From the NCBI RefSeq assembly GCF_014267175.1, contig NZ_JACMTR010000002.1:3435501-3499500 (forward strand): a stretch of DNA of 64,000 nucleotides, in the 5' to 3' direction. The notes below the pieces were generated by a model, which was not told where the DNA came from, searched no databases, and saw only the letters and a list, made by a program, of their open reading frames with translations. The stretch is from Pseudonocardia sp. C8. GTDB taxonomy: Bacteria > Actinomycetota > Actinomycetes > Mycobacteriales > Pseudonocardiaceae. The translations under genes and the position numbers were made by a program. This document shows positions 1-64,000 of the stretch, one piece after another (within the stretch, counting starts at the first letter, position 1; each line of letters begins with the position of its first letter).

Positions 1-470
1 CGATGCTGCGGCCGCACCTGTCCGCGCGCTTCGACACCGAGGTGCTCTACCTGCACGGTGGCACCCCGAAGAAGCGCCGCGACGAGATGGTGGCCCGGTT
101 CCAGGCCGACGGCGGGCCGTCGCTGTTCCTGCTCTCCCTCAAGGCCGGGGGCACCGGGCTGACGCTGACCGCGGCCAACCACGTCGTCCACCTGGACCGG
201 TGGTGGAACCCGGCGGTCGAGGACCAAGCCACCGACCGGGCGTTCCGGATCGGGCAGAAGCGCTCGGTGCAGGTGCGCAAGTTCGTCTGCCCGGGCACCG
301 TCGAGGAGCGGATCGACACGCTGGTGACCTCGAAGCGGTCGCTGTCCGAGATGGTCGTGACCGACGGGGAGGACTGGCTGACCTCGCTGTCCACCACCGA
401 GCTGCGCGAGGTGTTCGCGCTCGGGTCCGGCGCCGTCGCGGACTCCGAGGAGGGCGATCCCGATGAGTGA
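1..470 (+). CDS. SNF2-family helicase, C-terminal end (partial)
   Basis: This is the 3' end of a SWI2/SNF2-type DNA-dependent ATPase; the start lies left of the window. The visible ~156 residues are the end of the second RecA-like lobe: an [14 protein letters not shown] motif (motif V) followed by [23 protein letters not shown] (motif VI, with the arginine-finger region RAFRIGQ). The short acidic tail ends in GDPDE. Its stop codon overlaps the next gene by 8 bp, so the two are translationally coupled. In actinobacteria such SNF2 proteins commonly sit beside a SWIM-zinc-finger protein, as here. The role (chromatin-like remodelling, repair or defence) cannot be told from the fragment. Confidence 0.9.
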
Positions 471-1293
471 CCAGCCGTTCTGGGCGCAGGGCGACTACGT
501 GGGCGGCCGCCCGATCCGGGTCGAGGGCGGCATCCGGATCCATGCCGCGAAGGGAGCGGTGGCCCGCACCTGGTGGTCGGCCCGGTTCCTGTCGGTGCTG
601 GAGCAGCTCGGCGTCGGCGGGCGGCTGTCCCGCGGGAAGACCTACGCCCGGTCCGGGCAGATCGTGTCCCTCGACGTCGACGCCGGCGCGGCCGTCGCGC
701 TGGTGCAGGGCACCCGGCCGCAGCCCTACCGGGTCCGGATCGGGCTGCGCGTCTGGGACAAGCCGGAGTGGCGCCGGGTGGAGGAGGCGCTCGCCGCCGA
801 CGCCTGGTACGCGGCCGCGCTGCTCGCCGGGACGGTCCCACCGGAGATCGAGGAGCTGCTCGACGGCCTCGGGCTGTCGCTGTTCCCGGCGGCCGGCACC
901 GACCTGTCACAGGACTGCACCTGCCCGGACGCCACGGTGCCCTGCAAGCACCTCGCCGCCGTGTTCTACGTGCTGGCCGAGCGCTGCGACACCGACCCGT
1001 TCACGTTGCTCACGCTGCGCGGCCGGGACCGCGGCACCCTGCTGGAGCGGCTGCGCGAGGAACGCGACCGGGCCGCCGGGGCCACCGCGCCGTCCGGGCC
1101 GGCCGCGCTGGCCGACCTACTCGACGACTTCTGGACCGCCCCGGTGGGGGGCACCGCTCCGCCGCGCCCGCCCGAGACCGAGCCGGACGCCGTGCTGGAC
1201 CAGGTGCCGGAACCGTCGCTGCGGGCGGGCGCGGACACGCTGACCGACCTGCTGCGGCCCGTCTACCGGGCGCTGGTGCACCCCGACCGGTGA
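463..1293 (+). CDS. SWIM zinc finger protein
   Basis: A 276-residue protein starting at the ATG that overlaps the helicase stop by 8 bp. It carries a SWIM-type zinc motif near residues 150-161 ([12 protein letters not shown], i.e. CxC..CxH), followed by helices typical of the family. SWIM domains bind DNA or protein. The N-terminal half ([14 protein letters not shown]...) matches the conserved region seen in SWIM proteins paired with SNF2 helicases. The pairing and overlap suggest a two-protein complex, the SWIM protein perhaps recruiting the ATPase to DNA (inference). The tail is Pro/Glu rich and low in complexity. Confidence 0.85.
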
Positions 1294-1362
1294 CGGGTGC
1301 GGGCGCGCGCCGGCCCCTCGGTGGCCGCCGCCCCGGCCGCCCACCGGTCATGGGTGCCGCGA

Positions 1363-1530
1363 GCCGGGGTCGTCGGCCCGCGGATCAGGGGTCCGGATGA
1401 GCCGGGTCGTGAGCCCACCGAGCACGGGTGCCGGAGAGCCGAGTCGCGAGCCCACCGAACATGAGTGCCGGAAAGCCGAGTCGCGAGCCCGCCGAACAGG
1501 GGTGACGGCACACCGGGTCGCCAGCCGGCG
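1363..1530. repeat. 37-bp intergenic tandem repeat, about 4.5 units
   Basis: Units begin at 1363, 1401, 1438, 1475 and 1512 (period 37-38 bp). Each starts GCCGRGTCGYGAGCCC and continues with CCGARCANGRGTGCCG. The array fills the gap between the SWIM gene and the converging doxX gene. The open frames across it on both strands are an artefact of the period and composition. No function is evident; units at the edges are more diverged than the middle ones. Confidence 0.8.
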
Positions 1531-1531
1531 G

Positions 1532-2002
1532 TCACGGGGCGTCGCGGCCGACGAGCCGGGTCGCGAGCCGCCGGTCCAGCGCCGCAGCCCCGGGGCCCGC
1601 CCACAGCACGTACAGCATGACCACCAGCAATGCCGGGGCGAGGCCGAGGTGGACCGGGCCGCCCACCCTCACCCCCGCGGTGGCGATCGCACCGATCATG
1701 TTGAGTCCCAACCCGAGCGCCGCGAGGCGAGTGCCCAGGCCGAGGACCAGCATCAGCCCGGCGCCGAGCTCGAGGACGCCGACCAGGTACACGAGCAGGC
1801 TCGACGCGGGGAACCCGAAACGGACGAACTCGGCGAGCTCGTGCTCGTGGAGCAGGAACTTCAACAGCCCCATGAGCACGAACATCAGCCCTGCGAGGAC
1901 GCGGAGCACCGCGGTCGCGGTGGCTGCCCGTCCGGCGACACGGTCCCGGACGAACGCCCGCCCGGCGCGGTGCCACGGGGCGTCGTGCTGGTGCTGGGTC
2001 AT
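1532..2002 (-). CDS. DoxX family membrane protein
   Basis: A 156-residue integral membrane protein of the DoxX family with about four transmembrane segments (around residues 30-50, 68-90, 95-115 and 122-140) and the typical TAVLRVLAGLMFVLMGLLKF start of the fold. DoxX proteins are small inner-membrane proteins linked to redox or detoxification complexes in some actinobacteria; the substrate here is unknown. ATG at 2002. An IdeR-like box lies about 130 bp upstream (2131-2149) and a perfect hairpin (2051-2086) falls in the intervening leader, which suggests iron-linked transcription with a structured leader (inference). Confidence 0.85.
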   Translation of the reverse strand: MTQHQHDAPWHRAGRAFVRDRVAGRAATATAVLRVLAGLMFVLMGLLKFLLHEHELAEFVRFGFPASSLLVYLVGVLELGAGLMLVLGLGTRLAALGLGLNMIGAIATAGVRVGGPVHLGLAPALLVVMLYVLWAGPGAAALDRRLATRLVGRDAP

Positions 2003-2050
2003 GGGACGTCCTCACCGAGAGGGTCCCAGCGTACGAGGCCCGGGAAGGGA

Positions 2051-2086
2051 ACGGCCCGGCCGCTGTGGTCGAGGCGGCCGGGCCGT
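2051..2086. terminator. Perfect 13-bp-stem hairpin, copy 1
   Basis: ACGGCCCGGCCGC pairs perfectly with GCGGCCGGGCCGT around the 10-nt loop TGTGGTCGAG. There is no U-tract, as is usual in high-GC actinobacteria. The same 36 nt, loop included, recur at 2551-2586. For the doxX transcript from 2128 this copy would be in the 5' leader; for a transcript reading through the repeat array leftwards it would be a terminator. Confidence 0.6.
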
Positions 2087-2130
2087 GATTCCCGAACTGA
2101 CGCGCCGCTCCCACCACGAAGCGACACGAC

Positions 2131-2149
2131 TCAAGTTAGCCTAACCTCA
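2131..2149 (-). promoter_or_regulatory. IdeR/DtxR-like iron box before doxX
   Basis: The 19-mer TCAAGTTAGCCTAACCTCA matches 16 of 19 positions of the mycobacterial IdeR consensus TWAGGTWAGSCTWACCTWA. On the minus strand it contains a TAGGCT -10-like hexamer (2138-2143), so a bound repressor would block the doxX promoter. The site sits in a locally AT-richer patch. There is no credible gene to the right on the plus strand, so doxX is the probable target. Confidence 0.6.
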
Positions 2150-2228
2150 TCGAAACCGTCAAGGGTTCCGACCGACCGGCGCGCCGGCTCGCACGTGCCC
2201 GGACGATGCACCCACCGCCGGCACCGGA

Positions 2229-2539
2229 GTCGATCAGCGCGTTCCTGCCGCCGCCAGGGCGAGAACGCCCTACTCGGCGCCCGCCCCGCAGTCGATCAGC
2301 GCGGATCCGCCGCCGCCAGGGCGACAACGCGCCACTCGACACCCACCCGCGAAGTCGATCAACACGACCACGCCCCCAACAGGGCCAGAACGCGCCGCTC
2401 ACCGCCCAACCCCGAGTCGATCAGCACGAAACCGCCCCCACCAGGGCAACAACGTGCGACTCGGCGCCCGCCCCACCGTCGATCAGCACGAATCCGCCCC
2501 CACCAGGCCGACAACGTGCGCCTCACCCCGCCCGACCGC
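2229..2539. repeat. 62-bp hairpin tandem repeat, array A (5 units)
   Basis: GTCGATCA marks the start of units at 2229, 2291, 2354, 2416 and 2478 (spacing 62, 63, 62, 62). Each unit continues GCRCG..., a C-rich run, GGGC-ACAA and CGYGC. In the last two units GCACG faces CGTGC; in the second GCGCG faces CGCGC, so an outer stem is kept by paired changes. Related arrays lie at 26760-27040 (inverted) and 50779-51060. The 2003-2638 gap otherwise holds only the two hairpins and the iron box; open frames through the array (for example 2206-2595) are repeat artefacts. Confidence 0.85.
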
Positions 2540-2550
2540 CGGAGCGAGGG

Positions 2551-2586
2551 ACGGCCCGGCCGCTGTGGTCGAGGCGGCCGGGCCGT
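2551..2586. terminator. Perfect 13-bp-stem hairpin, copy 2
   Basis: Identical over all 36 nt to the hairpin at 2051-2086 and exactly 500 bp from it. It lies about 50 bp beyond the stop of the leftward DUF3817 gene, where a terminator would be expected. Confidence 0.65.
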
Positions 2587-2638
2587 GGTCGGTGAGCCGG
2601 TGCACCGCTCGAGGCGGCCGCCCGGCTCGGAGCGCGGG

Positions 2639-2968
2639 TCAGCGGGCCGGCTCGGCCCGGACCGCGTCGAGCCGGCCGGACCGGGCCGCGTGCCGCTCGA
2701 ACCAGATCGTGGTCAGTGGCGGGATGCTGGCGAGCAGCCCGACCACGAGGGTCCGCAGGTCCCAGCGGAACAGCCGCGCCGCCCACAGCGTCACGAGCAC
2801 GTAGGCGACGAACAGCGCCCCGTGGATCGGGCCGAAGACCTGTACCCCGACCTCGCTGACCGCCAGCACCCACTTGACGAACATCCCGGCCAGGAGCCCC
2901 GTCCAGGAGGCGGCCTCGGCGATCGCGACGGCCCGGAACACCCGGGCGACGGTGAGGGGGTCGTTCAT
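2639..2968 (-). CDS. DUF3817 domain integral membrane protein
   Basis: A 109-residue membrane protein with three predicted transmembrane helices (about residues 8-30, 42-65 and 72-92). The FRAVAIAEAASWTGLLAGMFVKW start and the GPIHGALFVAYV motif are typical of DUF3817 proteins of actinobacteria and firmicutes. Function is unknown for the family. ATG at 2968. It is followed by the second perfect hairpin and stands alone. Confidence 0.85.
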   Translation of the reverse strand: MNDPLTVARVFRAVAIAEAASWTGLLAGMFVKWVLAVSEVGVQVFGPIHGALFVAYVLVTLWAARLFRWDLRTLVVGLLASIPPLTTIWFERHAARSGRLDAVRAEPAR

Positions 2969-3149
2969 GACGGTGGGTTCCTCCGGGCGGGGATCGGGGG
3001 ACGGGTGCCGGCTCCACTCTGCCGCATCCGCCCCGACGAACTTCTACTGGGTGTCGAAATGGCGCGTGCGAGATGAGTTCCGGTCCCGTCCTCGGTCGTC
3101 CCCGGTGAAACGGCCCGCCACCGCGGGCCCGAGCTGCCCGGGAGGCATC

Positions 3150-3731
3150 GTGACGATCGACCTGACCCCCACCACCCGCGCTGTGGCCGCCGTCGTCACC
3201 GGCATCGGGGACGACCAGCTCGACCGGTCGACGCCCTGTACCGGCATGACGGTGGCCGCCCTGCTCGACCACCTGCACGGCCTGGCCCACGCGTTCCGGC
3301 TCGCCGCCGAGAAGGCGCCCGAGGCCCTGGAGACCGCGCCGCGCGCGGACGCCGCCCACCTGGAGCCGGACTGGCGCACCGCGATCCCGGCCCGGCTCGA
3401 CGCCCTTGCCGACGCCTGGCGCGACCCGTCCGCCTGGACGGGCATGACCGCCGCCGGCGGGATCGAGCTGCCCGGTGAGGTGGCCGGCACGGTCGCCCTC
3501 GACGAGCTGGTGCTGCACGGGTGGGACCTCGCCGTCGCCACCGGCCAGGACTTCACTCCTGACGACGACGCCGTCGGCGCCGTTCTCGGGTTCACCGAGT
3601 CCATGTCCGCACCCGGCCAGGAGGCCTCCCGGGAGGGCCTGTTCGGCCCGGTCGTCCCGGTGCCCGAGGACGCGCCCGCGTTCGACCGGGCGCTGGGCTT
3701 CAGCGGCCGTGATCCGCAGTGGAAGCCCTGA
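3150..3731 (+). CDS. TIGR03086-type DinB-fold metal-binding protein
   Basis: A 193-residue protein starting at GTG 3150, chosen because GGAGG lies at 3141-3145 and because similarity begins at MTIDLTP. The family is related to mycothiol-dependent maleylpyruvate isomerase: a four-helix DinB-like bundle that binds a divalent metal through histidines, here His41/His47 (LLDHLHGLAHAF) and the later LDELVLHGWDLA histidine. Mycothiol is the likely thiol partner in this lineage, but the reaction of this member is not known. It is monocistronic; a short AT-richer segment before it probably holds its promoter. Confidence 0.8.
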   Translation: MTIDLTPTTRAVAAVVTGIGDDQLDRSTPCTGMTVAALLDHLHGLAHAFRLAAEKAPEALETAPRADAAHLEPDWRTAIPARLDALADAWRDPSAWTGMTAAGGIELPGEVAGTVALDELVLHGWDLAVATGQDFTPDDDAVGAVLGFTESMSAPGQEASREGLFGPVVPVPEDAPAFDRALGFSGRDPQWKP

Positions 3732-3767
3732 ACGGCCGGCGCTGTCTCCACCGATCGAGCGTGGGTT

Positions 3768-3791
3768 CCATGCCGGATCGGTGATCAGCGC
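3768..3791. repeat. Single copy of the CGGATCG-TGATCA intergenic motif
   Basis: The 24 bases from 3768 read CCATGCCGGATCG then GTGATCAGCGC. They match 21 of 24 positions of 10068-10091 (CCACGCCGGATCG then CTGATCACCGC). Both are intergenic, and the core resembles the reverse complement of the head of the 62-bp arrays. Confidence 0.45.
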
Positions 3792-3847
3792 CCGCGGTAC
3801 TCTGAGCAGCTCCGGCGCTGCCCGGGCGTCCGGTGTCGGAGGGGGTC

Positions 3848-4825
3848 GTGACCACACGGATCTGGTTCACCGCCGACGACCTCGCCCGCACCCGGATCGC
3901 CGCGCCGGATCCGTTCGCGGAGACCCTGCTCAGCCTGGTCCCGCTGCGCGGCGGGCCGCACCCCGAGTGGCGGCGGCGCGTGTGCCCGCAGCTGTCCCGG
4001 CCGTTGCGCCTGCTCGCCGGGATGCATCCCCGGCCCGGGTTGCTGCTGGACCTGGAGAGCGTCGCCGGCCCGGTCCGGACGCTGGACGAGGGGCTGGACG
4101 CGCTGCTCGGCGCCGGCCGCACCGTGTGGGACGCCGAGATCGAGTCCTTCGCGCAGGCCAACGGGACGGTCCCGCCGGGCCTGCGCCCTCTCCTGCCCGC
4201 CGCGGGACGAGCGCCGCGCGAGCTCGCGTCCGCGGTACGCGCCTACCACGACGTCGCGGTCGGTCCGTACTGGCGCCGGCTGCGCGAGCACCTGGAGACC
4301 CAGCGCGAACGGGCCGGGCGGCTGGTCCGTGACGGCGGCGTCGAGGGCCTGTTCACCGGCCTGGACGTGCCCGGGCTCCGGTGGCGTCCGCCGGTGCTGG
4401 AGGTGCGGGACGCCGGCAACCGCCCCGACCGGGACGTCCAGCCCGGGGGTCGCGGGCTGCTGGTCCGCCCGACGGCGTTCATCGCGCATGCCCAGCACTC
4501 CCGGGACCTCAGCGGTCGGCGGCCCGATCTGCTGATCTACCCCGCTCCACCGCCCGCGCCGGCCGGGGCGTTCTGGGCGACGCCGGGCGACCGCGCGCTG
4601 GCCGGCCTGCTCGGCGCGACCCGCGCCCGGGTCCTCGCTGCGGCGGCCGGTGGCGCCAGCAGCGGCGAGCTGGCCCGCCGGGCCGGGACCGCGCCGTCGT
4701 CGGCGAGCGAGCACGCCCGCGCGTTGCGTGCGGCCGGGTTGCTGCGCACCGAGCGGCACGGCGGCGCCGTGCGGCACGACCTGACCGATCTCGGCCTGCG
4801 GCTCCTGGACCGGGACGGGGCCTGA
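3848..4825 (+). CDS. ArsR-type winged-helix transcriptional regulator
   Basis: A 325-residue regulator. GTG 3848 is preferred over GTG 3833 because GGAGGGGG (3838-3845) precedes it at good distance. The C-terminal ~80 residues form an ArsR-like winged helix (TRARVLAAAAGGASSGELARRAGTAPSSASEHARALRAAGLL), and the first ~230 residues form the extended N-terminal domain seen in large actinobacterial ArsR-like regulators that probably binds a ligand. No metal-binding Cys cluster is apparent, so it is unlikely to be a metal sensor. A -10-like TACTCT is at 3798-3803. The next genes run the same way behind a hairpin at 4832-4853. Confidence 0.8.
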   Translation: MTTRIWFTADDLARTRIAAPDPFAETLLSLVPLRGGPHPEWRRRVCPQLSRPLRLLAGMHPRPGLLLDLESVAGPVRTLDEGLDALLGAGRTVWDAEIESFAQANGTVPPGLRPLLPAAGRAPRELASAVRAYHDVAVGPYWRRLREHLETQRERAGRLVRDGGVEGLFTGLDVPGLRWRPPVLEVRDAGNRPDRDVQPGGRGLLVRPTAFIAHAQHSRDLSGRRPDLLIYPAPPPAPAGAFWATPGDRALAGLLGATRARVLAAAAGGASSGELARRAGTAPSSASEHARALRAAGLLRTERHGGAVRHDLTDLGLRLLDRDGA

Positions 4826-4831
4826 CCTGCA

Positions 4832-4853
4832 CCTTTCGGGCCAGCTCGAAAGG
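4832..4853 (+). terminator. Short hairpin between regulator and reductase
   Basis: CCTTTCG and CGAAAGG form a perfect 7-bp stem around an 8-nt loop directly after the regulator stop. It is weaker than other terminators in the window. Confidence 0.4.
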
Positions 4854-4890
4854 CATGGCGGGTGCGGTACCGCGGTCGCACGCTGTCGTC

Positions 4891-5445
4891 ATGACAGCGA
4901 GCACCGGGCGGATCACCGCCGGACTGATGACCACGCTCGACGGTGTGGCCGACAAGCCGGAGACGTGGCAGGCGCCCTACTTCGACCCGGGCATGGGAGC
5001 GATGATCGGCGCGCAGCTCGCGGCGGCCGACGTCCTGCTGCTGGGCCGGCGCACCTACGAGGAGTTCGCCGGCTACTGGCCGCACACGACGCCGTCAGCC
5101 AACCCGATGGCCGAGCGGATGAACACGATCCCGAAGCTCGTCGCCTCCACCACGCTCGGCGGCACCGCGTGGCAGCCGGCAACGGTCGTCGGAGAGGACC
5201 TGGGCGACGCGCTGCGCCGGTGCACCGGGCGCGGCGAGACCGTCCAGGTCACCGGCAGCATCTCGCTGGTGCAGTGGCTGCTGCACGCCGGCCTGCTCGA
5301 CGAGCTCGCGATCATGGTGCACCCGCTGACCGTGGGCGCCGGCCGCCGGCTGTTCGACGGCGCCGGACCCCGCGCCTTCTCCCTGCACGACACCCGTGCC
5401 TTCGCGTCCGGGGTCGTCGCCCTCACCTACCGGGGCGCGTCGTGA
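4891..5445 (+). CDS. Dihydrofolate reductase-fold (RibD C-terminal-like) protein
   Basis: A 184-residue member of the dihydrofolate-reductase / RibD C-terminal family: GLMTTLDGVADKPE at the start, LLLGRRTYEEFAGYWP in the middle and VTGSISLVQWLLHAGLLDEL as the NADPH-binding GS motif. These are NAD(P)H-dependent reductases of unknown substrate in actinobacteria, not a main FolA. ATG 4891 is preceded by CACGCT six bases before the codon, so it may be leaderless. It is the first of four overlapping genes to 10026. Confidence 0.8.
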   Translation: MTASTGRITAGLMTTLDGVADKPETWQAPYFDPGMGAMIGAQLAAADVLLLGRRTYEEFAGYWPHTTPSANPMAERMNTIPKLVASTTLGGTAWQPATVVGEDLGDALRRCTGRGETVQVTGSISLVQWLLHAGLLDELAIMVHPLTVGAGRRLFDGAGPRAFSLHDTRAFASGVVALTYRGAS

Positions 5446-6119
5446 ACCGCCATCCCGCACCGGTCCGGCACGCCACCGCGCCGGCCACCCGGACGCTGCT
5501 GGCCTGCGGCGTCGTCGCCGGCCCGCTGTTCCTGGTCGCCGCGTTCGTGCAGGCCTTCGCCCGCACCGGGTTCGACCTGCGCCGGCACCCGTTCAGCATG
5601 CTCAGCCTGGGCGAGCTGGGCTGGGTCCAGATCACCAACTTCGTCGTCGTGGGGTTGCTGTTCATCGCCTGCGCAGCCGGGATGCGGCAGGTGCTGCGCG
5701 GACACCCCGGCGGCAGCTGGGGGCCGGTGCTCGTCGGCGTCTTCGGGGTGGCGCAGGTCGCGGGCGGCGTGTTCGTCGCCGACCCGGCGCTGGGCTTCCC
5801 GGCCGGCACCGGCGACGGTCCGCCGGCCTCCCTCAGCTGGCACGGCATCATGCACGGGCTCGCCTTCGCGGTGGGGATGCTCGCGCTGGTCGCTGCGTTC
5901 GCCGTGTTCGCGCGGGTCCTCGCCGCCGCCGGTGACCGCCTCCGGGCGCGGTTCAGCCTGGCGGCCGGCGTCGTGTTCGTCGTGCTCGGCGGGACCGGTG
6001 CCGGGGTGGGTGACTGGCGGTTCGTCGCCGTCGCCATCGCCGTCGGATGGTCGTGGGCGGCGTGGGTCGCCCACCGGCTGCGGTCCCCCGGACCGTCCGG
6101 GCGACCGGGACGGCGGTGA
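5442..6119 (+). CDS. DUF998 membrane protein
   Basis: A 225-residue protein starting at GTG 5442, which shares GTGA with the preceding stop. Six transmembrane segments are visible. The features TGFDLRRHPFSMLSLG, then a GGVFVADPALGFP loop and LSWHGIMHGLAF are the conserved blocks of DUF998. The HPFSMLSLG loop and the SWHGxxH motif face the outside in models of the family; no activity is established. The overlap at both ends places it in the operon with the reductase, the peptidase and the exporter. Confidence 0.85.
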   Translation: MNRHPAPVRHATAPATRTLLACGVVAGPLFLVAAFVQAFARTGFDLRRHPFSMLSLGELGWVQITNFVVVGLLFIACAAGMRQVLRGHPGGSWGPVLVGVFGVAQVAGGVFVADPALGFPAGTGDGPPASLSWHGIMHGLAFAVGMLALVAAFAVFARVLAAAGDRLRARFSLAAGVVFVVLGGTGAGVGDWRFVAVAIAVGWSWAAWVAHRLRSPGPSGRPGRR

Positions 6120-8539
6120 TGCGCGTCGACGACCGGCCCCGAGCGGGGGGCGGGACCGGGCGGCGGCGAGACCCGGCCGGCTCCGGTACCGGGCGCCGCG
6201 GCCGGGCCGCAGGCCTGGCCGGTCTCGTCGCGCTGGCCCTGGTGGTGGGCGCGGCCTGGACGGTGCAGCGGCCGCCGGCGCCGGTGCCGGCCTCGGCACC
6301 GGCCACGGAGTTCAGCGCGGAGCGGGCACTGACCCACCTGCGGGCGATCGCCGGAACGGCGCCGACACCGATCGGCAGCGCCGGCGGCGACGCGGTGCGC
6401 GACCACCTCGTCGCCGAGCTCACCGCGCTGGGTCTCGACGTCGACGTCGACGTGGGGGTGGGCGTGCACCCCCGCCGGACCGGGATCGACGTGGGCCGGG
6501 TCGAGAACGTCGTCGCGACGCTGCCGGGCCGGTCCCCGACCGGGCGGGTGGTCCTCGCCGCGCACTACGACACCACCGCCGGGAGCCCCGGCGCCTCGGA
6601 CGACAAGTCGGCGGTCGCCGCGATCCTGGAGACGGTCCGGGCGGTGACCCGCGGCGCGCCGCTGCGCAACGACGTCGTCGTGCTCCTCACCGACGGGGAG
6701 GAGCCGGGGATGCTCGGGGCGTCGGCGTTCACCGCGCGGCATCCCTACGGTGCGCAGGGCGGGGTCGTCCTGAACGCCGAGGCGGTCGGGAACCGCGGCC
6801 CGTCGGTGCTGTTCGAGACCGGTCCCGGCAACGCGGCGCTCCTCGACGAGTACGCCCGGTCGGCGCCGTCCCCGGTCGCCGACTCCGGGACCGCCGCGCT
6901 GTACGCGATGACGGACTCGCTCGACACGGACTTCACGGTCCTGCGGGAGGCCGGCTTCACCGGCCTGAACCTCGCTCTCCTCGACGGCAACGCCGCCTAC
7001 CACCACCCGCTCGACACCGTCGACCGGCTCGACCCGCGCAGCCTGCAGCACCAGGGGGCGACCATGCTCGGGCTGGCCCGCGGGTTCGGCCAGCGGGACC
7101 TCGCCGCGTTCGGCCCGGGCCCGGACGCGCTCTACGTCACCGTCTTCGGGCAGGTGGTGCGCTACCCGGCGGCGTGGGCGCTTCCGCTCGCGGGTGCCGC
7201 GCTCGTCGCCGTGGCCGGGTTCGCCGTGCTGGCCCGGCGCCGCGGGCTGGTGACGGTGCCGGGCGCGGCCGCCGGCACGGTCGCGGCGCTGGTGGTGCTG
7301 GTGGCGGCGCCCGCGGCCGCGATCGGGCTGTGGGAGCTGCTGGTCGCCCTCCGGCCCGGGTACGGCGCGCTGTTCATGGGAGACCCGTACCGTCCGGCGC
7401 CGTACCGGTGGGCACTGGGCACACTCACCGCCGCGGTCGTTCTGGGCTGCCACCTGCTCGTGCGCCGCCGGACCGGCCCGGCAGCGCCGGTGCTCGGCGC
7501 GCTGATCTGGACGGCCGTGCTGGGTGTGGCGTGTGCCGTGCTGGCGCCCGGGCTGGCGTTCCACGGGACGTTCGCCGCCGCGGCCGCCGCCGCGGGCGCG
7601 ATCGTCGCGGTGTTGGCGGGGCCGTCCCGGCCGTGGGTGCGGGCGGCGGCGTCGGCACTCGGTGCGGTCCCCGGCGCGGTGCTGCTCGTCGGCGGCGGCA
7701 CCGGCCTGCTCGGGATCCTCGGCGTGGCGGGCGGCGCGGCGGCGACGATCTTCTTCGCGCTGGCCGGGCTGCTGGTGCTGCCACTGGTCGAGCAGGCGCT
7801 GCCGGCGCGGCGGGCCGGTCGCACCGCGCTGCCCGGCGTGGCGCTCGCGCTCACCGCCGCCCTCACCGCGGCGGGGCTGATCGTGGACCGCGTCGACGCC
7901 GACCATCCCGAGCCGGCGAGCCTGACCTACGTCCTCGACGCCGGGGCCGGTCGCGCCGGGTGGGTCAGCCGCGACACCCACCCGCATCCGTGGACGGCCG
8001 GCTACGCGCCCGACCGGGCCGGCGACGACCCGGCCGGCCTCCCGCTGCCGTACGGCGCGACCCCCCGCCGGACCGGGGCCGCACCGGTCCTGCCGCTGCC
8101 GGCACCGGACCTGACCGTGCTCGGCGCCCGCGCCGACGGGGCCGCAGTGGTCCTGGACCTGCGGCTCGCGTCCGCCCGCGACCCCGACGTCGTCGTGCTG
8201 CACGCCGACCGCCCCGTCGAACGGGCCACGATCACCCTCGCCGGCCTCCCCGCGATCACGTCCGCGCCGACCGGCGGCGGTGACCGCGGGTGGCCGTTCG
8301 AGCTGCGCGTCCACGACCCGCCCGCCGGCGGGGCGCACGTCACCCTCCGCGTGCCGGGCGCCGAGCCGCCCCGGCTCGCGGTCGGCGACCACACCGTCGG
8401 GCTGGAGCGGGTGCCCGGGTTCACGGCACGCCCGCCGGGGCTCGCCCGCTCCCCCGCCCACGACTCCGACCTCCTCGTCGTCGGCCGCCTCCACCAGCCG
8501 GCGACGGTGGCACCCACCCGGGAAGGAACGGATCGATGA
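6119..8539 (+). CDS. M28 family aminopeptidase with C-terminal membrane domain
   Basis: An 806-residue protein; ATG 6119 overlaps the previous stop by one base (TGATG). Residues 33-52 form a signal anchor. The peptidase domain follows with the di-zinc ligands of M28: AAHYDTT (His, Asp), GASDDKSAV (bridging Asp), TDGEEPGM (catalytic Glu-Glu), LNAEAVG and AAYHHPLDT (His). After about residue 350 come eight or so membrane helices and a soluble C-terminal domain, the layout of eukaryotic vacuolar membrane protease and ER Fxna-like peptidases. It probably trims peptides at the outer face of the membrane. The tail overlaps the exporter gene by ATGA. Confidence 0.85.
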   Translation: MRVDDRPRAGGGTGRRRDPAGSGTGRRGRAAGLAGLVALALVVGAAWTVQRPPAPVPASAPATEFSAERALTHLRAIAGTAPTPIGSAGGDAVRDHLVAELTALGLDVDVDVGVGVHPRRTGIDVGRVENVVATLPGRSPTGRVVLAAHYDTTAGSPGASDDKSAVAAILETVRAVTRGAPLRNDVVVLLTDGEEPGMLGASAFTARHPYGAQGGVVLNAEAVGNRGPSVLFETGPGNAALLDEYARSAPSPVADSGTAALYAMTDSLDTDFTVLREAGFTGLNLALLDGNAAYHHPLDTVDRLDPRSLQHQGATMLGLARGFGQRDLAAFGPGPDALYVTVFGQVVRYPAAWALPLAGAALVAVAGFAVLARRRGLVTVPGAAAGTVAALVVLVAAPAAAIGLWELLVALRPGYGALFMGDPYRPAPYRWALGTLTAAVVLGCHLLVRRRTGPAAPVLGALIWTAVLGVACAVLAPGLAFHGTFAAAAAAAGAIVAVLAGPSRPWVRAAASALGAVPGAVLLVGGGTGLLGILGVAGGAAATIFFALAGLLVLPLVEQALPARRAGRTALPGVALALTAALTAAGLIVDRVDADHPEPASLTYVLDAGAGRAGWVSRDTHPHPWTAGYAPDRAGDDPAGLPLPYGATPRRTGAAPVLPLPAPDLTVLGARADGAAVVLDLRLASARDPDVVVLHADRPVERATITLAGLPAITSAPTGGGDRGWPFELRVHDPPAGGAHVTLRVPGAEPPRLAVGDHTVGLERVPGFTARPPGLARSPAHDSDLLVVGRLHQPATVAPTREGTDR

Positions 8540-10026
8540 CCGAGGGCATCACCCACCGTGCGGGGCGCCGCGAGTGGACCGGGCTCGCCGTGCTCGCGCT
8601 GCCGTGCCTGCTCTACTCGATGGATCTCACGGTGCTCTACCTGGCGGTCCCGTCGCTCACGGCGGACCTCGCGCCGACCGCCGCGCAGCTGCTCTGGATC
8701 ACCGACGTCTACGGGTTCCTCCTCGCCGGGTCACTGCTCACCATGGGCTCGGTCGGGGACCGCATCGGGCGCCGCCGCCTGCTGCTGATCGGCGCGGCCG
8801 CGTTCGGTGCGGCGTCGGTGGTCGCCGCGCTCGCCACCCAGCCGCTGGTGCTGATCGGGGCGCGCGCCCTGCTCGGGGTGGCCGCCGGCGCGCTGGCCCC
8901 GTCGACCCTGTCCCTGCTGCGCAGCCTGTTCCCCGACCCCCGGCAGCGGTCGATCGCGATCGGGGTGTGGGCGGCGAGCTTCTCGGTCGGCGCCGCGCTC
9001 GGGCCGCTCGCGGGTGGGCTGCTGCTGGAGTTCTTCTGGTGGGGTTCGGTGTTCCTGCTCGCGGTGCCGGTCATGGCGCTGCTGCTGGTGCTCGGGCCGC
9101 GGCTGCTCCCCGAGCATCGCGATCCGCACCCCGGCAAGGTCGACCTGCCGAGCGCTGGTCTGTCCGTGGCCACCGTCCTGGCGGCGATCGCGGGGCTGAA
9201 GATCGTCGCCGTGGGCGGGAACACCGCCGTCGCGGTCGGGCTCCTTGCCGCCGCGCTGCTCGTCGGGTACGTGTTCATTCGCCGGAAGCAGCACCTGGCG
9301 CACCCGCTCGTCGAGCTCGCCCTGTTCCGGGATCGCGCGTTCGGCACGGCCTTCGCCGCCAACCTGCTCAGCCTGGCCGTGCTCGCCGGGTTCGAGCTGT
9401 TCGTCGCGCAGTACCTGCAGCTCGGGTTCGGCCTGTCGCCGCTGCTGGCCGGGGTGTGGACGGTGCCGTCGGCGGGCGGGCTGGTCGCGGGGGCGATGCT
9501 GGCGCCCGTCCTCACCCGGGTTCTCCGGCCGCGGACGGTGCTCGTCGCCGGTTTCGCCGTCGCCGCCGGCGGCTTCGCCTGGTTCGCCGTGATCAGCGCG
9601 CAGCCCTCGCTCGGCGCCGTCGTCGCGGCCTCGGTGGTCGTCGCGGTCGGCGTCGCACCGGTCGGGACCCTCGGCGCGGACCTCATCGTGGGGACCGCGC
9701 CCGCGGACCGGGCCGGGATGGCGTCCGGGATCTCCGAGACCGGCCTCGAGCTCGGCGGCGCGCTCGGCATCGCCGTGCTGGGCAGCATCGGGACGGCCGT
9801 CTACCGCCGGCACGCGGGCGGGTCGGGGGGCACCTTCGGCGAGGCCGTCGAGCGCGCCGGGCACCTGCCGGGCCCGGCCGGCCGGGCAGCGCTGTCGGCC
9901 GCGAGGGACGCCTTCGCGGCGGGCATGCAGGTCGCCGCCGCGGTGTGCCTGGCCCTGTGCGTCGCGACGGCCGTCCTGGTCCGCGTGCTCCTGGCCCGGT
10001 CGTCCGGCTCGGCTCCGGTGCGGTGA
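8536..10026 (+). CDS. MFS transporter, DHA2 (QacA/SmvA-like) drug exporter
   Basis: A 496-residue, 14-helix major facilitator of the DHA2 family. Motif D1 in helix 1 appears as LYSMDLTVLYLAVPSL, with the membrane-embedded Asp characteristic of QacA/SmvA, and motif A as GSVGDRIGRRRLLL between helices 2 and 3. It would expel lipophilic cations or antibiotics using the proton gradient. The ATG overlaps the peptidase stop (ATGA), so the four genes from 4891 are co-translated; joint action of peptidase and exporter on a peptide-like compound is possible but not shown. Confidence 0.85.
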   Translation: MTEGITHRAGRREWTGLAVLALPCLLYSMDLTVLYLAVPSLTADLAPTAAQLLWITDVYGFLLAGSLLTMGSVGDRIGRRRLLLIGAAAFGAASVVAALATQPLVLIGARALLGVAAGALAPSTLSLLRSLFPDPRQRSIAIGVWAASFSVGAALGPLAGGLLLEFFWWGSVFLLAVPVMALLLVLGPRLLPEHRDPHPGKVDLPSAGLSVATVLAAIAGLKIVAVGGNTAVAVGLLAAALLVGYVFIRRKQHLAHPLVELALFRDRAFGTAFAANLLSLAVLAGFELFVAQYLQLGFGLSPLLAGVWTVPSAGGLVAGAMLAPVLTRVLRPRTVLVAGFAVAAGGFAWFAVISAQPSLGAVVAASVVVAVGVAPVGTLGADLIVGTAPADRAGMASGISETGLELGGALGIAVLGSIGTAVYRRHAGGSGGTFGEAVERAGHLPGPAGRAALSAARDAFAAGMQVAAAVCLALCVATAVLVRVLLARSSGSAPVR

Positions 10027-10067
10027 TCACCGAACGGGTGTGGATTCCGGCCGGATCTGGCCACTTC

Positions 10068-10091
10068 CCACGCCGGATCGCTGATCACCGC
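10068..10091. repeat. Second single copy of the CGGATCG-TGATCA motif
   Basis: CCACGCCGGATCG then CTGATCACCGC, 21 of 24 identical to 3768-3791. It follows the stop of the exporter operon. Confidence 0.45.
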
Positions 10092-10196
10092 ACCGCGTCG
10101 CCGCGAACCTGTCCCGCCGACGGCGCTCACCCGGGTCGAGGACGCACCACGGCGGCGAGGCCGCGGGGCCCGGTCGCACGCCGCCCGGTCGCCTGG

Positions 10197-10202
10197 CAGG
10201 GT
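10197..10202 (+). promoter_or_regulatory. Leaderless -10 box for the DUF309 gene
   Basis: CAGGGT, one mismatch from the TANNNT type, ends six bases before ATG 10209. There is no ribosome binding site before that ATG, so the mRNA probably begins at the codon. Confidence 0.45.
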
Positions 10203-10208
10203 CGACGC

Positions 10209-10715
10209 ATGACCCGATCCCGTGACCGCGACGCCGAAGGCCGGGCCCGGAACGCCCGCCCCCGGGACGCCGCCGGGCGCCCGCTGCCCCACGGGACACC
10301 CGGCGTCGAGCGGGTGCCCGACGACCTGGAGCTGCCGCCCGACGAGGCCGTGTCCGAGGCCCAGCGTCTCCTCGACGAGGGGCTGCCGTTCCAGGCGCAC
10401 GAGGTCCTCGAAGGGACCTGGAAGGCCGCCGACGACGGCAGCCGCGAGCTCTGGCGGGCGCTGGCCCAGCTCGCCGTCGGGCTCACCCACGCCCAGCGCG
10501 GCAACGCCCGCGGCGCGGTCGCGCTGCTGCGGCGGGGCGCCGAGGGCGTCCGGTCGTGGCGGACGACCCACTCCGGTGCCCCGGCCGGGCTGGACCTGGA
10601 CGGCATCACCGCGCACGCGGACGTCCTCGCCGACGACATCGAGGCCGGTGGCGCCGCGGCCGCCGGCGCCGACCGGCTCCGGCCGCGGCTGCGCGGCAAC
10701 CGGCCCGACCCGTGA
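10209..10715 (+). CDS. DUF309 domain protein
   Basis: A 168-residue protein. The conserved DUF309 signature FQAHEVLEGTWKAA lies near residue 60, followed by LWRALAQLAVGLTHAQRGN, the second conserved helix. The His-Glu pair of the HExxE motif suggests a metal or active site, but no reaction is known for the family. The first ~45 residues are polar and probably disordered. ATG 10209 is chosen over in-frame upstream codons because it is preceded by a leaderless -10 box and similarity starts after it. Confidence 0.8.
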   Translation: MTRSRDRDAEGRARNARPRDAAGRPLPHGTPGVERVPDDLELPPDEAVSEAQRLLDEGLPFQAHEVLEGTWKAADDGSRELWRALAQLAVGLTHAQRGNARGAVALLRRGAEGVRSWRTTHSGAPAGLDLDGITAHADVLADDIEAGGAAAAGADRLRPRLRGNRPDP

Positions 10716-10770
10716 CGCGGGGGCGCGGCGGCGGGCACCATGGCCGCATGCAGTCCCCCGACTCCATCGC

Positions 10771-12288
10771 GTGACGGTGACCGAGCGCCGCTCGCTCCCG
10801 GTCCGGCTCCGCGCGCTGGTGCGCGAGGCCCGGTCGCTGCCCACCCTCCTGCTGCTCGCGTTGATCGCGGTCGCAGGCGTCCCGTTGGTGATCATGCTGA
10901 CGCCGGAGAAGCACGTCGAGGTGTTCGGGCAGGACATCGGCGTCGGGGCCCGGGTGCCGCCGCCGTCGCTGTCCGGTCCGGCGCAGATCGTGCAGCTCGG
11001 CAACGCCGAGTTCGACCTCACCCGGGTCCAGGTGTACGGCCCGATCCGGCCCCGGCTCTCGATCGGCCCGCTCCGGCGGCCCGCCGACAACGGGCCCCTG
11101 CTGACCCGGCACACGGTCGACGACCACGGCGGCGTCGACGGCGCCGTCCGCACGCTCACCGAGGGGTTCGCCACCTGGTACCTGTGGGGCGCCGCCGGGA
11201 TGGTGCTGGCCGCGTTGCTGGGCAGCGCGCTGATGGCCTGCGCCCGGCTGCTGGTCGCGCTACGGCGGACCCGCACCCGCGGCCACCGGCTGCACTGGGA
11301 CGACCACGCCGGCCCGATCGGGCGGATGACGACGATCGCGGTGACCGCGTCGGTGCTGCTCTGGGCCGGGGCCGGGGCGGCCGCGTTGCACGGCACGACG
11401 ACCGGGCTCGGGAAGGTCACCTCGCTCACCGACCTCGTCGGCGCGACGACGGTCAGCCCGTCACCGGTCGGTCCCCCGGTCACCGGCGTGACCGGCGCGG
11501 TCATCGGTGACTCCCGGGCGGCCCGGGTCGGCGGCCCACCGGTGGAACGACCGGGCGGCGACGGCGACCGGGCCGACCGGGTGTGCGCCCGCAGCGCCGA
11601 CTCCACGGCCGTGCAGCTGTCGCTGCTGCGCGGCGAGCCGGTGCTCAACCTGGCGTGTGCCGGGGCGAGCGTCCCGGCCGGGCTGCGCGGGCCGCAGCAG
11701 CGCGACGGCGTCACCCTGCCCCCGCAGGTCGGCCGGCTCAAGCAGGTGCAGGGGCTGCAGTGGGTCGTCGTCGCGATCGGGCCGAACGACCTGGCGTGGT
11801 CGGACTTCCTCGCCTACTGCTACGGCCTCGCCACCTGCGACGACCGGTTCTCCGATGGCGAGTTCGAGGCGCGGCTGGCCGGGTTCGCCCGCGACGTCGG
11901 CGCGCTGTTCGGCGACCTGGACGCACTGCCGGGGCGGCCGCGGGTCGTCGTCACGCTGTCCTACGACCCGTTCCCGGACCGGTTCGACCCGGGCTGCCCG
12001 GACATGCAGGGCCCACCCGGCACCCCCGGCCTGGACCAGGGGAAGCTCGACCTGCTGGCGGAGCGGAACCGGCGGCTCAACGACGTCCTCGCCGACGGCG
12101 CGGCCCGGTTCGGGTTCACCACGGCGCTGCCGAACCTCAGCCCGCTGTGCGCGGAGGCCCGGGACCGGCTGGGCCCCGACCTGCAGGGGCTGGACCGGCC
12201 GCACCCGTTCCACCCGACGGGCCTGGGCTCGCTCCGGATGGCGGCCTCGGTGGCCGCCGCGCTCGCCACCCCCGCCGGCCCGCCCTGA
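10771..12288 (+). CDS. Membrane-anchored SGNH/GDSL hydrolase
   Basis: A 505-residue protein with three transmembrane segments in the N-terminal half (about residues 27-45, 133-158 and 190-209) and an external SGNH hydrolase domain after residue 245. Catalytic blocks: GDSRAAR (Ser nucleophile, block I), CAGASV (block II), IGPNDLAW (Asn, block III) and DRPHPFHP (Asp-His, block V). It is likely an esterase or acyl-removing enzyme acting on envelope lipids or glycans. GTG 10771 is the chosen start. An eight-codon frame (ATG 10748, MQSPDSIA) ends with TGA overlapping this GTG and could couple translation. Confidence 0.8.
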   Translation: MTVTERRSLPVRLRALVREARSLPTLLLLALIAVAGVPLVIMLTPEKHVEVFGQDIGVGARVPPPSLSGPAQIVQLGNAEFDLTRVQVYGPIRPRLSIGPLRRPADNGPLLTRHTVDDHGGVDGAVRTLTEGFATWYLWGAAGMVLAALLGSALMACARLLVALRRTRTRGHRLHWDDHAGPIGRMTTIAVTASVLLWAGAGAAALHGTTTGLGKVTSLTDLVGATTVSPSPVGPPVTGVTGAVIGDSRAARVGGPPVERPGGDGDRADRVCARSADSTAVQLSLLRGEPVLNLACAGASVPAGLRGPQQRDGVTLPPQVGRLKQVQGLQWVVVAIGPNDLAWSDFLAYCYGLATCDDRFSDGEFEARLAGFARDVGALFGDLDALPGRPRVVVTLSYDPFPDRFDPGCPDMQGPPGTPGLDQGKLDLLAERNRRLNDVLADGAARFGFTTALPNLSPLCAEARDRLGPDLQGLDRPHPFHPTGLGSLRMAASVAAALATPAGPP

Positions 12289-12333
12289 CTACACCACCCG
12301 CCCCACCCGCCTCACCCACCCCGAACCGGACCG

Positions 12334-12382
12334 CACTCATGGAGCTTTAGTCCTGTGGCACGGGACAAAAGCTCCATGAGTG
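12334..12382. terminator. Strong bidirectional terminator hairpin
   Basis: CACTCATGGAGCTTT (12334-12348) pairs perfectly with AAAGCTCCATGAGTG (12368-12382); inside, after an A/A mismatch, GTCC pairs with GGAC. The arm is far less GC-rich than its surroundings. It lies between converging genes. It is flanked by C-rich sequence on the left and a G-run-rich stretch on the right (12385-12445) that could form G-quadruplexes. Confidence 0.75.
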
Positions 12383-12449
12383 GCACGGCGGGGCGGGTGG
12401 GGCGAGGCGCGGTGGGGTGGGTGGGGCGGGATGAGGTGGTCGGGGTGGG

Positions 12450-13574
12450 TCAGTAGCGGATGACGCCGCGGATGTTCTTGCCCGCGTGCATGTCCTCGTA
12501 CGCCGCCGCGACCTGGTCCAGGGTGTAGGTGGTCGTGACCAGCTCGTCGAGCTTCAGCGCGCCGGAGCGGTAGAGCTCGAGCTGGCGCAGGATGTCCCAG
12601 TTCGGGTTGGACATGCCGAACATCGCGCCCTGGATCCGCTTCTGGAACAGGGTGACGTCGGCCAGCGAGACCGGCAGGGCCTCGGTGCTGTTGATGTTCC
12701 CCAGCGCGGTGACGACGACGGTGCCCGCCTTGCGGATCGACGCCATCGCCTGGCCGACGTGCTCGGGCTTGATCACGCCGACGGTGACGATCGCCTGGTC
12801 GGCGCCCTGCCCGTTGGTGTACTGCTTGGCGAGCTCGGTGGCCTCCTCCATCGTCTCGACCGCGTGGGTGGCGCCCATCTGCTGGGCCTTCTCCCGCTTC
12901 AGCGCGACCGGGTCGACGGCGATGATCTGCGACGCGCCCGCGTGCGCGGCGCCCTGGACCGCGTTGATGCCGATCCCGCCGATGCCCATGACGACGGTGG
13001 TGTGGCCGGGCTGCACGCCGCCGGCGTTCACCGCGGAGCCCCATCCGGTACCGACCCCGCAGCCGACCAGGCAGGCGACCTCGAGCGGGATGTCGTCGGG
13101 GACCTTCACGCAGGAGTCCTCGGAGACCACGGTGGTCTCGCAGAACGTGGAGATGCCGCACATCTGGCCGACCGGGGTGCCGTCGTCGGCCAGCCGCAGC
13201 CGGGTGCTGTCCTCACCCCACCGGGTGCCGGCGAGCAGGCCCGCACCCAGGTCGCAGAGGTTCTGCATGCCGCTGGCGCACCAGCGGCAGTGCCCGCAGG
13301 ACGGCAGGAACGAGAAGACGACGTGGTCGCCCTCTTTGAGGCCCTTCTTGTTGGCCCCGGCCTTGGTGACGATGCCGGAGCCCTCGTGCCCACCGGCGAA
13401 CGGGTAGGTGCCGACCGGGATGTCCCCGGTCGCCACGTGGTCGTCGGAGTGGCACAGCCCCGACGCCACCATCTTCACCTCGATCTCACCGGGGCGCGGG
13501 TCGTCGATCTCCAGGTCCACGACCTCGTACTTGCCCGGTGCGCTCCGGACCACGGCTCCGCGGGTCTGTCCCAC
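12450..13574 (-). CDS. NDMA-dependent alcohol dehydrogenase (zinc, MDR family)
   Basis: A 374-residue zinc alcohol dehydrogenase of the nocardioform type usually assayed with N,N-dimethyl-4-nitrosoaniline. Catalytic zinc ligands are in GLCHSDD, GGHEGSG and VGCGVGTG; the structural zinc Cys set is SCGHCRWCASGMQNLC; the dinucleotide fold is GIGGIGINAVQGA. The nearest alternative is mycothiol-dependent formaldehyde dehydrogenase, a sister family. The start is GTG 13574 rather than the longer frame to 13640, because AGGAGG lies six bases before it and the protein then begins GQTRGAVV. The 130-bp upstream region holds the palindrome GAAGTACTTC (13648-13657), a possible operator. Confidence 0.88.
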   Translation of the reverse strand: MGQTRGAVVRSAPGKYEVVDLEIDDPRPGEIEVKMVASGLCHSDDHVATGDIPVGTYPFAGGHEGSGIVTKAGANKKGLKEGDHVVFSFLPSCGHCRWCASGMQNLCDLGAGLLAGTRWGEDSTRLRLADDGTPVGQMCGISTFCETTVVSEDSCVKVPDDIPLEVACLVGCGVGTGWGSAVNAGGVQPGHTTVVMGIGGIGINAVQGAAHAGASQIIAVDPVALKREKAQQMGATHAVETMEEATELAKQYTNGQGADQAIVTVGVIKPEHVGQAMASIRKAGTVVVTALGNINSTEALPVSLADVTLFQKRIQGAMFGMSNPNWDILRQLELYRSGALKLDELVTTTYTLDQVAAAYEDMHAGKNIRGVIRY

Positions 13575-13647
13575 TGCTGTCCTCCTGGACGTCGTCGTCA
13601 CGATCTGGGGATGCGCACGCGACCATATGACTGCGGTCACGGGAGCG

Positions 13648-13657
13648 GAAGTACTTC
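13648..13657. promoter_or_regulatory. Palindrome GAAGTACTTC before the alcohol dehydrogenase
   Basis: A perfect 10-bp palindrome 75 bp upstream of the GTG start in an AT-richer patch. It could be an operator or part of the promoter; no regulator gene is adjacent. Confidence 0.3.
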
Positions 13658-13706
13658 ACACCGATTGCGCGACGCAGCGCAGGCGTCGATGGTTGTGGAT
13701 ACCCAC

Positions 13707-14453
13707 TTATCGGGGCATCCGGCGCCAGACTGCCCGCGGCAGCAGCCGCAGCCCCGCGAACAGCCACCGCAGCGCGCCCGGCACCCACACGTCGGCGTTG
13801 CCGCGGCCCCTCCGCACCGCCCGCACGGTGGCGTCGGCGACCTGCTCCGGGGTCGACGGCAGCACGGCCGGCTCCATCCCGGTCGTCATCCGGCCGATCA
13901 CGAACCCCGGCCGGACCAGCACCAGGCGCACCCCGGAACCGTGCAGGGCGTCCGCGAGACCGGAGGCGAACCCGTCGAGGCCGGCCTTCGCGCTGCCGTA
14001 GACGTAGTTGGCGCGCCGCACCCGCACCCCGGCCACCGAGGAGTAGGCGACCAGGGTGCCGCCGCCCTGTTCCCGCATCCGCCGCGCCAGCTCGGTGAGC
14101 ACGTGGACCTGGGCGAGGTAGTCGGTGTGCACGATCGCGGCGGCATGCGCGGCGTCGGTCTCGGCGCGGGCCTGGTCACCGAGGATGCCGAACGCGACGA
14201 CCGCGACGTCGATCCGGCCGTGCCGCGCGGTCACCGCGTCGAGCACCGGGCGGTGCGCGGACAGGTCGTCGGCGTCGAACTCGATCGTGTCGACCTCGGC
14301 ACCGGCCGCCCGCACCCGGTCGCACTCGGCGGCCAGGTCGCCGGCCCGGCGCGCGGCCAGCACCACGGTGCCCGCCTCGCGTCCGGCCAGCCGCTCCGCG
14401 ACCGCCACCCCGATCTCGCTCCGCCCGCCCAGGACCAGCACCGTTCCGCTCAC
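13707..14453 (-). CDS. SDR oxidoreductase, DprE2-like
   Basis: A 248-residue short-chain dehydrogenase beginning at GTG 14453. The nucleotide fold is VLGGRSEIGVAVAERL, the catalytic motif is NYVYGSAKAGLDGF (YxxxK), and VAVVAFGILGDQA plus SVAGVRVRRANYVYGS closely resemble DprE2, the second enzyme that epimerises decaprenylphosphoryl-ribose to -arabinose for cell-wall arabinan. The C-terminal WVPGALRWLFAGLRLLPRAVWRRMPR membrane-associating tail also fits. No DprE1 partner is in view, so it may be a paralogue with another lipid-linked sugar or ketone substrate. Confidence 0.75.
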   Translation of the reverse strand: MSGTVLVLGGRSEIGVAVAERLAGREAGTVVLAARRAGDLAAECDRVRAAGAEVDTIEFDADDLSAHRPVLDAVTARHGRIDVAVVAFGILGDQARAETDAAHAAAIVHTDYLAQVHVLTELARRMREQGGGTLVAYSSVAGVRVRRANYVYGSAKAGLDGFASGLADALHGSGVRLVLVRPGFVIGRMTTGMEPAVLPSTPEQVADATVRAVRRGRGNADVWVPGALRWLFAGLRLLPRAVWRRMPR

Positions 14454-14550
14454 CCGCGCAGCGTCCCACCCGCACCCCGGCCGACGGTCCGGCGGTGCCC
14501 GAGCCGGCGGGCCGCGGGGCCGGCGGCGCGACCCCCGGTCCGGCCCGCCG

Positions 14551-15039
14551 TCACCCGGTGACCATGATCTGGGCGGCATTCTCCTTGAGCTCGGCGTTCG
14601 CCCAGCGCAGCTGCCGCAGCGTGCCGGGGTGGCATTCCTGGCACAGGGCGAGCAGCGCCCGGTCCTTCAAGGCCTGTGCGGTCTGCGCCAGGATCTCCCA
14701 GTCCAGGGACACGCCCGCGGCGATGCGATGGATCCTGCGCAGGTCGTCGAGGATCAGCAGGGCAGGGTCGTGCCGGCGGCCGAGGAGCTCCGCGCCCTTG
14801 CGGCGCACGGTGGCCAGGACGGTGTCGTCGTCCTGCGCGTCGGGGTCCAGGGAGAGGCCGTGGTCGCGGCCGGCCTCGGCGAGGCGGCGGACGTGCTGCT
14901 GGGACCAGCGGGCCAGGTCGCGGCCGAGATGGAACAGCTCGTGGTCGGCTTTGTGCCGGTCCGATGCGGCAAGCAGCTCGCCGGCGAGGTCGTTCTCGGC
15001 CCGGTGGAGCTCGGTGATCGCCAGCCCCACGCGCGTCAC
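14551..15039 (-). CDS. Hypothetical helical protein coupled to molybdopterin oxidoreductase
   Basis: A 162-residue all-helical protein, not recognised with certainty. The N-terminal half has Glu and His residues (TELHRAEN, HKADHELFHLGRDLARWSQQH) spaced as in ferritin-like or hemerythrin-like four-helix bundles; a lone CQECHPG is near residue 138. Its GTG start shares GTGA with the stop of the upstream oxidoreductase, so the two are co-translated and likely form a complex or share a substrate (inference). It could be a small electron-transfer or chaperone subunit. Confidence 0.6.
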   Translation of the reverse strand: MTRVGLAITELHRAENDLAGELLAASDRHKADHELFHLGRDLARWSQQHVRRLAEAGRDHGLSLDPDAQDDDTVLATVRRKGAELLGRRHDPALLILDDLRRIHRIAAGVSLDWEILAQTAQALKDRALLALCQECHPGTLRQLRWANAELKENAAQIMVTG

Positions 15040-17504
15040 CGGGCACCTCCGCCGGTGTCGGCGAATCGTTCGGTCGCCGTGCCCGCCGGTCCGCCACGGG
15101 TGTCCGGCACCCGGCCGGTGACCGGCTTCGACCCGGTCGTCGTCGGTGCCGGCGACGGCCGTCCGTCGCCGGGGGCGATGCGGTCCACCCGGGCGGCGGC
15201 GGTCTTGAACAGCGGCTGCTTCGACGCCGGGTCCCAGTCGGTTATGGTCAGCTCGTTGGCGGCGCGCCCGTCGCCGCCGTCCGGCCCGTGTCCGGCCGGG
15301 GTGTCCCAGTAGCCGTAGTGGAAGGGCAGGAACAGCACCCCGTCGCGGATGCCGCTGATCCGCAGGCGCGCCTGCACCCGCCCCCGCGGGGTGGTGACCT
15401 GGAGCAGGTCACCCTCGGCCCAGCCCCGTCCCTGCGCGTCGGCGGCGGACATCTCCACCCAGACGTCCGGGGCGGCCTGCTGCAGCTGGGGGGCCCGCCC
15501 GGTCTTGGTGCGGGTGTGGAAGTGGTACAGCGTGCGGCCGGTGGTCAGGACGAAGGGGAAGTCGTCGTCGGGTTGCTCGTGCGCGGGCAGGTACTCGGCC
15601 GCCTTGATGATCGCCTTTCCGTGCGGGTTCATCGACCCGTACTCGTCCGGCTCCAGCGGGGCGCCGGTGACCATGTCCCGGCCGTAGCTCTCGCAGTACT
15701 GCGGGTGGCTCCAGAACCGGCCGTCGGTGTAGAGGCGTTCGGTGCCGTCGGGGTGCTCGGCGGTGCACGGCCACTGGATGCCCCCGCTGCCGCGGAGCTT
15801 GTCGTAGCTCATGCCGGTGTAGTCGCACGGCCGGCCCGCCGAGCAAGCCTTCCACGCCTCGAACGCGCCCTCGGCGTCGTGCCAGCTCACCAGCGGCCCG
15901 CCGTCCTTGTCCCGCAGGTCCAGGCGCCGGGCGTAGTCGATGAGGATGTCGAGGTCGGGCCGCGCCTCGCCCGGTGGGTCCACCGCCTTCTCCGAGAGAT
16001 GCACGGTGCGGTCGGTGTTGGTGAACGTCCCGGTCTTCTCCCCCCACGTGGCCGCGGGCAGAACGACGTCGGCGAGCTGCGCGGTCTCGGTCAGGAAGAT
16101 GTCCTGCACCACGAGGAAGAGCCGTTCCTGGGCCAGGATCTCCCGGATCCGGCCGAGCTCGGGGAGCGACACCACCGGGTTGGTGCCAGACACGTGCAGG
16201 AACCGGATGGAGCCGTCCTCGACGTAACGCATGATCTTCATCAGGTGCGTGGGCGCGCTGTGGTGCGGGATCTGCATCGGGTCGACGTTCCAGACGTCCG
16301 CCAGGTCCTGCACGTGGGCGTCGTTGGCCCAGTTGCGAAAGCCCGGGAGGTCCCCGTCGGCGCCGCACTCGCGGGTGTTCTGCGCGCTGGGCTGGCCGTT
16401 CATCTGCAGGACCCCGCAGCCGGGCCGGCCGAGCATGCCCCGGACCAGATGGACGTTGTTCACCGACACGGCGGCCGCGGTGGCCTGGTGGGACTGGTAG
16501 AAGCCCTGCAGCACGGTGGACAGCAACCGCCGGGCCGTACCGAGGATGCGGGCGGCCTCGCGGAGGTCCTCGGCCGGAACCTCGCACACCCGGGCGGCGG
16601 CCTCGGGGGTGCAGTCCGCGACCTGGGCGGCCAGCTCGTCGAAGCCGACGGTGTGGGTGTCCAGGTAGTCCTGGTCGACCCAGCCGTGCTCGACGATCTC
16701 GTGCAGCAGCGCGTTCATCAGCATCACGTTGGTGCCGGGGCGCGGTGCGAGGTGCACGTCGGCCACCTGCGCCACCGGGGTGGGCCGGGGATCGACGCAG
16801 ACGATCGCCGGGGGTTCGGGTCCGGCGAGGCGGTCCAGCACACGGCTCCAGAGCACGGTCTGGGTCTCGGCCACGTTGTGTCCGTACAGCGCGATGACGT
16901 CGGCGTGGTCGACGTCGGTGCAGGATCCCGGCTGGCCGTCGCAGGCGAAGGACTCCTTCAGCGCGGCCGCGGCCGTGGCGGTGCACAGCCGGGTGTTGCC
17001 GTCGATGTGGTTGGTGCCGATGCCGCCGTGCCCGATCAGCGCGAGGGTGTAGTACTCCTCCAGGAACAGCTGCCCGGTGGTGTAGAAGCCGATCGAGCTC
17101 GGCCCGCGCTCGGCCAGCAGCTCCCGGGTGCGACCGGCCACGGCGTTCATCGCGGTGTCCCAGTCGGTGGGGACGAGCTCCCCGCCGCGACGCACCAGGG
17201 GCCGGGTCAGCCGGTCGGCGGAGCTGGTGGCCTGCCACCCGAACAGGTCCTTGGGGCCCAGCCGGCCGTGGTTCACCCGGTCGTCGGCCCGGCCCCGGAC
17301 GCCCACGATCCGCCCGTCCGTGACCGCGATGTCCAGGCCGTCGCCGTTCGAGTGCAGGATCGAGGCCGACCGGGCCCACCGCTGCACGTCGGCCTCGGTG
17401 ACGCCACCCTCCAGATAGGAGTCGACCCGGGTCGGCCACCGCTGACCCGGTCCGTACGGCGTGCGGGTGCCCCACGGATCTGCGATGCGGTCGCTGCTGG
17501 GCAT
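15036..17504 (-). CDS. Molybdopterin oxidoreductase lacking the N-terminal Fe-S cysteines
   Basis: An 822-residue member of the DMSO-reductase superfamily, closest in layout to nitrate reductase (Nas/Nap) and formate dehydrogenase large subunits. The Mo ligand is probably Cys174 (DGNTRLCTATAAA, as in NapA/NasA); bis-MGD binding blocks include VRGMLGRPGCGVLQMNGQPS and the C-terminal molydopterin dinucleotide-binding domain (VLTTGRTLYHFHTRTKTG). The [4Fe-4S] motif expected before residue 60 is missing: the place reads SASILHSNGDG, and the fourth ligand position reads GRLGPKDL (residues 80-87). The ~40-residue C-terminal tail is low complexity. The substrate is unknown. Confidence 0.85.
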   Translation of the reverse strand: MPSSDRIADPWGTRTPYGPGQRWPTRVDSYLEGGVTEADVQRWARSASILHSNGDGLDIAVTDGRIVGVRGRADDRVNHGRLGPKDLFGWQATSSADRLTRPLVRRGGELVPTDWDTAMNAVAGRTRELLAERGPSSIGFYTTGQLFLEEYYTLALIGHGGIGTNHIDGNTRLCTATAAAALKESFACDGQPGSCTDVDHADVIALYGHNVAETQTVLWSRVLDRLAGPEPPAIVCVDPRPTPVAQVADVHLAPRPGTNVMLMNALLHEIVEHGWVDQDYLDTHTVGFDELAAQVADCTPEAAARVCEVPAEDLREAARILGTARRLLSTVLQGFYQSHQATAAAVSVNNVHLVRGMLGRPGCGVLQMNGQPSAQNTRECGADGDLPGFRNWANDAHVQDLADVWNVDPMQIPHHSAPTHLMKIMRYVEDGSIRFLHVSGTNPVVSLPELGRIREILAQERLFLVVQDIFLTETAQLADVVLPAATWGEKTGTFTNTDRTVHLSEKAVDPPGEARPDLDILIDYARRLDLRDKDGGPLVSWHDAEGAFEAWKACSAGRPCDYTGMSYDKLRGSGGIQWPCTAEHPDGTERLYTDGRFWSHPQYCESYGRDMVTGAPLEPDEYGSMNPHGKAIIKAAEYLPAHEQPDDDFPFVLTTGRTLYHFHTRTKTGRAPQLQQAAPDVWVEMSAADAQGRGWAEGDLLQVTTPRGRVQARLRISGIRDGVLFLPFHYGYWDTPAGHGPDGGDGRAANELTITDWDPASKQPLFKTAAARVDRIAPGDGRPSPAPTTTGSKPVTGRVPDTRGGPAGTATERFADTGGGAR

Positions 17505-17606
17505 GCCGGCGTCCTACCCGGACACGGGGTGCGCAAACGCCGCCGGCGGGGCCGGGGGCACGACGGCGCCGAGGGAGCCGCACCGGGCGCGGCGCATACT
17601 GCGGGG

Positions 17607-18446
17607 GTGAGCACCCCCGTCCGCCGCGCCGCCGTCCTCGGCTCGCCGATCGCGCACTCGCTGTCCCCCGCCCTGCACAACGCGGCCTACGCCGCGCTCG
17701 GCCTCGACGGCTGGTCCTACGACCGGCACGAGGTCGACGAGGCAGGGCTGGCCGGGTTCGTGGCCGGGCTCGGCCCGGAGTGGGTGGGCCTGTCGCTGAC
17801 GATGCCGCTCAAGCGGGTGCTGCTCGACGTCGCCGACCACGTCGCACCCGGTGCCGCGGCGATCGGCGCCGGGAACACCCTGGTCCTCGGCCCGGACGGC
17901 AGCAGCGCCCACAACACCGACGTCAACGGGGTCGCCGAGTCGCTGCGGGCGGCCGGCGCCGGCACCGGCCGCGCGGTGATCCTGGGGGCGGGCGGGACCG
18001 CGCAGGCCGCCCTGGCCGCCCTGCACGACCTGGAGGCCGACGAGATCGACGTGCTGGTCCGCGACGCCGGGCGGGCCGGCGACCTGCGCGCGACCGCGGC
18101 CCGGCTCGGCGCCGACGCGCGGGTGCACGCCGTGCTCGCCGACCCGGTGGCCGCGGCGGAGCTGCTGGAGGGGGCGGACGTCGTCGTCTCCACGCTGCCG
18201 ACCGGGGCCGCGGACCCGCTTGCCGGCGCCCGGTGGCGGCCCGGGACCGTGTTGCTCGACGCCGTCTACGCGCCGTGGCCGACCGCCGTCGCCGGGGGCG
18301 CGGCCGCAGCCGGCGCGACGATCGTGTCCGGGCTGGAGATGCTGCTGCAGCAGGCGGTGGCACAGGTCGAGCTCATGACCGGCCAGCCGGGGCCGGAGGC
18401 GGCGATGCGCGCGGCGCTCGACGCCGCCGTGCTCGCCCGCCGCTGA
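17607..18446 (+). CDS. aroE: Shikimate dehydrogenase
   Basis: A 279-residue shikimate 5-dehydrogenase, reducing 3-dehydroshikimate with NADPH in aromatic amino acid synthesis. Substrate site: GSPIAHSLSPALHNAAYAALGL near residue 13, with Ser residues binding shikimate; LTMPLKRVLLD carries the catalytic Lys; NTDVNGV binds the substrate; the nucleotide motif is VILGAGGTAQAAL. GTG 17607 lies six bases after a CATACT -10-like box, so it may be leaderless. It diverges from the oxidoreductase. No other aro gene is nearby, typical for aroE in actinobacteria. Confidence 0.9.
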   Translation: MSTPVRRAAVLGSPIAHSLSPALHNAAYAALGLDGWSYDRHEVDEAGLAGFVAGLGPEWVGLSLTMPLKRVLLDVADHVAPGAAAIGAGNTLVLGPDGSSAHNTDVNGVAESLRAAGAGTGRAVILGAGGTAQAALAALHDLEADEIDVLVRDAGRAGDLRATAARLGADARVHAVLADPVAAAELLEGADVVVSTLPTGAADPLAGARWRPGTVLLDAVYAPWPTAVAGGAAAAGATIVSGLEMLLQQAVAQVELMTGQPGPEAAMRAALDAAVLARR

Positions 18447-18501
18447 GCCGCCACGAGTATCCGCTGCTCCAGGGCCGCCGATCGTCGGGCATCCTGCCCG
18501 G

Positions 18502-19299
18502 GTGCCCCGCGACACCTACACCCACGGCCATCCCGAGGTGGTGGTCCGCTCGCACGCCACCCGGACCGCGGAGAACTCGTGCGGGTACCTGCTCCCGCAC
18601 CTGGCCGCCGGGACCAGCCTGCTCGACGTCGGGTGCGGCCCGGGCAGCATCACCGTCGACCTCGCCGCCCGGGTGGCGCCCGGCCGGGTCCGCGGGGTCG
18701 AGGTCGTCCCCGACACCCTGGACCGGGCCCGCGCCGCGGCCGCCGCGCGCGGCGTCGCGGTGGAGTTCGCCGTCGACGACGGCTACGCGCTGTCCGATCC
18801 GGACGGCACCTGGGACGTCGTGCACGCCCACCAGGTGCTGCAGCACGTGTCCGACCCGGTCGCGGTGCTGCGCGAGATGCGCCGGGTGGCCCGGCCCGGC
18901 GGGCTGGTCGCGGTCCGGGACGCCGACTACGCCGGGTTCCACTGGTGGCCGCACGATCCGCGGCTGGACCGCTGGCTCGAGCTGTACCGGGCGGTGGCGC
19001 GCGGCAACGACGCCGAGCCCGACGCCGGCCGGCGGTTGCTCGGCTGGGCCCACGCCGCCGGGTTCACCGACGTGACGCCCTCGGCCTCGGTGTGGTGCTA
19101 CGCGACGCCCGCCGAGCGCGCCGCCTGGGGCGGGATGTGGGCGGACCGGGTCCACACCGGCGTCGGGCACGCGGCCGTGCGGCGCGGCCTGGCCGAGGAG
19201 TCCGAACTGGACGGGATCGCGCAGGCGTGGCGGGAGTGGGCCGCGCACCCGGACGGCTGGTTCGTGATCCCGCACGGCGAGCTGCTCTGCCGCGCCTGA
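18502..19299 (+). CDS. Class I SAM-dependent methyltransferase
   Basis: A 265-residue methyltransferase of the UbiE/COQ5-like type. Motif I is LLDVGCGPGSITVDLA (residues 39-54), followed by VVHAHQVLQHVSDPVAVLREMRRVARPGG (motifs II and III). The C-terminal half holds aromatic residues typical of the domain that closes over small organic substrates. GTG start with no clear ribosome site. Substrate not predictable; the next methyltransferase converges on it and is unrelated in sequence. Confidence 0.8.
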   Translation: MPRDTYTHGHPEVVVRSHATRTAENSCGYLLPHLAAGTSLLDVGCGPGSITVDLAARVAPGRVRGVEVVPDTLDRARAAAAARGVAVEFAVDDGYALSDPDGTWDVVHAHQVLQHVSDPVAVLREMRRVARPGGLVAVRDADYAGFHWWPHDPRLDRWLELYRAVARGNDAEPDAGRRLLGWAHAAGFTDVTPSASVWCYATPAERAAWGGMWADRVHTGVGHAAVRRGLAEESELDGIAQAWREWAAHPDGWFVIPHGELLCRA

Positions 19300-19352
19300 C
19301 ACCGCCGCGACGCCGGCCCGGCCGATCCCCGGGGTACCGGGCAGAAGTCGGC

Positions 19353-19940
19353 TCAGCGGCGCCGGTGCAGCGCCACGACGTAGTCGCCGCCCTCGTACGG
19401 GTCACGGTCCCAGGTGGACCACCGCTGCTCGGGCACCAGGCCCGCGGCCGCGCACCAGCCGTCGTAGTCGCTCGCGGTGGGCCAGCCGGGCCGCAGCGCG
19501 AACCCGGCCAGCAGCAGCCCGCCCGGGCGCAGGTGCCGGGCACACCCGCCGACCACACCGGACCGGTCGGACGCGTACGGGATCACGTTGCCGGCCAGGA
19601 CGACCAGCCCGAACCGTTCGGGCAGGTCCAGGTGTTCGAGACCGGCCGTCACCCAGCGCAGTCCCGATGCCTTGGCCCGCGCCGCGGCGATCATGTCCGG
19701 ATCCGGGTCGGCCCCGGTGACGGCGATCCCGCGCCGGTCGAGCTCGATCGCGACGCGACCGGTGCCGCAGCCGCCGTCCAGCACCGGGCCCTCCTCCAGG
19801 AGGGCCTGCACGAGGCCGGCCTCGCCGTGCGGGTCGTGCCCGGCGTCCGCCATCGCCGCCCACCGGGCGTCGTAGGCGTCGAGATCGGTCCGGTCCTTCC
19901 AGGACGCCCAGTCGGCCGGCAGGTCCGTCTCCTCACGCAT
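19353..19940 (-). CDS. Class I SAM-dependent methyltransferase (small)
   Basis: A 195-residue methyltransferase with motif I PVLDGGCGTGRVAIEL (residues 52-67) and the Asp that binds the SAM ribose in VTGADPDPDMI. The C-terminal VLAGNVIPYASDRSGVVGGCARHLRPGGLLLAGF completes the fold. The N-terminal segment (DLDAYDARWAAMADAGHDPHGEAGLV) is conserved in a small actinobacterial group of unknown substrate. ATG at 19940 with GAGGAG just inside the upstream spacer. The downstream gene on the same strand is the sigma factor, 21 bp further. Confidence 0.8.
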   Translation of the reverse strand: MREETDLPADWASWKDRTDLDAYDARWAAMADAGHDPHGEAGLVQALLEEGPVLDGGCGTGRVAIELDRRGIAVTGADPDPDMIAAARAKASGLRWVTAGLEHLDLPERFGLVVLAGNVIPYASDRSGVVGGCARHLRPGGLLLAGFALRPGWPTASDYDGWCAAAGLVPEQRWSTWDRDPYEGGDYVVALHRRR

Positions 19941-19961
19941 GGGCCGCAGCGTAGTTCGGGG

Positions 19962-20864
19962 TCAGCGGGACAGCGCGGTCGCCCGCTCCAGGTACCGGAG
20001 CTTCTCCGGGTTGCGGACCGCGTAGAGCCCGGTGACCAGGCCGTCGTCGACCCGGAGCGTCAGCACGCTGTCGAGCTCCCCACGGATCCGGACGATCATC
20101 GCGGGTTGCCCGTTGACCTGGACGGGCTGCAGCGACATCGCCCCGGCGAGCCTGGCCAGCCCGCCGGCCAGCACCCGCGCCACCCGGTCGGAGCCGACCA
20201 CAGGCCGGGGCAGGGCCTGCTTGATCCCGCCGCCGTCGCCGACCAGCACGACGTCCGGGGCGAGCACGTCGACCAGCCCCTGCAGGTCGCCGGTCTCGAC
20301 CGCCCGCCGGAACGCGTCGATCGCGGACCGGGTCTCCTGCGGGGACGCGCTCACCCGCGGGCGGCGCGCGGCGACGTGGCCGCGCGCCCGGTGCGCGATC
20401 TGGCGTACGGCGACCGGGGTCCGGCCGACCGCCTCGGCGATCTCGTCGTAGTCGACGGCGAACACGTCGCGCAGCACGAACACCGCCCGCTCGACCGGCG
20501 CGAGGGTCTCCAGCACCAGCAGCATCGCCATCGAGACGTTCTCGGCGAGCTCGACGTCCTCGGCCACGTCCGCCGTGGTGAGCAGCGGTTCGGGCAGCCA
20601 GGACCCGACGTAGGACTCCTTGCGCCGGCCCAAGGTGCGCAGCCGGGTGAGCGCCTGGCGGGTGGTGATCCGGACGAGGTACGCGCGCGGGTCACGCACC
20701 GCGGCGTGGTCGACGTCGGCCCAGCGCAACCAGGTCTCCTGCAGCACGTCCTCCGCGTCGGCGGCCGAGCCGAGCATCTCGTAGGCCACCGTGAACAGCA
20801 GGTTCCGGTGCTCCACGAACGCGGCCGTCGCGGACGGCTCCCCGGTCGTTCCCGGTGCGGGCAT
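19962..20864 (-). CDS. ECF41-type sigma factor (SigJ-like)
   Basis: A 300-residue extracytoplasmic-function sigma factor. Region 2 (about 12-80) and region 4 (about 118-168) are followed by a SnoaL-like C-terminal domain. The three diagnostic ECF41 motifs are present: WLPEP at 89-93 in the linker, DGGG at 210-213, and NPEKL near the end. In this class the fused domain replaces a separate anti-sigma factor. Start at ATG 20864, preceded by GGAGAGGAG; longer in-frame starts lack support. It diverges from the AhpD-like gene that defines the usual ECF41 neighbourhood, and an ECF41 promoter motif lies in front of both genes. Confidence 0.92.
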   Translation of the reverse strand: MPAPGTTGEPSATAAFVEHRNLLFTVAYEMLGSAADAEDVLQETWLRWADVDHAAVRDPRAYLVRITTRQALTRLRTLGRRKESYVGSWLPEPLLTTADVAEDVELAENVSMAMLLVLETLAPVERAVFVLRDVFAVDYDEIAEAVGRTPVAVRQIAHRARGHVAARRPRVSASPQETRSAIDAFRRAVETGDLQGLVDVLAPDVVLVGDGGGIKQALPRPVVGSDRVARVLAGGLARLAGAMSLQPVQVNGQPAMIVRIRGELDSVLTLRVDDGLVTGLYAVRNPEKLRYLERATALSR

Positions 20865-20902
20865 GGCCCGGCTCCTCTCCGTACGCGGTCCTGGCACCAT
20901 CC

Positions 20903-20929
20903 GACGCCGGCCGGGCCCGGTCCGTGACA
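20903..20929 (-). promoter_or_regulatory. ECF41 promoter of the sigma gene
   Basis: On the minus strand TGTCACG, 16 bases, CGTC. The published ECF41 target motif is TGTCACA-N16-CGTC. It would start the mRNA about 30 nt before ATG 20864, indicating autoregulation. Confidence 0.7.
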
Positions 20930-20963
20930 GCCGTCCAGGATGACGTGCGTCACACCGCTGCCC

Positions 20964-20990
20964 GGTCACACGGACCGGGGCACCGGCGTC
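20964..20990 (+). promoter_or_regulatory. ECF41 promoter of the AhpD-like gene
   Basis: GGTCACA, 16 bases, CGTC; one mismatch to the ECF41 motif. The predicted transcript starts some 35 nt before ATG 21034. Confidence 0.75.
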
Positions 20991-21033
20991 CTGTGGGCGT
21001 CATCGGCACGCCACCACGAGTGAGGACGAGACC

Positions 21034-21519
21034 ATGGACGCCCGATTCGACCTGTTCGACAACGCCTTCGCCGCCGAGTTCGGCAAGCGGTTCGCCGCGG
21101 CCGGCCTGCTCCTCGAACGGTCGCCGCTGCCGAAGGCCACCCGGGAGCTCGTGTCACTGCGCGCCAGCCAGATCAACGGCTGCGGCTTCTGCACCGACAT
21201 GCACACCAAGGAGGCGACGGCCGCCGGCGAGGACGCCGTCCGGCTGCACCTGGTCGCGGCCTGGCGCGAGGCGACCGTGTTCACCGAGGCCGAGCGCGCC
21301 GCCCTGGCGCTGGCCGAGGAGGGCACCCGGCTCGCCGACGCCCACGAGGGCGTGTCCGACGAGACCTGGGCCCGGGTCCGCGAGCACTACGACGACGACC
21401 AGGTCGCCGCGCTGCTCTGCCTGCTCGCCCTGATCAACGCGGCCAACCGGCTCAACGTCGTCGCGCGGACCCCGGCCGGGTCCTACCGGGCCGGCATGTT
21501 CACCGCCGCGGCGCACTGA
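21034..21519 (+). CDS. AhpD-like carboxymuconolactone decarboxylase family protein
   Basis: A 161-residue alkylhydroperoxidase-like protein. The redox motif is NGCGFCTDMHTKEA (CxxC plus His) near residues 50-60. Family members act as peroxidases or as small-molecule decarboxylases; this one is the standard partner of ECF41 sigma factors, and its promoter has the ECF41 motif, so it is the likely main target of the adjacent sigma factor. ATG 21034 is preceded by GAGG at about 10 nt. Confidence 0.88.
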   Translation: MDARFDLFDNAFAAEFGKRFAAAGLLLERSPLPKATRELVSLRASQINGCGFCTDMHTKEATAAGEDAVRLHLVAAWREATVFTEAERAALALAEEGTRLADAHEGVSDETWARVREHYDDDQVAALLCLLALINAANRLNVVARTPAGSYRAGMFTAAAH

Positions 21520-21526
21520 GCCGGGC

Positions 21527-21572
21527 GGCGACCGTCACCACCCGACCGGCCGGTCAGGTGGTGACGGTCGCC
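21527..21572. terminator. 15-bp perfect inverted repeat terminator
   Basis: GGCGACCGTCACCAC (21527-21541) pairs with GTGGTGACGGTCGCC (21558-21572). The right arm lies inside the last five codons of the converging racemase-ACT gene, so the coding end doubles as terminator for both genes. Confidence 0.75.
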
Positions 21573-23305
21573 GCCAGCTTCCCGCGCAGCCAGCGGGCCA
21601 GGTGGAGGCCCCGGTAGAGCGGGTGCACGAGGATGACCGGCTCCGGCCCGGCCTCGGGGTCGGTCTCGTCGGCCTGCAGCAACGCTCCGGCCGCGACCAG
21701 GTGGCCGTCGGCGATCCGCACGACCAGGCACACCCCGAACGGCGGCAGCAGCATCGCCCGCAGGTCGGCCGCCGTCCAGCTCTCGAGGCCGGCGGCGTCG
21801 TCCGGGGTCCCGGCCAGGCAGGTGCGCAGCAACGTGTCCAGCTCGGCCACCTCGTCCCCGGTCGCCGGGGTCGCGAGCACCTCCTCGCCGTCGGGCAGCA
21901 GCACCTCGTACCCGGCGCGGCGCGGCTGCGCGGTCGCGGCCCGCAGGAAGCCGTCGGCCCGGGCCCGCTCGGTGACTGTGAACGCGGCCCAGCCGCGCCG
22001 GGCGACCAGCCAGTTCCCGCAGGGCGACAGCAGCCCGAGCGCGTGCTCGTCCGCGGGGTCCGGGGCCTCGGTCTCGACCGTGACGTCGTCGGCCGACAGC
22101 AGCACGGCCAGCCCCTGGGCGAGGGCTCCGCTGTCGTCGGCCCCGGCGTCCTGGGTGCGGACCTGGCTGACCAGGTCGAGCGCCCGGGTCGGGGCGTCGA
22201 CGAGCTCGTGCGGGTCGGCCGCGATCACCCGGACGGCCTCCGGATCGTCGGCACGGACCACGCCGCGCACGACGGCGGTCAGCCGTGCCCGGGACAGCTC
22301 GCCACCGACGAGCATCTCGTCGACCACCGACCGGGAGTCCTGGCCGTGCACCGAGAGGCCGAGGATGTTGCCGCCCGCCTCGGCGACGGCGCCGGTCAGG
22401 CGGGCCAGCGCACCGGACTCGTCGGGCAGCCGGACCCGGACCTTGTACAGCGTGGGCGCGGCGTCCACCCCGCCCGGATCGTCCACGGCGGACGGCTCCG
22501 GCAGGGGCTCCGGCACCGCCCGCAGCACGGGACGGTCCGGCTCGGGGACCCGGCATGCAACCAGGGACTGGCCGGGGCCGACGGCCTGCATGCCGACCGC
22601 GCCGAGAGCCGCCCACATCGTGACCTGGTTGGCGGTCAGGACCGGCTTGCCGACCTCACGCTCCAGCTCGGCGATCACGTCGTAGGTGGCCAGGTTGGTG
22701 CAGGAGATGAACACCGCCTGCGCGTCCGGGTCGTCGGCGGCGCGCACCGCACGGACCACCTCGCTGTAGGAGACCCGCCAGATCTGGCCGAGCAGGCCCA
22801 GCCCGATGCGCTCGACGGTGGCGATCCCGTGCGCGGCCAGGAACTGCTCCAGCTTGCCGGTGAGGTCGTCGACGTAGGGGGTGACGACGGAGATCCGTTG
22901 CGCCCCGAGCGCGGTGCACGCCGCCACGAGCGCCCCGGCGGTCGTGATCGCGTGCGCCGCACCGGCGTCGTGCATGACGTCGACGAGCGCGCGTTCCCCG
23001 GTGACGCCGTCGACGAAGCTGCCCGAGGTGCAGGCGAACGCGACGACCCCCGGCTCGGGGACGAGGACGTCCCGGGTGGCGCGCCGGACCGGCTCCGGGT
23101 CGCTGATCGCCCGGGCCTGGTCGGCGGTCACCGGGGAGGCGACGAACGGGGTGCGGGTGACGTGCAGCGACGAGGCGTCCGGTACCCACCGCCACAGCTC
23201 GCGGTCGAGCGCGAAGTCGTACGGGACGATCACACCCACACCGCTGCCGGGCTCGTGACCCGATACGCCCCAGACGGTGTCCTGCGGGTACAGCTGCTCA
23301 GCCAT
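21554..23305 (-). CDS. Asp/Glu racemase-superfamily protein fused to an ACT domain and a GNAT-like tail
   Basis: A 583-residue multidomain protein. Residues ~1-235 match the maleate isomerase / arylmalonate decarboxylase branch of the Asp/Glu racemase superfamily; the two catalytic Cys positions are kept in VAFACTSGSFVDG and AVFISCTNLATYD. Residues ~285-345 form an ACT domain (YKVRVRLPDESGALARLTGAVAEAGGNILGL), usually an amino-acid sensor. The remaining ~230 residues end in VHPLYRGLHLARWL, like the CoA-binding helix of an acetyltransferase, but the rest is weak. ATG 23305 is chosen because GGAGG precedes it by 5 nt; GTG 23317 would overlap that site. Regulated isomerase or racemase is the best guess. 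Confidence 0.7.
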   Translation of the reverse strand: MAEQLYPQDTVWGVSGHEPGSGVGVIVPYDFALDRELWRWVPDASSLHVTRTPFVASPVTADQARAISDPEPVRRATRDVLVPEPGVVAFACTSGSFVDGVTGERALVDVMHDAGAAHAITTAGALVAACTALGAQRISVVTPYVDDLTGKLEQFLAAHGIATVERIGLGLLGQIWRVSYSEVVRAVRAADDPDAQAVFISCTNLATYDVIAELEREVGKPVLTANQVTMWAALGAVGMQAVGPGQSLVACRVPEPDRPVLRAVPEPLPEPSAVDDPGGVDAAPTLYKVRVRLPDESGALARLTGAVAEAGGNILGLSVHGQDSRSVVDEMLVGGELSRARLTAVVRGVVRADDPEAVRVIAADPHELVDAPTRALDLVSQVRTQDAGADDSGALAQGLAVLLSADDVTVETEAPDPADEHALGLLSPCGNWLVARRGWAAFTVTERARADGFLRAATAQPRRAGYEVLLPDGEEVLATPATGDEVAELDTLLRTCLAGTPDDAAGLESWTAADLRAMLLPPFGVCLVVRIADGHLVAAGALLQADETDPEAGPEPVILVHPLYRGLHLARWLRGKLAATVTT

Positions 23306-23538
23306 CGTGGCCTCCACGCCGATCGACGATCACGGTGTAGGACGCCGCCGGAGGCCGTGGGTTCCGTCGATCGGCCGACGCGTGCGTGCACGGGTCGGGG
23401 GTGACGGGGCTTGCTGCCCGTTCTCGGTCGTCCCGCCGTCCACGATGCCACCGCCCCGAGCCCGGACTCAAGGAGCGTCGGTCGCACCGGACCGCAGCTC
23501 CCCGGGCCGGGACGATCGGGGCGCGCGCCCGCGGACGG

Positions 23539-25230
23539 TCAGACGCAGACCGCCCCGTCGGCCGCCGACGACACCAGCCGCGCGTACTTGCCCAGCACCC
23601 CGCGCCGGTTGGTGGGCTCCGGGCGCACCCACTCGCCGCGGCGGCGTTCCAGCTCGGCGTCGTCGATCCCGATGTCGATCGTGCGGGCCTTCATGTCCAG
23701 GGTGATCGTGTCGCCGTCGCGGACGAGCGCGATCGGGCCGCCGTCGGCCGCCTCCGGGGCGACGTGCCCGACGCACAGCCCGGTCGTCGCACCGGAGAAC
23801 CGGCCGTCGGTCACCAGGAGCACGTCCTTGCCCAGCCCTGCGCCCTTGATCCGCCCGGTGACGGCGAGCATCTCCCGCATCCCCGGCCCGCCGCGCGGGC
23901 CCTCGTAGCGGATCAGCACGATCGTGCCCGGCTCGATCTCGCCGTTGTCGACGGCGTCGAGCGCGCCCTGCTCGCCGTCGAACACCCGCGCCGTGCCGGT
24001 GAACGTCGCGGCGTCGAACCCGGCGGACTTCACCACGGCGCCGTCCGGGGCCAGCGAGCCGTGCAGGATCGTGATGCCGCCGGTCGGATGGATCGGATTC
24101 GCCAGGTCGTGGACGACCGAGCCGTCCAGCCCGGGCGGGGCGAGCTCGTCGAGGTTCTCGGCGACGGTGCGGCCGGTGACCGTCAGCGCGTCACCGTGGA
24201 TCAGCCCGGCGTCGAGCAGCGCCTTCATCACGACCGGGACGCCGCCGACCTGGTCGACGGCGTACATGAGGTGGCGCCCGAACGGCTTGACGTCGGCCAG
24301 GTGCGGCACCCGGTCGCCGACGCGGTTGAAGTCGTCGAGGTGCAGGCCGACGCCGGCCTCCCGGGCGATCGCGAGCAGGTGCAGCACCGCGTTGGTGGAC
24401 CCGCCGAACGCCATCACGACCGCGATCGCGTTCTCGAACGCCTCCCTGGTCAGCACCGAGCGGGCGGTCAGCCCCTTCTCGATCATCCCGACGGCGGCCT
24501 CGCCGGACGCCCGCGCGACCCCGTCCCGGCGCCGGTCGACGGCCGGCGGGCTGGCCGAGCCGGGCAGCGCCATCCCGAGCGCCTCGGCCGCGGCCGCCAT
24601 CGTGTTGGCCGTGTAGAAGCCGCCGCACGCGCCCTCGCCCGGGCACATCGCGCGTTCCAGGGCGTCCACCTCGTCGGCGGTGATCAGGCCGCGGGCGCAC
24701 GCGCCGATCGCCTCGAAGGCGTCCCCGATGTTGACCTCCCGGTCCCCCACCCGGCCCGGCATGATCGAACCGGCGTAGACGAACACCCCGGCGAGGTCCA
24801 GCCGGGCCGCGGCCATGAGCATCCCGGGCAACGACTTGTCACAGCCGGCGAGCAGGACGGTGCCGTCGAGCCGCTCGGCCTCCACGACCGTCTCCACCGA
24901 GTCGGCGATGATCTCCCGGCTCACCAGCGAGTAGTGCATCCCCCGGTGCCCCATGGAGATCGCGTCGGAGACCGAGATCGTGCCGAACTCCAGCGGGTAG
25001 CCGCCCGCGGCGTGTACGCCGTCCTTGGCGGCCGTCGCCAGCCGCTGCAGCGACAGGTTGCACGGGGTGATCTCGTTCCAGGAGGACGCGATCCCGATCT
25101 GCGGCTTGGCGAAGTCGTCGTCGCGCATGCCCACGGCCCGCAGCATCGACCGGGCGGCGGTCGCACCGAGCCCGTCGGTGACCTGGTGGCTGCGCGGCTT
25201 GCGGGTGGCGGTCGGTCGCGTGGTGGTCAT
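23539..25230 (-). CDS. ilvD: Dihydroxy-acid dehydratase
   Basis: A 563-residue IlvD, which dehydrates 2,3-dihydroxy-isovalerate and 2,3-dihydroxy-3-methylvalerate in valine, isoleucine and leucine synthesis. Fe-S cluster Cys residues lie in [13 protein letters not shown] and [15 protein letters not shown], and the C-terminal [19 protein letters not shown] block is intact. Length matches the family. ATG 25230 follows GAGGAG; an in-frame longer start (ATG 25356) is less likely. The upstream leader shows no run of branched-chain codons, so no attenuator is suggested. Confidence 0.93.
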
Positions 25231-25398
25231 GACGCTCCTCGTCTCCGTCGTCCGGGGCGGACGATCCTGCCGCAGATCGGCGCCGCGGGCCCGGTTCCGG
25301 CCGGCCGCTACCCCGATCGGCCGTAACCGTCGCGGTCCGTGACCGTTGATCACCATGGCACCCGCCGCCGATCACCCGTGAGAGGACCCGTCGCAGCC

Positions 25399-25884
25399 AT
25401 GGCGCACACGAACGACCCGACACCCCGCACCGTCCGTCGCGCCCGCCGGCGGCGCGCGCTCGCCGTGGCCGCGGCCGGGCTGCTGCTCGGGCTGGGTGCC
25501 GCGGGCACCGCCGTGGCCGCCGACGACGGGGACGGCGACGCGCCCTGCTCGGCCGCCGCGCGGGCCTGCGTGGACCTCGAGAGCAACCAGGCCTGGCTGA
25601 TGGACGACGGCGAGGTCACCTACGGCCCGGTCGAGGTCGCGCACGGCGGTGCCGGCACCGAGACCCCGACCGGCGACTTCGAGGTGTACGACAAGGAGGC
25701 CGACCACCACTCGGCCGAGTTCGACGCGCCGATGCCGTGGTCGGTGTTCTTCGCCCCCGGCGGGGTCGCCTTCCACGAGGGCGACCGGTTCTCCCCCTCG
25801 GCCGGCTGCGTCCGGCTCAAGGACCAGGACGCGACGGTCTTCTACGGCAACCTCGGGGTCGGTGACCGGGTCGAGGTCCGGTAG
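25399..25884 (+). CDS. Short L,D-transpeptidase (YkuD)
   Basis: A 161-residue secreted protein. Residues ~14-40 make a signal peptide (RRALAVAAAGLLLGLGAAGTAVA). The YkuD domain has the catalytic set FHEGDRFSPSAGCVRL (His and Cys of the HxxxxxxxSxGCxR motif). It lacks the Ig and bulky domains of the second L,D-transpeptidase at 42015. L,D-transpeptidases make 3-3 crosslinks in peptidoglycan or attach proteins. The start at ATG 25399 is chosen; GTG 25378 and 25339 are in frame too. Confidence 0.8.
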   Translation: MAHTNDPTPRTVRRARRRRALAVAAAGLLLGLGAAGTAVAADDGDGDAPCSAAARACVDLESNQAWLMDDGEVTYGPVEVAHGGAGTETPTGDFEVYDKEADHHSAEFDAPMPWSVFFAPGGVAFHEGDRFSPSAGCVRLKDQDATVFYGNLGVGDRVEVR

Positions 25885-25892
25885 ATCCGGCC

Positions 25893-26618
25893 CTACCGCC
25901 CGGTGACGAACGGCCGTACCGCCGCGGCCAGCTCCCGCGGATGCGTCAGCGGGGCCATGTGGGCGGCGCCGGGCACCGTGGCGACGCGGGCGTGCCCGGC
26001 GCAGGCGGCCAGCCGGTCGAGGAACGCCGGCGGGCTGATGTGGTCGCGGGCCCCGCGGACCAGCAGGAGCGGGCACCGCAGGGCGGCGACCGTCTCGTCG
26101 AGCCGGTGCCGGCGGGCGGCGTCCATCGCCCGCGCGAAGCTCACCATCCCGCTGTAGGTGTAGTCGCGCAGCAGCAGCGGAACCAGCCGGGGTGACTCCC
26201 CCGGCAGGTTGTCCAGCCAGCGCCGGACCAGCGTGGCCCACGGCCGCGCCACCGGGTCCCCGGTCGGGCCCACGAGTACCAGCGCCGCGACCCGGTCGGG
26301 CGCGGACCGGCCGGCCTCGGCCACGACCTGGCAGGCGGCCGAGTGCCCGAACAGGACCGCGCGGCCCACCTCCAGCTCGTCCAGATGCCGGATCAGCCGC
26401 TCCGCCGTGGCCCGCGGGTCCAGCGCGCTCCCCCACGGCGCGGGGAGGCCGTAGGCCGGCAGTGCCACGGCCACCGCGGCCCGCGGCAGGTCGAGCCGGG
26501 TCAGCGCCGGCTCCCAGCCGCGGACCGACAGGCCCAGGCCCGGCACCGCGACGCAGCCGACCGGTCCCGCGTGCGTCCGCAGGATCTCCGGCGGCCGGAA
26601 CCGGGAGGGGAGCCGCAC
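25893..26618 (-). CDS. Alpha/beta hydrolase
   Basis: A 241-residue alpha/beta-hydrolase-fold protein. Catalytic triad: Ser in LFGHSAAC (nucleophile elbow), Asp in RGARDHIS and His in PGAAHMAPL. The oxyanion region is VPGLGLSVRGW. Substrate unknown; similar proteins act on esters or haloalkanes. GTG start at 26618. It converges on the L,D-transpeptidase with a spacer of only 8 bp. The region beyond its start holds the inverted 62-bp repeat array. Confidence 0.8.
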   Translation of the reverse strand: MRLPSRFRPPEILRTHAGPVGCVAVPGLGLSVRGWEPALTRLDLPRAAVAVALPAYGLPAPWGSALDPRATAERLIRHLDELEVGRAVLFGHSAACQVVAEAGRSAPDRVAALVLVGPTGDPVARPWATLVRRWLDNLPGESPRLVPLLLRDYTYSGMVSFARAMDAARRHRLDETVAALRCPLLLVRGARDHISPPAFLDRLAACAGHARVATVPGAAHMAPLTHPRELAAAVRPFVTGR

Positions 26619-26759
26619 CCGCTACTCCTCTGTCGTGTTCGGGGATGCTGATCACCAGGCCACCACACCACGCGGCCTGCCGAACACCCGCGCCGTCGAG
26701 ATGGTCGGATCACCGTGACCGACATGCACGCTCCTGCCCCGGCCGCGGCCGGATCGCGC

Positions 26760-27040
26760 TGATCGATCGCAGCGTGTGCGGCTCGGGGCCCGTCATCGGG
26801 CTCGACTCGCACGTTTCGGCCCGGGCGGGGTCGAAAACGCGCTGATCGACTCGCCGACCGCGGCGACCTGCACGATCTCGCCGCCGCCGGGGCGGAACCG
26901 CGCTGATCGGGCGTCGGCGCGCGGTCGAGTCGCACGCCCGTGCCTGACCAGGGCCGGAAGCGCGCCGGTCGATCCCTGCGATGCAGCCAGCGCGGTGCCG
27001 CCCCGGCACGGGCGACACCGCGCCGATCGACGTCCGGCGC
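26760..27040. repeat. 62-bp hairpin repeat, array B (degenerate, inverted)
   Basis: TGATCGA-like unit boundaries lie at 26760, 26843, 26904, 26966 and 27024 (spacing 83, 61, 62, 58). The sequence is the reverse-complement orientation of arrays A and C: AAC-CGC-GCTGATCGA instead of GTCGATCAGCGCG. This array is more decayed than the others. The gap 26619-27142 holds nothing else recognisable apart from this array. Confidence 0.65.
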
Positions 27041-27142
27041 CCGCTCGGGTACCCCGCCCTCGCGCTCCCGGCCACGGCGAGCGACGGTCACGAACGCGCG
27101 GAGCCGGCCGGCGGGGTGCCCGCGGTGCTGCGGCACGGACGG

Positions 27143-27181
27143 CGACGGCCCCGGCACGCTCGTCGCATGCCGGGGCCGTCG
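27143..27181 (-). terminator. 14-bp perfect hairpin terminator of the DEAD-box gene
   Basis: CGACGGCCCCGGCA (27143-27156) pairs with TGCCGGGGCCGTCG (27168-27181), loop 11 nt, just beyond the helicase stop on the minus strand. No U-tract follows. Confidence 0.7.
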
Positions 27182-27193
27182 TCGACGGAAGGG

Positions 27194-28981
27194 TCAGCCG
27201 GCGGCGGCGTCCCGGTCCCGGCGGACGTTCGCCTTGCGGCCCTTGAGGGTCGTCGCGCCGCGCAGCGAGCGCAGCACGTCCTCGGCGGCGTGCTCGGGGA
27301 CCTCGACCAGCGCGTGCCGCTCGTGGATCTGGATCGCACCGATGTCGCGGCCGGAGAGCCGGGACTCGTTCGCGAGCGCGCCCACGATGTCCTGCGGGCG
27401 GACACCCGAGGAACGGCCCGCAGAGACGAACAGCCGGGTGGTGCCGGCCTTCGGCGGGCGGGCGCCCTGCCCCCGGCCGCCCGGACGACCGTCGCGGTCC
27501 CGGCGCGGGCCCCGGTCGGCGGGTCCCCGCTCGCGGCCGCCGCGCGACCGGACCTCGGGGATCTCGATCTCGTCGTCGGGGACAGCGGTGCCGGCCCGGG
27601 CCATCCGGATCGCGGCGGCGGCGATCGAGGCGAGGTCGTGGTCGCGGGCCAGCTCGTGCACCAGCTCGTCGACGCCGTCGGAGGGCTGGGTGTCGCCGTC
27701 GGCACCGACCTGGTCGCGCAGCGCCAGCGCGGTGCGGGCCAGCCGGACCGACCGCAGGTCCTCCGGGGTCGGCACCGGTGCGCTCGGGACCGGCTGACCG
27801 ATCAGCCGCTCGATGTTGCGCAGGTGCCGGACCGAGCCCGGGGTGACCAGGGTGATCGCGACGCCCTCGCGCCCGGCGCGGCCGACCCGGCCGATCCGGT
27901 GCACGTAGGACTCCGGCGAGGACGGGACGTCGTGGTTGACCACGTGGGTCAGCGTGTCGATGTCCAGGCCGCGGGCGGCGACGTCGGTGGCGACCAGCAG
28001 GTCGGTGCGTCCGCCGCGCAGCCGCTCGACGACGCGGGTCCGGTGCTCCTGGTCCATGCCACCGTGCAGTGCCTCGGCGCGCAGGCCGCGCGCGGTCAGC
28101 GTCTCGGTGACGGCGTCGACGTCGGCGCGGGTCCGGCAGAACACGATCGCCGCGGTCGGCTGCTCCATCTCGAGCACCCGGCCCAGCGCGACGGTGACGT
28201 GGCTGCGCGGCACGTGGTAGGCGGTCTGGCGGACCTTCGGGGACTCGCCGTCCGGGGTCGGGTCCTTCTTGATCCGGATGTCGGCGGGGTCGGTCAGGTG
28301 GGTCCGCGCCAGGCTCTGGATCCGCGCCGGCATGGTCGCGGAGAACAGGACGGTCTGCCGGCCCGCGGGGGTCGCGCCGAGGATCGTCTCGATGTCCTCG
28401 ACAAAGCCCATGTCGAGCATCTCGTCGGCCTCGTCCAGGACGGCGACCTCGATCGCGTCCAGGGCGAGCGCGCCCCGGTTGATGAGGTCGATCGCGCGGC
28501 CCGGCGTGGCGACGACGACGTCGACCCCGCGGCGCAGCTGGCCCAGCTGCGGGCCGATCGGGGCACCGCCGTAGACGGTGGCGACGGTCGCGCCGAGCTC
28601 GGCGCCGTACCGGGTGACGGCCTCGCCGACCTGCATGGCCAGCTCGCGGGTCGGGGCGAGTACCAGGCCGAACGGCTTCGGCCCGCGGTCCCGGGCGGCC
28701 CGGCCGTCGGCGAGGCGCTGCAGCATCGGCAGCGCGAACGCGGCGGTCTTGCCGGTGCCGGTGGCGGCCTGCCCGAGCAGGTCACGGCCGGCGATCAGCG
28801 GGCCGACCGCGGCGGCCTGGATCGGGCTCGGGGTCTCGTAGCCGAGCTCGTCCAGGGCGGCGAGCAGCTGCGGTGCGAGTCCGAGGTCGGCGAAGGTGGG
28901 GCCGGTGTTCTCGGGGAGCTCGGGGAGCTCGTCGCCCTCGGGGGTGGTCAGGTCGGGGTGCTGGTCCAGCAGGGTGTTCAC
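27194..28981 (-). CDS. DEAD-box ATP-dependent RNA helicase (DeaD/CsdA type)
   Basis: A 595-residue RNA helicase. Motifs in order: Q motif near residue 40, I AATGTGKTAAF, Ia PTRELAMQV, II VLDEADEML, III SATMP, V ATDVAARGLDI, VI HRIGRVGRAGREG. After the helicase core come an Arg-Gly-rich stretch (RSRGGRERGPADRG) and a DbpA-like RNA-binding domain at the C terminus (TRLFVSAGRSSGVRPQDIVGAL). It likely unwinds structured RNA for ribosome assembly or cold adaptation. Start at GTG 28981 with TGAGG at 6 nt; a longer frame to 29116 is less supported. A ~270-bp upstream gap may contain its 5' leader. Confidence 0.9.
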   Translation of the reverse strand: MNTLLDQHPDLTTPEGDELPELPENTGPTFADLGLAPQLLAALDELGYETPSPIQAAAVGPLIAGRDLLGQAATGTGKTAAFALPMLQRLADGRAARDRGPKPFGLVLAPTRELAMQVGEAVTRYGAELGATVATVYGGAPIGPQLGQLRRGVDVVVATPGRAIDLINRGALALDAIEVAVLDEADEMLDMGFVEDIETILGATPAGRQTVLFSATMPARIQSLARTHLTDPADIRIKKDPTPDGESPKVRQTAYHVPRSHVTVALGRVLEMEQPTAAIVFCRTRADVDAVTETLTARGLRAEALHGGMDQEHRTRVVERLRGGRTDLLVATDVAARGLDIDTLTHVVNHDVPSSPESYVHRIGRVGRAGREGVAITLVTPGSVRHLRNIERLIGQPVPSAPVPTPEDLRSVRLARTALALRDQVGADGDTQPSDGVDELVHELARDHDLASIAAAAIRMARAGTAVPDDEIEIPEVRSRGGRERGPADRGPRRDRDGRPGGRGQGARPPKAGTTRLFVSAGRSSGVRPQDIVGALANESRLSGRDIGAIQIHERHALVEVPEHAAEDVLRSLRGATTLKGRKANVRRDRDAAAG

Positions 28982-29256
28982 TCGGTCCTCAGGTCGCGCA
29001 GGGGGTGCGCCTCGTCGTCGGGCGACTCTCGCCCGCTCCCAGCCCGCCAGGCCCGCGCTCGGCCACTCTCGGGTGTGCCGGTGAACCCAGACCTCTCGGG
29101 GCTCGCGGCCGCGCATCCTTCAGCTGCGGCCGCCGGATGTCCATTCTTCCACGTCCGAACCGGACGCGTCCCCCGGGGCCGACGTGATCGAGGCCACCGA
29201 TGCCCCTGGTCACGCGGCTCGGGCGGCGGAGCCGGTGATCGCGGGACCCTGTTCGG

Positions 29257-30000
29257 GTGACCGCTCACGTCCTTCCCACCGCGACCGGACGTCCGGCGAA
29301 CCTGCGTGACCTCGGCGGTGCCCGCACCGACGACGGGTACCGGGTCCGCCCCGGGGTGCTCTACCGGTCGGACGCCCCGCAGCCGGGCGACCTCCGCGCC
29401 GTGGCCGGGCTCGGCCTCCCGGAGGGATCCGTGTGGCCGCCCGCGACCGTGATCGACCTCCGCTCCCCGGCCGAGGTACGTGGCGTACACCCGCTCGCCG
29501 ACGTCGCCGACGTCCGCCCGGTCCCGCTCGGCACCGCGCCGGCCCCGGACCGGATGACCGCCGCACCCGGCGGGCGGGACGGCCGGGCCCGGGCCTACCG
29601 GCTGCTCGCCGCCGGGATCGGTCCCGAGCTGGCCAGGATCGTGCGGATCGTCGCCGACGCGCCCGCACCGGTGCTCGTGCACGGTGCCGCGGGCAAGGAC
29701 CGCACCGGGCTGGTCGTCGGCGTGCTGCTCGCCGCCCTGGGCGTGCCCCGCGCGGCGATCCTCGCCGACTACCTGCGCACCAACGGGAACCTGACGACGC
29801 TGTGGGCGCGGCTGCGGCAATGGGGCCGGCCCGGACAGGATGCGCTGCCGGGTGTCGACGCGGCCGCGCTGGAGCCGGTTCTGGAGGACCTCGCCGCCCA
29901 CGACGACGGGGTGCCGGGCCTGCTCGGCGATGCCGGGATCACCGAATGCGACCTGCGCCGCCTCGCCGAGCGGCTGCTGGAGCCCGACCTGCCGGCCTGA
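29257..30000 (+). CDS. PtpB-like tyrosine phosphatase homologue with catalytic Cys replaced by Gly
   Basis: A 247-residue protein of the Y_phosphatase3 (MptpB-like) family. The family starts with RDLGG (here ANLRDLGGARTDDG) and has P-loop HCxAGKDRTG. In this protein the loop reads VHGAAGKDRTG: the CAC codon at 29680 is followed by GGT (Gly143), not TGC, so the nucleophile is missing while the Asp, Arg and Thr of the loop and the downstream ADYL motif remain. It may be a pseudophosphatase that binds phospho-ligands, or an enzyme with another chemistry. GTG 29257 is chosen; a GACCCT box lies 6 nt before it. Confidence 0.82.
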   Translation: MTAHVLPTATGRPANLRDLGGARTDDGYRVRPGVLYRSDAPQPGDLRAVAGLGLPEGSVWPPATVIDLRSPAEVRGVHPLADVADVRPVPLGTAPAPDRMTAAPGGRDGRARAYRLLAAGIGPELARIVRIVADAPAPVLVHGAAGKDRTGLVVGVLLAALGVPRAAILADYLRTNGNLTTLWARLRQWGRPGQDALPGVDAAALEPVLEDLAAHDDGVPGLLGDAGITECDLRRLAERLLEPDLPA

Positions 30001-30026
30001 GCCCGAGGCCCGTGGCCGGTGTCGAC

Positions 30027-30079
30027 GTGCCACGAGCGGACCCTTCGTGGCACTCCTTCCCACGAAGGACCCGCTCGTG
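30027..30079. terminator. Competing inverted repeats between convergent genes
   Basis: CACGAGCGGACCCTTCGTGG (30031-30050) faces CCACGAAGGACCCGCTCGTG (30060-30079) with 9 pairs, a 2-nt mismatch and 9 more pairs. The left arm itself can fold differently: GTGCCACGA (30027-30035) pairs with TCGTGGCAC (30045-30053). The element separates the PTP-like gene from the converging tex and looks like a bidirectional terminator. Confidence 0.6.
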
Positions 30080-30101
30080 ACGAGGCAGGCGCCCGCCCGG
30101 C

Positions 30102-32615
<2,514 letters not shown>

Positions 32616-32669
32616 CCGACCATCGTCGCGAACCGGGTCCGGCAGGCGACCGCCGGGTGGGTGGTCCGC

Positions 32670-33209
32670 TCACTCGCGCCGCAGGACGAACGCGAACGGC
32701 CGGTCGAGGCCGCGCAGGTCCATGAGCCCGAGGACGGTGTCGTCGTCGACCTTCCGGAAGACGTCGTGGATGGGCCGGTCGTCGTAGCACATGGTGGCGC
32801 TGACGACGCCGCGGTGCTCGGTCATCCGCAGCCGCGCCTTCGGAGAGCGGGTGCCGAGCGCGGGCCCCAGCGCCCGCGCGGCCCGGGCGAGGGCGGGACG
32901 GCGCAGCACGGCCGGGTGGTGCAGCAGCAGCGGCAGCGGGACCAGTGCCGGGTCGAGGCTGAACGTCCCGCCGCGCGGGCGGTCCATGACCAGCGGGTGG
33001 ACGTCGTCGGGCGAGTCGAACCGCTTGCCGTGCCAGCCGAAGCGGCCCAGCAGGCCGTCCATCGGGTGGCCGGTGGGGACCTCGCCGCCGGCCCACCGGC
33101 CGAGCATCTCCTCGACCGTCACGGCCGGCAACCCGTCGAAGAACGCCAGCACCTCCTCGACCGTGGCCCCGTGTTCGAGGCGGTGGAGGGTGGCGGCAGC
33201 AGCGGACAC
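32670..33209 (-). CDS. GXWXG / DUF4334 domain protein
   Basis: A 179-residue protein. The GXWXG domain is seen as EEMLGRWAGGEVPTGHPMDGLL and the DUF4334 domain as RMTEHRGVVSATMCYDDRPIHDVFRKVDDDTVLGLMDLRG near the C-terminus, the usual architecture. These are small beta-barrel (lipocalin-like) proteins of unknown ligand. Start at GTG 33209 because GGGAGGA precedes it; the open frame continues further up without support. It ends about 55 bp before the start of tex on the same strand. Confidence 0.8.
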   Translation of the reverse strand: MSAAAATLHRLEHGATVEEVLAFFDGLPAVTVEEMLGRWAGGEVPTGHPMDGLLGRFGWHGKRFDSPDDVHPLVMDRPRGGTFSLDPALVPLPLLLHHPAVLRRPALARAARALGPALGTRSPKARLRMTEHRGVVSATMCYDDRPIHDVFRKVDDDTVLGLMDLRGLDRPFAFVLRRE

Positions 33210-33319
33210 GGTGGCTTCCTCCCGACGGCGGTGGTGCGCGGCGGAGGTTACCGCCGCGACGACGGCACGGCCGGTCACCGGTGTCGGCCGGGCCGGCGGT
33301 TGCCGCCGCCGCGCGGGGC

Positions 33320-35794
33320 TCAGCCGGTCGCCGGCGTCGGCGCGGGCCGCAGCGCGCCCGCGACGACCTGCGCGGTGAGCCGGCGGCCGGCGAGCTCGAC
33401 CGCGACCCGGGTGCCGGGCAGCGCCCGCGCGGTCGGCAGCCACGCATGCGCGATCGACGTCCCGGTCGTGTACCCGGTGGCGGCCCGGGTGACCCGGCCG
33501 ATCACGCCCGGCGGGCCGGGCTCCAGGTCCTCGACCGGGACCGGGTCGCGGCCGAACCGGCGGGCCTCCGGGAGGTCGTACACCGGTTCCTGACCGGACA
33601 GCACGGCCCCGGGGTGGTCGAGGACGAGCGTCGCGAGGGTCTCGGCCGGCACGCCGGTCCGCCGGGCGGTGTGCACGGCGGCGCGCCCGACGAACGGGCC
33701 CTTCCCCATGTCGACGGCGTGCCCGAGGCCGGTGGCGTCCGGGCCGTGCTCCGGGGTGATGTCCACGCCGGCGGCGAGGTGGCCCTCCTCCATGCGCAGC
33801 GACTCGAGCGCGAGCAGCCCGGCGGCGACGAGCCCGTGCCGGGCCCCCGCGGCGTGCACGGTGTCCCAGAGCCTTTCGGCGTCGGCGGCGGCGCAGACCA
33901 GCTCCCAGCCGGGCTCACCGGCGGCGGCAACCCGCAGCCCGGTGACCGGCACCCCGCCGACGTGGAACTCGGCGGCCCGCCACGGCGCCAGGTCCAGCAG
34001 GTCCGCGGGGACCAGCCCGGTGAGGATCTCGCGCACCTGCGGGCCTCGGAGGCCGAGGCAGGCGGTCGTCGCGGTGACGTCGGTGAGCTCGACGCCGGCG
34101 CGGCCGTAGCGGCGCATCCGGGCGACGTCGAGCCGGTCGGCGACGGCGACGAGGAAGCGCTCGGCGCCGAGCCGGGTGACGGTGAGGTCGGTGCGGACAC
34201 CGCCGTCGGCGTCCAGCATCAGGGTGGGCACGACGTCGCCGACCGGCCGGTCGACGTCGCCGGTGACCAGGCGCTGCAGGAACTCGGCGGCGTGCGGCCC
34301 GGCGACCTCGACCCGCCGCGTCGGCGACAGGTCGAACATCCCGGCCGCACGGCGCGCGACCAGGGCTTCGGCACCGGCCACCGGCGACCAGTCCCGGGCC
34401 GCCCGGCCCTCGCGCCGGCCGATCTCGCAGACCTCCGGCAGCGACGCGTTCGCCTCGAACCACAGCGGACGCTCGACGCCGCCCACCTCGGTGACCATCG
34501 CGCGGAGCTCGGCCTGGCGGGTGTGGAACGGCGACACCCGGCCGGAGCGGTGGACCACGTCACCGTCCCGGGCCCGGGCGGCGGCCGGCGCAGGCGGGTC
34601 GAACCGGTCGACGTGGGCGGCGGCGAGGTCGATCGGCTCCCCGCCGACCGCCGGACGCCCGGTGGTGATCCACTCGGCGAGTGCCTCGGCGACACCGGCC
34701 GAGTGCGCGATCCCGACGGCCTCGGCGGTCCAGAACCCGGCGAGGTCCGGGTGCTCGCCGAGCAGCGGCAGGCCGTCCGGGGTGCCGGCGACGAGACCGT
34801 TGACGCCGTCGGCGATCGTGGCGTTGCGGAGGACCGGCAGCAGCGCCGCGGCGGCCGCCCAGGACGGGGCGATGTCGTCGGGGCTGAACGGGTGCGCGGC
34901 GGGCGGGGCGGAGCCGGGATCGGGCGCGTCCAGGTCGCGCGGGTCCGCCGGACCGGCGCGATGGGCGTGCGTGCCGATGCCCAGCCGGTGGCCGTGCGCG
35001 CGGACGTGGAGGCCGGCCTCCGGGTGCCGCAGGATCGGCAGCGACGGCTCGGCGGCCCCGGACGCGGCCTCGAGCGCGTGGAGCAGCTCGAGGACCCCGA
35101 GCGGCCCGGTCCGCGCGTACCGGTGGGTCATCGGCAGCAGCGGGACCGCGACGCCGGCGAGGTCGCCGACCACCGGTCCCCACAGCCCGGCGCAGCAGAT
35201 CACCAGGTCGGCGGGGAACCGGTCGTCCCCGCACCGGACGCCGGTCACCCGACCGCCCTGCTGCTCGATCGCGGTGACGGTCCGGTGGTCGAGGAACTGC
35301 GCGCCCCGCTCGACGGCCGCGCGGGCCTGCCGCCCGGCGGCGGTCACGGGCTCGACGGTGCCGTCGCCGGGGACGTGCAGGCCGCCGGCGATCCCCTCCC
35401 GGTCGAGCAGGGGGTGCAGGCCCGCGCACTCCGCCGGCCCCAGGATCCGGGACTCGATGCCGGCCGCCGCCGCCCGGCCGTGCCGCCGGTGCAGGTCGGT
35501 GAGCCGCTCCGGGGTGGTCGCGATCTCCAGCCCGCCGACCCGACGCAGGCAGGGCACGCCGTTCTCGGTCAGTGCCGCGTACGTGCGGGCGGTCGCGCTC
35601 GCGAGCCGGTTCATCGTCCGGCTGTCCGAGGCCTGGAAGAGCAGGCCGTCGGCGGTCGAGCCCCCGGTCCGGAACAGCGGCCCCTTCTCGAGGACGGTCA
35701 CGCACCCGTGGCCGCGCCGGGTCAGCTCGTCGGCCAGCGCGCAGCCGACGACGCCGGCGCCGATGATCACGATGCGGGGTGTGGTGGTCGCCAT
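33320..35794 (-). CDS. Dimethylglycine oxidase-like flavoprotein without the flavin-linking His
   Basis: An 824-residue protein with a DAO-type FAD domain (IVIIGAGVVGCALADEL, residues 8-23), a linker (FAO_M) domain and a C-terminal folate-binding GcvT/GCV_C module (DLSPTRRVEVAGPHAAEFL... GIVDxG...). It resembles Arthrobacter dimethylglycine oxidase, which makes sarcosine and transfers the methylene to tetrahydrofolate. In that enzyme a His in GGSTSHAPGL is covalently bound to FAD; here residues 44-50 read GGSTADG, so the His and two residues are missing. FAD may therefore be bound noncovalently. ATG 35794 preceded by AGGAG at 8 nt. Activity on glycine-betaine derivatives is plausible, not proven. 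Confidence 0.85.
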   Translation of the reverse strand: MATTTPRIVIIGAGVVGCALADELTRRGHGCVTVLEKGPLFRTGGSTADGLLFQASDSRTMNRLASATARTYAALTENGVPCLRRVGGLEIATTPERLTDLHRRHGRAAAAGIESRILGPAECAGLHPLLDREGIAGGLHVPGDGTVEPVTAAGRQARAAVERGAQFLDHRTVTAIEQQGGRVTGVRCGDDRFPADLVICCAGLWGPVVGDLAGVAVPLLPMTHRYARTGPLGVLELLHALEAASGAAEPSLPILRHPEAGLHVRAHGHRLGIGTHAHRAGPADPRDLDAPDPGSAPPAAHPFSPDDIAPSWAAAAALLPVLRNATIADGVNGLVAGTPDGLPLLGEHPDLAGFWTAEAVGIAHSAGVAEALAEWITTGRPAVGGEPIDLAAAHVDRFDPPAPAAARARDGDVVHRSGRVSPFHTRQAELRAMVTEVGGVERPLWFEANASLPEVCEIGRREGRAARDWSPVAGAEALVARRAAGMFDLSPTRRVEVAGPHAAEFLQRLVTGDVDRPVGDVVPTLMLDADGGVRTDLTVTRLGAERFLVAVADRLDVARMRRYGRAGVELTDVTATTACLGLRGPQVREILTGLVPADLLDLAPWRAAEFHVGGVPVTGLRVAAAGEPGWELVCAAADAERLWDTVHAAGARHGLVAAGLLALESLRMEEGHLAAGVDITPEHGPDATGLGHAVDMGKGPFVGRAAVHTARRTGVPAETLATLVLDHPGAVLSGQEPVYDLPEARRFGRDPVPVEDLEPGPPGVIGRVTRAATGYTTGTSIAHAWLPTARALPGTRVAVELAGRRLTAQVVAGALRPAPTPATG

Positions 35795-35935
35795 GGCCGA
35801 TCTCCTGCGGTGCGAATCCGAGTGCTCGGGCGAGCAGCTGTCCGAATCCGTCGTCGCGCACCGTTCGACTCCCCGGGATGCGGGGGGTCTACACACGGAG
35901 GTGAGTCGGCGGCCACCATCGATCCGACCGCGTGT

Positions 35936-35952
35936 GTTGCCTAATACGCAAC
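35936..35952. promoter_or_regulatory. GTTGC-N7-GCAAC palindromic operator candidate
   Basis: GTTGCCTAATACGCAAC has half sites GTTGC/GCAAC, and the centre also pairs (TAATA). It lies in the 340-bp AT-richer gap between the flavoprotein gene (start 35794, minus) and the kinase gene (start 36135, plus), 142 bp from the former. The rest of this gap, 35795-36134, shows no gene. Confidence 0.5.
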
Positions 35953-36134
35953 GTCGAGGTACTGACAGCAACACGGTGCAGCGCGGGGAGCCCGCCTGTC
36001 AAGCGCAGGACCGGCGCCCGCCCGCCACCACCGACGACGCGCCGCGCTCCGCCCCGCCGCGCGCGCCGGGTAACGGTCCGGCTGCGGGGCGCGATCATCG
36101 AGCGGGCGACCGACGCCCGGAACGTGAGGGGACG

Positions 36135-37544
36135 ATGACGACCGGCGAGCGGCTCGGCGACTACCGGCTGGACGGCCTCCTGGGACGTGGCGGGATGGGA
36201 GAGGTCCACCGGGCCGTCGACACCCGCCGGGCACGCCCGGTCGCGCTGAAGGTGTTGCGTGCCGATCTTGCGGGAGACCGCGAGTTCCGGGAGCGCTTCC
36301 GGCGCGAGGCGGGCGCGACCGCAGGCCTGCAGAGCCCGCACATCGTCCCGATCCACGACTTCGGGGAGATCGACGGCCGGCTGTTCATCGACATGCGGCT
36401 CATCCACGGCATCGGGCTCGACACCGCCCTCGCCCACGGGCCCCTTCCCGCGGCCCGCGCCGTCGGGATCGTCGGCCAGGTCGCCGAAGGTCTCGGAGAC
36501 GCGCACGGGCACGGCGTGCTGCACCGCGACGTCAAACCGTCGAACATCCTGCTGACGCCCTCGGACTTCGTGTACCTGGTCGACTTCGGGATCGCCCACG
36601 TGGCCCACGGCACCGAGCCGGCTCTCACCGCGACCGGGATGACGATCGGGACCTGGGCCTACATGGCCCCGGAGCGGTTCGACGCCGGACCGGTCGACCC
36701 GCGCTCGGACGTCTACTCGCTCGCCTGCGTGCTGTCCGAGTGCCTGCTGGGGCGGCGGCCGTTCGACGGCACCGGTCCCGCGTCGCTGATGAAGGCCCAC
36801 CTGGTCGCGGAGCCGCCGCGGCCCTCGCGGGATCGCCCCGGCCTGCCCGCCGCGCTCGACGACGTCGTCGCGCGGGGCATGGCGAAGGACCCGGCCGAGC
36901 GGTTCGGTTCCGCTCGCGAGCTCGCCGCGGCGGCGGCCGCCGCCCTGTCGGCCCCGACGCACACCCGGCCGGTGACGGCCCGGCCCGCGCCGACCGCCGT
37001 CGCCCCTGCTCCCCCACCGGTCCGGCCCCGGCGGAGCCGCACGCCGCTGCTCGTGGGCGCCGGCGCGGTGGCGCTCGTGCTCGCTGCGGTCGCCGGGCTC
37101 CTCCTCGGTCGCCTGAGCACCCAGCCCCCGCCGGCCGAAGCCGCAGGCCCCGCAGTCACCGCACCTCCCACCCCGTCGACGGCGCCGACGCCCACACCGG
37201 CCGTCCGGAGGCCCGAGCCGTCGTCCGCGACCCTCCCGGTCCTCGGTGCGGGGAAGTCGTCCAGGTACACGTACACGATCGACGCCAACTACCCGGTGCA
37301 CCTGATCTACACCGACGCCGCCGGCGACCGGATCACCGCCGGGGAGACCCCCGCTCCGTGGACGCTCGCCTTCGACACCTCCGCCTGGGGCGACGATGCC
37401 CGCCCGTCCCTCTCGGCGTTCACGATGTCGTCACGCGGGGACACCTACGTCGAGTGCACGATCACCGACGCCGACGGGCGGGTGGTCGCCCACCAGCGCA
37501 AGGAGACCGCACATGCCACCGTCATGTGCATGAGCTTCGGCTGA
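36135..37544 (+). CDS. Transmembrane Ser/Thr protein kinase with MmpS-like extracellular domain
   Basis: A 469-residue Hanks-type kinase. Gly loop GRGGMGEVHRAV (residues 17-28), catalytic Lys39 in VALKVL, HRDVKPSNILL, DFGIAHV and the APERF motif are all present, so it should be active. After a Pro/Thr-rich juxtamembrane part a single helix spans the membrane (PLLVGAGAVALVLAAVAGLLL, about 302-325). The extracellular ~110 residues resemble an MmpS/transport-accessory domain (YTYTIDANYPVHLIYTDAAGD... TYVECTITDADGRVV...), with two Cys that could pair, rather than PASTA repeats. ATG 36135 after GAGGGG. Ligand unknown. Confidence 0.88.
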   Translation: MTTGERLGDYRLDGLLGRGGMGEVHRAVDTRRARPVALKVLRADLAGDREFRERFRREAGATAGLQSPHIVPIHDFGEIDGRLFIDMRLIHGIGLDTALAHGPLPAARAVGIVGQVAEGLGDAHGHGVLHRDVKPSNILLTPSDFVYLVDFGIAHVAHGTEPALTATGMTIGTWAYMAPERFDAGPVDPRSDVYSLACVLSECLLGRRPFDGTGPASLMKAHLVAEPPRPSRDRPGLPAALDDVVARGMAKDPAERFGSARELAAAAAAALSAPTHTRPVTARPAPTAVAPAPPPVRPRRSRTPLLVGAGAVALVLAAVAGLLLGRLSTQPPPAEAAGPAVTAPPTPSTAPTPTPAVRRPEPSSATLPVLGAGKSSRYTYTIDANYPVHLIYTDAAGDRITAGETPAPWTLAFDTSAWGDDARPSLSAFTMSSRGDTYVECTITDADGRVVAHQRKETAHATVMCMSFG

Positions 37545-37569
37545 TCGCGGTCCGGTCGAGGGCGGGTGC

Positions 37570-38862
37570 TCAGCGCAGGACCGAGTCCTTCGTCTCCGGC
37601 AGCGTGAGCACCGCGACGAATGCGATCACCGACCCGACGGCGACGTAGACGAAGAACAGGATCGCCAGCCCCGCCTGCTGCAGCGACTGCACGACCAGCG
37701 GCGCCGTGCCGCCGAACACGGCGACGGTCAGGTTGTACCAGGCCCCGATGCCCAGGCCCCGCAGCGACGTCGGGAACAGCTCGCTCATGATCGCCGGCGC
37801 GATCGAGGTCATCATCGTGTAGAAGCCGAGGCCGACCGTGAACACCACGAGCATGTTCCAGAACCCGGGCCCGATGAGGAACGACAGCGGCACGATCAGC
37901 AGCGCCGTGGCCGCCGACCAGATCAGCAGCTGCGGCTTGCGCCCGAAGCGGTCGGCCGCGGCGCCCATCGGGTACTGCAGCAGCACGAAGATCGCCGTCG
38001 CGATCGACAGCGCGAGGAACACCTCGGTCGCGTCCGCGCCGCGGGACTTCGTCGCGAACGGGGTGAGCGCGGAGAAGAAGGTGTAGTAGCAGAGCGTGGA
38101 GAGCAGCGTGAAGCCGACGAGCTGCCCCACCGCCCTCGGGTGCTCGCGCAGGGTCAGCAGCAGCGGGTTCTTGATCTTGGCGGCGGCGTCCTTGTTCTCC
38201 TCGAACTGCTCGGTCTCGGCCATCTGCCGGCGCATCCACATCCCGATGAGGCCGAGCGCGCCGCCGATGAGGAACGGGATCCGCCAGCCCCAGGACGCCA
38301 GCTGCTCCTCGGTGAGCGTCGCGGCCAGCACGAAGCCCAGCACGGAGGCGATCAGCACCGCCGAACCGGTCGAGATGTAGAAGAACGACGAGTACCGGCC
38401 GCGGCGCTCCGGCGGCGCGATCTCGGCCAGGTAGGCCGACGCGTTCGACACCTCGCCGCCGAGCGACATGCCCTGCGCGATCCGGGCCAGCAGCAACAGC
38501 ACCGGCGCGAGCCAGCCGACCATCGCGAAGGTCGGCAGCAGCCCGATGACGACCGAGCCGCCCGCCATGAGCAGGATCGTCACCAGCATCGCGGTCCGGC
38601 GGCCGTGCAGGTCGGCGAACCGGCCGAGCAGGAAGCCGCCGAGCGGGCGGAAGAAGAACGCCAGCGCGTAGGTGGCCAGCGTCGAGATGAGGGCGAGCGC
38701 CTCGTTCTCCGGCGGGAAGATCTGCGTCGCGAAGTAGATCGAGAACGTCGCGTAGATCGTCCAGTCGTACCACTCGACGGCGTTGCCGATCGACGCCGCG
38801 ACCAGCGTCCGCACCGGCAGCCGGTGACGCTGGGCAGATCCTGTGGCCGGATTGCGAGACAC
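37570..38862 (-). CDS. MFS transporter, metabolite:H+ symporter (MHS) family
   Basis: A 430-residue, 12-helix major facilitator of the MHS group, which includes ProP (proline/betaine) and ShiA (shikimate). Signatures: SIGNAVEWYDWTIYATFS at the start, RPLGGFLLGRFADLHGRR (motif A) and ARIAQGMSLGGEV. It imports an organic acid or betaine with protons. Its neighbour at 33320 is a dimethylglycine-like oxidase, so a betaine or related substrate is possible. It is 25 bp from the kinase stop in convergent orientation. Confidence 0.88.
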   Translation of the reverse strand: MSRNPATGSAQRHRLPVRTLVAASIGNAVEWYDWTIYATFSIYFATQIFPPENEALALISTLATYALAFFFRPLGGFLLGRFADLHGRRTAMLVTILLMAGGSVVIGLLPTFAMVGWLAPVLLLLARIAQGMSLGGEVSNASAYLAEIAPPERRGRYSSFFYISTGSAVLIASVLGFVLAATLTEEQLASWGWRIPFLIGGALGLIGMWMRRQMAETEQFEENKDAAAKIKNPLLLTLREHPRAVGQLVGFTLLSTLCYYTFFSALTPFATKSRGADATEVFLALSIATAIFVLLQYPMGAAADRFGRKPQLLIWSAATALLIVPLSFLIGPGFWNMLVVFTVGLGFYTMMTSIAPAIMSELFPTSLRGLGIGAWYNLTVAVFGGTAPLVVQSLQQAGLAILFFVYVAVGSVIAFVAVLTLPETKDSVLR

Positions 38863-38931
38863 GGTTACCCCCTACGTGTGACCGGACGGTCGGCGAAGAG
38901 TAACGGAGATCATCCGTGAGATCCTCCCGCC

Positions 38932-39696
38932 ATGCCACTCGACGACGTTCGCCCGACCGGCCTCCCCCGCGTCCACGACGACGGCGGCGTCCGCACCATC
39001 ACGCTCGACCGCCCGGAACAGGCGAACGCGCTCCGACTCGAGGACGCCGACGCGATCGCCGCCGCGGTCCGCGACGCGGGCGCGGAGACCCGGGTGATCG
39101 TCCTGACCGGTGCCGGGGACCGGGCGTTCGGCGCCGGGATGCACCTCGACGTGTTCCGCGAGGCCGCACCGGAGGACGGGCGGGCGATCATCTCCCGGCT
39201 GGCGGAGTGCCTGCGGGCGGTCCGGACCGCGCCCGTCCCCACGATCGCCCGGCTCAACGGCGTCTGCATCGGGGCGGCGTTCGAGCTGGCGCTGGCCTGC
39301 GACGTCCGGGTCGCGCACGCCGGGGTGCGGGTCGGGCTGCCCGAGGTCAAGCTCGGCATCCCGTCGGTGGTCGACGCCGCCCTGCTTCCCCGGCTCCTGG
39401 GGCCGAAGGCGTACGAGGTGATCCTCACCGGCGACCTGTACCCGCTCCCCGAGCTGGGCGCCGACCGGCTGGTGAACCGGCTCGTCGCCACCCCGGACGA
39501 GCTCGACGCCGCCGTCGCCGACCTGGCGGCGCGGCTGGCGGCGCCGACCCCCGAGGTGCTCGCCGCGCAGAAGGGCCTGTTCGAGACCTGGCGCAACCGG
39601 GGCATCGCCGACGCCGTCGACGCCAGCGTCGACGTGTTCGCCGAGGTCTTCGCGCTGCCCGCCACCCGGGACGCGATCGGCCGCTACCGGTCGTAG
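38932..39696 (+). CDS. Enoyl-CoA hydratase/isomerase family protein
   Basis: A 254-residue crotonase-fold protein. The oxyanion-hole segments are RAFGAGMHLDVF and LNGVCIGAAFELALACD, followed by GLPEVKLGIPSVVDAALLPRLLG, where Glu matches the second catalytic residue of hydratases. The family covers hydratases, isomerases and hydrolases, so the reaction remains open. ATG 38932 sits a few bases after a GATCCT -10-like box. It shares its transcription direction with the DUF4185 gene, whose -10 box uses this gene's stop codon. Confidence 0.78.
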   Translation: MPLDDVRPTGLPRVHDDGGVRTITLDRPEQANALRLEDADAIAAAVRDAGAETRVIVLTGAGDRAFGAGMHLDVFREAAPEDGRAIISRLAECLRAVRTAPVPTIARLNGVCIGAAFELALACDVRVAHAGVRVGLPEVKLGIPSVVDAALLPRLLGPKAYEVILTGDLYPLPELGADRLVNRLVATPDELDAAVADLAARLAAPTPEVLAAQKGLFETWRNRGIADAVDASVDVFAEVFALPATRDAIGRYRS

Positions 39697-39699
39697 GGT
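39694..39699 (+). promoter_or_regulatory. Leaderless -10 box at the stop codon of the crotonase gene
   Basis: TAGGGT begins with the TAG stop itself and ends seven bases before ATG 39707. There is no ribosome binding site, so a leaderless transcript is expected. Confidence 0.6.
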
Positions 39700-39706
39700 C
39701 CCCCGC

Positions 39707-40732
39707 ATGGCCGTCACGACGAAGATCGCCGACCTGACCGGCCCGGGCCTCACCGACCGCTTCGGGATCGGCGGGACCGACCTGGGGATCGTCACGACCG
39801 CCCCGGACGGGCGCCTGGTCGCCGTCTTCGGGGACACGTTCGACCGGGCCGGGGTCGGCGGCCCCGGCTGGCGGTCACCGGTGGTGCTGTTCGCCGACCC
39901 GCAGGGTTTCCGGTCGGGCCTGCGCTGGACCGGGTCCGGCGGCGACACCGCCGACTACGCCTGCCGGCTCGTCGCCAAACCGAAGATCAACTGGCTCCGC
40001 CCGCACCAGCGGGTCAGCACGATCCTGCCCGCCGACGTGATCACCCTCGGCGACACGATGTACCTGCACGTGATGGCCAACAAGGGTCTCGGGAACGTGC
40101 TGTGGAGCGAGCTGCTCGCCTCCCGCGACAGCGGCGTGACCTGGCAGCGCACCGGCTGCCGCTGGCCCGGCGACCACCACGACGGCCTCTTCCAGCAGCT
40201 GACCTGGTACCTCGAGGACGACGGGTACGTCTACGCCTACACGACCGGCTTCCAGCGCCGGGACGGCCTGCTGCTGCACCGGGTCCCCGCGGACCGGATC
40301 ACCGACCCGGCCGCCTGGGAGCCGTGGGGGTTCGCCGGCGAGCGCTGGGGCTGGGGCAACCCGCCGACCCTGACGATCCCGGGCGCGTTCGGGGAGCTCA
40401 ACCTGCGGCGGGTGCCCGGCCCGGACGGTCGCGAGCACCGCCTCCTCACCTTCTTCGACGCCGGCAACTACCGCATCGACGCGATGCTGCTCGACGCGCC
40501 GAACGCCGACCTGCACCGGGCGCCGCGCACCACACTGCTGCACGGCTGCGGGTGGGACGACGAGGACCACCGCTCCGGGCGGGTCGCGCAGCTCTACGGC
40601 GGCTACGTCGTCCCCGGCTCGACGCTGGACGACCTGCACCTGGTGGTCAGCCAGTGGAACACCGCGACGAACTGGCCGTACCGGTCGATGCAGTTCCGGT
40701 CGGACGCCTCCGAGCTGCTCACCCGCCGGTGA
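39707..40732 (+). CDS. DUF4185 domain protein (beta-propeller-like)
   Basis: A 341-residue protein with repeated bladed segments typical of DUF4185: VAVFGDTFDRAGVGGPGWRSPV at the start and KTWRHHxG... LWSELLASRDSGVTWQRTG in the middle. Family members resemble glycosidase-like five-blade propellers, some acting on arabinan or envelope glycans in mycobacteria. No signal peptide is obvious, so it may act in the cytoplasm or need another export route. The final 14 bases overlap the 3' end of the converging aminotransferase gene. Confidence 0.75.
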   Translation: MAVTTKIADLTGPGLTDRFGIGGTDLGIVTTAPDGRLVAVFGDTFDRAGVGGPGWRSPVVLFADPQGFRSGLRWTGSGGDTADYACRLVAKPKINWLRPHQRVSTILPADVITLGDTMYLHVMANKGLGNVLWSELLASRDSGVTWQRTGCRWPGDHHDGLFQQLTWYLEDDGYVYAYTTGFQRRDGLLLHRVPADRITDPAAWEPWGFAGERWGWGNPPTLTIPGAFGELNLRRVPGPDGREHRLLTFFDAGNYRIDAMLLDAPNADLHRAPRTTLLHGCGWDDEDHRSGRVAQLYGGYVVPGSTLDDLHLVVSQWNTATNWPYRSMQFRSDASELLTRR

Positions 40733-41918
40733 AGCCGGACATCGCGTCCAGCAGCCGGTCGACGTCGTCGCCGTCGGTGTAGCAGGCCAGCCCGATCCGC
40801 AGCGCCCCGGTGTCGCCGAGCCCGAGCCGCCGCGAGCACTCCAGGGCGTAGAACGACGAGGCGGGCGCCGCGATCCGCCGCTCCGCCAGGTACCGGCAGG
40901 CCTCGGCCGGGTCGCGGCCGTCCACGGTCACCAGCAGGGTCGGCGTGCGGATCGCGGCCCGGGACCGGACGGTCACGCCGGGCAGCCCGGCCAGGTGGGA
41001 CTCGATCCGGTGCCGCAGCGGCTCCTCGTGGGCCTGCACCGCCGCCAGCGCCGCCCGCAACCGGGCCCGCCGGCCGCCGGCCACGTCGTGGGCGAGCGAG
41101 GCGAGGAAGTCGACGGCGGCGGTGGTCCCGGCCAGCAGCTCGTAGGGCAGGGTGCCGAGCTCGAACCGTTCCGGGACCGCGTCGGTGGACGGCAGCAGCT
41201 TCGCCGGGTGCAGCGTCTCCAGCAGCGCGGGGTCGGCGGCGAGCACCCCGCAGTGCGGGCCGAGGAACTTGTACGGCGAGCAGGCGTAGAAGTCGGCGCC
41301 CAGCTCCGCGACGTCGACCGGCGCGTGCGCGGTGAGGTGCACGCCGTCGACCATCAGCAGCGCGCCCGCGTCGTGTACCTGCGCGGCGATCGAGGACAGG
41401 TCCGGGCGGGTACCGACCAGGTTGGACGCGCCGGTCACCGCGACCAGGCGGGTCCGGTCGTTCAGCAGCGGGGCGACGTCGCCGAGCTCGGTGGTGTCCG
41501 GGTCGAAGTCCAGCCATCGCACCGTCGCCCCCACGGCCTCCGCCGCGATCACCCACGGCCGGATGTTGGCGTCGTGGTCGAGCCGGGTGACGACGACCTC
41601 GTCCCCCGGCGACCAGGTCGCGGCCAGGGTGCGGGCGAGGTCGAAGGTCAGCGCGGTCATGCTGCGGCCGAACACGATCCCGCGCGGGTCGGCGCCGAGC
41701 AGGTCGGCCACCGCCGCCCGGGCGTCGAGGACGATCCGGTCGGCCGCCCGCTCCCCGCTGGTGATCGTCCCGCGGTTCGCCAGCGGTGAGGTCAGGGCAC
41801 CGGCGACCGCCCCGGCCACCGAGTCCGGCACCTGCGATCCGCCGGGGCCGTCGAAGTGCGCGATCCCGGAACGCAGCGCCGGGAACCGGCGGCGGACGGC
41901 GGCGACGTCGTAGCTCAT
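40719..41918 (-). CDS. Cysteine desulfurase-like class V aminotransferase
   Basis: A 399-residue PLP enzyme of the class V fold, in the TIGR01976 cysteine-desulfurase-like branch. The cofactor Lys lies in DFYACSPYKFLGPHCG, and VVTRLDHDANIRPW and FDGPGGSQVPDSVAGAV are conserved blocks. The branch is distinct from IscS and SufS and its substrate is not settled; a selenocysteine or cysteine lyase role is possible. ATG 41918. Its 3' end overlaps the DUF4185 gene by 14 bp. Confidence 0.8.
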   Translation of the reverse strand: MSYDVAAVRRRFPALRSGIAHFDGPGGSQVPDSVAGAVAGALTSPLANRGTITSGERAADRIVLDARAAVADLLGADPRGIVFGRSMTALTFDLARTLAATWSPGDEVVVTRLDHDANIRPWVIAAEAVGATVRWLDFDPDTTELGDVAPLLNDRTRLVAVTGASNLVGTRPDLSSIAAQVHDAGALLMVDGVHLTAHAPVDVAELGADFYACSPYKFLGPHCGVLAADPALLETLHPAKLLPSTDAVPERFELGTLPYELLAGTTAAVDFLASLAHDVAGGRRARLRAALAAVQAHEEPLRHRIESHLAGLPGVTVRSRAAIRTPTLLVTVDGRDPAEACRYLAERRIAAPASSFYALECSRRLGLGDTGALRIGLACYTDGDDVDRLLDAMSGFTGG

Positions 41919-42014
41919 GGGCCGAGCCTCGCATCCGCTCACGCAGAGTGCAGTGACCGAACGGTGACGTGTCGGTGTCCCCGTGTGGGTGATCGACCAG
42001 GAATGATCGTCACC

Positions 42015-43301
42015 ATGTCGAGGCCCTGGGAGCGCTCGCGCGGCCGGCACACGCCCGGCCGGCGACGCCGCTCGCTGCACCGCCGCACGCTCGGCCGGCT
42101 GGCCGTGCTGCTGGTCGTGCTGGCCGCCCTGGTGGCGGGGGGTACCGCGGCGGTCGCCGACGCCCGCATCGGGGACACGATCGCGCGCAACCTCGCCGGG
42201 GCCGTCGACCGGTTCACGCCCCGCCCGGCCCCACCGCCGGTCGCCCCGGTCCTGACGACGGCCCCGCGGCCCGGCCCGCCGGTGAGCCCCGGCGACCCGG
42301 CGACCGTCGAGGTCAACACCGGCCGGCTGGAGGGGGTCACGCTGACCGGCGACGACGGCCCGGTCCCCGGCACGCCGTCCCCCGACGGCCGGGCCTGGAC
42401 CACGACCGCCCCGCTGGACTTCGACACCACCTACCGCTGGAGCGGTACCTGGGTGCTCGACGAACGGACCCGCCGCCCGCTGGCCGCGGACCCGTTCACC
42501 ACCGTCGACCCCGCGGACACGATCGAGGCGAGCATGAACGTCCGCGACGGCGCCGAGGTCGGCGTCGGCGCCCCGGTCGCGATCCGCTTCCCGGCGAACC
42601 TGTCCGACGCGGCGAAGGCCACCGTCGAGAAGGCGCTCACGGTGGAGACGTCGCGGCCGGTCGAGGGCGCCTGGGCGTGGCTGCCCGACGACGCCGAGGG
42701 CTCCCGCGTGCACTACCGGCCGAAGGAGTACTGGCCGTCCGGCACGCGGGTCCGGGTGCACGGCGCGCTGCGCGGGCTCGACCTGGGCGACGCCGGCTGG
42801 GTCACCGAGGACATCGACCGCACGTTCACCGTCGGCACCCGCCGGATCGTGAAGGCGGACACCCGGAGCCACCAGATCGCCGTCGTCGAGAACGGGAAGG
42901 AGGTGGCCCGCTACGACGCGTCCTACGGCCTGGAGTCCGACCCGAACCGGGTGACCCGCTCGGGCGTGCACGTGGTGATGAACAAGGCCGAGAAGGTCCT
43001 CATGACCAACGAGGCCTACGGCTACGTCGACCAGCCGCAGTACTGGGCGGTCCGGATCTCCAACAACGGCGAGTACATCCACGCGAACCCGGCGTCGGCG
43101 TACGCCCAGGGCAGCCGGAACGTCAGCCACGGCTGCATCAACCTGTCCACGAAGGACGCCAAGCGGTTCTTCGCGACGGTGCGGTTCGGCGACCCGGTCG
43201 AGGTGACCGGCAGCTCGCAGCCGCTCACCCGGCAGGACGGCGACTACTACGACTGGACCGTCCCGTGGGACGAGTGGACGGCGATGAGCGCCCTCACCTG
43301 A
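42015..43301 (+). CDS. L,D-transpeptidase with Ig-like domain (Ldt-Mt2-like)
   Basis: A 428-residue exported L,D-transpeptidase. Residues ~20-50 form a signal anchor (TLGRLAVLLVVLAALVAGGTAAVA), then a Pro-rich linker, two Ig-like regions (~95-270) and the YkuD catalytic domain with HANPASAYAQGSRNVSHGCINLS (His and Cys). Domain order equals mycobacterial LdtMt2, which makes 3-3 crosslinks in peptidoglycan. ATG 42015 is preferred; the alternative ATG 42003 has AGGA directly abutting and is unlikely. Its end overlaps the converging ligase gene by 8 bp. Confidence 0.88.
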   Translation: MSRPWERSRGRHTPGRRRRSLHRRTLGRLAVLLVVLAALVAGGTAAVADARIGDTIARNLAGAVDRFTPRPAPPPVAPVLTTAPRPGPPVSPGDPATVEVNTGRLEGVTLTGDDGPVPGTPSPDGRAWTTTAPLDFDTTYRWSGTWVLDERTRRPLAADPFTTVDPADTIEASMNVRDGAEVGVGAPVAIRFPANLSDAAKATVEKALTVETSRPVEGAWAWLPDDAEGSRVHYRPKEYWPSGTRVRVHGALRGLDLGDAGWVTEDIDRTFTVGTRRIVKADTRSHQIAVVENGKEVARYDASYGLESDPNRVTRSGVHVVMNKAEKVLMTNEAYGYVDQPQYWAVRISNNGEYIHANPASAYAQGSRNVSHGCINLSTKDAKRFFATVRFGDPVEVTGSSQPLTRQDGDYYDWTVPWDEWTAMSALT

Positions 43302-44901
43302 TCCGGCGTTCCTGCCCCTTCCAGGCCTCGGCGCGCAGCACGAACTTCTGGATCTTGCCCGTGGAGGTCTTCGGCAGCTCGGTGAAGGTCACCTTCTTCG
43401 GTGCCTTGAACCGGGCGAGCCGGTCCCGCACGTGCGCGACGATGTCGTCCTCGGTCGCCGTCGCGCCCGCGCGCAGGGTGACGTAGGCGGCGGGCACCTC
43501 GCCCCAGTGCTCGTCCGGGACGGCGATCACCGCGACCTCCAGGACGGCCGGGTGGTCGGCGATCGCCTGCTCGACCTCGACGCTCGCGATGTTCTCGCCA
43601 CCCGAGACGATCACGTCCTTGGAGCGGTCGCGGAGCTCGACGTAGCCGTCGGGATGCAGGACGCCGATGTCGCCGGTCCGGAACCAGCCGTCCGGCACGG
43701 CGTCCCGGGTGGCCTGCTCGTCGTCCAGGTAGCCCAGCATGACGTTGTTGCCGCGCAACGCGATCTGCCCGGTGGTGACGCCGTCGGCCGGCACGTCGTC
43801 ACCGTCCTCGGTGATCACCCGGACCGTGCAGGAGATCATGTTCCCGACGCCCTGACGGGCCTTCATCCGGGCCTGCGCCTCGCCGCCCAGGTCGTTCCAC
43901 TCCGGACGCCAGTCGCAGATCATCGCCGGCCCGAACGTCTCGGTGAGCCCGTAGAGGTGGGTGACCTCGAACCCGAGCTCGGCCATCCGGCGCAGGATCG
44001 CCGGGCTCGGCGGCGCACCCCCGGTCGCCACGCGCACCGGCGTCGCGACCGGGGCCGCCTGCGGCGCGTGGGCGATCATCGACAGGACGGTGGGCGCCCC
44101 GTTGAGGTGGGTGACACCGTGGTCGCGGATCAGCTCCCAGATCCGCGCCGGCTCGACCGCCGGCAGGCACACGTGCGTGGCCGCGGCGGCGGTCACCGCC
44201 CACGGGAAGCACCAGCCGTTGCAGTGGAACATGGGCAGCGTCCAGAGGTGCACCGACGACGGCGTCAGCCCGGTGTGCCCCACCATCGCCAGGGCCTGCA
44301 GGTAGGCGCCGCGGTGGTGGTACATGACGCCCTTGGGCTTCCCGGTCGTCCCGGACGTGTAGTTGATCGAGAGCAGGGCACGCTCGTCGTCCGGGGTGAC
44401 GGCCGTCGGCTCGCCCCAGCTGATGAGACGCTCGTAGTCGTCACCCACCCGGACGTCCTGCGGCGGCGCGTCCAGCCGGCCGAGGGCGTCGGCGACCAGC
44501 TCGTCGAACGCCGGGTCGTGGACCAGCACCGACGCGCCCGAGTGCGCCAGGATGTAGGCGATCTCCCCCGCGGACAGCCGGGTGTTGATCGCGACGAGCG
44601 GCACGCCGGACCACGGCACGGCGAACGTGGCCTCCAGCCCGACGTGCGTGTTCGGGACCAGCACGGCCACCGGCCGCCCGGAGTGGATGGCGGCGAGCCC
44701 GCCGGCGAGCGCGTGGCACCGCTCGTGCAGCTCGGTGTAGGTGTACCGCAGGTCCCCGTCGACGACGGCGATCCGGTCGCCGTGCGCCGCCGCGGCCCGG
44801 TCCAGGAACGCGGTCGGCGTCAGCGGCTCGTACGACAGCGAGGTCAGGTCCGCGGGCACACCGGCGGGGTGCGGGCTGGGGGGAACGCCGCCGTCGGTCA
44901 T
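43294..44901 (-). CDS. Acyl-CoA synthetase (AMP-forming ligase, FadD-like)
   Basis: A 535-residue adenylate-forming enzyme. Core motifs: YTSGTTGKPKGVMYHHRG (phosphate-binding loop), HLYGLTETFGPA (A5), GWFRTGDIGVLHPDGY (A7) and the catalytic Lys in TSTGKIQKFVLR. It activates a fatty or other carboxylic acid with ATP and CoA. The start is ATG 44901. The adjacent divergent genes for an acyl-CoA dehydrogenase and an enoyl-CoA hydratase suggest a beta-oxidation-type set. Confidence 0.88.
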   Translation of the reverse strand: MTDGGVPPSPHPAGVPADLTSLSYEPLTPTAFLDRAAAAHGDRIAVVDGDLRYTYTELHERCHALAGGLAAIHSGRPVAVLVPNTHVGLEATFAVPWSGVPLVAINTRLSAGEIAYILAHSGASVLVHDPAFDELVADALGRLDAPPQDVRVGDDYERLISWGEPTAVTPDDERALLSINYTSGTTGKPKGVMYHHRGAYLQALAMVGHTGLTPSSVHLWTLPMFHCNGWCFPWAVTAAAATHVCLPAVEPARIWELIRDHGVTHLNGAPTVLSMIAHAPQAAPVATPVRVATGGAPPSPAILRRMAELGFEVTHLYGLTETFGPAMICDWRPEWNDLGGEAQARMKARQGVGNMISCTVRVITEDGDDVPADGVTTGQIALRGNNVMLGYLDDEQATRDAVPDGWFRTGDIGVLHPDGYVELRDRSKDVIVSGGENIASVEVEQAIADHPAVLEVAVIAVPDEHWGEVPAAYVTLRAGATATEDDIVAHVRDRLARFKAPKKVTFTELPKTSTGKIQKFVLRAEAWKGQERRIR

Positions 44902-45055
44902 GGGTCGCAGCCTCCCCGCGCGCGGCGGCCCGCGCAACGGCCCCGCCCCGCACGGGTCCGGTGCACACCGCACGGCGTGGGAGTGCGCCGCGCGAGCGCG
45001 GACGAGGGGTTAGGTTCGCAGTGGCAACGAACGCGCGACGGAGGGCGGCTCGACG

Positions 45056-46342
45056 ATGGCATGGGACTTCAGCACCGACCCGGGTTTCGAGAAGAAGCTC
45101 GCGTGGATGCGCGAGTTCGTCCGCGACGAGATCATCCCGCTGGAGACCCTGGACCTCGACCGGGAGACGTTCGCCCGGATCACCGCCCCGCTCAAGGAAC
45201 GGGTGCGGGAGCAGGGCCTGTGGGCGGCGCACCTGCCCCCGGAGCTCGGTGGCGGCGGGTTCGGCCAGGTCGCGCTCGGGCTGATGCACGAGATCCTCGG
45301 CCGGTGCCGCTACGCCCCGGGGATCTTCGGGAACCAGGCGCCCGACTCGGGCAACGCCGAGCTGCTGGCCATCGGCGGGTCCGAGGAGCAGAAGGACCGC
45401 TGGATGCACCCGCTGCTGCGCGGCGAGCTGCGGTCGTGCTTCTCGATGACCGAGCCGGGCGCCGGCGCGGACCCGACGATGCTCACCACCCGCGCCGTCC
45501 GGGACGGCGACGAGTACGTGATCAACGGTCACAAGTGGTTCTCGTCGAACGCCACCGGCTCGGACTTCCTGATCGTCATGGCGGTCACCGACCCGGACGC
45601 GCCGCCGTACCAGCGGGCGTCGATGATCATCGTGCCGACGGACACGCCGGGCGTCGACGTCGCGCGGGACATCCCGGTGATGGACCACCCCGAGGTCGGC
45701 GGGGAGATCTACGGCGGGCACGCCGAGGTGTTCTACCGCGACGTGCGGGTGCCGGCCGGGAACCTCGTCGGCAACGAGGGCGACGGCTTCCGGCTGGCCC
45801 AGCAGCGGCTCGGACCGGGCCGGATCCACCACGCCATGCGCTGGCTCGGCCAGTCGCAGCGGGCCTTCGACATGATGTGCGAGCGCGCGGTGAGCCGGAC
45901 GGCGAGCGGCTCCCGGCTGGCCGACAAGCAGATGGTCCAGGACATGATCGCGACGTCGGCGGCGGAGATGCAGGCGGCGCGGCTGCTCACCCTGCACGCG
46001 GCCTGGACGATGGACCAGGTCGGCGCCTCGAACGCCCGCGTCGAGATCGGGATGATCAAGTACTGGGGCGCGCGGGTGCTGCACGACGTGATCGACCGGG
46101 CGATCCAGGTGCACGGCTCGCTGGGCTTCTCCGGGGACCTGCCGCTGGAGCAGATGTACCGGGCGGCCCGGGCCGCGCGGATCTACGACGGCCCGGACGA
46201 GGTGCACAAGGAGTCCGTGGCCCGCCGGATCCTGCGCGGCTACGCACCGGTGGAGGTGCCGACCGAGCACGTCCCCACCCGCACCGAGGCGGCCCGGAAG
46301 AAGTTCGCCGGGTACCTGGAGGCCGCGACCGCCGACGCCTGA
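45056..46342 (+). CDS. Acyl-CoA dehydrogenase, ACAD10/11-like
   Basis: A 428-residue flavin acyl-CoA dehydrogenase. FAD-binding and substrate motifs: CFSMTEPGAGADPTML, KWFSSNATGSDFLIVM, and the C-terminal QVHGSLGFSGDLPLEQMYRAARAARIYDGPDEVHKE with the base in GPDEVH, a feature of the ACAD10/11 type. It oxidises an acyl-CoA to the enoyl-CoA. A -10-like TAGGTT at 45011-45016 would give a short leader; GGAGGG lies 10 nt before ATG 45056. Shares a divergent region with the ligase. Confidence 0.88.
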   Translation: MAWDFSTDPGFEKKLAWMREFVRDEIIPLETLDLDRETFARITAPLKERVREQGLWAAHLPPELGGGGFGQVALGLMHEILGRCRYAPGIFGNQAPDSGNAELLAIGGSEEQKDRWMHPLLRGELRSCFSMTEPGAGADPTMLTTRAVRDGDEYVINGHKWFSSNATGSDFLIVMAVTDPDAPPYQRASMIIVPTDTPGVDVARDIPVMDHPEVGGEIYGGHAEVFYRDVRVPAGNLVGNEGDGFRLAQQRLGPGRIHHAMRWLGQSQRAFDMMCERAVSRTASGSRLADKQMVQDMIATSAAEMQAARLLTLHAAWTMDQVGASNARVEIGMIKYWGARVLHDVIDRAIQVHGSLGFSGDLPLEQMYRAARAARIYDGPDEVHKESVARRILRGYAPVEVPTEHVPTRTEAARKKFAGYLEAATADA

Positions 46343-46354
46343 ACGGCCGCGAGG

Positions 46355-47122
46355 TCAGCGGCCGGTCCAGTGCGGGGCGCGCTTCTCCAGGAACGCCGCG
46401 ATCCCCTCGGCCCGGTCCGCCGACCGGTCGATCGCGGCGGACGCGATCTCGGTCGCCGCCCAGCCCCGCTCGTCCGGCTCGGACACCACGCGCTCCAGCG
46501 CGCGCAGCGACACCGAGACGGCGAGCGGGGAGTTCGCGCACACCTGCTGCGCGAGCTCCAGGGCGGCGGCCTCGGCCCGGCCGGGCTCGACCAGCTCGTT
46601 CACCAGCCCCAGCTGGTGCGCCCGCGCCGCGTCGAGCGGCTGGCCGGTCACGAGCAGCTGCTTGGCCACGTTCAGCGGCAGCGGTCGCGGCGTGCGGAAC
46701 AGCGCCCCGCAGTTCGCGACGAGCCCGCGGGCGACCTCGGGCAGCCCGAACCGCGCCGTCGACGAGGCGACGACCATGTCACAGGCCAGCACGATCTCGA
46801 ACCCGCCGCCGTAGGCGACCCCCTCGACGGCGGCGATCAGCGGGCGGCGCCGGTCCCGCCGGACGACGCCGTAGTTCCCGCCCCGCGGGGTCGGGCCGCC
46901 GGAACCGGCGGCCAGGTCGGTCCCGGCACTGAACGCGGCGGCGTCGCCGGCGAGCACCCCGCACCAGAGGTCCGGGTCGTCGTCGAGCCGGTTCAGGGCC
47001 TCGTCCAGGGCCGCCGTCATCGCCGCGTCCACCGCGTTGCGCTTCTCGGGTCGCGTCATCCGCACCAGCAGCACGTTCCCGTGCTGTTCGGTCTCGATCC
47101 GCGCCTGCATAACCTCGGTCAC
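46355..47122 (-). CDS. Enoyl-CoA hydratase
   Basis: A 255-residue crotonase: RNAVDAAMTAALDEAL, AAFSAGTDLAAG, GVAYGGGFEIVLACDMVVASSTARFGLPEVARGLV with both Glu residues of a hydratase in place. Hydrates enoyl-CoA in beta-oxidation or acts in ring/side chain degradation. Two starts are possible; GTG 47122 is chosen because a TACGCT -10 box (47130-47135, minus) ends seven bases before it, so a leaderless mRNA is expected. ATG 47110 is in frame. Confidence 0.85.
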   Translation of the reverse strand: MTEVMQARIETEQHGNVLLVRMTRPEKRNAVDAAMTAALDEALNRLDDDPDLWCGVLAGDAAAFSAGTDLAAGSGGPTPRGGNYGVVRRDRRRPLIAAVEGVAYGGGFEIVLACDMVVASSTARFGLPEVARGLVANCGALFRTPRPLPLNVAKQLLVTGQPLDAARAHQLGLVNELVEPGRAEAAALELAQQVCANSPLAVSVSLRALERVVSEPDERGWAATEIASAAIDRSADRAEGIAAFLEKRAPHWTGR

Positions 47123-47129
47123 GATCCGT

Positions 47130-47135
47130 AGCGTA
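47130..47135 (-). promoter_or_regulatory. Leaderless -10 box of the enoyl-CoA hydratase gene
   Basis: TACGCT on the minus strand, seven bases before GTG 47122. It forms a divergent pair with TACTGT at 47161-47166. Confidence 0.5.
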
Positions 47136-47160
47136 AGTGGGAGCCGCGCGTCGGCGTTCG

Positions 47161-47166
47161 TACTGT
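47161..47166 (+). promoter_or_regulatory. Leaderless -10 box of the MBL hydrolase gene
   Basis: TACTGT ends seven bases before GTG 47174, which decides that start over GTG 47165 lying inside the box. Confidence 0.5.
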
Positions 47167-47173
47167 GGACATC

Positions 47174-48304
47174 GTGTCCCGCACGACCCGCGCCGCCGGC
47201 ACCGCGGCCGCCCTCGCCCCGGTCCTCGCCCTCACCGGCCTCGGCCTGCACGTCCGCCGCAACATGGGCGCCCGGCACGGCGAGCTGCGCCGGCTCGCGG
47301 CGACCTCCCCGAACGCGATCGACGGCATCTTCGCCAACACCGAGCCCGGGCTGCCCCGGGCCAAGGCGTCGATCAAGATGCTGCTCAACATGCTGCGCAG
47401 CCGCTCGACCGAGGGCGTCCCGCCCGGCCCGGTCCCGCTGGGCCACCCGGAGCTCCCCGCCGTGCCGGCCGGCCTCGCCGTGACCTGGCTGGGGCACGCG
47501 AGCACCCTGCTGGAGGTGGACGGCCGGCGGGTGCTCGTCGACCCGGTGTGGTCCGAGTACGCCTCCCCGGTCCCGTTCCTCGGGCCGCGCCGGCTGCACC
47601 CGCCGGTCGCGCCGCTGTCCGCGCTGCGCGACGTCGAGATCGTCCTGCTCAGCCACGACCACTACGACCACCTCGACCGGCCGACGATCATCCGGCTGGC
47701 CCGCAGCACGTCCGCGGTGTTCGTCGGCCCGCTCGGTGTCGGCGCGCACCTGCGCGCCTGGGGGGTGCCGGCGCACCGGATCGTCGAGCGGGACTGGGAC
47801 GGCGTCGTCCACGCCTGCGGGCTGGTCCTGACCTGCCTGGAGACCCGGCACTTCTCCGGGCGCGGGATCCGCCGTAACACCACCCAGTGGGCGGCCTGGA
47901 AGGTCGCCGGGCCGGAGCACGCCGTCTACGTCGGCGGGGACACCGGGCCCACCCGGGTGCACGCCCGTACCGGGGCCGCGCACGGCCCGTTCGACCTGAC
48001 GCTGCTGCCCGTCGGGGCCTACGCCGAGCTGTGGCCGGACATCCACGCCGACCCCGAGCAGGCGGTCACCGCCCACCGTGACCTCGGCGGGCGGGTGATG
48101 CTGCCGGTCCACTGGGCCACGTTCAACCTCGGGTTCCACCCCTGGGACGAGCCCGTCGAGCGCGCCCGCAAGGCCGCGGCCGCCCAGGACGTCGTGCTCG
48201 CACTCCCCCGGCCCGGGCAGCGGGTCGACCTCACCGCGGTGCGGACGGCCGACGAGGCGCGCGCCGCCGTCCCGGCCGAGTCGTGGTGGCCCGCGCAACG
48301 CTGA
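47174..48304 (+). CDS. Metallo-beta-lactamase fold hydrolase (NAPE-PLD-like)
   Basis: A 376-residue MBL-fold protein. Metal motif LLSHDHYDHLD (HxHxDH), then LTCLETRHFSGR and VYVGGDTGPT, with the final His in LPVHWATFNLGFHPWDEP. This branch includes N-acylphosphatidylethanolamine phospholipase D, with hydrophobic N-terminal residues (TAAALAPVLALTGLGLHV) that may anchor it. Probable lipid phosphodiesterase or lactonase. GTG 47174 is chosen from the -10 box spacing. Confidence 0.8.
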   Translation: MSRTTRAAGTAAALAPVLALTGLGLHVRRNMGARHGELRRLAATSPNAIDGIFANTEPGLPRAKASIKMLLNMLRSRSTEGVPPGPVPLGHPELPAVPAGLAVTWLGHASTLLEVDGRRVLVDPVWSEYASPVPFLGPRRLHPPVAPLSALRDVEIVLLSHDHYDHLDRPTIIRLARSTSAVFVGPLGVGAHLRAWGVPAHRIVERDWDGVVHACGLVLTCLETRHFSGRGIRRNTTQWAAWKVAGPEHAVYVGGDTGPTRVHARTGAAHGPFDLTLLPVGAYAELWPDIHADPEQAVTAHRDLGGRVMLPVHWATFNLGFHPWDEPVERARKAAAAQDVVLALPRPGQRVDLTAVRTADEARAAVPAESWWPAQR

Positions 48305-48420
48305 GCAGCCGAATCGGCCCGGCCTGCGCCTTTCCGGCGATTCATGCCTGCGCCGGACGTCGTATCCACCGTTGTGGCCGGGCGCCGTGTCACGAGTCCG
48401 GAACCTTTTCTCCGACGGGT

Positions 48421-48450
48421 TCGACACGGCACAACGGCATCCCTTATCGT
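48421..48450 (+). promoter_or_regulatory. Promoter candidate of lsr2
   Basis: TCGACA at 48421-48426 (-35, 5 of 6 to TTGACA), 18 bases, TATCGT at 48445-48450 (-10). It lies in the AT-richer 265-bp leader region 48305-48569. No coding frame in this region is convincing. Confidence 0.45.
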
Positions 48451-48569
48451 TCTGCCCGAAAACGGTTGGCCGGATGGTTCCGGGTCGTTCCGGGAGGGAT
48501 ACCGGGTGCGTGCCGGCGACGCCGATTCACCCACCCGGATGCTGAGTTCCCCCCGGAAGGAATGACGAC

Positions 48570-48917
48570 GTGGCGCAGCAGACGACGATCATACTGGTCG
48601 ACGACCTCGACGGCTCCGAGGCCGACGAGCAGGTCGAGTTCGCCGTCGACGGGCGCACCTACGAGATCGACCTTTCCGCCGAGAATGCCGCGCGCCTGCG
48701 TGATTCCCTCGCACCTTACGTGGCGGCGGCCCGCCGGGTCGGCGGTCGTCGCCGGGGCGCCCCGGCGGCGCCGGGCCCGTCCGGCGGATCGAGCGCGTCG
48801 GAACGTGCCGCGAACCGGGCCGTGCGCGAATGGGCGGTCGCCCAGGGCATGAAGATCTCCGAGCGGGGCCGTATCCCGTCGTCGGTTCTCGCCGCCTATC
48901 AGAACGCGCACGCGTAG
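48570..48917 (+). CDS. lsr2: Lsr2 nucleoid-associated protein
   Basis: A 115-residue Lsr2, the actinobacterial H-NS-like protein that bridges AT-rich DNA and silences acquired genes. The N-terminal dimerisation half (VDDLDGSEADEQVEFAVDGRTYEIDLSAENAARLRDSL) and the C-terminal DNA-binding half with the AT-hook-like segment (REWAVAQGMKISERGRIPSSVLAAYQNA; RGR binds the minor groove) are both intact. A flexible Gly/Ala/Pro/Arg linker joins them. GTG 48570 has GGAAGGA 8 nt before it. Its low-GC leader could allow self-repression. Confidence 0.95.
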   Translation: MAQQTTIILVDDLDGSEADEQVEFAVDGRTYEIDLSAENAARLRDSLAPYVAAARRVGGRRRGAPAAPGPSGGSSASERAANRAVREWAVAQGMKISERGRIPSSVLAAYQNAHA

Positions 48918-49080
48918 CCGCAGCCGGGCCCCCGACGACACATGGCCGGTCACATCCGGGTGTCGCGAATCGGCGCGTGCGGTTCCGCGATCGGGAGATG
49001 GCAGGATCGTCCCCGACATTCCGTGCGCCCGGGCCCACCGGCCGGGGCCACGCGGGAGCCGCCGACGACGAGAGGCCCTG

Positions 49081-50616
49081 ATGTACCCAGGCACGCACGC
49101 CGCGACCACCCCCGACAAGCCGGCCGTGATCATGGGCGGCTCGGGCGAGACCCTCACCTACGCCGAGCTGGAGGCGGGGTCGGCGCGGCTCGCGAACCAC
49201 CTGCGTGCGGCCGGGCTGCAGCGGGGCGACGTCGTCGCGCTCGTGTCGGAGAACACCCCGCGCCTCTACGAGGTGTACTGGGCCGCGCAGCGGTCGGGCC
49301 TCTACGTCACCGCGGTGAACCACCACCTGTCGGCGCCGGAGGCGGCCTACATCGTGCGCGACTGCGGGGCGAAGGCGCTCGTCGTGTCCGCGGGGGTGGC
49401 CGGGCTGGCCGCCGCGATCGAGGACCACGTGGACGCGCCGGTCCGGCTCGCGTTCGGCGGCGAGATCCCCGGCGCGACGTCGTACACCGACTACGACGCC
49501 GCGATCGCCGACGTCCCGGCGGACCCGCCGGCCGACCAGCCGCGCGGCGCCGACATGCTCTACTCGTCGGGGACCACCGGCCGCCCGAAGGGGATCAAGC
49601 CCACGCTGCCGGACCGCCAGATCGACGAGCCGGGTGACACCTACGTGGATCTCTTCGGCCCGATGTACGGCTTCGACTCCGACACCGTCTACCTGTCCCC
49701 CGCACCGCTCTACCACGCCGCGCCGCTCCGGTTCACCGCCACGGTGCAGGCACTGGGCGGCACCGTCGTCGTCATGGAGCGGTTCGATCCCGAGCGGGCG
49801 CTCGCGCTGATCGACCGGTACTCGGTCACGCACTCGCAGTGGGTGCCGACGATGTTCGTGCGGATGCTCAAGCTGCCGGAGGACGTGCGGGCCTCCTACG
49901 ACGTGTCCTCGCTGCAGGTGGCGATCCACGCCGCCGCGCCGTGCCCGGTCGAGGTCAAGCAGGCCATGATCGACTGGTGGGGCCCGATCCTCTACGAGTA
50001 CTACTCCGCGACCGAGGCCATCGGCATGACCTTCATCGACACGCCGCGGTGGCTCGAGCGGCCGGGCTCGGTCGGTCAGGCGGTTCTCGGCACCATCCGG
50101 ATCTGCGACGACGCCGGCACCGAGCTCGGCCCGGGCGAGGTCGGCACGGTCTACTTCGAGCGCGACGTGCGCCCGTTCGAGTACCACAACGACCCGGGCA
50201 AGACCCTCGCGGCGCAGCACCCCGAGCACGAGAACTGGACCACCACCGGCGACCTCGGCTACGTCGACGAGGACGGCTACCTGTACCTCACCGACCGCAA
50301 GGCCTTCATGATCATCTCGGGTGGGGTGAACATCTACCCGCAGGAGGTCGAGGACGCGCTGGCGCTGCACCCGAAGGTGCTCGACGTGGCCGTGATCGGC
50401 GTGCCGGACGAGGAGATGGGCGAGGCGGTCAAGGCCGTCGTCCAGCCCCCGGAGGGCGTCGAGACCGGCCCGGAGCTGGAACGCGAGCTGATCGACTTCG
50501 TGCGGGAGCGGATCGCGCACTACAAGGCGCCGTCGTCGGTGGACTTCACCGACTTCCTGCCCCGCACCCCCACGGGCAAGCTGGTCAAGCGGGAGCTGCG
50601 CGACCGCTACGTGTAG
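49081..50616 (+). CDS. Acyl-CoA synthetase (FadD4-like)
   Basis: A 511-residue adenylate-forming ligase. Motifs: LYSSGTTGRPKGIKPTLPD (P-loop), YYSATEAIGMTFI (A5), GDLGYVDEDGYLYLTDRK (A7/A8) and TPTGKLVKREL (catalytic Lys). It is sister to the ligase at 43294 but only distantly similar. Long-chain or cyclic carboxylic acids are plausible substrates. ATG 49081. It follows lsr2 by 160 bp; a small palindromic run is in between but no clear control site. Confidence 0.85.
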   Translation: MYPGTHAATTPDKPAVIMGGSGETLTYAELEAGSARLANHLRAAGLQRGDVVALVSENTPRLYEVYWAAQRSGLYVTAVNHHLSAPEAAYIVRDCGAKALVVSAGVAGLAAAIEDHVDAPVRLAFGGEIPGATSYTDYDAAIADVPADPPADQPRGADMLYSSGTTGRPKGIKPTLPDRQIDEPGDTYVDLFGPMYGFDSDTVYLSPAPLYHAAPLRFTATVQALGGTVVVMERFDPERALALIDRYSVTHSQWVPTMFVRMLKLPEDVRASYDVSSLQVAIHAAAPCPVEVKQAMIDWWGPILYEYYSATEAIGMTFIDTPRWLERPGSVGQAVLGTIRICDDAGTELGPGEVGTVYFERDVRPFEYHNDPGKTLAAQHPEHENWTTTGDLGYVDEDGYLYLTDRKAFMIISGGVNIYPQEVEDALALHPKVLDVAVIGVPDEEMGEAVKAVVQPPEGVETGPELERELIDFVRERIAHYKAPSSVDFTDFLPRTPTGKLVKRELRDRYV

Positions 50617-50778
50617 GTCGGCCGCCTCACCCGCGGCCGCCCGTAGCGCGACCGCGACCAGGCCGCGCCGGCGCCGTGCGGCACCGCCACCCCGAGGGCG
50701 ACGAGGGACGGGGTGCCGAAGGCACCCGCGCCGGCCGGCGGGGCGCCGGGTCGAGCCCGGTCCGAGCGCCGCGACCGA

Positions 50779-51060
50779 GTCGATCAGCGCGAACCCGCCC
50801 CGCTGGGGGCGACACCGCGCAACCCGACCGCCCCGCCTGAGTCGATCAGCACGAACCCGCCCCAGACAGGACGACAACGCGCAACCCGAGCCCCACACCC
50901 AGATCGATCAGCACGCACGCGCCCCGCTCGGGGCGAGAACGCGCACCTCGAGCCCCACACACGAGTCGATCAGCACGGCGTCGCCCCGGACAGGGCGACA
51001 ACGTGCAACCCGAGCGCCACGCCCGGATCGATCAGCACGATCCCGCCCCGGGCCCGGACG
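50779..51060. repeat. 62-bp hairpin tandem repeat, array C (5 regular units)
   Basis: RTCGATCA starts units at 50779, 50841, 50903, 50965 and 51027, exactly 62 bp apart each time. Within a unit GCRCG faces CGYGC (outer stem), and CGCCCC faces GGGGCG (inner stem), with ACAA/AGAA between. The gap 50617-51101 holds this array and, before it, a G+C-rich stretch without features. Confidence 0.9.
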
Positions 51061-51101
51061 GTCCCCACCGAAACCGGTCGCCCACCACGACACGCGCGTT
51101 C

Positions 51102-51107
51102 TACGGT
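51102..51107 (+). promoter_or_regulatory. Leaderless -10 box of the MOSC gene
   Basis: TACGGT, six bases before GTG 51114, directly after array C. It decides the GTG start over longer in-frame options. Confidence 0.55.
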
Positions 51108-51113
51108 CCACGG

Positions 51114-51749
51114 GTGGATCTCCTCGAGTCCGTCAACGTCGGTACCGCGCGCCCCCTGCGCGCCAAGTCCGGTACGTCCGGCATCGACAAGCGCCCGGCG
51201 GCGGGGCCGGTCCGCGTCGACGTCCCCGGGACCGGGGCGAGCGGCCTGGTCGGCGACACGATCTGCGACACCCGGCATCACGGCGGCCCCGACCAGGCGG
51301 TCTACGCGTACGCCCGGGAGGACCTCGACGCCTTCGCCTCCGAGCTCGGCCCGGTGCGCGCCGGCTCCTTCGGGGAGAACCTCACCACCCGCGGCGTCGA
51401 GGTGACCGGCGCCGAGCTGGGCGAGCGCTGGCGGGTCGGCGACGCGTTGCTGCAGGTCACGGCGCCGCGGATCCCGTGCCGGACGTTCTCGTCCTGGCTG
51501 GGCCGCGCGGGCTGGGTGCGGACGTTCACCGCGGCCGGGCGCCCGGGTGCGTACCTGCGGGTCCTCGAACCGGGCGCGGTGCGCGCCGGTGACGAGGTGC
51601 GCGTCGAGCACCGGCCGGGACACGGCGTCACCGTCGGCGCCGCGTTCCACGCCCTGCTCCGTGAGCCCGGCCGGCTGCCCGAGCTGCTGGCCGCCGGGGA
51701 CGACCTCCTCCCGGAGATCCGGGAGAAGATCATTCGCCGCGCCTCCTGA
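51114..51749 (+). CDS. MOSC domain protein (YiiM-like)
   Basis: A 211-residue MOSC domain protein. The conserved Cys is in APRIPCRTFSSWLGR; GENLTTRGV and HGGPDQAVYAYAREDL are typical blocks of the YiiM branch. MOSC proteins bind the molybdenum cofactor's sulfur-carrying forms and reduce N-hydroxylated bases or carry sulfur. It may relate to molybdenum enzymes such as the one at 15036, although far from it. GTG 51114 from the adjacent -10 box. Confidence 0.85.
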   Translation: MDLLESVNVGTARPLRAKSGTSGIDKRPAAGPVRVDVPGTGASGLVGDTICDTRHHGGPDQAVYAYAREDLDAFASELGPVRAGSFGENLTTRGVEVTGAELGERWRVGDALLQVTAPRIPCRTFSSWLGRAGWVRTFTAAGRPGAYLRVLEPGAVRAGDEVRVEHRPGHGVTVGAAFHALLREPGRLPELLAAGDDLLPEIREKIIRRAS

Positions 51750-51818
51750 CGGACGGCACCGCGCTGCTCCCCGCACCGAGCGAGGACGCCGTCGAGCGCA
51801 TCAGCCGGTCTGCGCCGA

Positions 51819-52859
51819 TCAGTACCGCATCCCCATCGCGTCCCGCACCTCGTCCAGTGTGGTGTCGGCGACGGCGTTCGCCGCCGCGTTGCCGCGGGCC
51901 AGCACGGACCGGACGAGGCCGGGCTCGCAGGCCAGCTCGGCGCGCCGGGCGCGGTGCGCCGCGAGGTGGGTGTTGACCGCCTCCGTCGTGATCTTCTTCA
52001 GTAGCCCGGCGCCGCCGTCGCCGATCTGCTCGGCGATCTCCACCGGGCTGCGGCCGGTGCACAGCGCGGCCGTCGACAGCAGGCCCGACACCCCGGGACG
52101 CGTGCCGGGATCGAAGCTGATCCGGCGTTCGGGGTCCGTGCGGGTGCGGCGGATCACCGCGGCCGTCTCGTCCGCGGTCATGCCGAGCGCGATCGCGTTG
52201 CCGTAGGACTTCGACATCTTGCGACCGTCGAGCCCGGGGATCTCCGGCGCGGCGGTGACCATCGGCTCGGGAACCCGGAAGATCGGTGCGTAGCGCTCGG
52301 CGAACCGCCGCGCGATCGTCCGGGTCAGCTCGACGTGCGGCAGGTTGTCCTTGCCCACCGGCACGAGATCGGCCTTGCAGAACAGGATGTCCGCGGCCTG
52401 GTGCACCGGGTAGGTGAGGAGCAGCCCGGACAGCGCACGCCCGGACGCGGCGAGCTCGGACTTCACGGTCGGGTTGCGGTGCAGCTCGGCCTCGGTCACC
52501 AGGGACAGGAACGGAAGCATCAGCTGGTTCAGCGCGGGAACGGCCGAGTGGGTGAAGATCGTCGTCCGGTCCGGGTCGAGACCGGCGGCGAGCAGGTCGA
52601 GCACCGCGCCGTGCACGTGCTCGCCCACCCGGTCCGCGGTCTCCCGATCGGTGATCACCTGGTAGTCGGCCACGATCACGAACACGTCGACGCCGGAGCG
52701 TTGCAGGCGGACGCGTTCGGCGATCGACCCCACCAGGTGCCCGAGGTGCAGCGGGCCGGTGGGCCGGTCCCCGGTCAGGACGCGGTGCGCGGCCGGGTCA
52801 GCGGCGATCTCCGCACGCAGGCCGGGCATGCGGTCGACGGTGGCGGCGAACGAGTTCAT
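51819..52859 (-). CDS. trpS: Tryptophanyl-tRNA synthetase
   Basis: A 346-residue class I synthetase charging tRNA-Trp. The HIGH-like motif is [11 protein letters not shown], the KMSKS motif is [11 protein letters not shown]. The [25 protein letters not shown] start resembles auxiliary or drug-resistant TrpRS (as found with indolmycin producers) more than the housekeeping B. stearothermophilus-like form (inference). ATG 52859 with GAGGAG at 8 nt. An upstream leader with three Trp codons (52949-53002) suggests attenuation control by charged tRNA-Trp. Confidence 0.92.
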
Positions 52860-52916
52860 CGGTGGGTCTCCTCTGTAGTACGGACGAGCCGCACGAGGGA
52901 CCGCGCTCGGACACCG

Positions 52917-52938
52917 GCGGGCTGCTCGTGCAGCCCGC
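52917..52938 (-). promoter_or_regulatory. trpS leader hairpin 3:4 (attenuator/terminator)
   Basis: GCGGGCTGC and GCAGCCCGC form a perfect 9-bp stem with 4-nt loop on the minus strand between the leader peptide stop and trpS. It lacks a U-tract. Its upstream arm can instead pair with the segment at 52955-52961. Confidence 0.65.
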
Positions 52939-52948
52939 GGACGTGCGT

Positions 52949-53002
52949 CTACCCGGCTGCGGTACGCAGCCACCACCAGCAGGCCGGTCGGATCGGACGC
53001 AT
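52949..53002 (-). CDS. trpS leader peptide ([17 protein letters not shown])
   Basis: An ATG at 53002 begins a 17-codon frame ending in TAG at 52949 with three adjacent TGG codons (52970-52978). A TAGTGT -10 box (53010-53015, minus) ends seven bases before the ATG, so the transcript probably starts at the leader ATG. Strand 1 (52965-52971) pairs with strand 2 (52955-52961) as GGCTGCG/CGCAGCC; strand 2 can instead pair with strand 3 (in 52930-52938). Ribosome stalling at the Trp codons would mask strand 1 and favour the 2:3 fold. Confidence 0.78.
52955..52971 (-). promoter_or_regulatory. trpS leader hairpin 1:2
   Basis: GGCTGCG-TAC-CGCAGCC (7-bp stem, 3-nt loop) overlaps the leader peptide's last codons directly after the Trp codons. 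It is mutually exclusive with 2:3 pairing. Confidence 0.6.
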
Positions 53003-53009
53003 GGCGATC

Positions 53010-53015
53010 ACACTA
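53010..53015 (-). promoter_or_regulatory. Leaderless -10 box of the trpS transcript
   Basis: TAGTGT on the minus strand, seven bases before ATG 53002. It is back-to-back with the TACCAT box at 53050-53055 of the plus-strand GTPase gene. Confidence 0.5.
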
Positions 53016-53049
53016 CTCCCCGCACCACCGGATACACATCGAACATCGT

Positions 53050-53055
53050 TACCAT
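53050..53055 (+). promoter_or_regulatory. Leaderless -10 box of the CobW GTPase gene
   Basis: TACCAT, seven bases before ATG 53063, in a lower-GC stretch. Confidence 0.5.
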
Positions 53056-53062
53056 TAGCGTC

Positions 53063-54202
53063 ATGGCCGACCGACGCGTACCCGTCACGATCCTGTCCGG
53101 ATTTCTCGGGGCGGGGAAGACGACCCTGCTCGACCACCTGCTGGCCAACCGGGAGGGCCGGCGGGTCGCCGTCGTCGTCAACGACATGAGCGAGGTCAAC
53201 ATCGACGCCGCCCTCGTCGCCGGGCAGGGCACACTGCACCGCACCGAGGAACGGCTGGTCGAGCTGACCAACGGCTGCATCTGCTGCACGCTGCGCGAGG
53301 ACCTGCTGGCCACCGTCGGCGAGCTGGCCGCCGAGGGTCGCTACGACCACGTCGTCGTCGAGTCGACCGGGATCTCCGAGCCGATGCCGGTCGCGGCCAC
53401 CTTCGAGTGGACCTTCGAGGACGGCACGGCGCTCTCCGACGTCGCCCGGCTGGACACGATGATCACCGTCGTCGACGCGTCCACCTTCGAGACCCACCTG
53501 ACCACCGAGGACTCGCTCGCCGACCGCGGGTTGCAGGCCGCAGAGGGCGACGAGCGGACGCTGGCCGACCTGCTCGCCGACCAGGTCGAGTTCGCCGACC
53601 TGCTGGTCGTCAACAAGACCGACCTGGTCCCGCCGCACCGCCTCGGCCGGATCGAGGCGCTGCTGCGCCGGATGAACCCGGGAGCCACCGTCGTCCGGGC
53701 GGTCCGCGGCGCGGTCCCGGTCCGCACGCTGCTCGACACCCACCGCCACGACCCCGCCGCGGCTGCCCGCACCCCCGGCTGGGCCCAGGAGCTGACCGGC
53801 TCGCACACGCCGGAGACCGAGGAGTACGGCATCGCCTCGGTGACCTGGCGGGCCGCCCGCCCGTTCCACCCGGCCCGCCTGCTGGACGCGCTCGGCGACT
53901 GGCCGGGCCTGTTGCGCAGCAAGGGTTTCTGCTGGATCGCGACCCGGCCGGATGTTGCCGGGCTCTGGTCGCAGGCCGGGCCGAACATGGCGCTCGACCC
54001 CGCGGCGCCGTGGTCGTCGTTCGATGGGATCCGCGGCCAGGAGATCGTGTTCATCGGGCTGGGCCTGACCCGCGACGACGTCACCGCCCGCCTCGACCGC
54101 GCGCTGCTCACCGACGACGAGCTGCTGGCCGGCCCACGGGCCTGGCGCGCGCTCGACGACCCGCTGCCGGAGTGGGATCTCGCCGGCCTGCACGCCCACT
54201 GA
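53063..54202 (+). CDS. CobW/ZNG1-like GTP-binding metallochaperone
   Basis: A 379-residue G3E GTPase of the CobW family. The Walker A is [16 protein letters not shown], the metal-binding motif [13 protein letters not shown] (CxCC), the Walker B-like [11 protein letters not shown], and NKTDLV the guanine motif. The C-terminal CobW_C domain follows. These proteins insert Zn or Co into clients under metal scarcity; a Zur-regulated example is common in actinobacteria. A 9/15 match to a Zur-like motif overlaps the promoter but is too weak to assign. ATG 53063. Confidence 0.87.
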
Positions 54203-54203
54203 G

Positions 54204-54209
54204 TAGCGT
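54204..54209 (+). promoter_or_regulatory. Leaderless -10 box overlapping the GTPase stop
   Basis: TAGCGT, just after the TGA of the GTPase gene and eight bases before GTG 54218. Confidence 0.5.
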
Positions 54210-54217
54210 CGCGGCCC

Positions 54218-55639
54218 GTGCCCGACCTCACGCCCGACGAGTTCCGCACGCTCGGCCACCTGTTCGTCGACGCGGTCGCGGACGCACGGGCCGGGATCGA
54301 ACACCAGCCGGTCCGCGACGACGTCGCACCGGGCACCGTGCGGGCCCGGTTCGCCCGCGAGGCCGCCGAACACCCCGCGCCCCTGGCCGGGTTCCCGGAG
54401 CTGGTCGAGGCCGTCACCGGCGACGCCGACACGCGCTGGCAGCACCCCGGGTTCCACGCGTTCTTCCCGGCGAACGCCTCGCTGACCTCGCTGCTCGGTG
54501 ACCTGCTCTCCGGCGCCGCCGGGGCCCAGGGGATGCTCTGGTCGACCTCCCCTGCCTGCACCGAGGTCGAGCAGGCGATCACCGACCAGCTCGCCCGCGC
54601 GCTCGGGCTGCCGGAGGACTTCACCCACGACGGCGGGGGCGGCGGCGCCATCCAGGACTCGGCGTCGTCGGCGGCGCTGGTCGCGCTGACCGCGGCGCTG
54701 CACCGGGCCGCGCCCGACCCGGAGTGCGGCTGGCGGGTCCGGGGCGTGACCGGGCGGGAGCGCGTCTACGTCACCTCCGAGACCCACTCGTCGCTGGCGA
54801 AGGCGGCGCGGGTCGCCGGGCTGGGCGGGACCGGACTCCACACCGTCCCCTGCTCCCCCGGCACCCGCTCGATGGACCCCGCCGCGCTGCGTGCGGCGAT
54901 GCGCGCCGACGCCGAGGCCGGGTGCGTGCCGGTGCTGGTCTGCGCGACCGTCGGGACCACCTCGACCGGGGCGTCCGACCCGGTCGCCGCGATCGTCGCC
55001 ACCGCCGCGGAGCACGCCGCCTGGGTGCACGTCGACGCCGCGTGGGCCGGGGTGGCCGCGCTCTGCCCCGAGCACCGCTGGGTGGTCGACGGCGTGGCCG
55101 GCGCCGACTCGTTCTGCACCGACGCGCACAAGTGGCTGCTCACGGCGTTCGACGCGTCCCTGTTCTGGGTCCGCGACGCGGCGGCCCTCCCGGCCGCGCT
55201 GTCGATCACACCGCCCTACCTGCGCGACGCGGCGTCGGCGTCCGGCGCGGTCGTCGACTTCCGGGACTGGCAGATCCCGCTCGGCCGGCGGTTCCGCGCC
55301 TTGAAGCTCTGGGCGGTGCTGCACGGCCAGGGCCTGTCCGGGCTGCGCGCGCACCTGCGCGGGCACATCGCGCTCGCCGGGGAGCTCGCCGACCGGATCC
55401 GGCGGCACGACGACCTCGAGCTGGCCTGCGAGCCGGTGCTGTCGCTGGTCTGCCTGCGGGCGAGCGCCGGCGACACCGCGACCACCGCGCTGCTGGAGCG
55501 GGTCAACGCCGATGGGCGGGTGCTGCTGTCCGGCACCGAGATCGACGGCCGCCCGGTGGTGCGGGTGGCGTTCGGCGCGGTCGGGACGAACCGCGAGCAT
55601 CTCGAGCAGCTCTGGGACATCCTCACCGCCACACCGTGA
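54218..55639 (+). CDS. Aromatic-L-amino-acid decarboxylase-like PLP enzyme
   Basis: A 473-residue PLP-dependent decarboxylase of group II. PLP Lys lies in SFCTDAHKWLLTAFDAS; TSPACTEVEQAITDQL and VHVDAAWAG provide substrate and cofactor contacts. Members decarboxylate Trp, Tyr, Phe or Dopa. Next to trpS with its Trp leader, tryptophan is an attractive but unproven substrate. GTG 54218 sits eight bases after a -10 box. Confidence 0.85.
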   Translation: MPDLTPDEFRTLGHLFVDAVADARAGIEHQPVRDDVAPGTVRARFAREAAEHPAPLAGFPELVEAVTGDADTRWQHPGFHAFFPANASLTSLLGDLLSGAAGAQGMLWSTSPACTEVEQAITDQLARALGLPEDFTHDGGGGGAIQDSASSAALVALTAALHRAAPDPECGWRVRGVTGRERVYVTSETHSSLAKAARVAGLGGTGLHTVPCSPGTRSMDPAALRAAMRADAEAGCVPVLVCATVGTTSTGASDPVAAIVATAAEHAAWVHVDAAWAGVAALCPEHRWVVDGVAGADSFCTDAHKWLLTAFDASLFWVRDAAALPAALSITPPYLRDAASASGAVVDFRDWQIPLGRRFRALKLWAVLHGQGLSGLRAHLRGHIALAGELADRIRRHDDLELACEPVLSLVCLRASAGDTATTALLERVNADGRVLLSGTEIDGRPVVRVAFGAVGTNREHLEQLWDILTATP

Positions 55640-55647
55640 CTCCGTAC

Positions 55648-55666
55648 ATAGGTAAAGCTACCCTTT
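55648..55666 (+). promoter_or_regulatory. IdeR/DtxR-like iron box before the siderophore lipoprotein
   Basis: ATAGGTAAAGCTACCCTTT matches 15 of 19 positions of TWAGGTWAGSCTWACCTWA. It is 64 bp before ATG 55730, in the only AT-rich stretch of that gap. Confidence 0.55.
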
Positions 55667-55729
55667 CCTTCCGATAGGGCCGCCTCCACCGCTTCTGCCG
55701 GACGGTGGAGCCCGGGAAGGGACCTCCAG

Positions 55730-56704
55730 ATGCCGCACGCCGTGCCGCGCACGCTCGCCGCGTGCGCGGTCCTCCTCGTCCTGACCGGTTGCACGGCCGG
55801 CGGCGCGCCCGGGGCCACCGGCCAGCCGCCTCCGGCCGGCGCGTTCCCGGTCACGCTGCACCACGCGTTCGGCTCGACCACGATCGCCGCACCGCCCCGG
55901 AGGGTCGTCGCGATCGGCTACAACGAGGCCGACTTCGTGATGGCGCTCGGCGTGCAGCCGGTCGCCGAGCGCGAGTTCCAGGGTGACTTCGACTGGCAGC
56001 GGCGTGCCTGGCTGCCGCAGCCCGCACCCGGCCCGACCCCGCAGGTCCTCGCCGGCAGCACCCCGTCGGTCGAGCAGGTCGCGGCGCTGAAGCCGGACCT
56101 GATCCTCGGCGTCTACTCGTTCCTCGACCGCGCCACCTACGACGCGCTGTCGCGGATCGCGCCGACCGTGGCCCAGCCGACCGCGGACGGGTCGAACGCC
56201 GCACGCTGGGACACCCAGACCCGGATCACCGGGCAGGCACTGGGCCGCACCGCGCAGGCCGACCAGGTGATCGCCGCGACCCGGGCGAGGTTCGAGGAGG
56301 CCGAGCGGGCCCACCCGGGTTTCGCCGGGAAGCGGCTGCGGATGGCCTTCTTCGTCGAGGGCGCGCCCTGGGACCTCGGGACCGACGACCTGCGCGCGCA
56401 GCTGTTCGACGGGCTCGGCTTCGAGGTCCGCCCGGACTCGCAGCAGCTGTCGCTCGAGCAGCAGGGCCGGCTCGACGGCGATGTCGTCGTGGTCATGGGA
56501 CGCACCCGCGCCGAGGCCGAGGCCGACCCGGTCTTCTCGGCCGTCCCGGCGGTGCGGGAGGGCCGCGTCGTCTACCTGGGCGGCTTCGCCACCGAGCTCG
56601 CGGGCGCACTGGGGTACTCCAGCCCGCTGTCGCTGCCGTACGCGATCGACACGGTCGCGCCGCAGCTCGACGCCGCGCTGCAGGGCAGGCCGCAGGGCGG
56701 CTGA
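55730..56704 (+). CDS. Iron-siderophore-binding lipoprotein (FecB/FepB-like)
   Basis: A 324-residue ABC solute-binding protein. Signal peptide with lipobox LTGC (Cys near residue 20), then the class III periplasmic-binding fold: RRVVAIGYNEADFVMALGV, LKPDLILGVYSFLD and GRVVYLGGFATELAGALGYSS. It captures ferric siderophores at the membrane surface and passes them to an importer. ATG 55730 follows GGGAAGGGA. An IdeR-like box lies upstream, as expected for iron-repressed uptake. No permease of the BtuC type is beside it; the ABC pair at 58998 is the nearest transporter. Confidence 0.88.
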   Translation: MPHAVPRTLAACAVLLVLTGCTAGGAPGATGQPPPAGAFPVTLHHAFGSTTIAAPPRRVVAIGYNEADFVMALGVQPVAEREFQGDFDWQRRAWLPQPAPGPTPQVLAGSTPSVEQVAALKPDLILGVYSFLDRATYDALSRIAPTVAQPTADGSNAARWDTQTRITGQALGRTAQADQVIAATRARFEEAERAHPGFAGKRLRMAFFVEGAPWDLGTDDLRAQLFDGLGFEVRPDSQQLSLEQQGRLDGDVVVVMGRTRAEAEADPVFSAVPAVREGRVVYLGGFATELAGALGYSSPLSLPYAIDTVAPQLDAALQGRPQGG

Positions 56705-56797
56705 GAGCGGCACCTATTCGTTACCCGCGGGAATGGCCGACGCGCCGCCTCCCTGAATAGGGTCCTCACGTTCGACTCGTCCACGAGGAGGATCCCG

Positions 56798-58954
56798 ATG
56801 AGCGACAGCCCGCCTCTCGCGACGGAGTCCCGATCCGGTGGCGGCGATGCCGGCGGGCCGGACGTACGGCTCAACAAGCCCGTCTTCTACGGCTCGGCGA
56901 TCGGGGTCCTGCTCGTCGCCGCCTGGGCGATCCTGCTCCCGGAGAACGCCGATACCGTGATCGGGCTCGGTGTCGAGTTCATCGCCGGCGGCTTCGGCTG
57001 GTTCTACGTCCTGGTCGCCACGGCCGTCCTCGCGTTCGTGCTGTTCCTCGCGGTGTCGCGGTACGGGAACACCAGGCTCGGGCCGGACCACTCGAAGCCG
57101 GACTTCTCGAACATGTCGTGGGCCGCGATGCTGTTCGCCGCGGGCATCGGCACCGACCTCATGTTCTTCTCGGTCGCCGAGCCGATCACCCAGTTCACCG
57201 CGCCACCGGCCGGTGAGCCGGGAACGGTCCAGGCGGCGCGCGAGGCGACGGTGTGGACCTTGTTCCACTACGGCCTCACCGGCTGGGGCATGTACGCGCT
57301 CATGGGGATCGCGCTGGCCTACTTCGCCTACCGGCGCGAGCTGCCCCTGTCGATCCGCTCGGCGCTCTACCCGCTGATCGGCAAGCGGGTGTTCGGCCGG
57401 ATCGGGCACGCCGTCGACCTGGCCGCCGTGCTCGGCACGATCTTCGGCGTCGCGACGTCGCTGGGCATCGCCGTGGTGCTGCTCAACGTCGGCCTGGACG
57501 TGATGTTCGGCGTCCCGCAGGGCCTGCCGGCGCAGGTGGTGCTGGTCGTCGTCGCCGTCGTGATCGCGACGGTCTCCGCGGTGTCCGGTGTCGACCGGGG
57601 CATCAAGCGCCTGTCCGAGCTGAACGTGCTCGCGACCGTGCTGCTCGCGGTGTTCATCCTGGTCACCGGGAACACGTCGTTCCTGCTCAACGCGCTCGTC
57701 ACCAACCTCGGCGACTACCTGTCGAGCTTCCCGACGCTCACGATGGAGACGTTCGCGTTCGAGCAGGACGACCCGGCGGTCGGCGAGTGGATGAACCTCT
57801 GGACGCTCTTCTTCTGGGCGTGGTGGATCGCCTGGGCGTCGTTCGTCGGGCTGTTCCTCGCCCGCATCTCGCGTGGGCGGACGATCCGCCAGTTCGTCCT
57901 CGGCGCGATGGCGATCCCGTTCTTCTACATCCTGTTCTGGATCTCGATCTTCGGCAACGCCGCGCTGGAGAGCGTCCGGGCCGGCAACACCGCGCTCGCC
58001 GACACCGCGGTGAACGCGCCCGAGACCGGCTTCTACATGCTGCTGCGCGACTACCCGTGGTTCCCGTTCCTGGCCGGGCTCGCCACGCTGACCGGTCTGC
58101 TGTTCTACGTCACCTCCGCGGACTCCGGCGCGCTGGTCATGGCCAACCTGACCTCGTACCGCAGGACACCACGGGACGACGGCTCGATCCCCAACCGCAT
58201 CTTCTGGGCCGCCGCGACCGGGCTGCTCACGCTGGGGATGCTCTTCGTCGGCGGGATCACCACCCTGCAGAACGCCACGGTGATCATGGGGCTGCCGTTC
58301 GCGTTCGTCATCGTCCTGGTGATGTTCGGTCTGTTCCGGGCGCTGCGCCTGGAGCGGCACCGCTCCGAGAGCAGGCGCTCCAGCCTGCCCGCGCTGCTGT
58401 CCGGCCGGAGCCGGGACACCCGGCCCGGCGCCGGTGACGACGGCACCGCGGGACTCGACTGGCGCCTGCGGCTCCGCCGCACGATGGGGCACGCCGACCA
58501 GCGGGGCGCCGACCAGTTCCTCTCCGGCACCGCCACGGCGGTGCTCGAGGACGTCGCCGCGGAGCTGCGCAACCAGGGCGTGCCGACCCGGGTGCAGCGG
58601 TGCGACGACTCCGAGGCCCCCGAGCTCGAGCCCGGCGAGGCGCGACCGGAGGGCACGCGCCCGCTCGAGCTCGTCGCGGACGTGCACGAGACGCTGCCGT
58701 TCGTCTACCGGCTCGTACCACGGATCACCGGGCTGCCGCGGTACTCGCTCGACGGCGACGGCACCGCCGGGGACACCCGTAGCAGCGGCGTCACCGACTG
58801 GACGGACCACCACCGCGTCGAGGTGCACCTGCACGGCGGCGGCCAGGGCTACAACGTCATGGGCTACAGCTACGGCCAGCTCATCGACGACGTCCTCGAC
58901 CAGTACGAGCAGCACCTGGAGGTGCTGCGCCTGGAACGCGAGGCGGCCCCGTGA
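56798..58954 (+). CDS. BCCT transporter (BetT-like choline/betaine importer)
   Basis: A 718-residue 12-helix BCCT transporter. The signature GWFYVLVATAVLAFVLFLAVSRYGNTRLG is followed by GMYALMGIALAYFAYRRELPLS, and FFWAWWIAWASFVGLFLARISRGRT is the conserved BCCT segment. The ~200-residue hydrophilic C-terminal tail, with acidic and Gly-rich regions, is longer than in basic BetT and resembles osmoregulated forms. It imports choline, glycine betaine or carnitine. ATG 56798 with GAGGAGG. Not part of the iron regulon by any site seen. Confidence 0.9.
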   Translation: MSDSPPLATESRSGGGDAGGPDVRLNKPVFYGSAIGVLLVAAWAILLPENADTVIGLGVEFIAGGFGWFYVLVATAVLAFVLFLAVSRYGNTRLGPDHSKPDFSNMSWAAMLFAAGIGTDLMFFSVAEPITQFTAPPAGEPGTVQAAREATVWTLFHYGLTGWGMYALMGIALAYFAYRRELPLSIRSALYPLIGKRVFGRIGHAVDLAAVLGTIFGVATSLGIAVVLLNVGLDVMFGVPQGLPAQVVLVVVAVVIATVSAVSGVDRGIKRLSELNVLATVLLAVFILVTGNTSFLLNALVTNLGDYLSSFPTLTMETFAFEQDDPAVGEWMNLWTLFFWAWWIAWASFVGLFLARISRGRTIRQFVLGAMAIPFFYILFWISIFGNAALESVRAGNTALADTAVNAPETGFYMLLRDYPWFPFLAGLATLTGLLFYVTSADSGALVMANLTSYRRTPRDDGSIPNRIFWAAATGLLTLGMLFVGGITTLQNATVIMGLPFAFVIVLVMFGLFRALRLERHRSESRRSSLPALLSGRSRDTRPGAGDDGTAGLDWRLRLRRTMGHADQRGADQFLSGTATAVLEDVAAELRNQGVPTRVQRCDDSEAPELEPGEARPEGTRPLELVADVHETLPFVYRLVPRITGLPRYSLDGDGTAGDTRSSGVTDWTDHHRVEVHLHGGGQGYNVMGYSYGQLIDDVLDQYEQHLEVLRLEREAAP

Positions 58955-58979
58955 CGCTCGCGCGGACGCACGACCGGCA

Positions 58980-58998
58980 TGAGGTTAGCCTGCCTTCA
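58980..58998 (+). promoter_or_regulatory. IdeR-like box overlapping the leaderless promoter of the ABC operon
   Basis: TGAGGTTAGCCTGCCTTCA matches 14 of 19 IdeR positions, the left half nearly perfectly. It contains TAGCCT (58986-58991), a -10 box six bases before ATG 58998. Binding would block transcription directly. Confidence 0.55.
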
Positions 58999-60710
58999 TG
59001 ATCGAGGATGCGGGCGACGCGCCCGCGGTCACCGCACGCGGGGTGGTGACCGGGACCGTCGCCGCGTTCCGCGGCCGGGTCGCGGCCGCGACCGTCCTGC
59101 TGTGCGGCCACCAGGTCGGTGAGGCACTCGTCCCGGTGCTGGTCGGCGTCGTGATCGACCAGGCGGTCGCCACCGGCCACCCGGCCCGGCTGCTGCTGTG
59201 GCTGCTGGTGCTGGCCGCGGACTTCGCGCTGCTGTCCTCCTGCTACCGGTTCGGGGCCCGGCACGCCCTGCACGCGGACCTGCGCGCGGACGCCGGCCTG
59301 CGGGTCCGGATCGCCCGCCGGCTGCTCGAGCACCGCGGCGGCGCCGAGGCCGGCCGGCTGCCCGGCTCGATCAGCTCGATCGCCATCGCGGACGCCAAGC
59401 GGGTGGCGGTGATGAACCTCTGGATCCCGGTCGCCGCGGCGGCACTGGCCGCGCTCGCCGTCGCCGCCGTCGCGTTGCTGCGGATCTCCCTCCCGCTCGG
59501 CCTGCTGATCCTGCTCGGCACGCCGCCGCTGCTCTGGCTGGTCAGCCGGGTCGGGAAACCGCTGGAGCGGCGCAGCGGTGCCGAGCAGGAGCGCGCCGCC
59601 CGGGCCGCCGGCACGGCCGCGGACCTCGTCTCCGGGATCCGGGTCCTCAAGGGACTCGGGGCCGGGCGCGCCGCGTCCGCGCAGTACGCCCGGACGAGCC
59701 GGACCGCGCTGGCGGCGACCGTGCGGGCCACCCGGGCGGAGGCCGGGTTCCTCGGCACCGTCCAGCTCGCCAACGGCCTGTTCCTGGCCGTGATCGCGCT
59801 GGTCGGGGGCCGGCTCGCGCTGGAAGGGGCGATCACCGTCGGCAACCTGGTCTCCGCGGTCGGGCTGGCGCAGTTCCTGGTCGGCCCGCTGCAGACGGTC
59901 GGGATGGTGGGGGCCCGCGCCGCCCAGGCCCGGGCGTCCGCGGCCCGGATCGCGGAGCTGCTCTCCGCACCCCGGGCCGTCGGCCCCGGCAACGGGACGC
60001 GTCCGCCCCGCTCCGCGCCACGGGCACTGGAGCTGCGCGGGCTGCGCCACGGCCCGATCGACGGCCTGGACCTGCAGGTACCGGCCGGTCAGCTGCTCGG
60101 TGTGGTGACGGCGGACCCCGCGGCGGCGGGCGCGCTGGCCGCCTGCCTGGCCCGCGACACCGAACCGGACGGCGGGCGGATCCTCGTCGGCGGGATCCCG
60201 GCCGGGGACGTGGACCCGGCCGTCCTGCGCTCCCACGTGCTGGTCGCCGCGCACGATGCGCACCTGTTCACCGGAACCGTCCGGGACAACGTGCTGGCCG
60301 CCGCCGAGCCCGCCGCGGATCCGGAACCCGCGATGGCGGCCGCCCGGGCCGACCAGGCCGTGGAGGCGCTGCCCGGCGGCACGGACACCGCTGTGGCCTC
60401 CCGCGGCAGCTCGCTATCCGGCGGTCAGCGGCAGCGGATCGCGCTCGCCCGGGCGCTCGCCGCCGGGCCACCGGTGCTCGTGCTGCACGACCCGACCACG
60501 GCCGTCGACGCCGTCACCGAGATCGAGATCGCGCACCGGCTGCGGGAGTTCCGGGCCGGGCACACCACGCTGCTGCTGACGACCAGCCCGGCACTGCTCG
60601 CCGTCACCGACCGCGTCGTCGTGCTGCGCGGGGGCCGCGTGGCCGCCGACGCGACCCACGAGGACCTGATGACCGGCGACGACGACTACCGCGCGACGGT
60701 GACCGGATGA
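58998..60710 (+). CDS. ABC transporter ATP-binding/permease subunit with degenerate nucleotide site
   Basis: A 570-residue half transporter of the type IV (exporter) fold: six helices (about 20-300), then a nucleotide-binding domain. The Walker A position reads VVTADPAAAGALA with no Lys; the Walker B position reads LVLHDPTTAVD (Asp to His, Glu to Asp), and the H-loop His is lost. The signature LSGGQRQRIALARALA is intact. With its partner it forms one sound site (partner Walker A/B with this signature) and one dead site, like IrtAB-type siderophore transporters. ATG 58998; an IdeR-like box overlaps the promoter. Confidence 0.85.
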   Translation: MIEDAGDAPAVTARGVVTGTVAAFRGRVAAATVLLCGHQVGEALVPVLVGVVIDQAVATGHPARLLLWLLVLAADFALLSSCYRFGARHALHADLRADAGLRVRIARRLLEHRGGAEAGRLPGSISSIAIADAKRVAVMNLWIPVAAAALAALAVAAVALLRISLPLGLLILLGTPPLLWLVSRVGKPLERRSGAEQERAARAAGTAADLVSGIRVLKGLGAGRAASAQYARTSRTALAATVRATRAEAGFLGTVQLANGLFLAVIALVGGRLALEGAITVGNLVSAVGLAQFLVGPLQTVGMVGARAAQARASAARIAELLSAPRAVGPGNGTRPPRSAPRALELRGLRHGPIDGLDLQVPAGQLLGVVTADPAAAGALAACLARDTEPDGGRILVGGIPAGDVDPAVLRSHVLVAAHDAHLFTGTVRDNVLAAAEPAADPEPAMAAARADQAVEALPGGTDTAVASRGSSLSGGQRQRIALARALAAGPPVLVLHDPTTAVDAVTEIEIAHRLREFRAGHTTLLLTTSPALLAVTDRVVVLRGGRVAADATHEDLMTGDDDYRATVTG

Positions 60711-62477
60711 CCGCGCCCGCCGGCTCCGCCGGTCCCCGCCTCCTGCCGGTCGCGAGCGGACCCCGGACCCGGGCCGCGTTGCGCGAGCTGCTGCGGCCGA
60801 ACCGGGCCGCGGCCACTCGCGGTGGCCGCACTGGTCGCCGGGTCCGCGGTCAGCCTGCTCGCCGCCCCGCTGCTCGGCCGGATCGTCGACGCGGCCGTCG
60901 CCGGCGCCGGTGCCGACGCGGTCACCGGGCCGGTCCTCGGGCTGGCCGCGATCGCGGTCGGCCAGGGGGTGCTGGCGTTCGCCGGTGTCGCGCTGATCGC
61001 GCGGGTCGGCGAGACGATGCTGGCCCGGCTGCGCGAGCGGTTCGTCGAGCACGCCCTCGAGCTGCCGCTCGACACCCTCGAGCGGGCCGGGTCCGGCGAC
61101 CTCACCTCCCGGGTGACCGACGACGTCACGGTGGTCGCCGAGGCCGTCCGGGAGGCGCTGCCGGCGTTCGCCCGGGCCGCCCTGCTCATCGCGCTGACCC
61201 TGGTCGGGCTGGCCGCCCTGGACTGGCGGTTCCTGCTGGGCGCGCTGCTCGCGGTCCCGATCCAGGTGGTCACCGCGCGCTGGTTCCTCACCCGCTCCGG
61301 CGCGCTCTACGCCGAGGAGCGGATCGCCGGCGGCGCCCAGCAGCAGCAGCTGCTCGACACCGCGTCCGGGGTGTCGACCGTGCGGGCGTTCCGGCTCACC
61401 GACGAGCACCTGCGCCGGGTCGGCGACCGGGCCGACGAGGTCGCCGCGATCGGGCGGCGGCTGGTGCTGCTGCAGACCCGGTTCTTCGGGCGGCTCAACG
61501 CGGGTGAGCTGGCCGGCCTGACCGGGGTGCTGGTGGCCGGGTTCGTGCTGGTCGGCAACGGGACGGCGACGATCGGCACGGCCAGCGCCGCGGCCCTGTA
61601 CTTCGTGAACCTCTTCACGCCGATCAACATCGTGCTGTTCCAGCTGGACGCGGCGCAGTCGGCGGCCGCGGGCCTGCGCCGCATCGTGGGCGTGGCCGAC
61701 CTCGCGCCCCCGCCCCCGCCGGACCGCCCGGCGGAGCCCGCCGACGGCGGGGTGCGGGCCCGCGGACTCACACACTCCTACGTCGACGGCCATCCTGCAC
61801 TGTCCGGGGTGGACCTCGACGTGCCGCCGGGCGCGCGGGTCGCGCTGGTCGGCGCCAGCGGGGCGGGCAAGTCGACGCTGGCGAAGCTGCTCGCCGGGAT
61901 GCACCGCCCGGACGCGGGATCCGTCGAGATCGGTGGTGTGCCGCTGGACCGGCTCGGGGCCGGGTGCCGGCCGGTCGTGCTCGTGACCCAGGAGGTGCAC
62001 GTGTTCGCCGGCCCGCTCGCCGACGACCTGCGGCTGGCCCGCCCGGACGCCGGGGACGACGAGCTGCGGGCGGCGCTGCGCACCGTCGGCGCCGAGGAAT
62101 GGGTCGCCGCCCTGCCCGACGGGCTGGGCACGGTCGTCGGGCAGGGCGGGCACCCGCTGACCGTGGTGCAGTCCCAGCAGCTGGCGCTGGCCCGCCTCGT
62201 CCTCGCCGATCCCGCGGTCGCCGTCCTCGACGAGGCGACGGCGGAGGCGGGCAGCGCCGGGGCCGCCGTCCTGGAACGCGCGGCCGACGCCGCGCTCGCC
62301 GGGCGCACCGCGGTCGTCGTCGCGCACCGGCTCGGCCAGGTCACCGAGGCCGGCACGGTGCTCGTGCTCGACGGCGGGCGCCCGGTCGAGTCCGGGCCGC
62401 CCCGGGAGCTGATGGCGGCCGGCGGGCGGTTCGCCCACCTGTGGCAGGCGTGGAGCGGGCTGCGCGGCGGGGCCTGA
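60707..62477 (+). pseudogene. ABC transporter second subunit, apparent frameshift near 60815-60822
   Basis: ATG 60707 shares ATGA with the stop of subunit 1 and starts MTAPAGSAGPRLLPVASGP, then an ABC-like LRELLRPNRAAAT; at ~60815 coding sense moves to the next frame, where AVAALVAGSAVSLLAAPLLGRIVDAA and the rest of a 551-residue ABC half transporter follow (from GTG 60822). Walker A GASGAGKST and Walker B VAVLDEAT are intact, the signature is degenerate (LTVVQSQQLALAR). One base (60818) would have to be skipped. This may be an assembly error, recent mutation or recoding; alternatively translation begins at GTG 60822, which lacks a ribosome site. Confidence 0.6.
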
Positions 62478-62492
62478 TCCGGGCGCCGGCCC

Positions 62493-63134
62493 TCAGGCGC
62501 CGGAGCACGCGAGCAGGACGCGGGCCAGGTCCTTCCACTGCTCGAGCATCGAGTCGTTCCGCGGGTCGCGCGGATCGAAGGTGTAGGTCATCGCCGCGCC
62601 GCGCATCGAGGTCAGCAGCAGGTCGCGCAGCTGCCGGAACCGGGCCCGGGACGCGAGCTCCTCCCCGAACATCCGGGCCATCGAGCCGCGGATCGCGGCA
62701 CCGAGGCGCCGCTCCTCCGGCCGCAGCGCGTCGGCGATCTCGCCGTTCACCCGGGCCGCCGTCCACAGCTCGATCGACGCCCAGAAGTGCGGCTCGGAGA
62801 AGCTCTCCCAGAGCAGCTCGATGACCCGGTCCGCGCGCTCGAACACGTCCGCCGGCGGGTTCTGCTCCACCACCTGCCGGACCCGTCGCTCGGTGTCGGC
62901 GACCCGCTTGACGGCCAGGTGCTGGGCGGCCGCCACCAGCAGCCGGTCCCGGGACGGGAAGTGGTGCAGCAGCCGTCCCCGGGACACCGCGGCCTCGGAC
63001 TGGATCGTGAGCGTGGTCGCGCGCGCGTAGCCGCCGTCGATCAGGCAGGTGACGGCGGCGTCCAGGATCCGGGCGCGGCTGTCCTCGGAGCGCTGCGCCC
63101 GGGTCCGGGAGACCGGGACTCGTTCGGTGCTCAT
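62493..63134 (-). CDS. TetR family transcriptional regulator
   Basis: A 213-residue TetR regulator. The helix-turn-helix is ARILDAAVTCLIDGGYARATTLTIQSEAAVSRGRLLHHFPSRDRLL (about 20-65), followed by a ligand-binding helical domain. ATG 63134. It is 11 bp downstream of the acyl-CoA dehydrogenase gene on the same strand, so both belong to one transcript; an acyl-CoA ligand is plausible. The gene to its right ends convergently at 62477. Confidence 0.85.
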   Translation of the reverse strand: MSTERVPVSRTRAQRSEDSRARILDAAVTCLIDGGYARATTLTIQSEAAVSRGRLLHHFPSRDRLLVAAAQHLAVKRVADTERRVRQVVEQNPPADVFERADRVIELLWESFSEPHFWASIELWTAARVNGEIADALRPEERRLGAAIRGSMARMFGEELASRARFRQLRDLLLTSMRGAAMTYTFDPRDPRNDSMLEQWKDLARVLLACSGA

Positions 63135-63145
63135 GACCTCGCCGG

Positions 63146-64000
63146 TCAGAGCCCGAGTCCCCGACCGATGACCTCCTTCATGATCTCGGTCGTGCCACCG
63201 TAGATCCGGGTGATCCGGGCGTCGGCATAGGCCTTGGAGATCGGGTACTCGGTCATGTACCCGTAGCCGCCGTGAAGCTGCAGGCACCGGTCGACGACCT
63301 TGCCCTGCAGCTCGGTGCACCAGTACTTCGCCTTGGACGCGTCCACGGCGGTGAGCTCGCCCGCGTTGAGGGCGCGGACGCAGTCGTCGACGTAGTGCTC
63401 GGCGATGTCGATCTCGGTGTCCAGCTCGGCCAGCACGAACTTCGAGTTCTGGAACGACCCGATCGGGGCGCCGAACGCCTTGCGCTCCTTCACGTAGGCC
63501 AGGGTCTCGGTCAGCGCGGTCCGTGCCGCCGCCACGGCCGCGACCGCGATCGAGAGCCGTTCCTGGGGCAGCTTGGTGACCAGCTGGGTGAAGCCCTGCC
63601 CTTCCTCGGGCCCGAGCAGGTTCTCCACCGGCACCTTCACGTCGGTGAACGACAGCTCGGCCGTGTCCTGCGCGTGCTGGCCGAGCTTGTCCAGGTTGCG
63701 GCCGCGCTCGAAGCCGGGCATCCCGCGCTCGAGCACCAGAAGGCTCATGCCCTTGTGCTTCTGCGACGGGTCGGTCTTCACCGCGACGACGACCAGGTCG
63801 GCGTTGATGCCGTTGGTGATGAACGTCTTCGCCCCGTTGACGACGTAGTGGTCGCCGTCCCGGATCGCGGTCGTCGACATCGACGCCAGGTCCGAACCGA
63901 TGCCCGGCTCGGTCATCGCGATGGCGAGGACCTGCTCGCCGCGCACCGCGCCGGGCAGCCACCGCTGCTTCTGCTCCTCGGAGCAGAAGCTGAGCAGGTA
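63146..64000 (-). CDS. Acyl-CoA dehydrogenase (5' end outside window)
   Basis: The last ~284 residues of a FadE-type acyl-CoA dehydrogenase; the start is beyond 64000. FAD/substrate motifs: AMTEPGIGSDLASM, GAKTFITNGINADLVVV, then QLHGGYGYMTEYPISKAYADARITRIYGGTTEIMKEVIGRGLGL with the base in YGGTTEIM. It oxidises an acyl-CoA. It ends 11 bp before the TetR gene. The enzyme is separate from the ACAD10/11-like one at 45056. Confidence 0.9.
   Translation of the reverse strand, partial: YLLSFCSEEQKQRWLPGAVRGEQVLAIAMTEPGIGSDLASMSTTAIRDGDHYVVNGAKTFITNGINADLVVVAVKTDPSQKHKGMSLLVLERGMPGFERGRNLDKLGQHAQDTAELSFTDVKVPVENLLGPEEGQGFTQLVTKLPQERLSIAVAAVAAARTALTETLAYVKERKAFGAPIGSFQNSKFVLAELDTEIDIAEHYVDDCVRALNAGELTAVDASKAKYWCTELQGKVVDRCLQLHGGYGYMTEYPISKAYADARITRIYGGTTEIMKEVIGRGLGL

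Follow-up and report, generated by a model that had tools for sequence, protein, structure and literature searches.

A tryptophan-codon leader before an auxiliary trpS gene of Pseudonocardia and a candidate fifth RNA segment that may link attenuation to translation

The auxiliary trpS gene of Pseudonocardia sp. C8 is preceded by what we read as a ribosome-mediated tryptophan (Trp) attenuator in which a fifth RNA segment would act as a second, translational checkpoint, a reading to which we give a probability of roughly 60%. Coordinates (Table 1) refer to the window, the whole stretch of 64,000 nucleotides that was analysed. Sequence and its conservation show a Trp leader, alternative pairings among four arms (1:2, 2:3 and 3:4), a -10 box and a segment 5, and modelling predicts that the Shine-Dalgarno sequence (SD) of trpS lies inside a hairpin overlapping segment 5. 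The core of this attenuation is already known, and what is new is the fifth segment, which is complementary to arm 3 and the adjoining loop. A literature search weighted to openly accessible papers returned no title on a fifth segment or an SD hairpin in these leaders, which lends weak support to novelty. The features described in the original prediction for this DNA are confirmed, and its interpretation, a Trp attenuator before trpS, is supported; it had missed the fifth segment and the SD hairpin.

The product of trpS matches the Pfam family tRNA-synt_1b and the NCBIfam model trpS (TIGR00233), and the solved structures that match its sequence best are 1yi8 (tryptophanyl-tRNA synthetase) and 2a4m (Tryptophanyl-tRNA synthetase II), which we take to be Deinococcus radiodurans chains. 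Since the genome holds one other trpS, 37% identical to that in the window, the latter is taken to be the auxiliary copy; the presence of a second copy and the literature on such genes agree with the earlier assignment of the gene to the actinobacterial auxiliary TrpRS kind. The upstream region of the other trpS lacks a Trp leader. Orthologues of the auxiliary gene at an E value of 1e-85 or better are distributed patchily: 13 of the 62 genomes searched in the genus have one, as do 46 of 394 in the class and 38 of 298 in the order. The gene is also found on plasmid-labelled records (L192-L198), some of them megabases long, from Microbacterium (beside IS21 genes), Rhodococcus, Streptomyces, Embleya and Nonomuraea, which fits its patchy spread; six of the seven plasmid copies examined have a Trp leader and one (L196) has none. 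The divergent neighbour of trpS (53063-54202, plus strand) encodes a CobW-family GTPase, and similar DNA also lies upstream of trpS in L005 and L006; the stretch between the genes is richer in AT. A palindrome of the zinc-repressor type was considered and set aside, its consensus having no match in the window.

Table 1. Features of the trpS leader region, with positions in the window
Feature	Position	Strand	Basis
-10 box, TAGTGT	53010..53015	-	sequence; TANNNT conserved in leaders
Leader peptide frame, 17 codons, ATG at 53002, stop TAG (52951-52949)	52949..53002	-	sequence; orthologue comparison
Three consecutive Trp codons	52970..52978	-	sequence; TGGTGG invariant in 15-sequence alignment
Arm 1, GGCTGCG	52965..52971	-	sequence; relatives' alignment
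Arm 2, CGCAGCC, partner of arm 1 or arm 3	52955..52961	-	sequence; relatives' alignment
GACGCAC, possible partner of leader start ATGCGTC (52996-53002); weak evidence	52943..52949	-	
Arm 3, GCGGGCTGC, partner of arm 2, arm 4 or segment 5	52930..52938	-	sequence; alignment
Loop of 3:4, ACGA; complements segment 5, not the flank of arm 2	52926..52929	-	
Arm 4, GCAGCCCGC; no U-tract after it	52917..52925	-	sequence; alignment
Anti-SD, GGTCCCTC	52895..52902	-	predicted fold
Segment 5, CTCGTGCGGCTCGT; 14 pairs with arm 3 and loop; overlaps the SD-hiding hairpin	52884..52897	-	
SD of trpS, AGGAG	52868..52872	-	sequence
Auxiliary trpS (TrpRS, 346 aa)	51819..52859	-	Pfam tRNA-synt_1b; NCBIfam TIGR00233; second trpS elsewhere in genome

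The leader frame, described earlier as containing TGG TGG TGG, can be read directly from the minus strand and is separated from trpS by 89 nt. On sequence grounds the window by itself is weak evidence for a leader peptide (of 2000 shuffled versions of its upstream region, 5.1% contain a leader of the pattern W.?W), whereas the orthologues argue strongly for one. Such a leader precedes 78 of 94 distinct orthologues, compared with a mean of 2.1 and a maximum of 6 in 100 dinucleotide-shuffled sets. These orthologues were pooled from the genus, the class, the order and one further search at a cut-off of E 1e-85 or better. None of 14 more distant trpS genes (35-43% identical) has a W.?W leader, and no comparable leader was found before related trpS genes of the Bifidobacterium / Coriobacteria type at the 22 loci with upstream DNA among the best 80 matches listed (22 among L034-L050 and L052-L057). 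One locus of that type, L038, has a WSW frame which we take to be chance.

No W.?W leader was detected in 16 of the 94 orthologues, a count that includes L119, where the Trp codons are present and the start of the frame is lost at the end of a contig. In L120, L165, L185 and L187 the hairpins are kept and the leader has only one Trp codon, with Arg after it (SWRPS-like). L186 has a stop codon directly before TGGTGG, and L175 has no Trp frame, the Trp codons apparently having been lost; hairpin-like arms are still there in both. Ten orthologues are without any Trp leader (L015, L016, L017, L127, L131, L142, L151, L156, L169 and L175). Further comparisons used a set of 86 leaders made up of 77 of the 78 W.?W leaders (L167, in which no hairpin was found, was left out), four leaders taken from other searches or from below the E 1e-85 cut-off (L018, L032, L033 and L051) and five added by hand (L119, L120, L165, L185 and L187). 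Start codons were set by hand in L010, L013 (which has ATC there), L018, L129, L154, L176, L182 and L120, and hairpins in 11 leaders. A non-redundant set consists of 28 leaders below 75% identity. The trpS of L018 (G029:C100) matches in three pieces and seems broken; its leader, 3:4 hairpin and a T-run are present.

In 76 of the 86 leaders the motif TANNNT lies 5-9 nt (mostly 6-7) upstream of a leader start codon that is in frame, compared with a control mean of 4.0 and a maximum of 9. Because the -10 box is conserved at this place, the start of the transcript is put at the leader start codon; transcription probably begins at or next to the leader ATG, which would make the leader peptide leaderless. 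It had been proposed that TAGTGT starts transcription at this ATG, with transcripts starting downstream of 52949 as the thing to look for, and the conserved box favours the proposed start over a downstream one.

In the window the 1:2, 2:3 and 3:4 pairings are mutually exclusive, arm 1 overlaps the control codons at the third Trp codon, and the stop codon lies three bases past arm 2. The three pairings named in the original prediction are thus all present in the window, and 1:2 and 3:4 are kept in 15 close relatives, in which 94.2% of the cells of these two helices are paired, compared with 21.7-47.9% for slid versions; only two of the 15 form the seventh pair of 1:2. A search for orthologues lacking both the Trp codons and the pairings, which had been suggested as a check, turned up instead the retention of Trp codons and helices described here. 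The interval given earlier for the attenuator (52949-53015) takes in the leader and arms 1 and 2, and arms 3 and 4 fall outside it. A helix of the leader start with bases after the stop codon has 83.9% of its cells paired, but 303 of 500 shuffles equal this value and one slid version reaches 69.1%; it is kept as a weak candidate feature.

As noted before, the 3:4 hairpin has no U-tract. The stretch 52700-53300 contains no terminator-like site that has a T-run, the tail after 3:4 in the window, CGGTGTCC, has 2 T of 8, and the window and 14 aligned relatives have 0-2 T in the 8 nt after 3:4. Among the 86 leaders, 29 have 4-6 T in these eight bases. Because its 3:4 hairpin is not followed by a U-tract, the leader in the window is filed as a variant, and not a plain member, of the ribosome-mediated amino-acid attenuators. 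Rfam gave no match at gathering score in the window, and a scan of 52700-53200 gave one chance hit to an unrelated family (E 8.9); a T-box riboswitch was rejected since the Rfam T-box models were unmatched.

Segment 5 lies just 5' of the SD of trpS, and in the window the 3:5 pairing joins GCGGGCUGCACGAG with CUCGUGCGGCUCGU. Downstream of 3:4, the sequence that best complements arm 3 and loop has its end 17-23 nt upstream of the trpS start codon in 65 of the 86 leaders, compared with a mean of 12.1 and a maximum of 19 for shuffled targets (200 sets), and the mean energy of the 3:5 duplex is -19.6 kcal/mol compared with -14.5 kcal/mol in shuffles (standard deviation of set means, 0.29). The placement recurs in 18 of the 28 non-redundant leaders (shuffles: mean 3.9, maximum 9), where the mean energy of -18.3 compares with -14.0 in shuffles and becomes -15.4 when segment 5 is swapped between species, the lowest of 2000 permutations being -17.25. 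The native segment 5 ranks first as a partner in just 8 of these 28 (median rank 6.5), and taken singly the duplex reaches P 0.05 in 46 of 86 leaders and in 12 of the non-redundant ones. Among the 15 close relatives the 3:5 helix has 94.8% of its cells paired (slid versions, 31.4-53.8%), and two pairs have changed on both sides, in one sequence each; the number of pair types in the helix is not above shuffles (265 of 500).

The loop of 3:4 allows segment 5 to be assessed apart from the arm. When only the arm is used to set the pairing register, the first three loop bases (+1, +2 and +3) find a partner in segment 5 in 57, 54 and 54 of 83 leaders (permuted fractions 0.41, 0.45 and 0.36), and none of 5000 permutations gave pairing as high. 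In the non-redundant set the counts are 17, 18 and 15 of 26 (P 0.002, 0.010 and 0.002). The same bases are paired with the flank of arm 2 in 16, 18 and 29 of 86 leaders, which is not above chance. Pairing of the loop bases with segment 5 is not explicable by 3:4.

In the predicted fold of the window, segment 5 lies within a hairpin together with the SD. The computed openness of the SD in the 28 non-redundant leaders is 0.18, compared with 0.33 in shuffles, and none of 60 shuffled sets was as low. With 3:5 forced rather than 3:4, openness of the SD rises in 49 of 86 leaders, falls in 14 and is unchanged in 23 (16, 5 and 7, respectively, of the 28 non-redundant leaders); in the window the value goes from 0.20 to 0.55. 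Mean openness is 0.34-0.35 with 3:5 forced, 0.24-0.26 with 2:3 and 0.19-0.23 with 3:4. By mean energy 3:5 is the least stable of the three states and 3:4 the most stable; 3:4 with a hidden SD is favoured over 3:5 by a median of 7.4 kcal/mol. From the boundary of a stalled ribosome the energies in the window are -44.8 for 2:3, -49.7 for 3:5 and -56.2 for 3:4, which places 3:5 below 2:3 by 4.9, an order found in only 19 of 86 leaders (6 of 28 non-redundant; median 2.9 above). Because 3:5 rarely lies below 2:3, an exchange of 2:3 for 3:5 would have to be kinetic in most species.

A held-out set of 64 loci, treated with no hand fixes, yielded 51 scored leaders, with 12 loci lacking a detected leader or start codon and one lacking a hairpin. 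Segment 5 ends at 17-23 nt in 16 of the 51 (shuffles: mean 5.2, maximum 12), which is weaker than in the 86-leader set, and 3:5 singly reaches P 0.05 in 9 of 51. L192 was scored as a miss with a GTG at 1552 as the start; taking the annotated start (1501) instead puts the end of its segment 5 at 19 nt upstream, and the count was left unchanged. The placement is split by lineage, with 0 of 22 in one genus and 16 of 29 elsewhere. The genus with 0 of 22 is probably Streptomyces, on a basis that includes the resemblance of its leaders to the one carried by a plasmid (L195) named as Streptomyces.

Most members of this probable Streptomyces genus (L199-L227, L121, L123 and L126) have a fifth segment that nearly repeats arm 3 and pairs with arm 4. 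The 4:5 pairing has a mean z of -3.65 and reaches P 0.05 or less in 23 of 28 leaders, and a strong match ends 29-36 nt before trpS in 21 of 28, while 3:5 is seen in only 2 of 28 (mean z -0.03). All 28 scored leaders have 4 or more T after 3:4. The combinations of 2:3 with 4:5, and of 3:4 with a free fifth segment, amount to the ordinary attenuator order. Few leaders outside the genus show 4:5, which reaches P 0.05 or less in 14 of 109 (mean z -0.70). Lack of a U-tract and presence of 3:5 are associated across all 137 leaders (49/16 versus 36/36; Fisher P 0.003). The association fails in the 28 non-redundant leaders (11/7 versus 8/2; P 0.42), and for this reason it is not claimed that 3:5 replaces the U-tract.

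The steps by which this anatomy would switch are all ones that we infer. When charged tRNA-Trp is scarce, a ribosome would stall on the Trp codons and cover arm 1, such that 2:3 would form and 3:4 would not. When charged tRNA-Trp is plentiful, the ribosome at the stop codon would cover arm 2, and 3:4 would form with its loop closed, leaving segment 5 free to hide the SD. Less certainly, segment 5 may in starved cells leave RNA polymerase before the SD does, use the free loop as a toehold and displace arm 2 from arm 3; it could then no longer hide the SD, which would stay open. The choice made at 3:4 would in this way also be read out at translation of trpS, and a 3:4 hairpin without a U-tract could still switch the gene. 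The complete sequence, in which 2:3 antitermination is followed by toehold strand exchange and then by opening of the SD by 3:5, with only transcripts made during Trp shortage being translated and a related lineage using the opposite order (the fifth segment with arm 4), is put forward tentatively, and we regard it as somewhat doubtful.

It is possible, though we do not favour it, that the leader is a plain transcription attenuator in which transcription stops at 3:4, either with no U-tract or with the help of Rho, and in which segment 5 has no role in the switch. The title of a study on an antibiotic-resistant auxiliary TrpRS gene names transcriptional attenuation, 4 or more T follow 3:4 in the 29 leaders mentioned above, and the 3:4 state is the lowest in mean energy. 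This account leaves the fixed place of segment 5, its loop complementarity, its species-specific fit and the hidden SD unexplained, however, and the window has no T-run. Alternatively, lineages without a U-tract could possess a purely translational attenuator, where 3:4 is a switch hairpin only and exposure of the SD alone is regulated. We consider this unlikely: although neither the window nor its 14 aligned relatives have a U-tract and the SD is hidden more than expected, the only state that opens the SD clearly is 3:5, on average the least stable, and the link between 3:5 and a missing U-tract fails in non-redundant leaders.

Pairing of arm 3 with segment 5 could also be real and yet serve mRNA stability or processing, or keep trpS off instead of turning it on. 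Most of the 86 leaders have a long 3:5 helix close to the beginning of the gene, which would suit such a role, and pairing order alone gives 3:5 no ON state, but forcing 3:5 opens the SD in 49 leaders and closes it further in only 14; this role seems improbable to us. As for a frame and inverted repeats that arose by chance in G+C-rich DNA, the 5.1% of shuffled window regions that contain a W.?W leader leave a little room for it when the window is taken by itself, and the conserved arms and the 78 of 94 orthologues with a leader, compared with a mean of 2.1, make it exceedingly improbable. If segment 5 works as proposed in the reading that we prefer, namely as a translational checkpoint behind a Trp attenuator, one leader peptide would govern both transcription and translation through RNA strand exchange. 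The family would then provide a natural range of leaders, with and without a U-tract and with 3:5 or 4:5, in which to test how attenuators shift their readout, and a mechanism known in Streptomyces would be widened to other actinobacteria with a spare TrpRS.

The E. coli trp operon attenuator (trpL) combines Trp codons with 1:2/2:3/3:4 logic. The leader in the window resembles trp operon attenuators in both respects, as these are described for actinobacteria in the accessible part of Seliverstov et al. (2005; PMC1262725), where poly-U tracts are reported to follow the attenuators of Corynebacterium and Streptomyces; it is unlike them in that its gene is a synthetase and not a biosynthetic operon, and in having no U-tract. 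The same part of that paper predicts a candidate Trp attenuator before trpS2 of S. avermitilis, which is likewise a second trpS, and describes it as classical with no mention of a fifth segment, whereas the leader in the window has one (PMC1262725). In S. lividans TK24, trpL2 lies before trpS and is reported to have two hairpins and no uridine-rich stretch, and both Trp leaders of this species are reported to be leaderless (PMC8079986). The window shares with trpL2 a probably leaderless leader peptide before trpS and the lack of a uridine-rich stretch, while trpL2 has only one Trp codon and the accessible part of the report mentions neither an SD hairpin nor a fifth segment (PMC8079986). Unlike the leaders of the probable Streptomyces genus, with their 4 or more T and 4:5 in 23 of 28, the lineage of the window is without a U-tract and pairs segment 5 with arm 3. 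Vecchione and Sello reportedly described in 2010 the ribosome-mediated attenuation of trpRS1, an auxiliary antibiotic-resistant trpRS gene of Streptomyces coelicolor, and the window appears, from what is indicated of that system, to be like it in having an auxiliary TrpRS gene under ribosome-mediated control. In erm-type translational attenuators, stalling of a ribosome on the leader sets exposure of the SD, the signal is an antibiotic on the ribosome, and there is no 3:4 terminator. The leader in the window differs from these attenuators in its proposed signal and in its 3:4 hairpin, and by analogy it would resemble them in the proposed step whereby stalling on the leader decides whether the SD is exposed.
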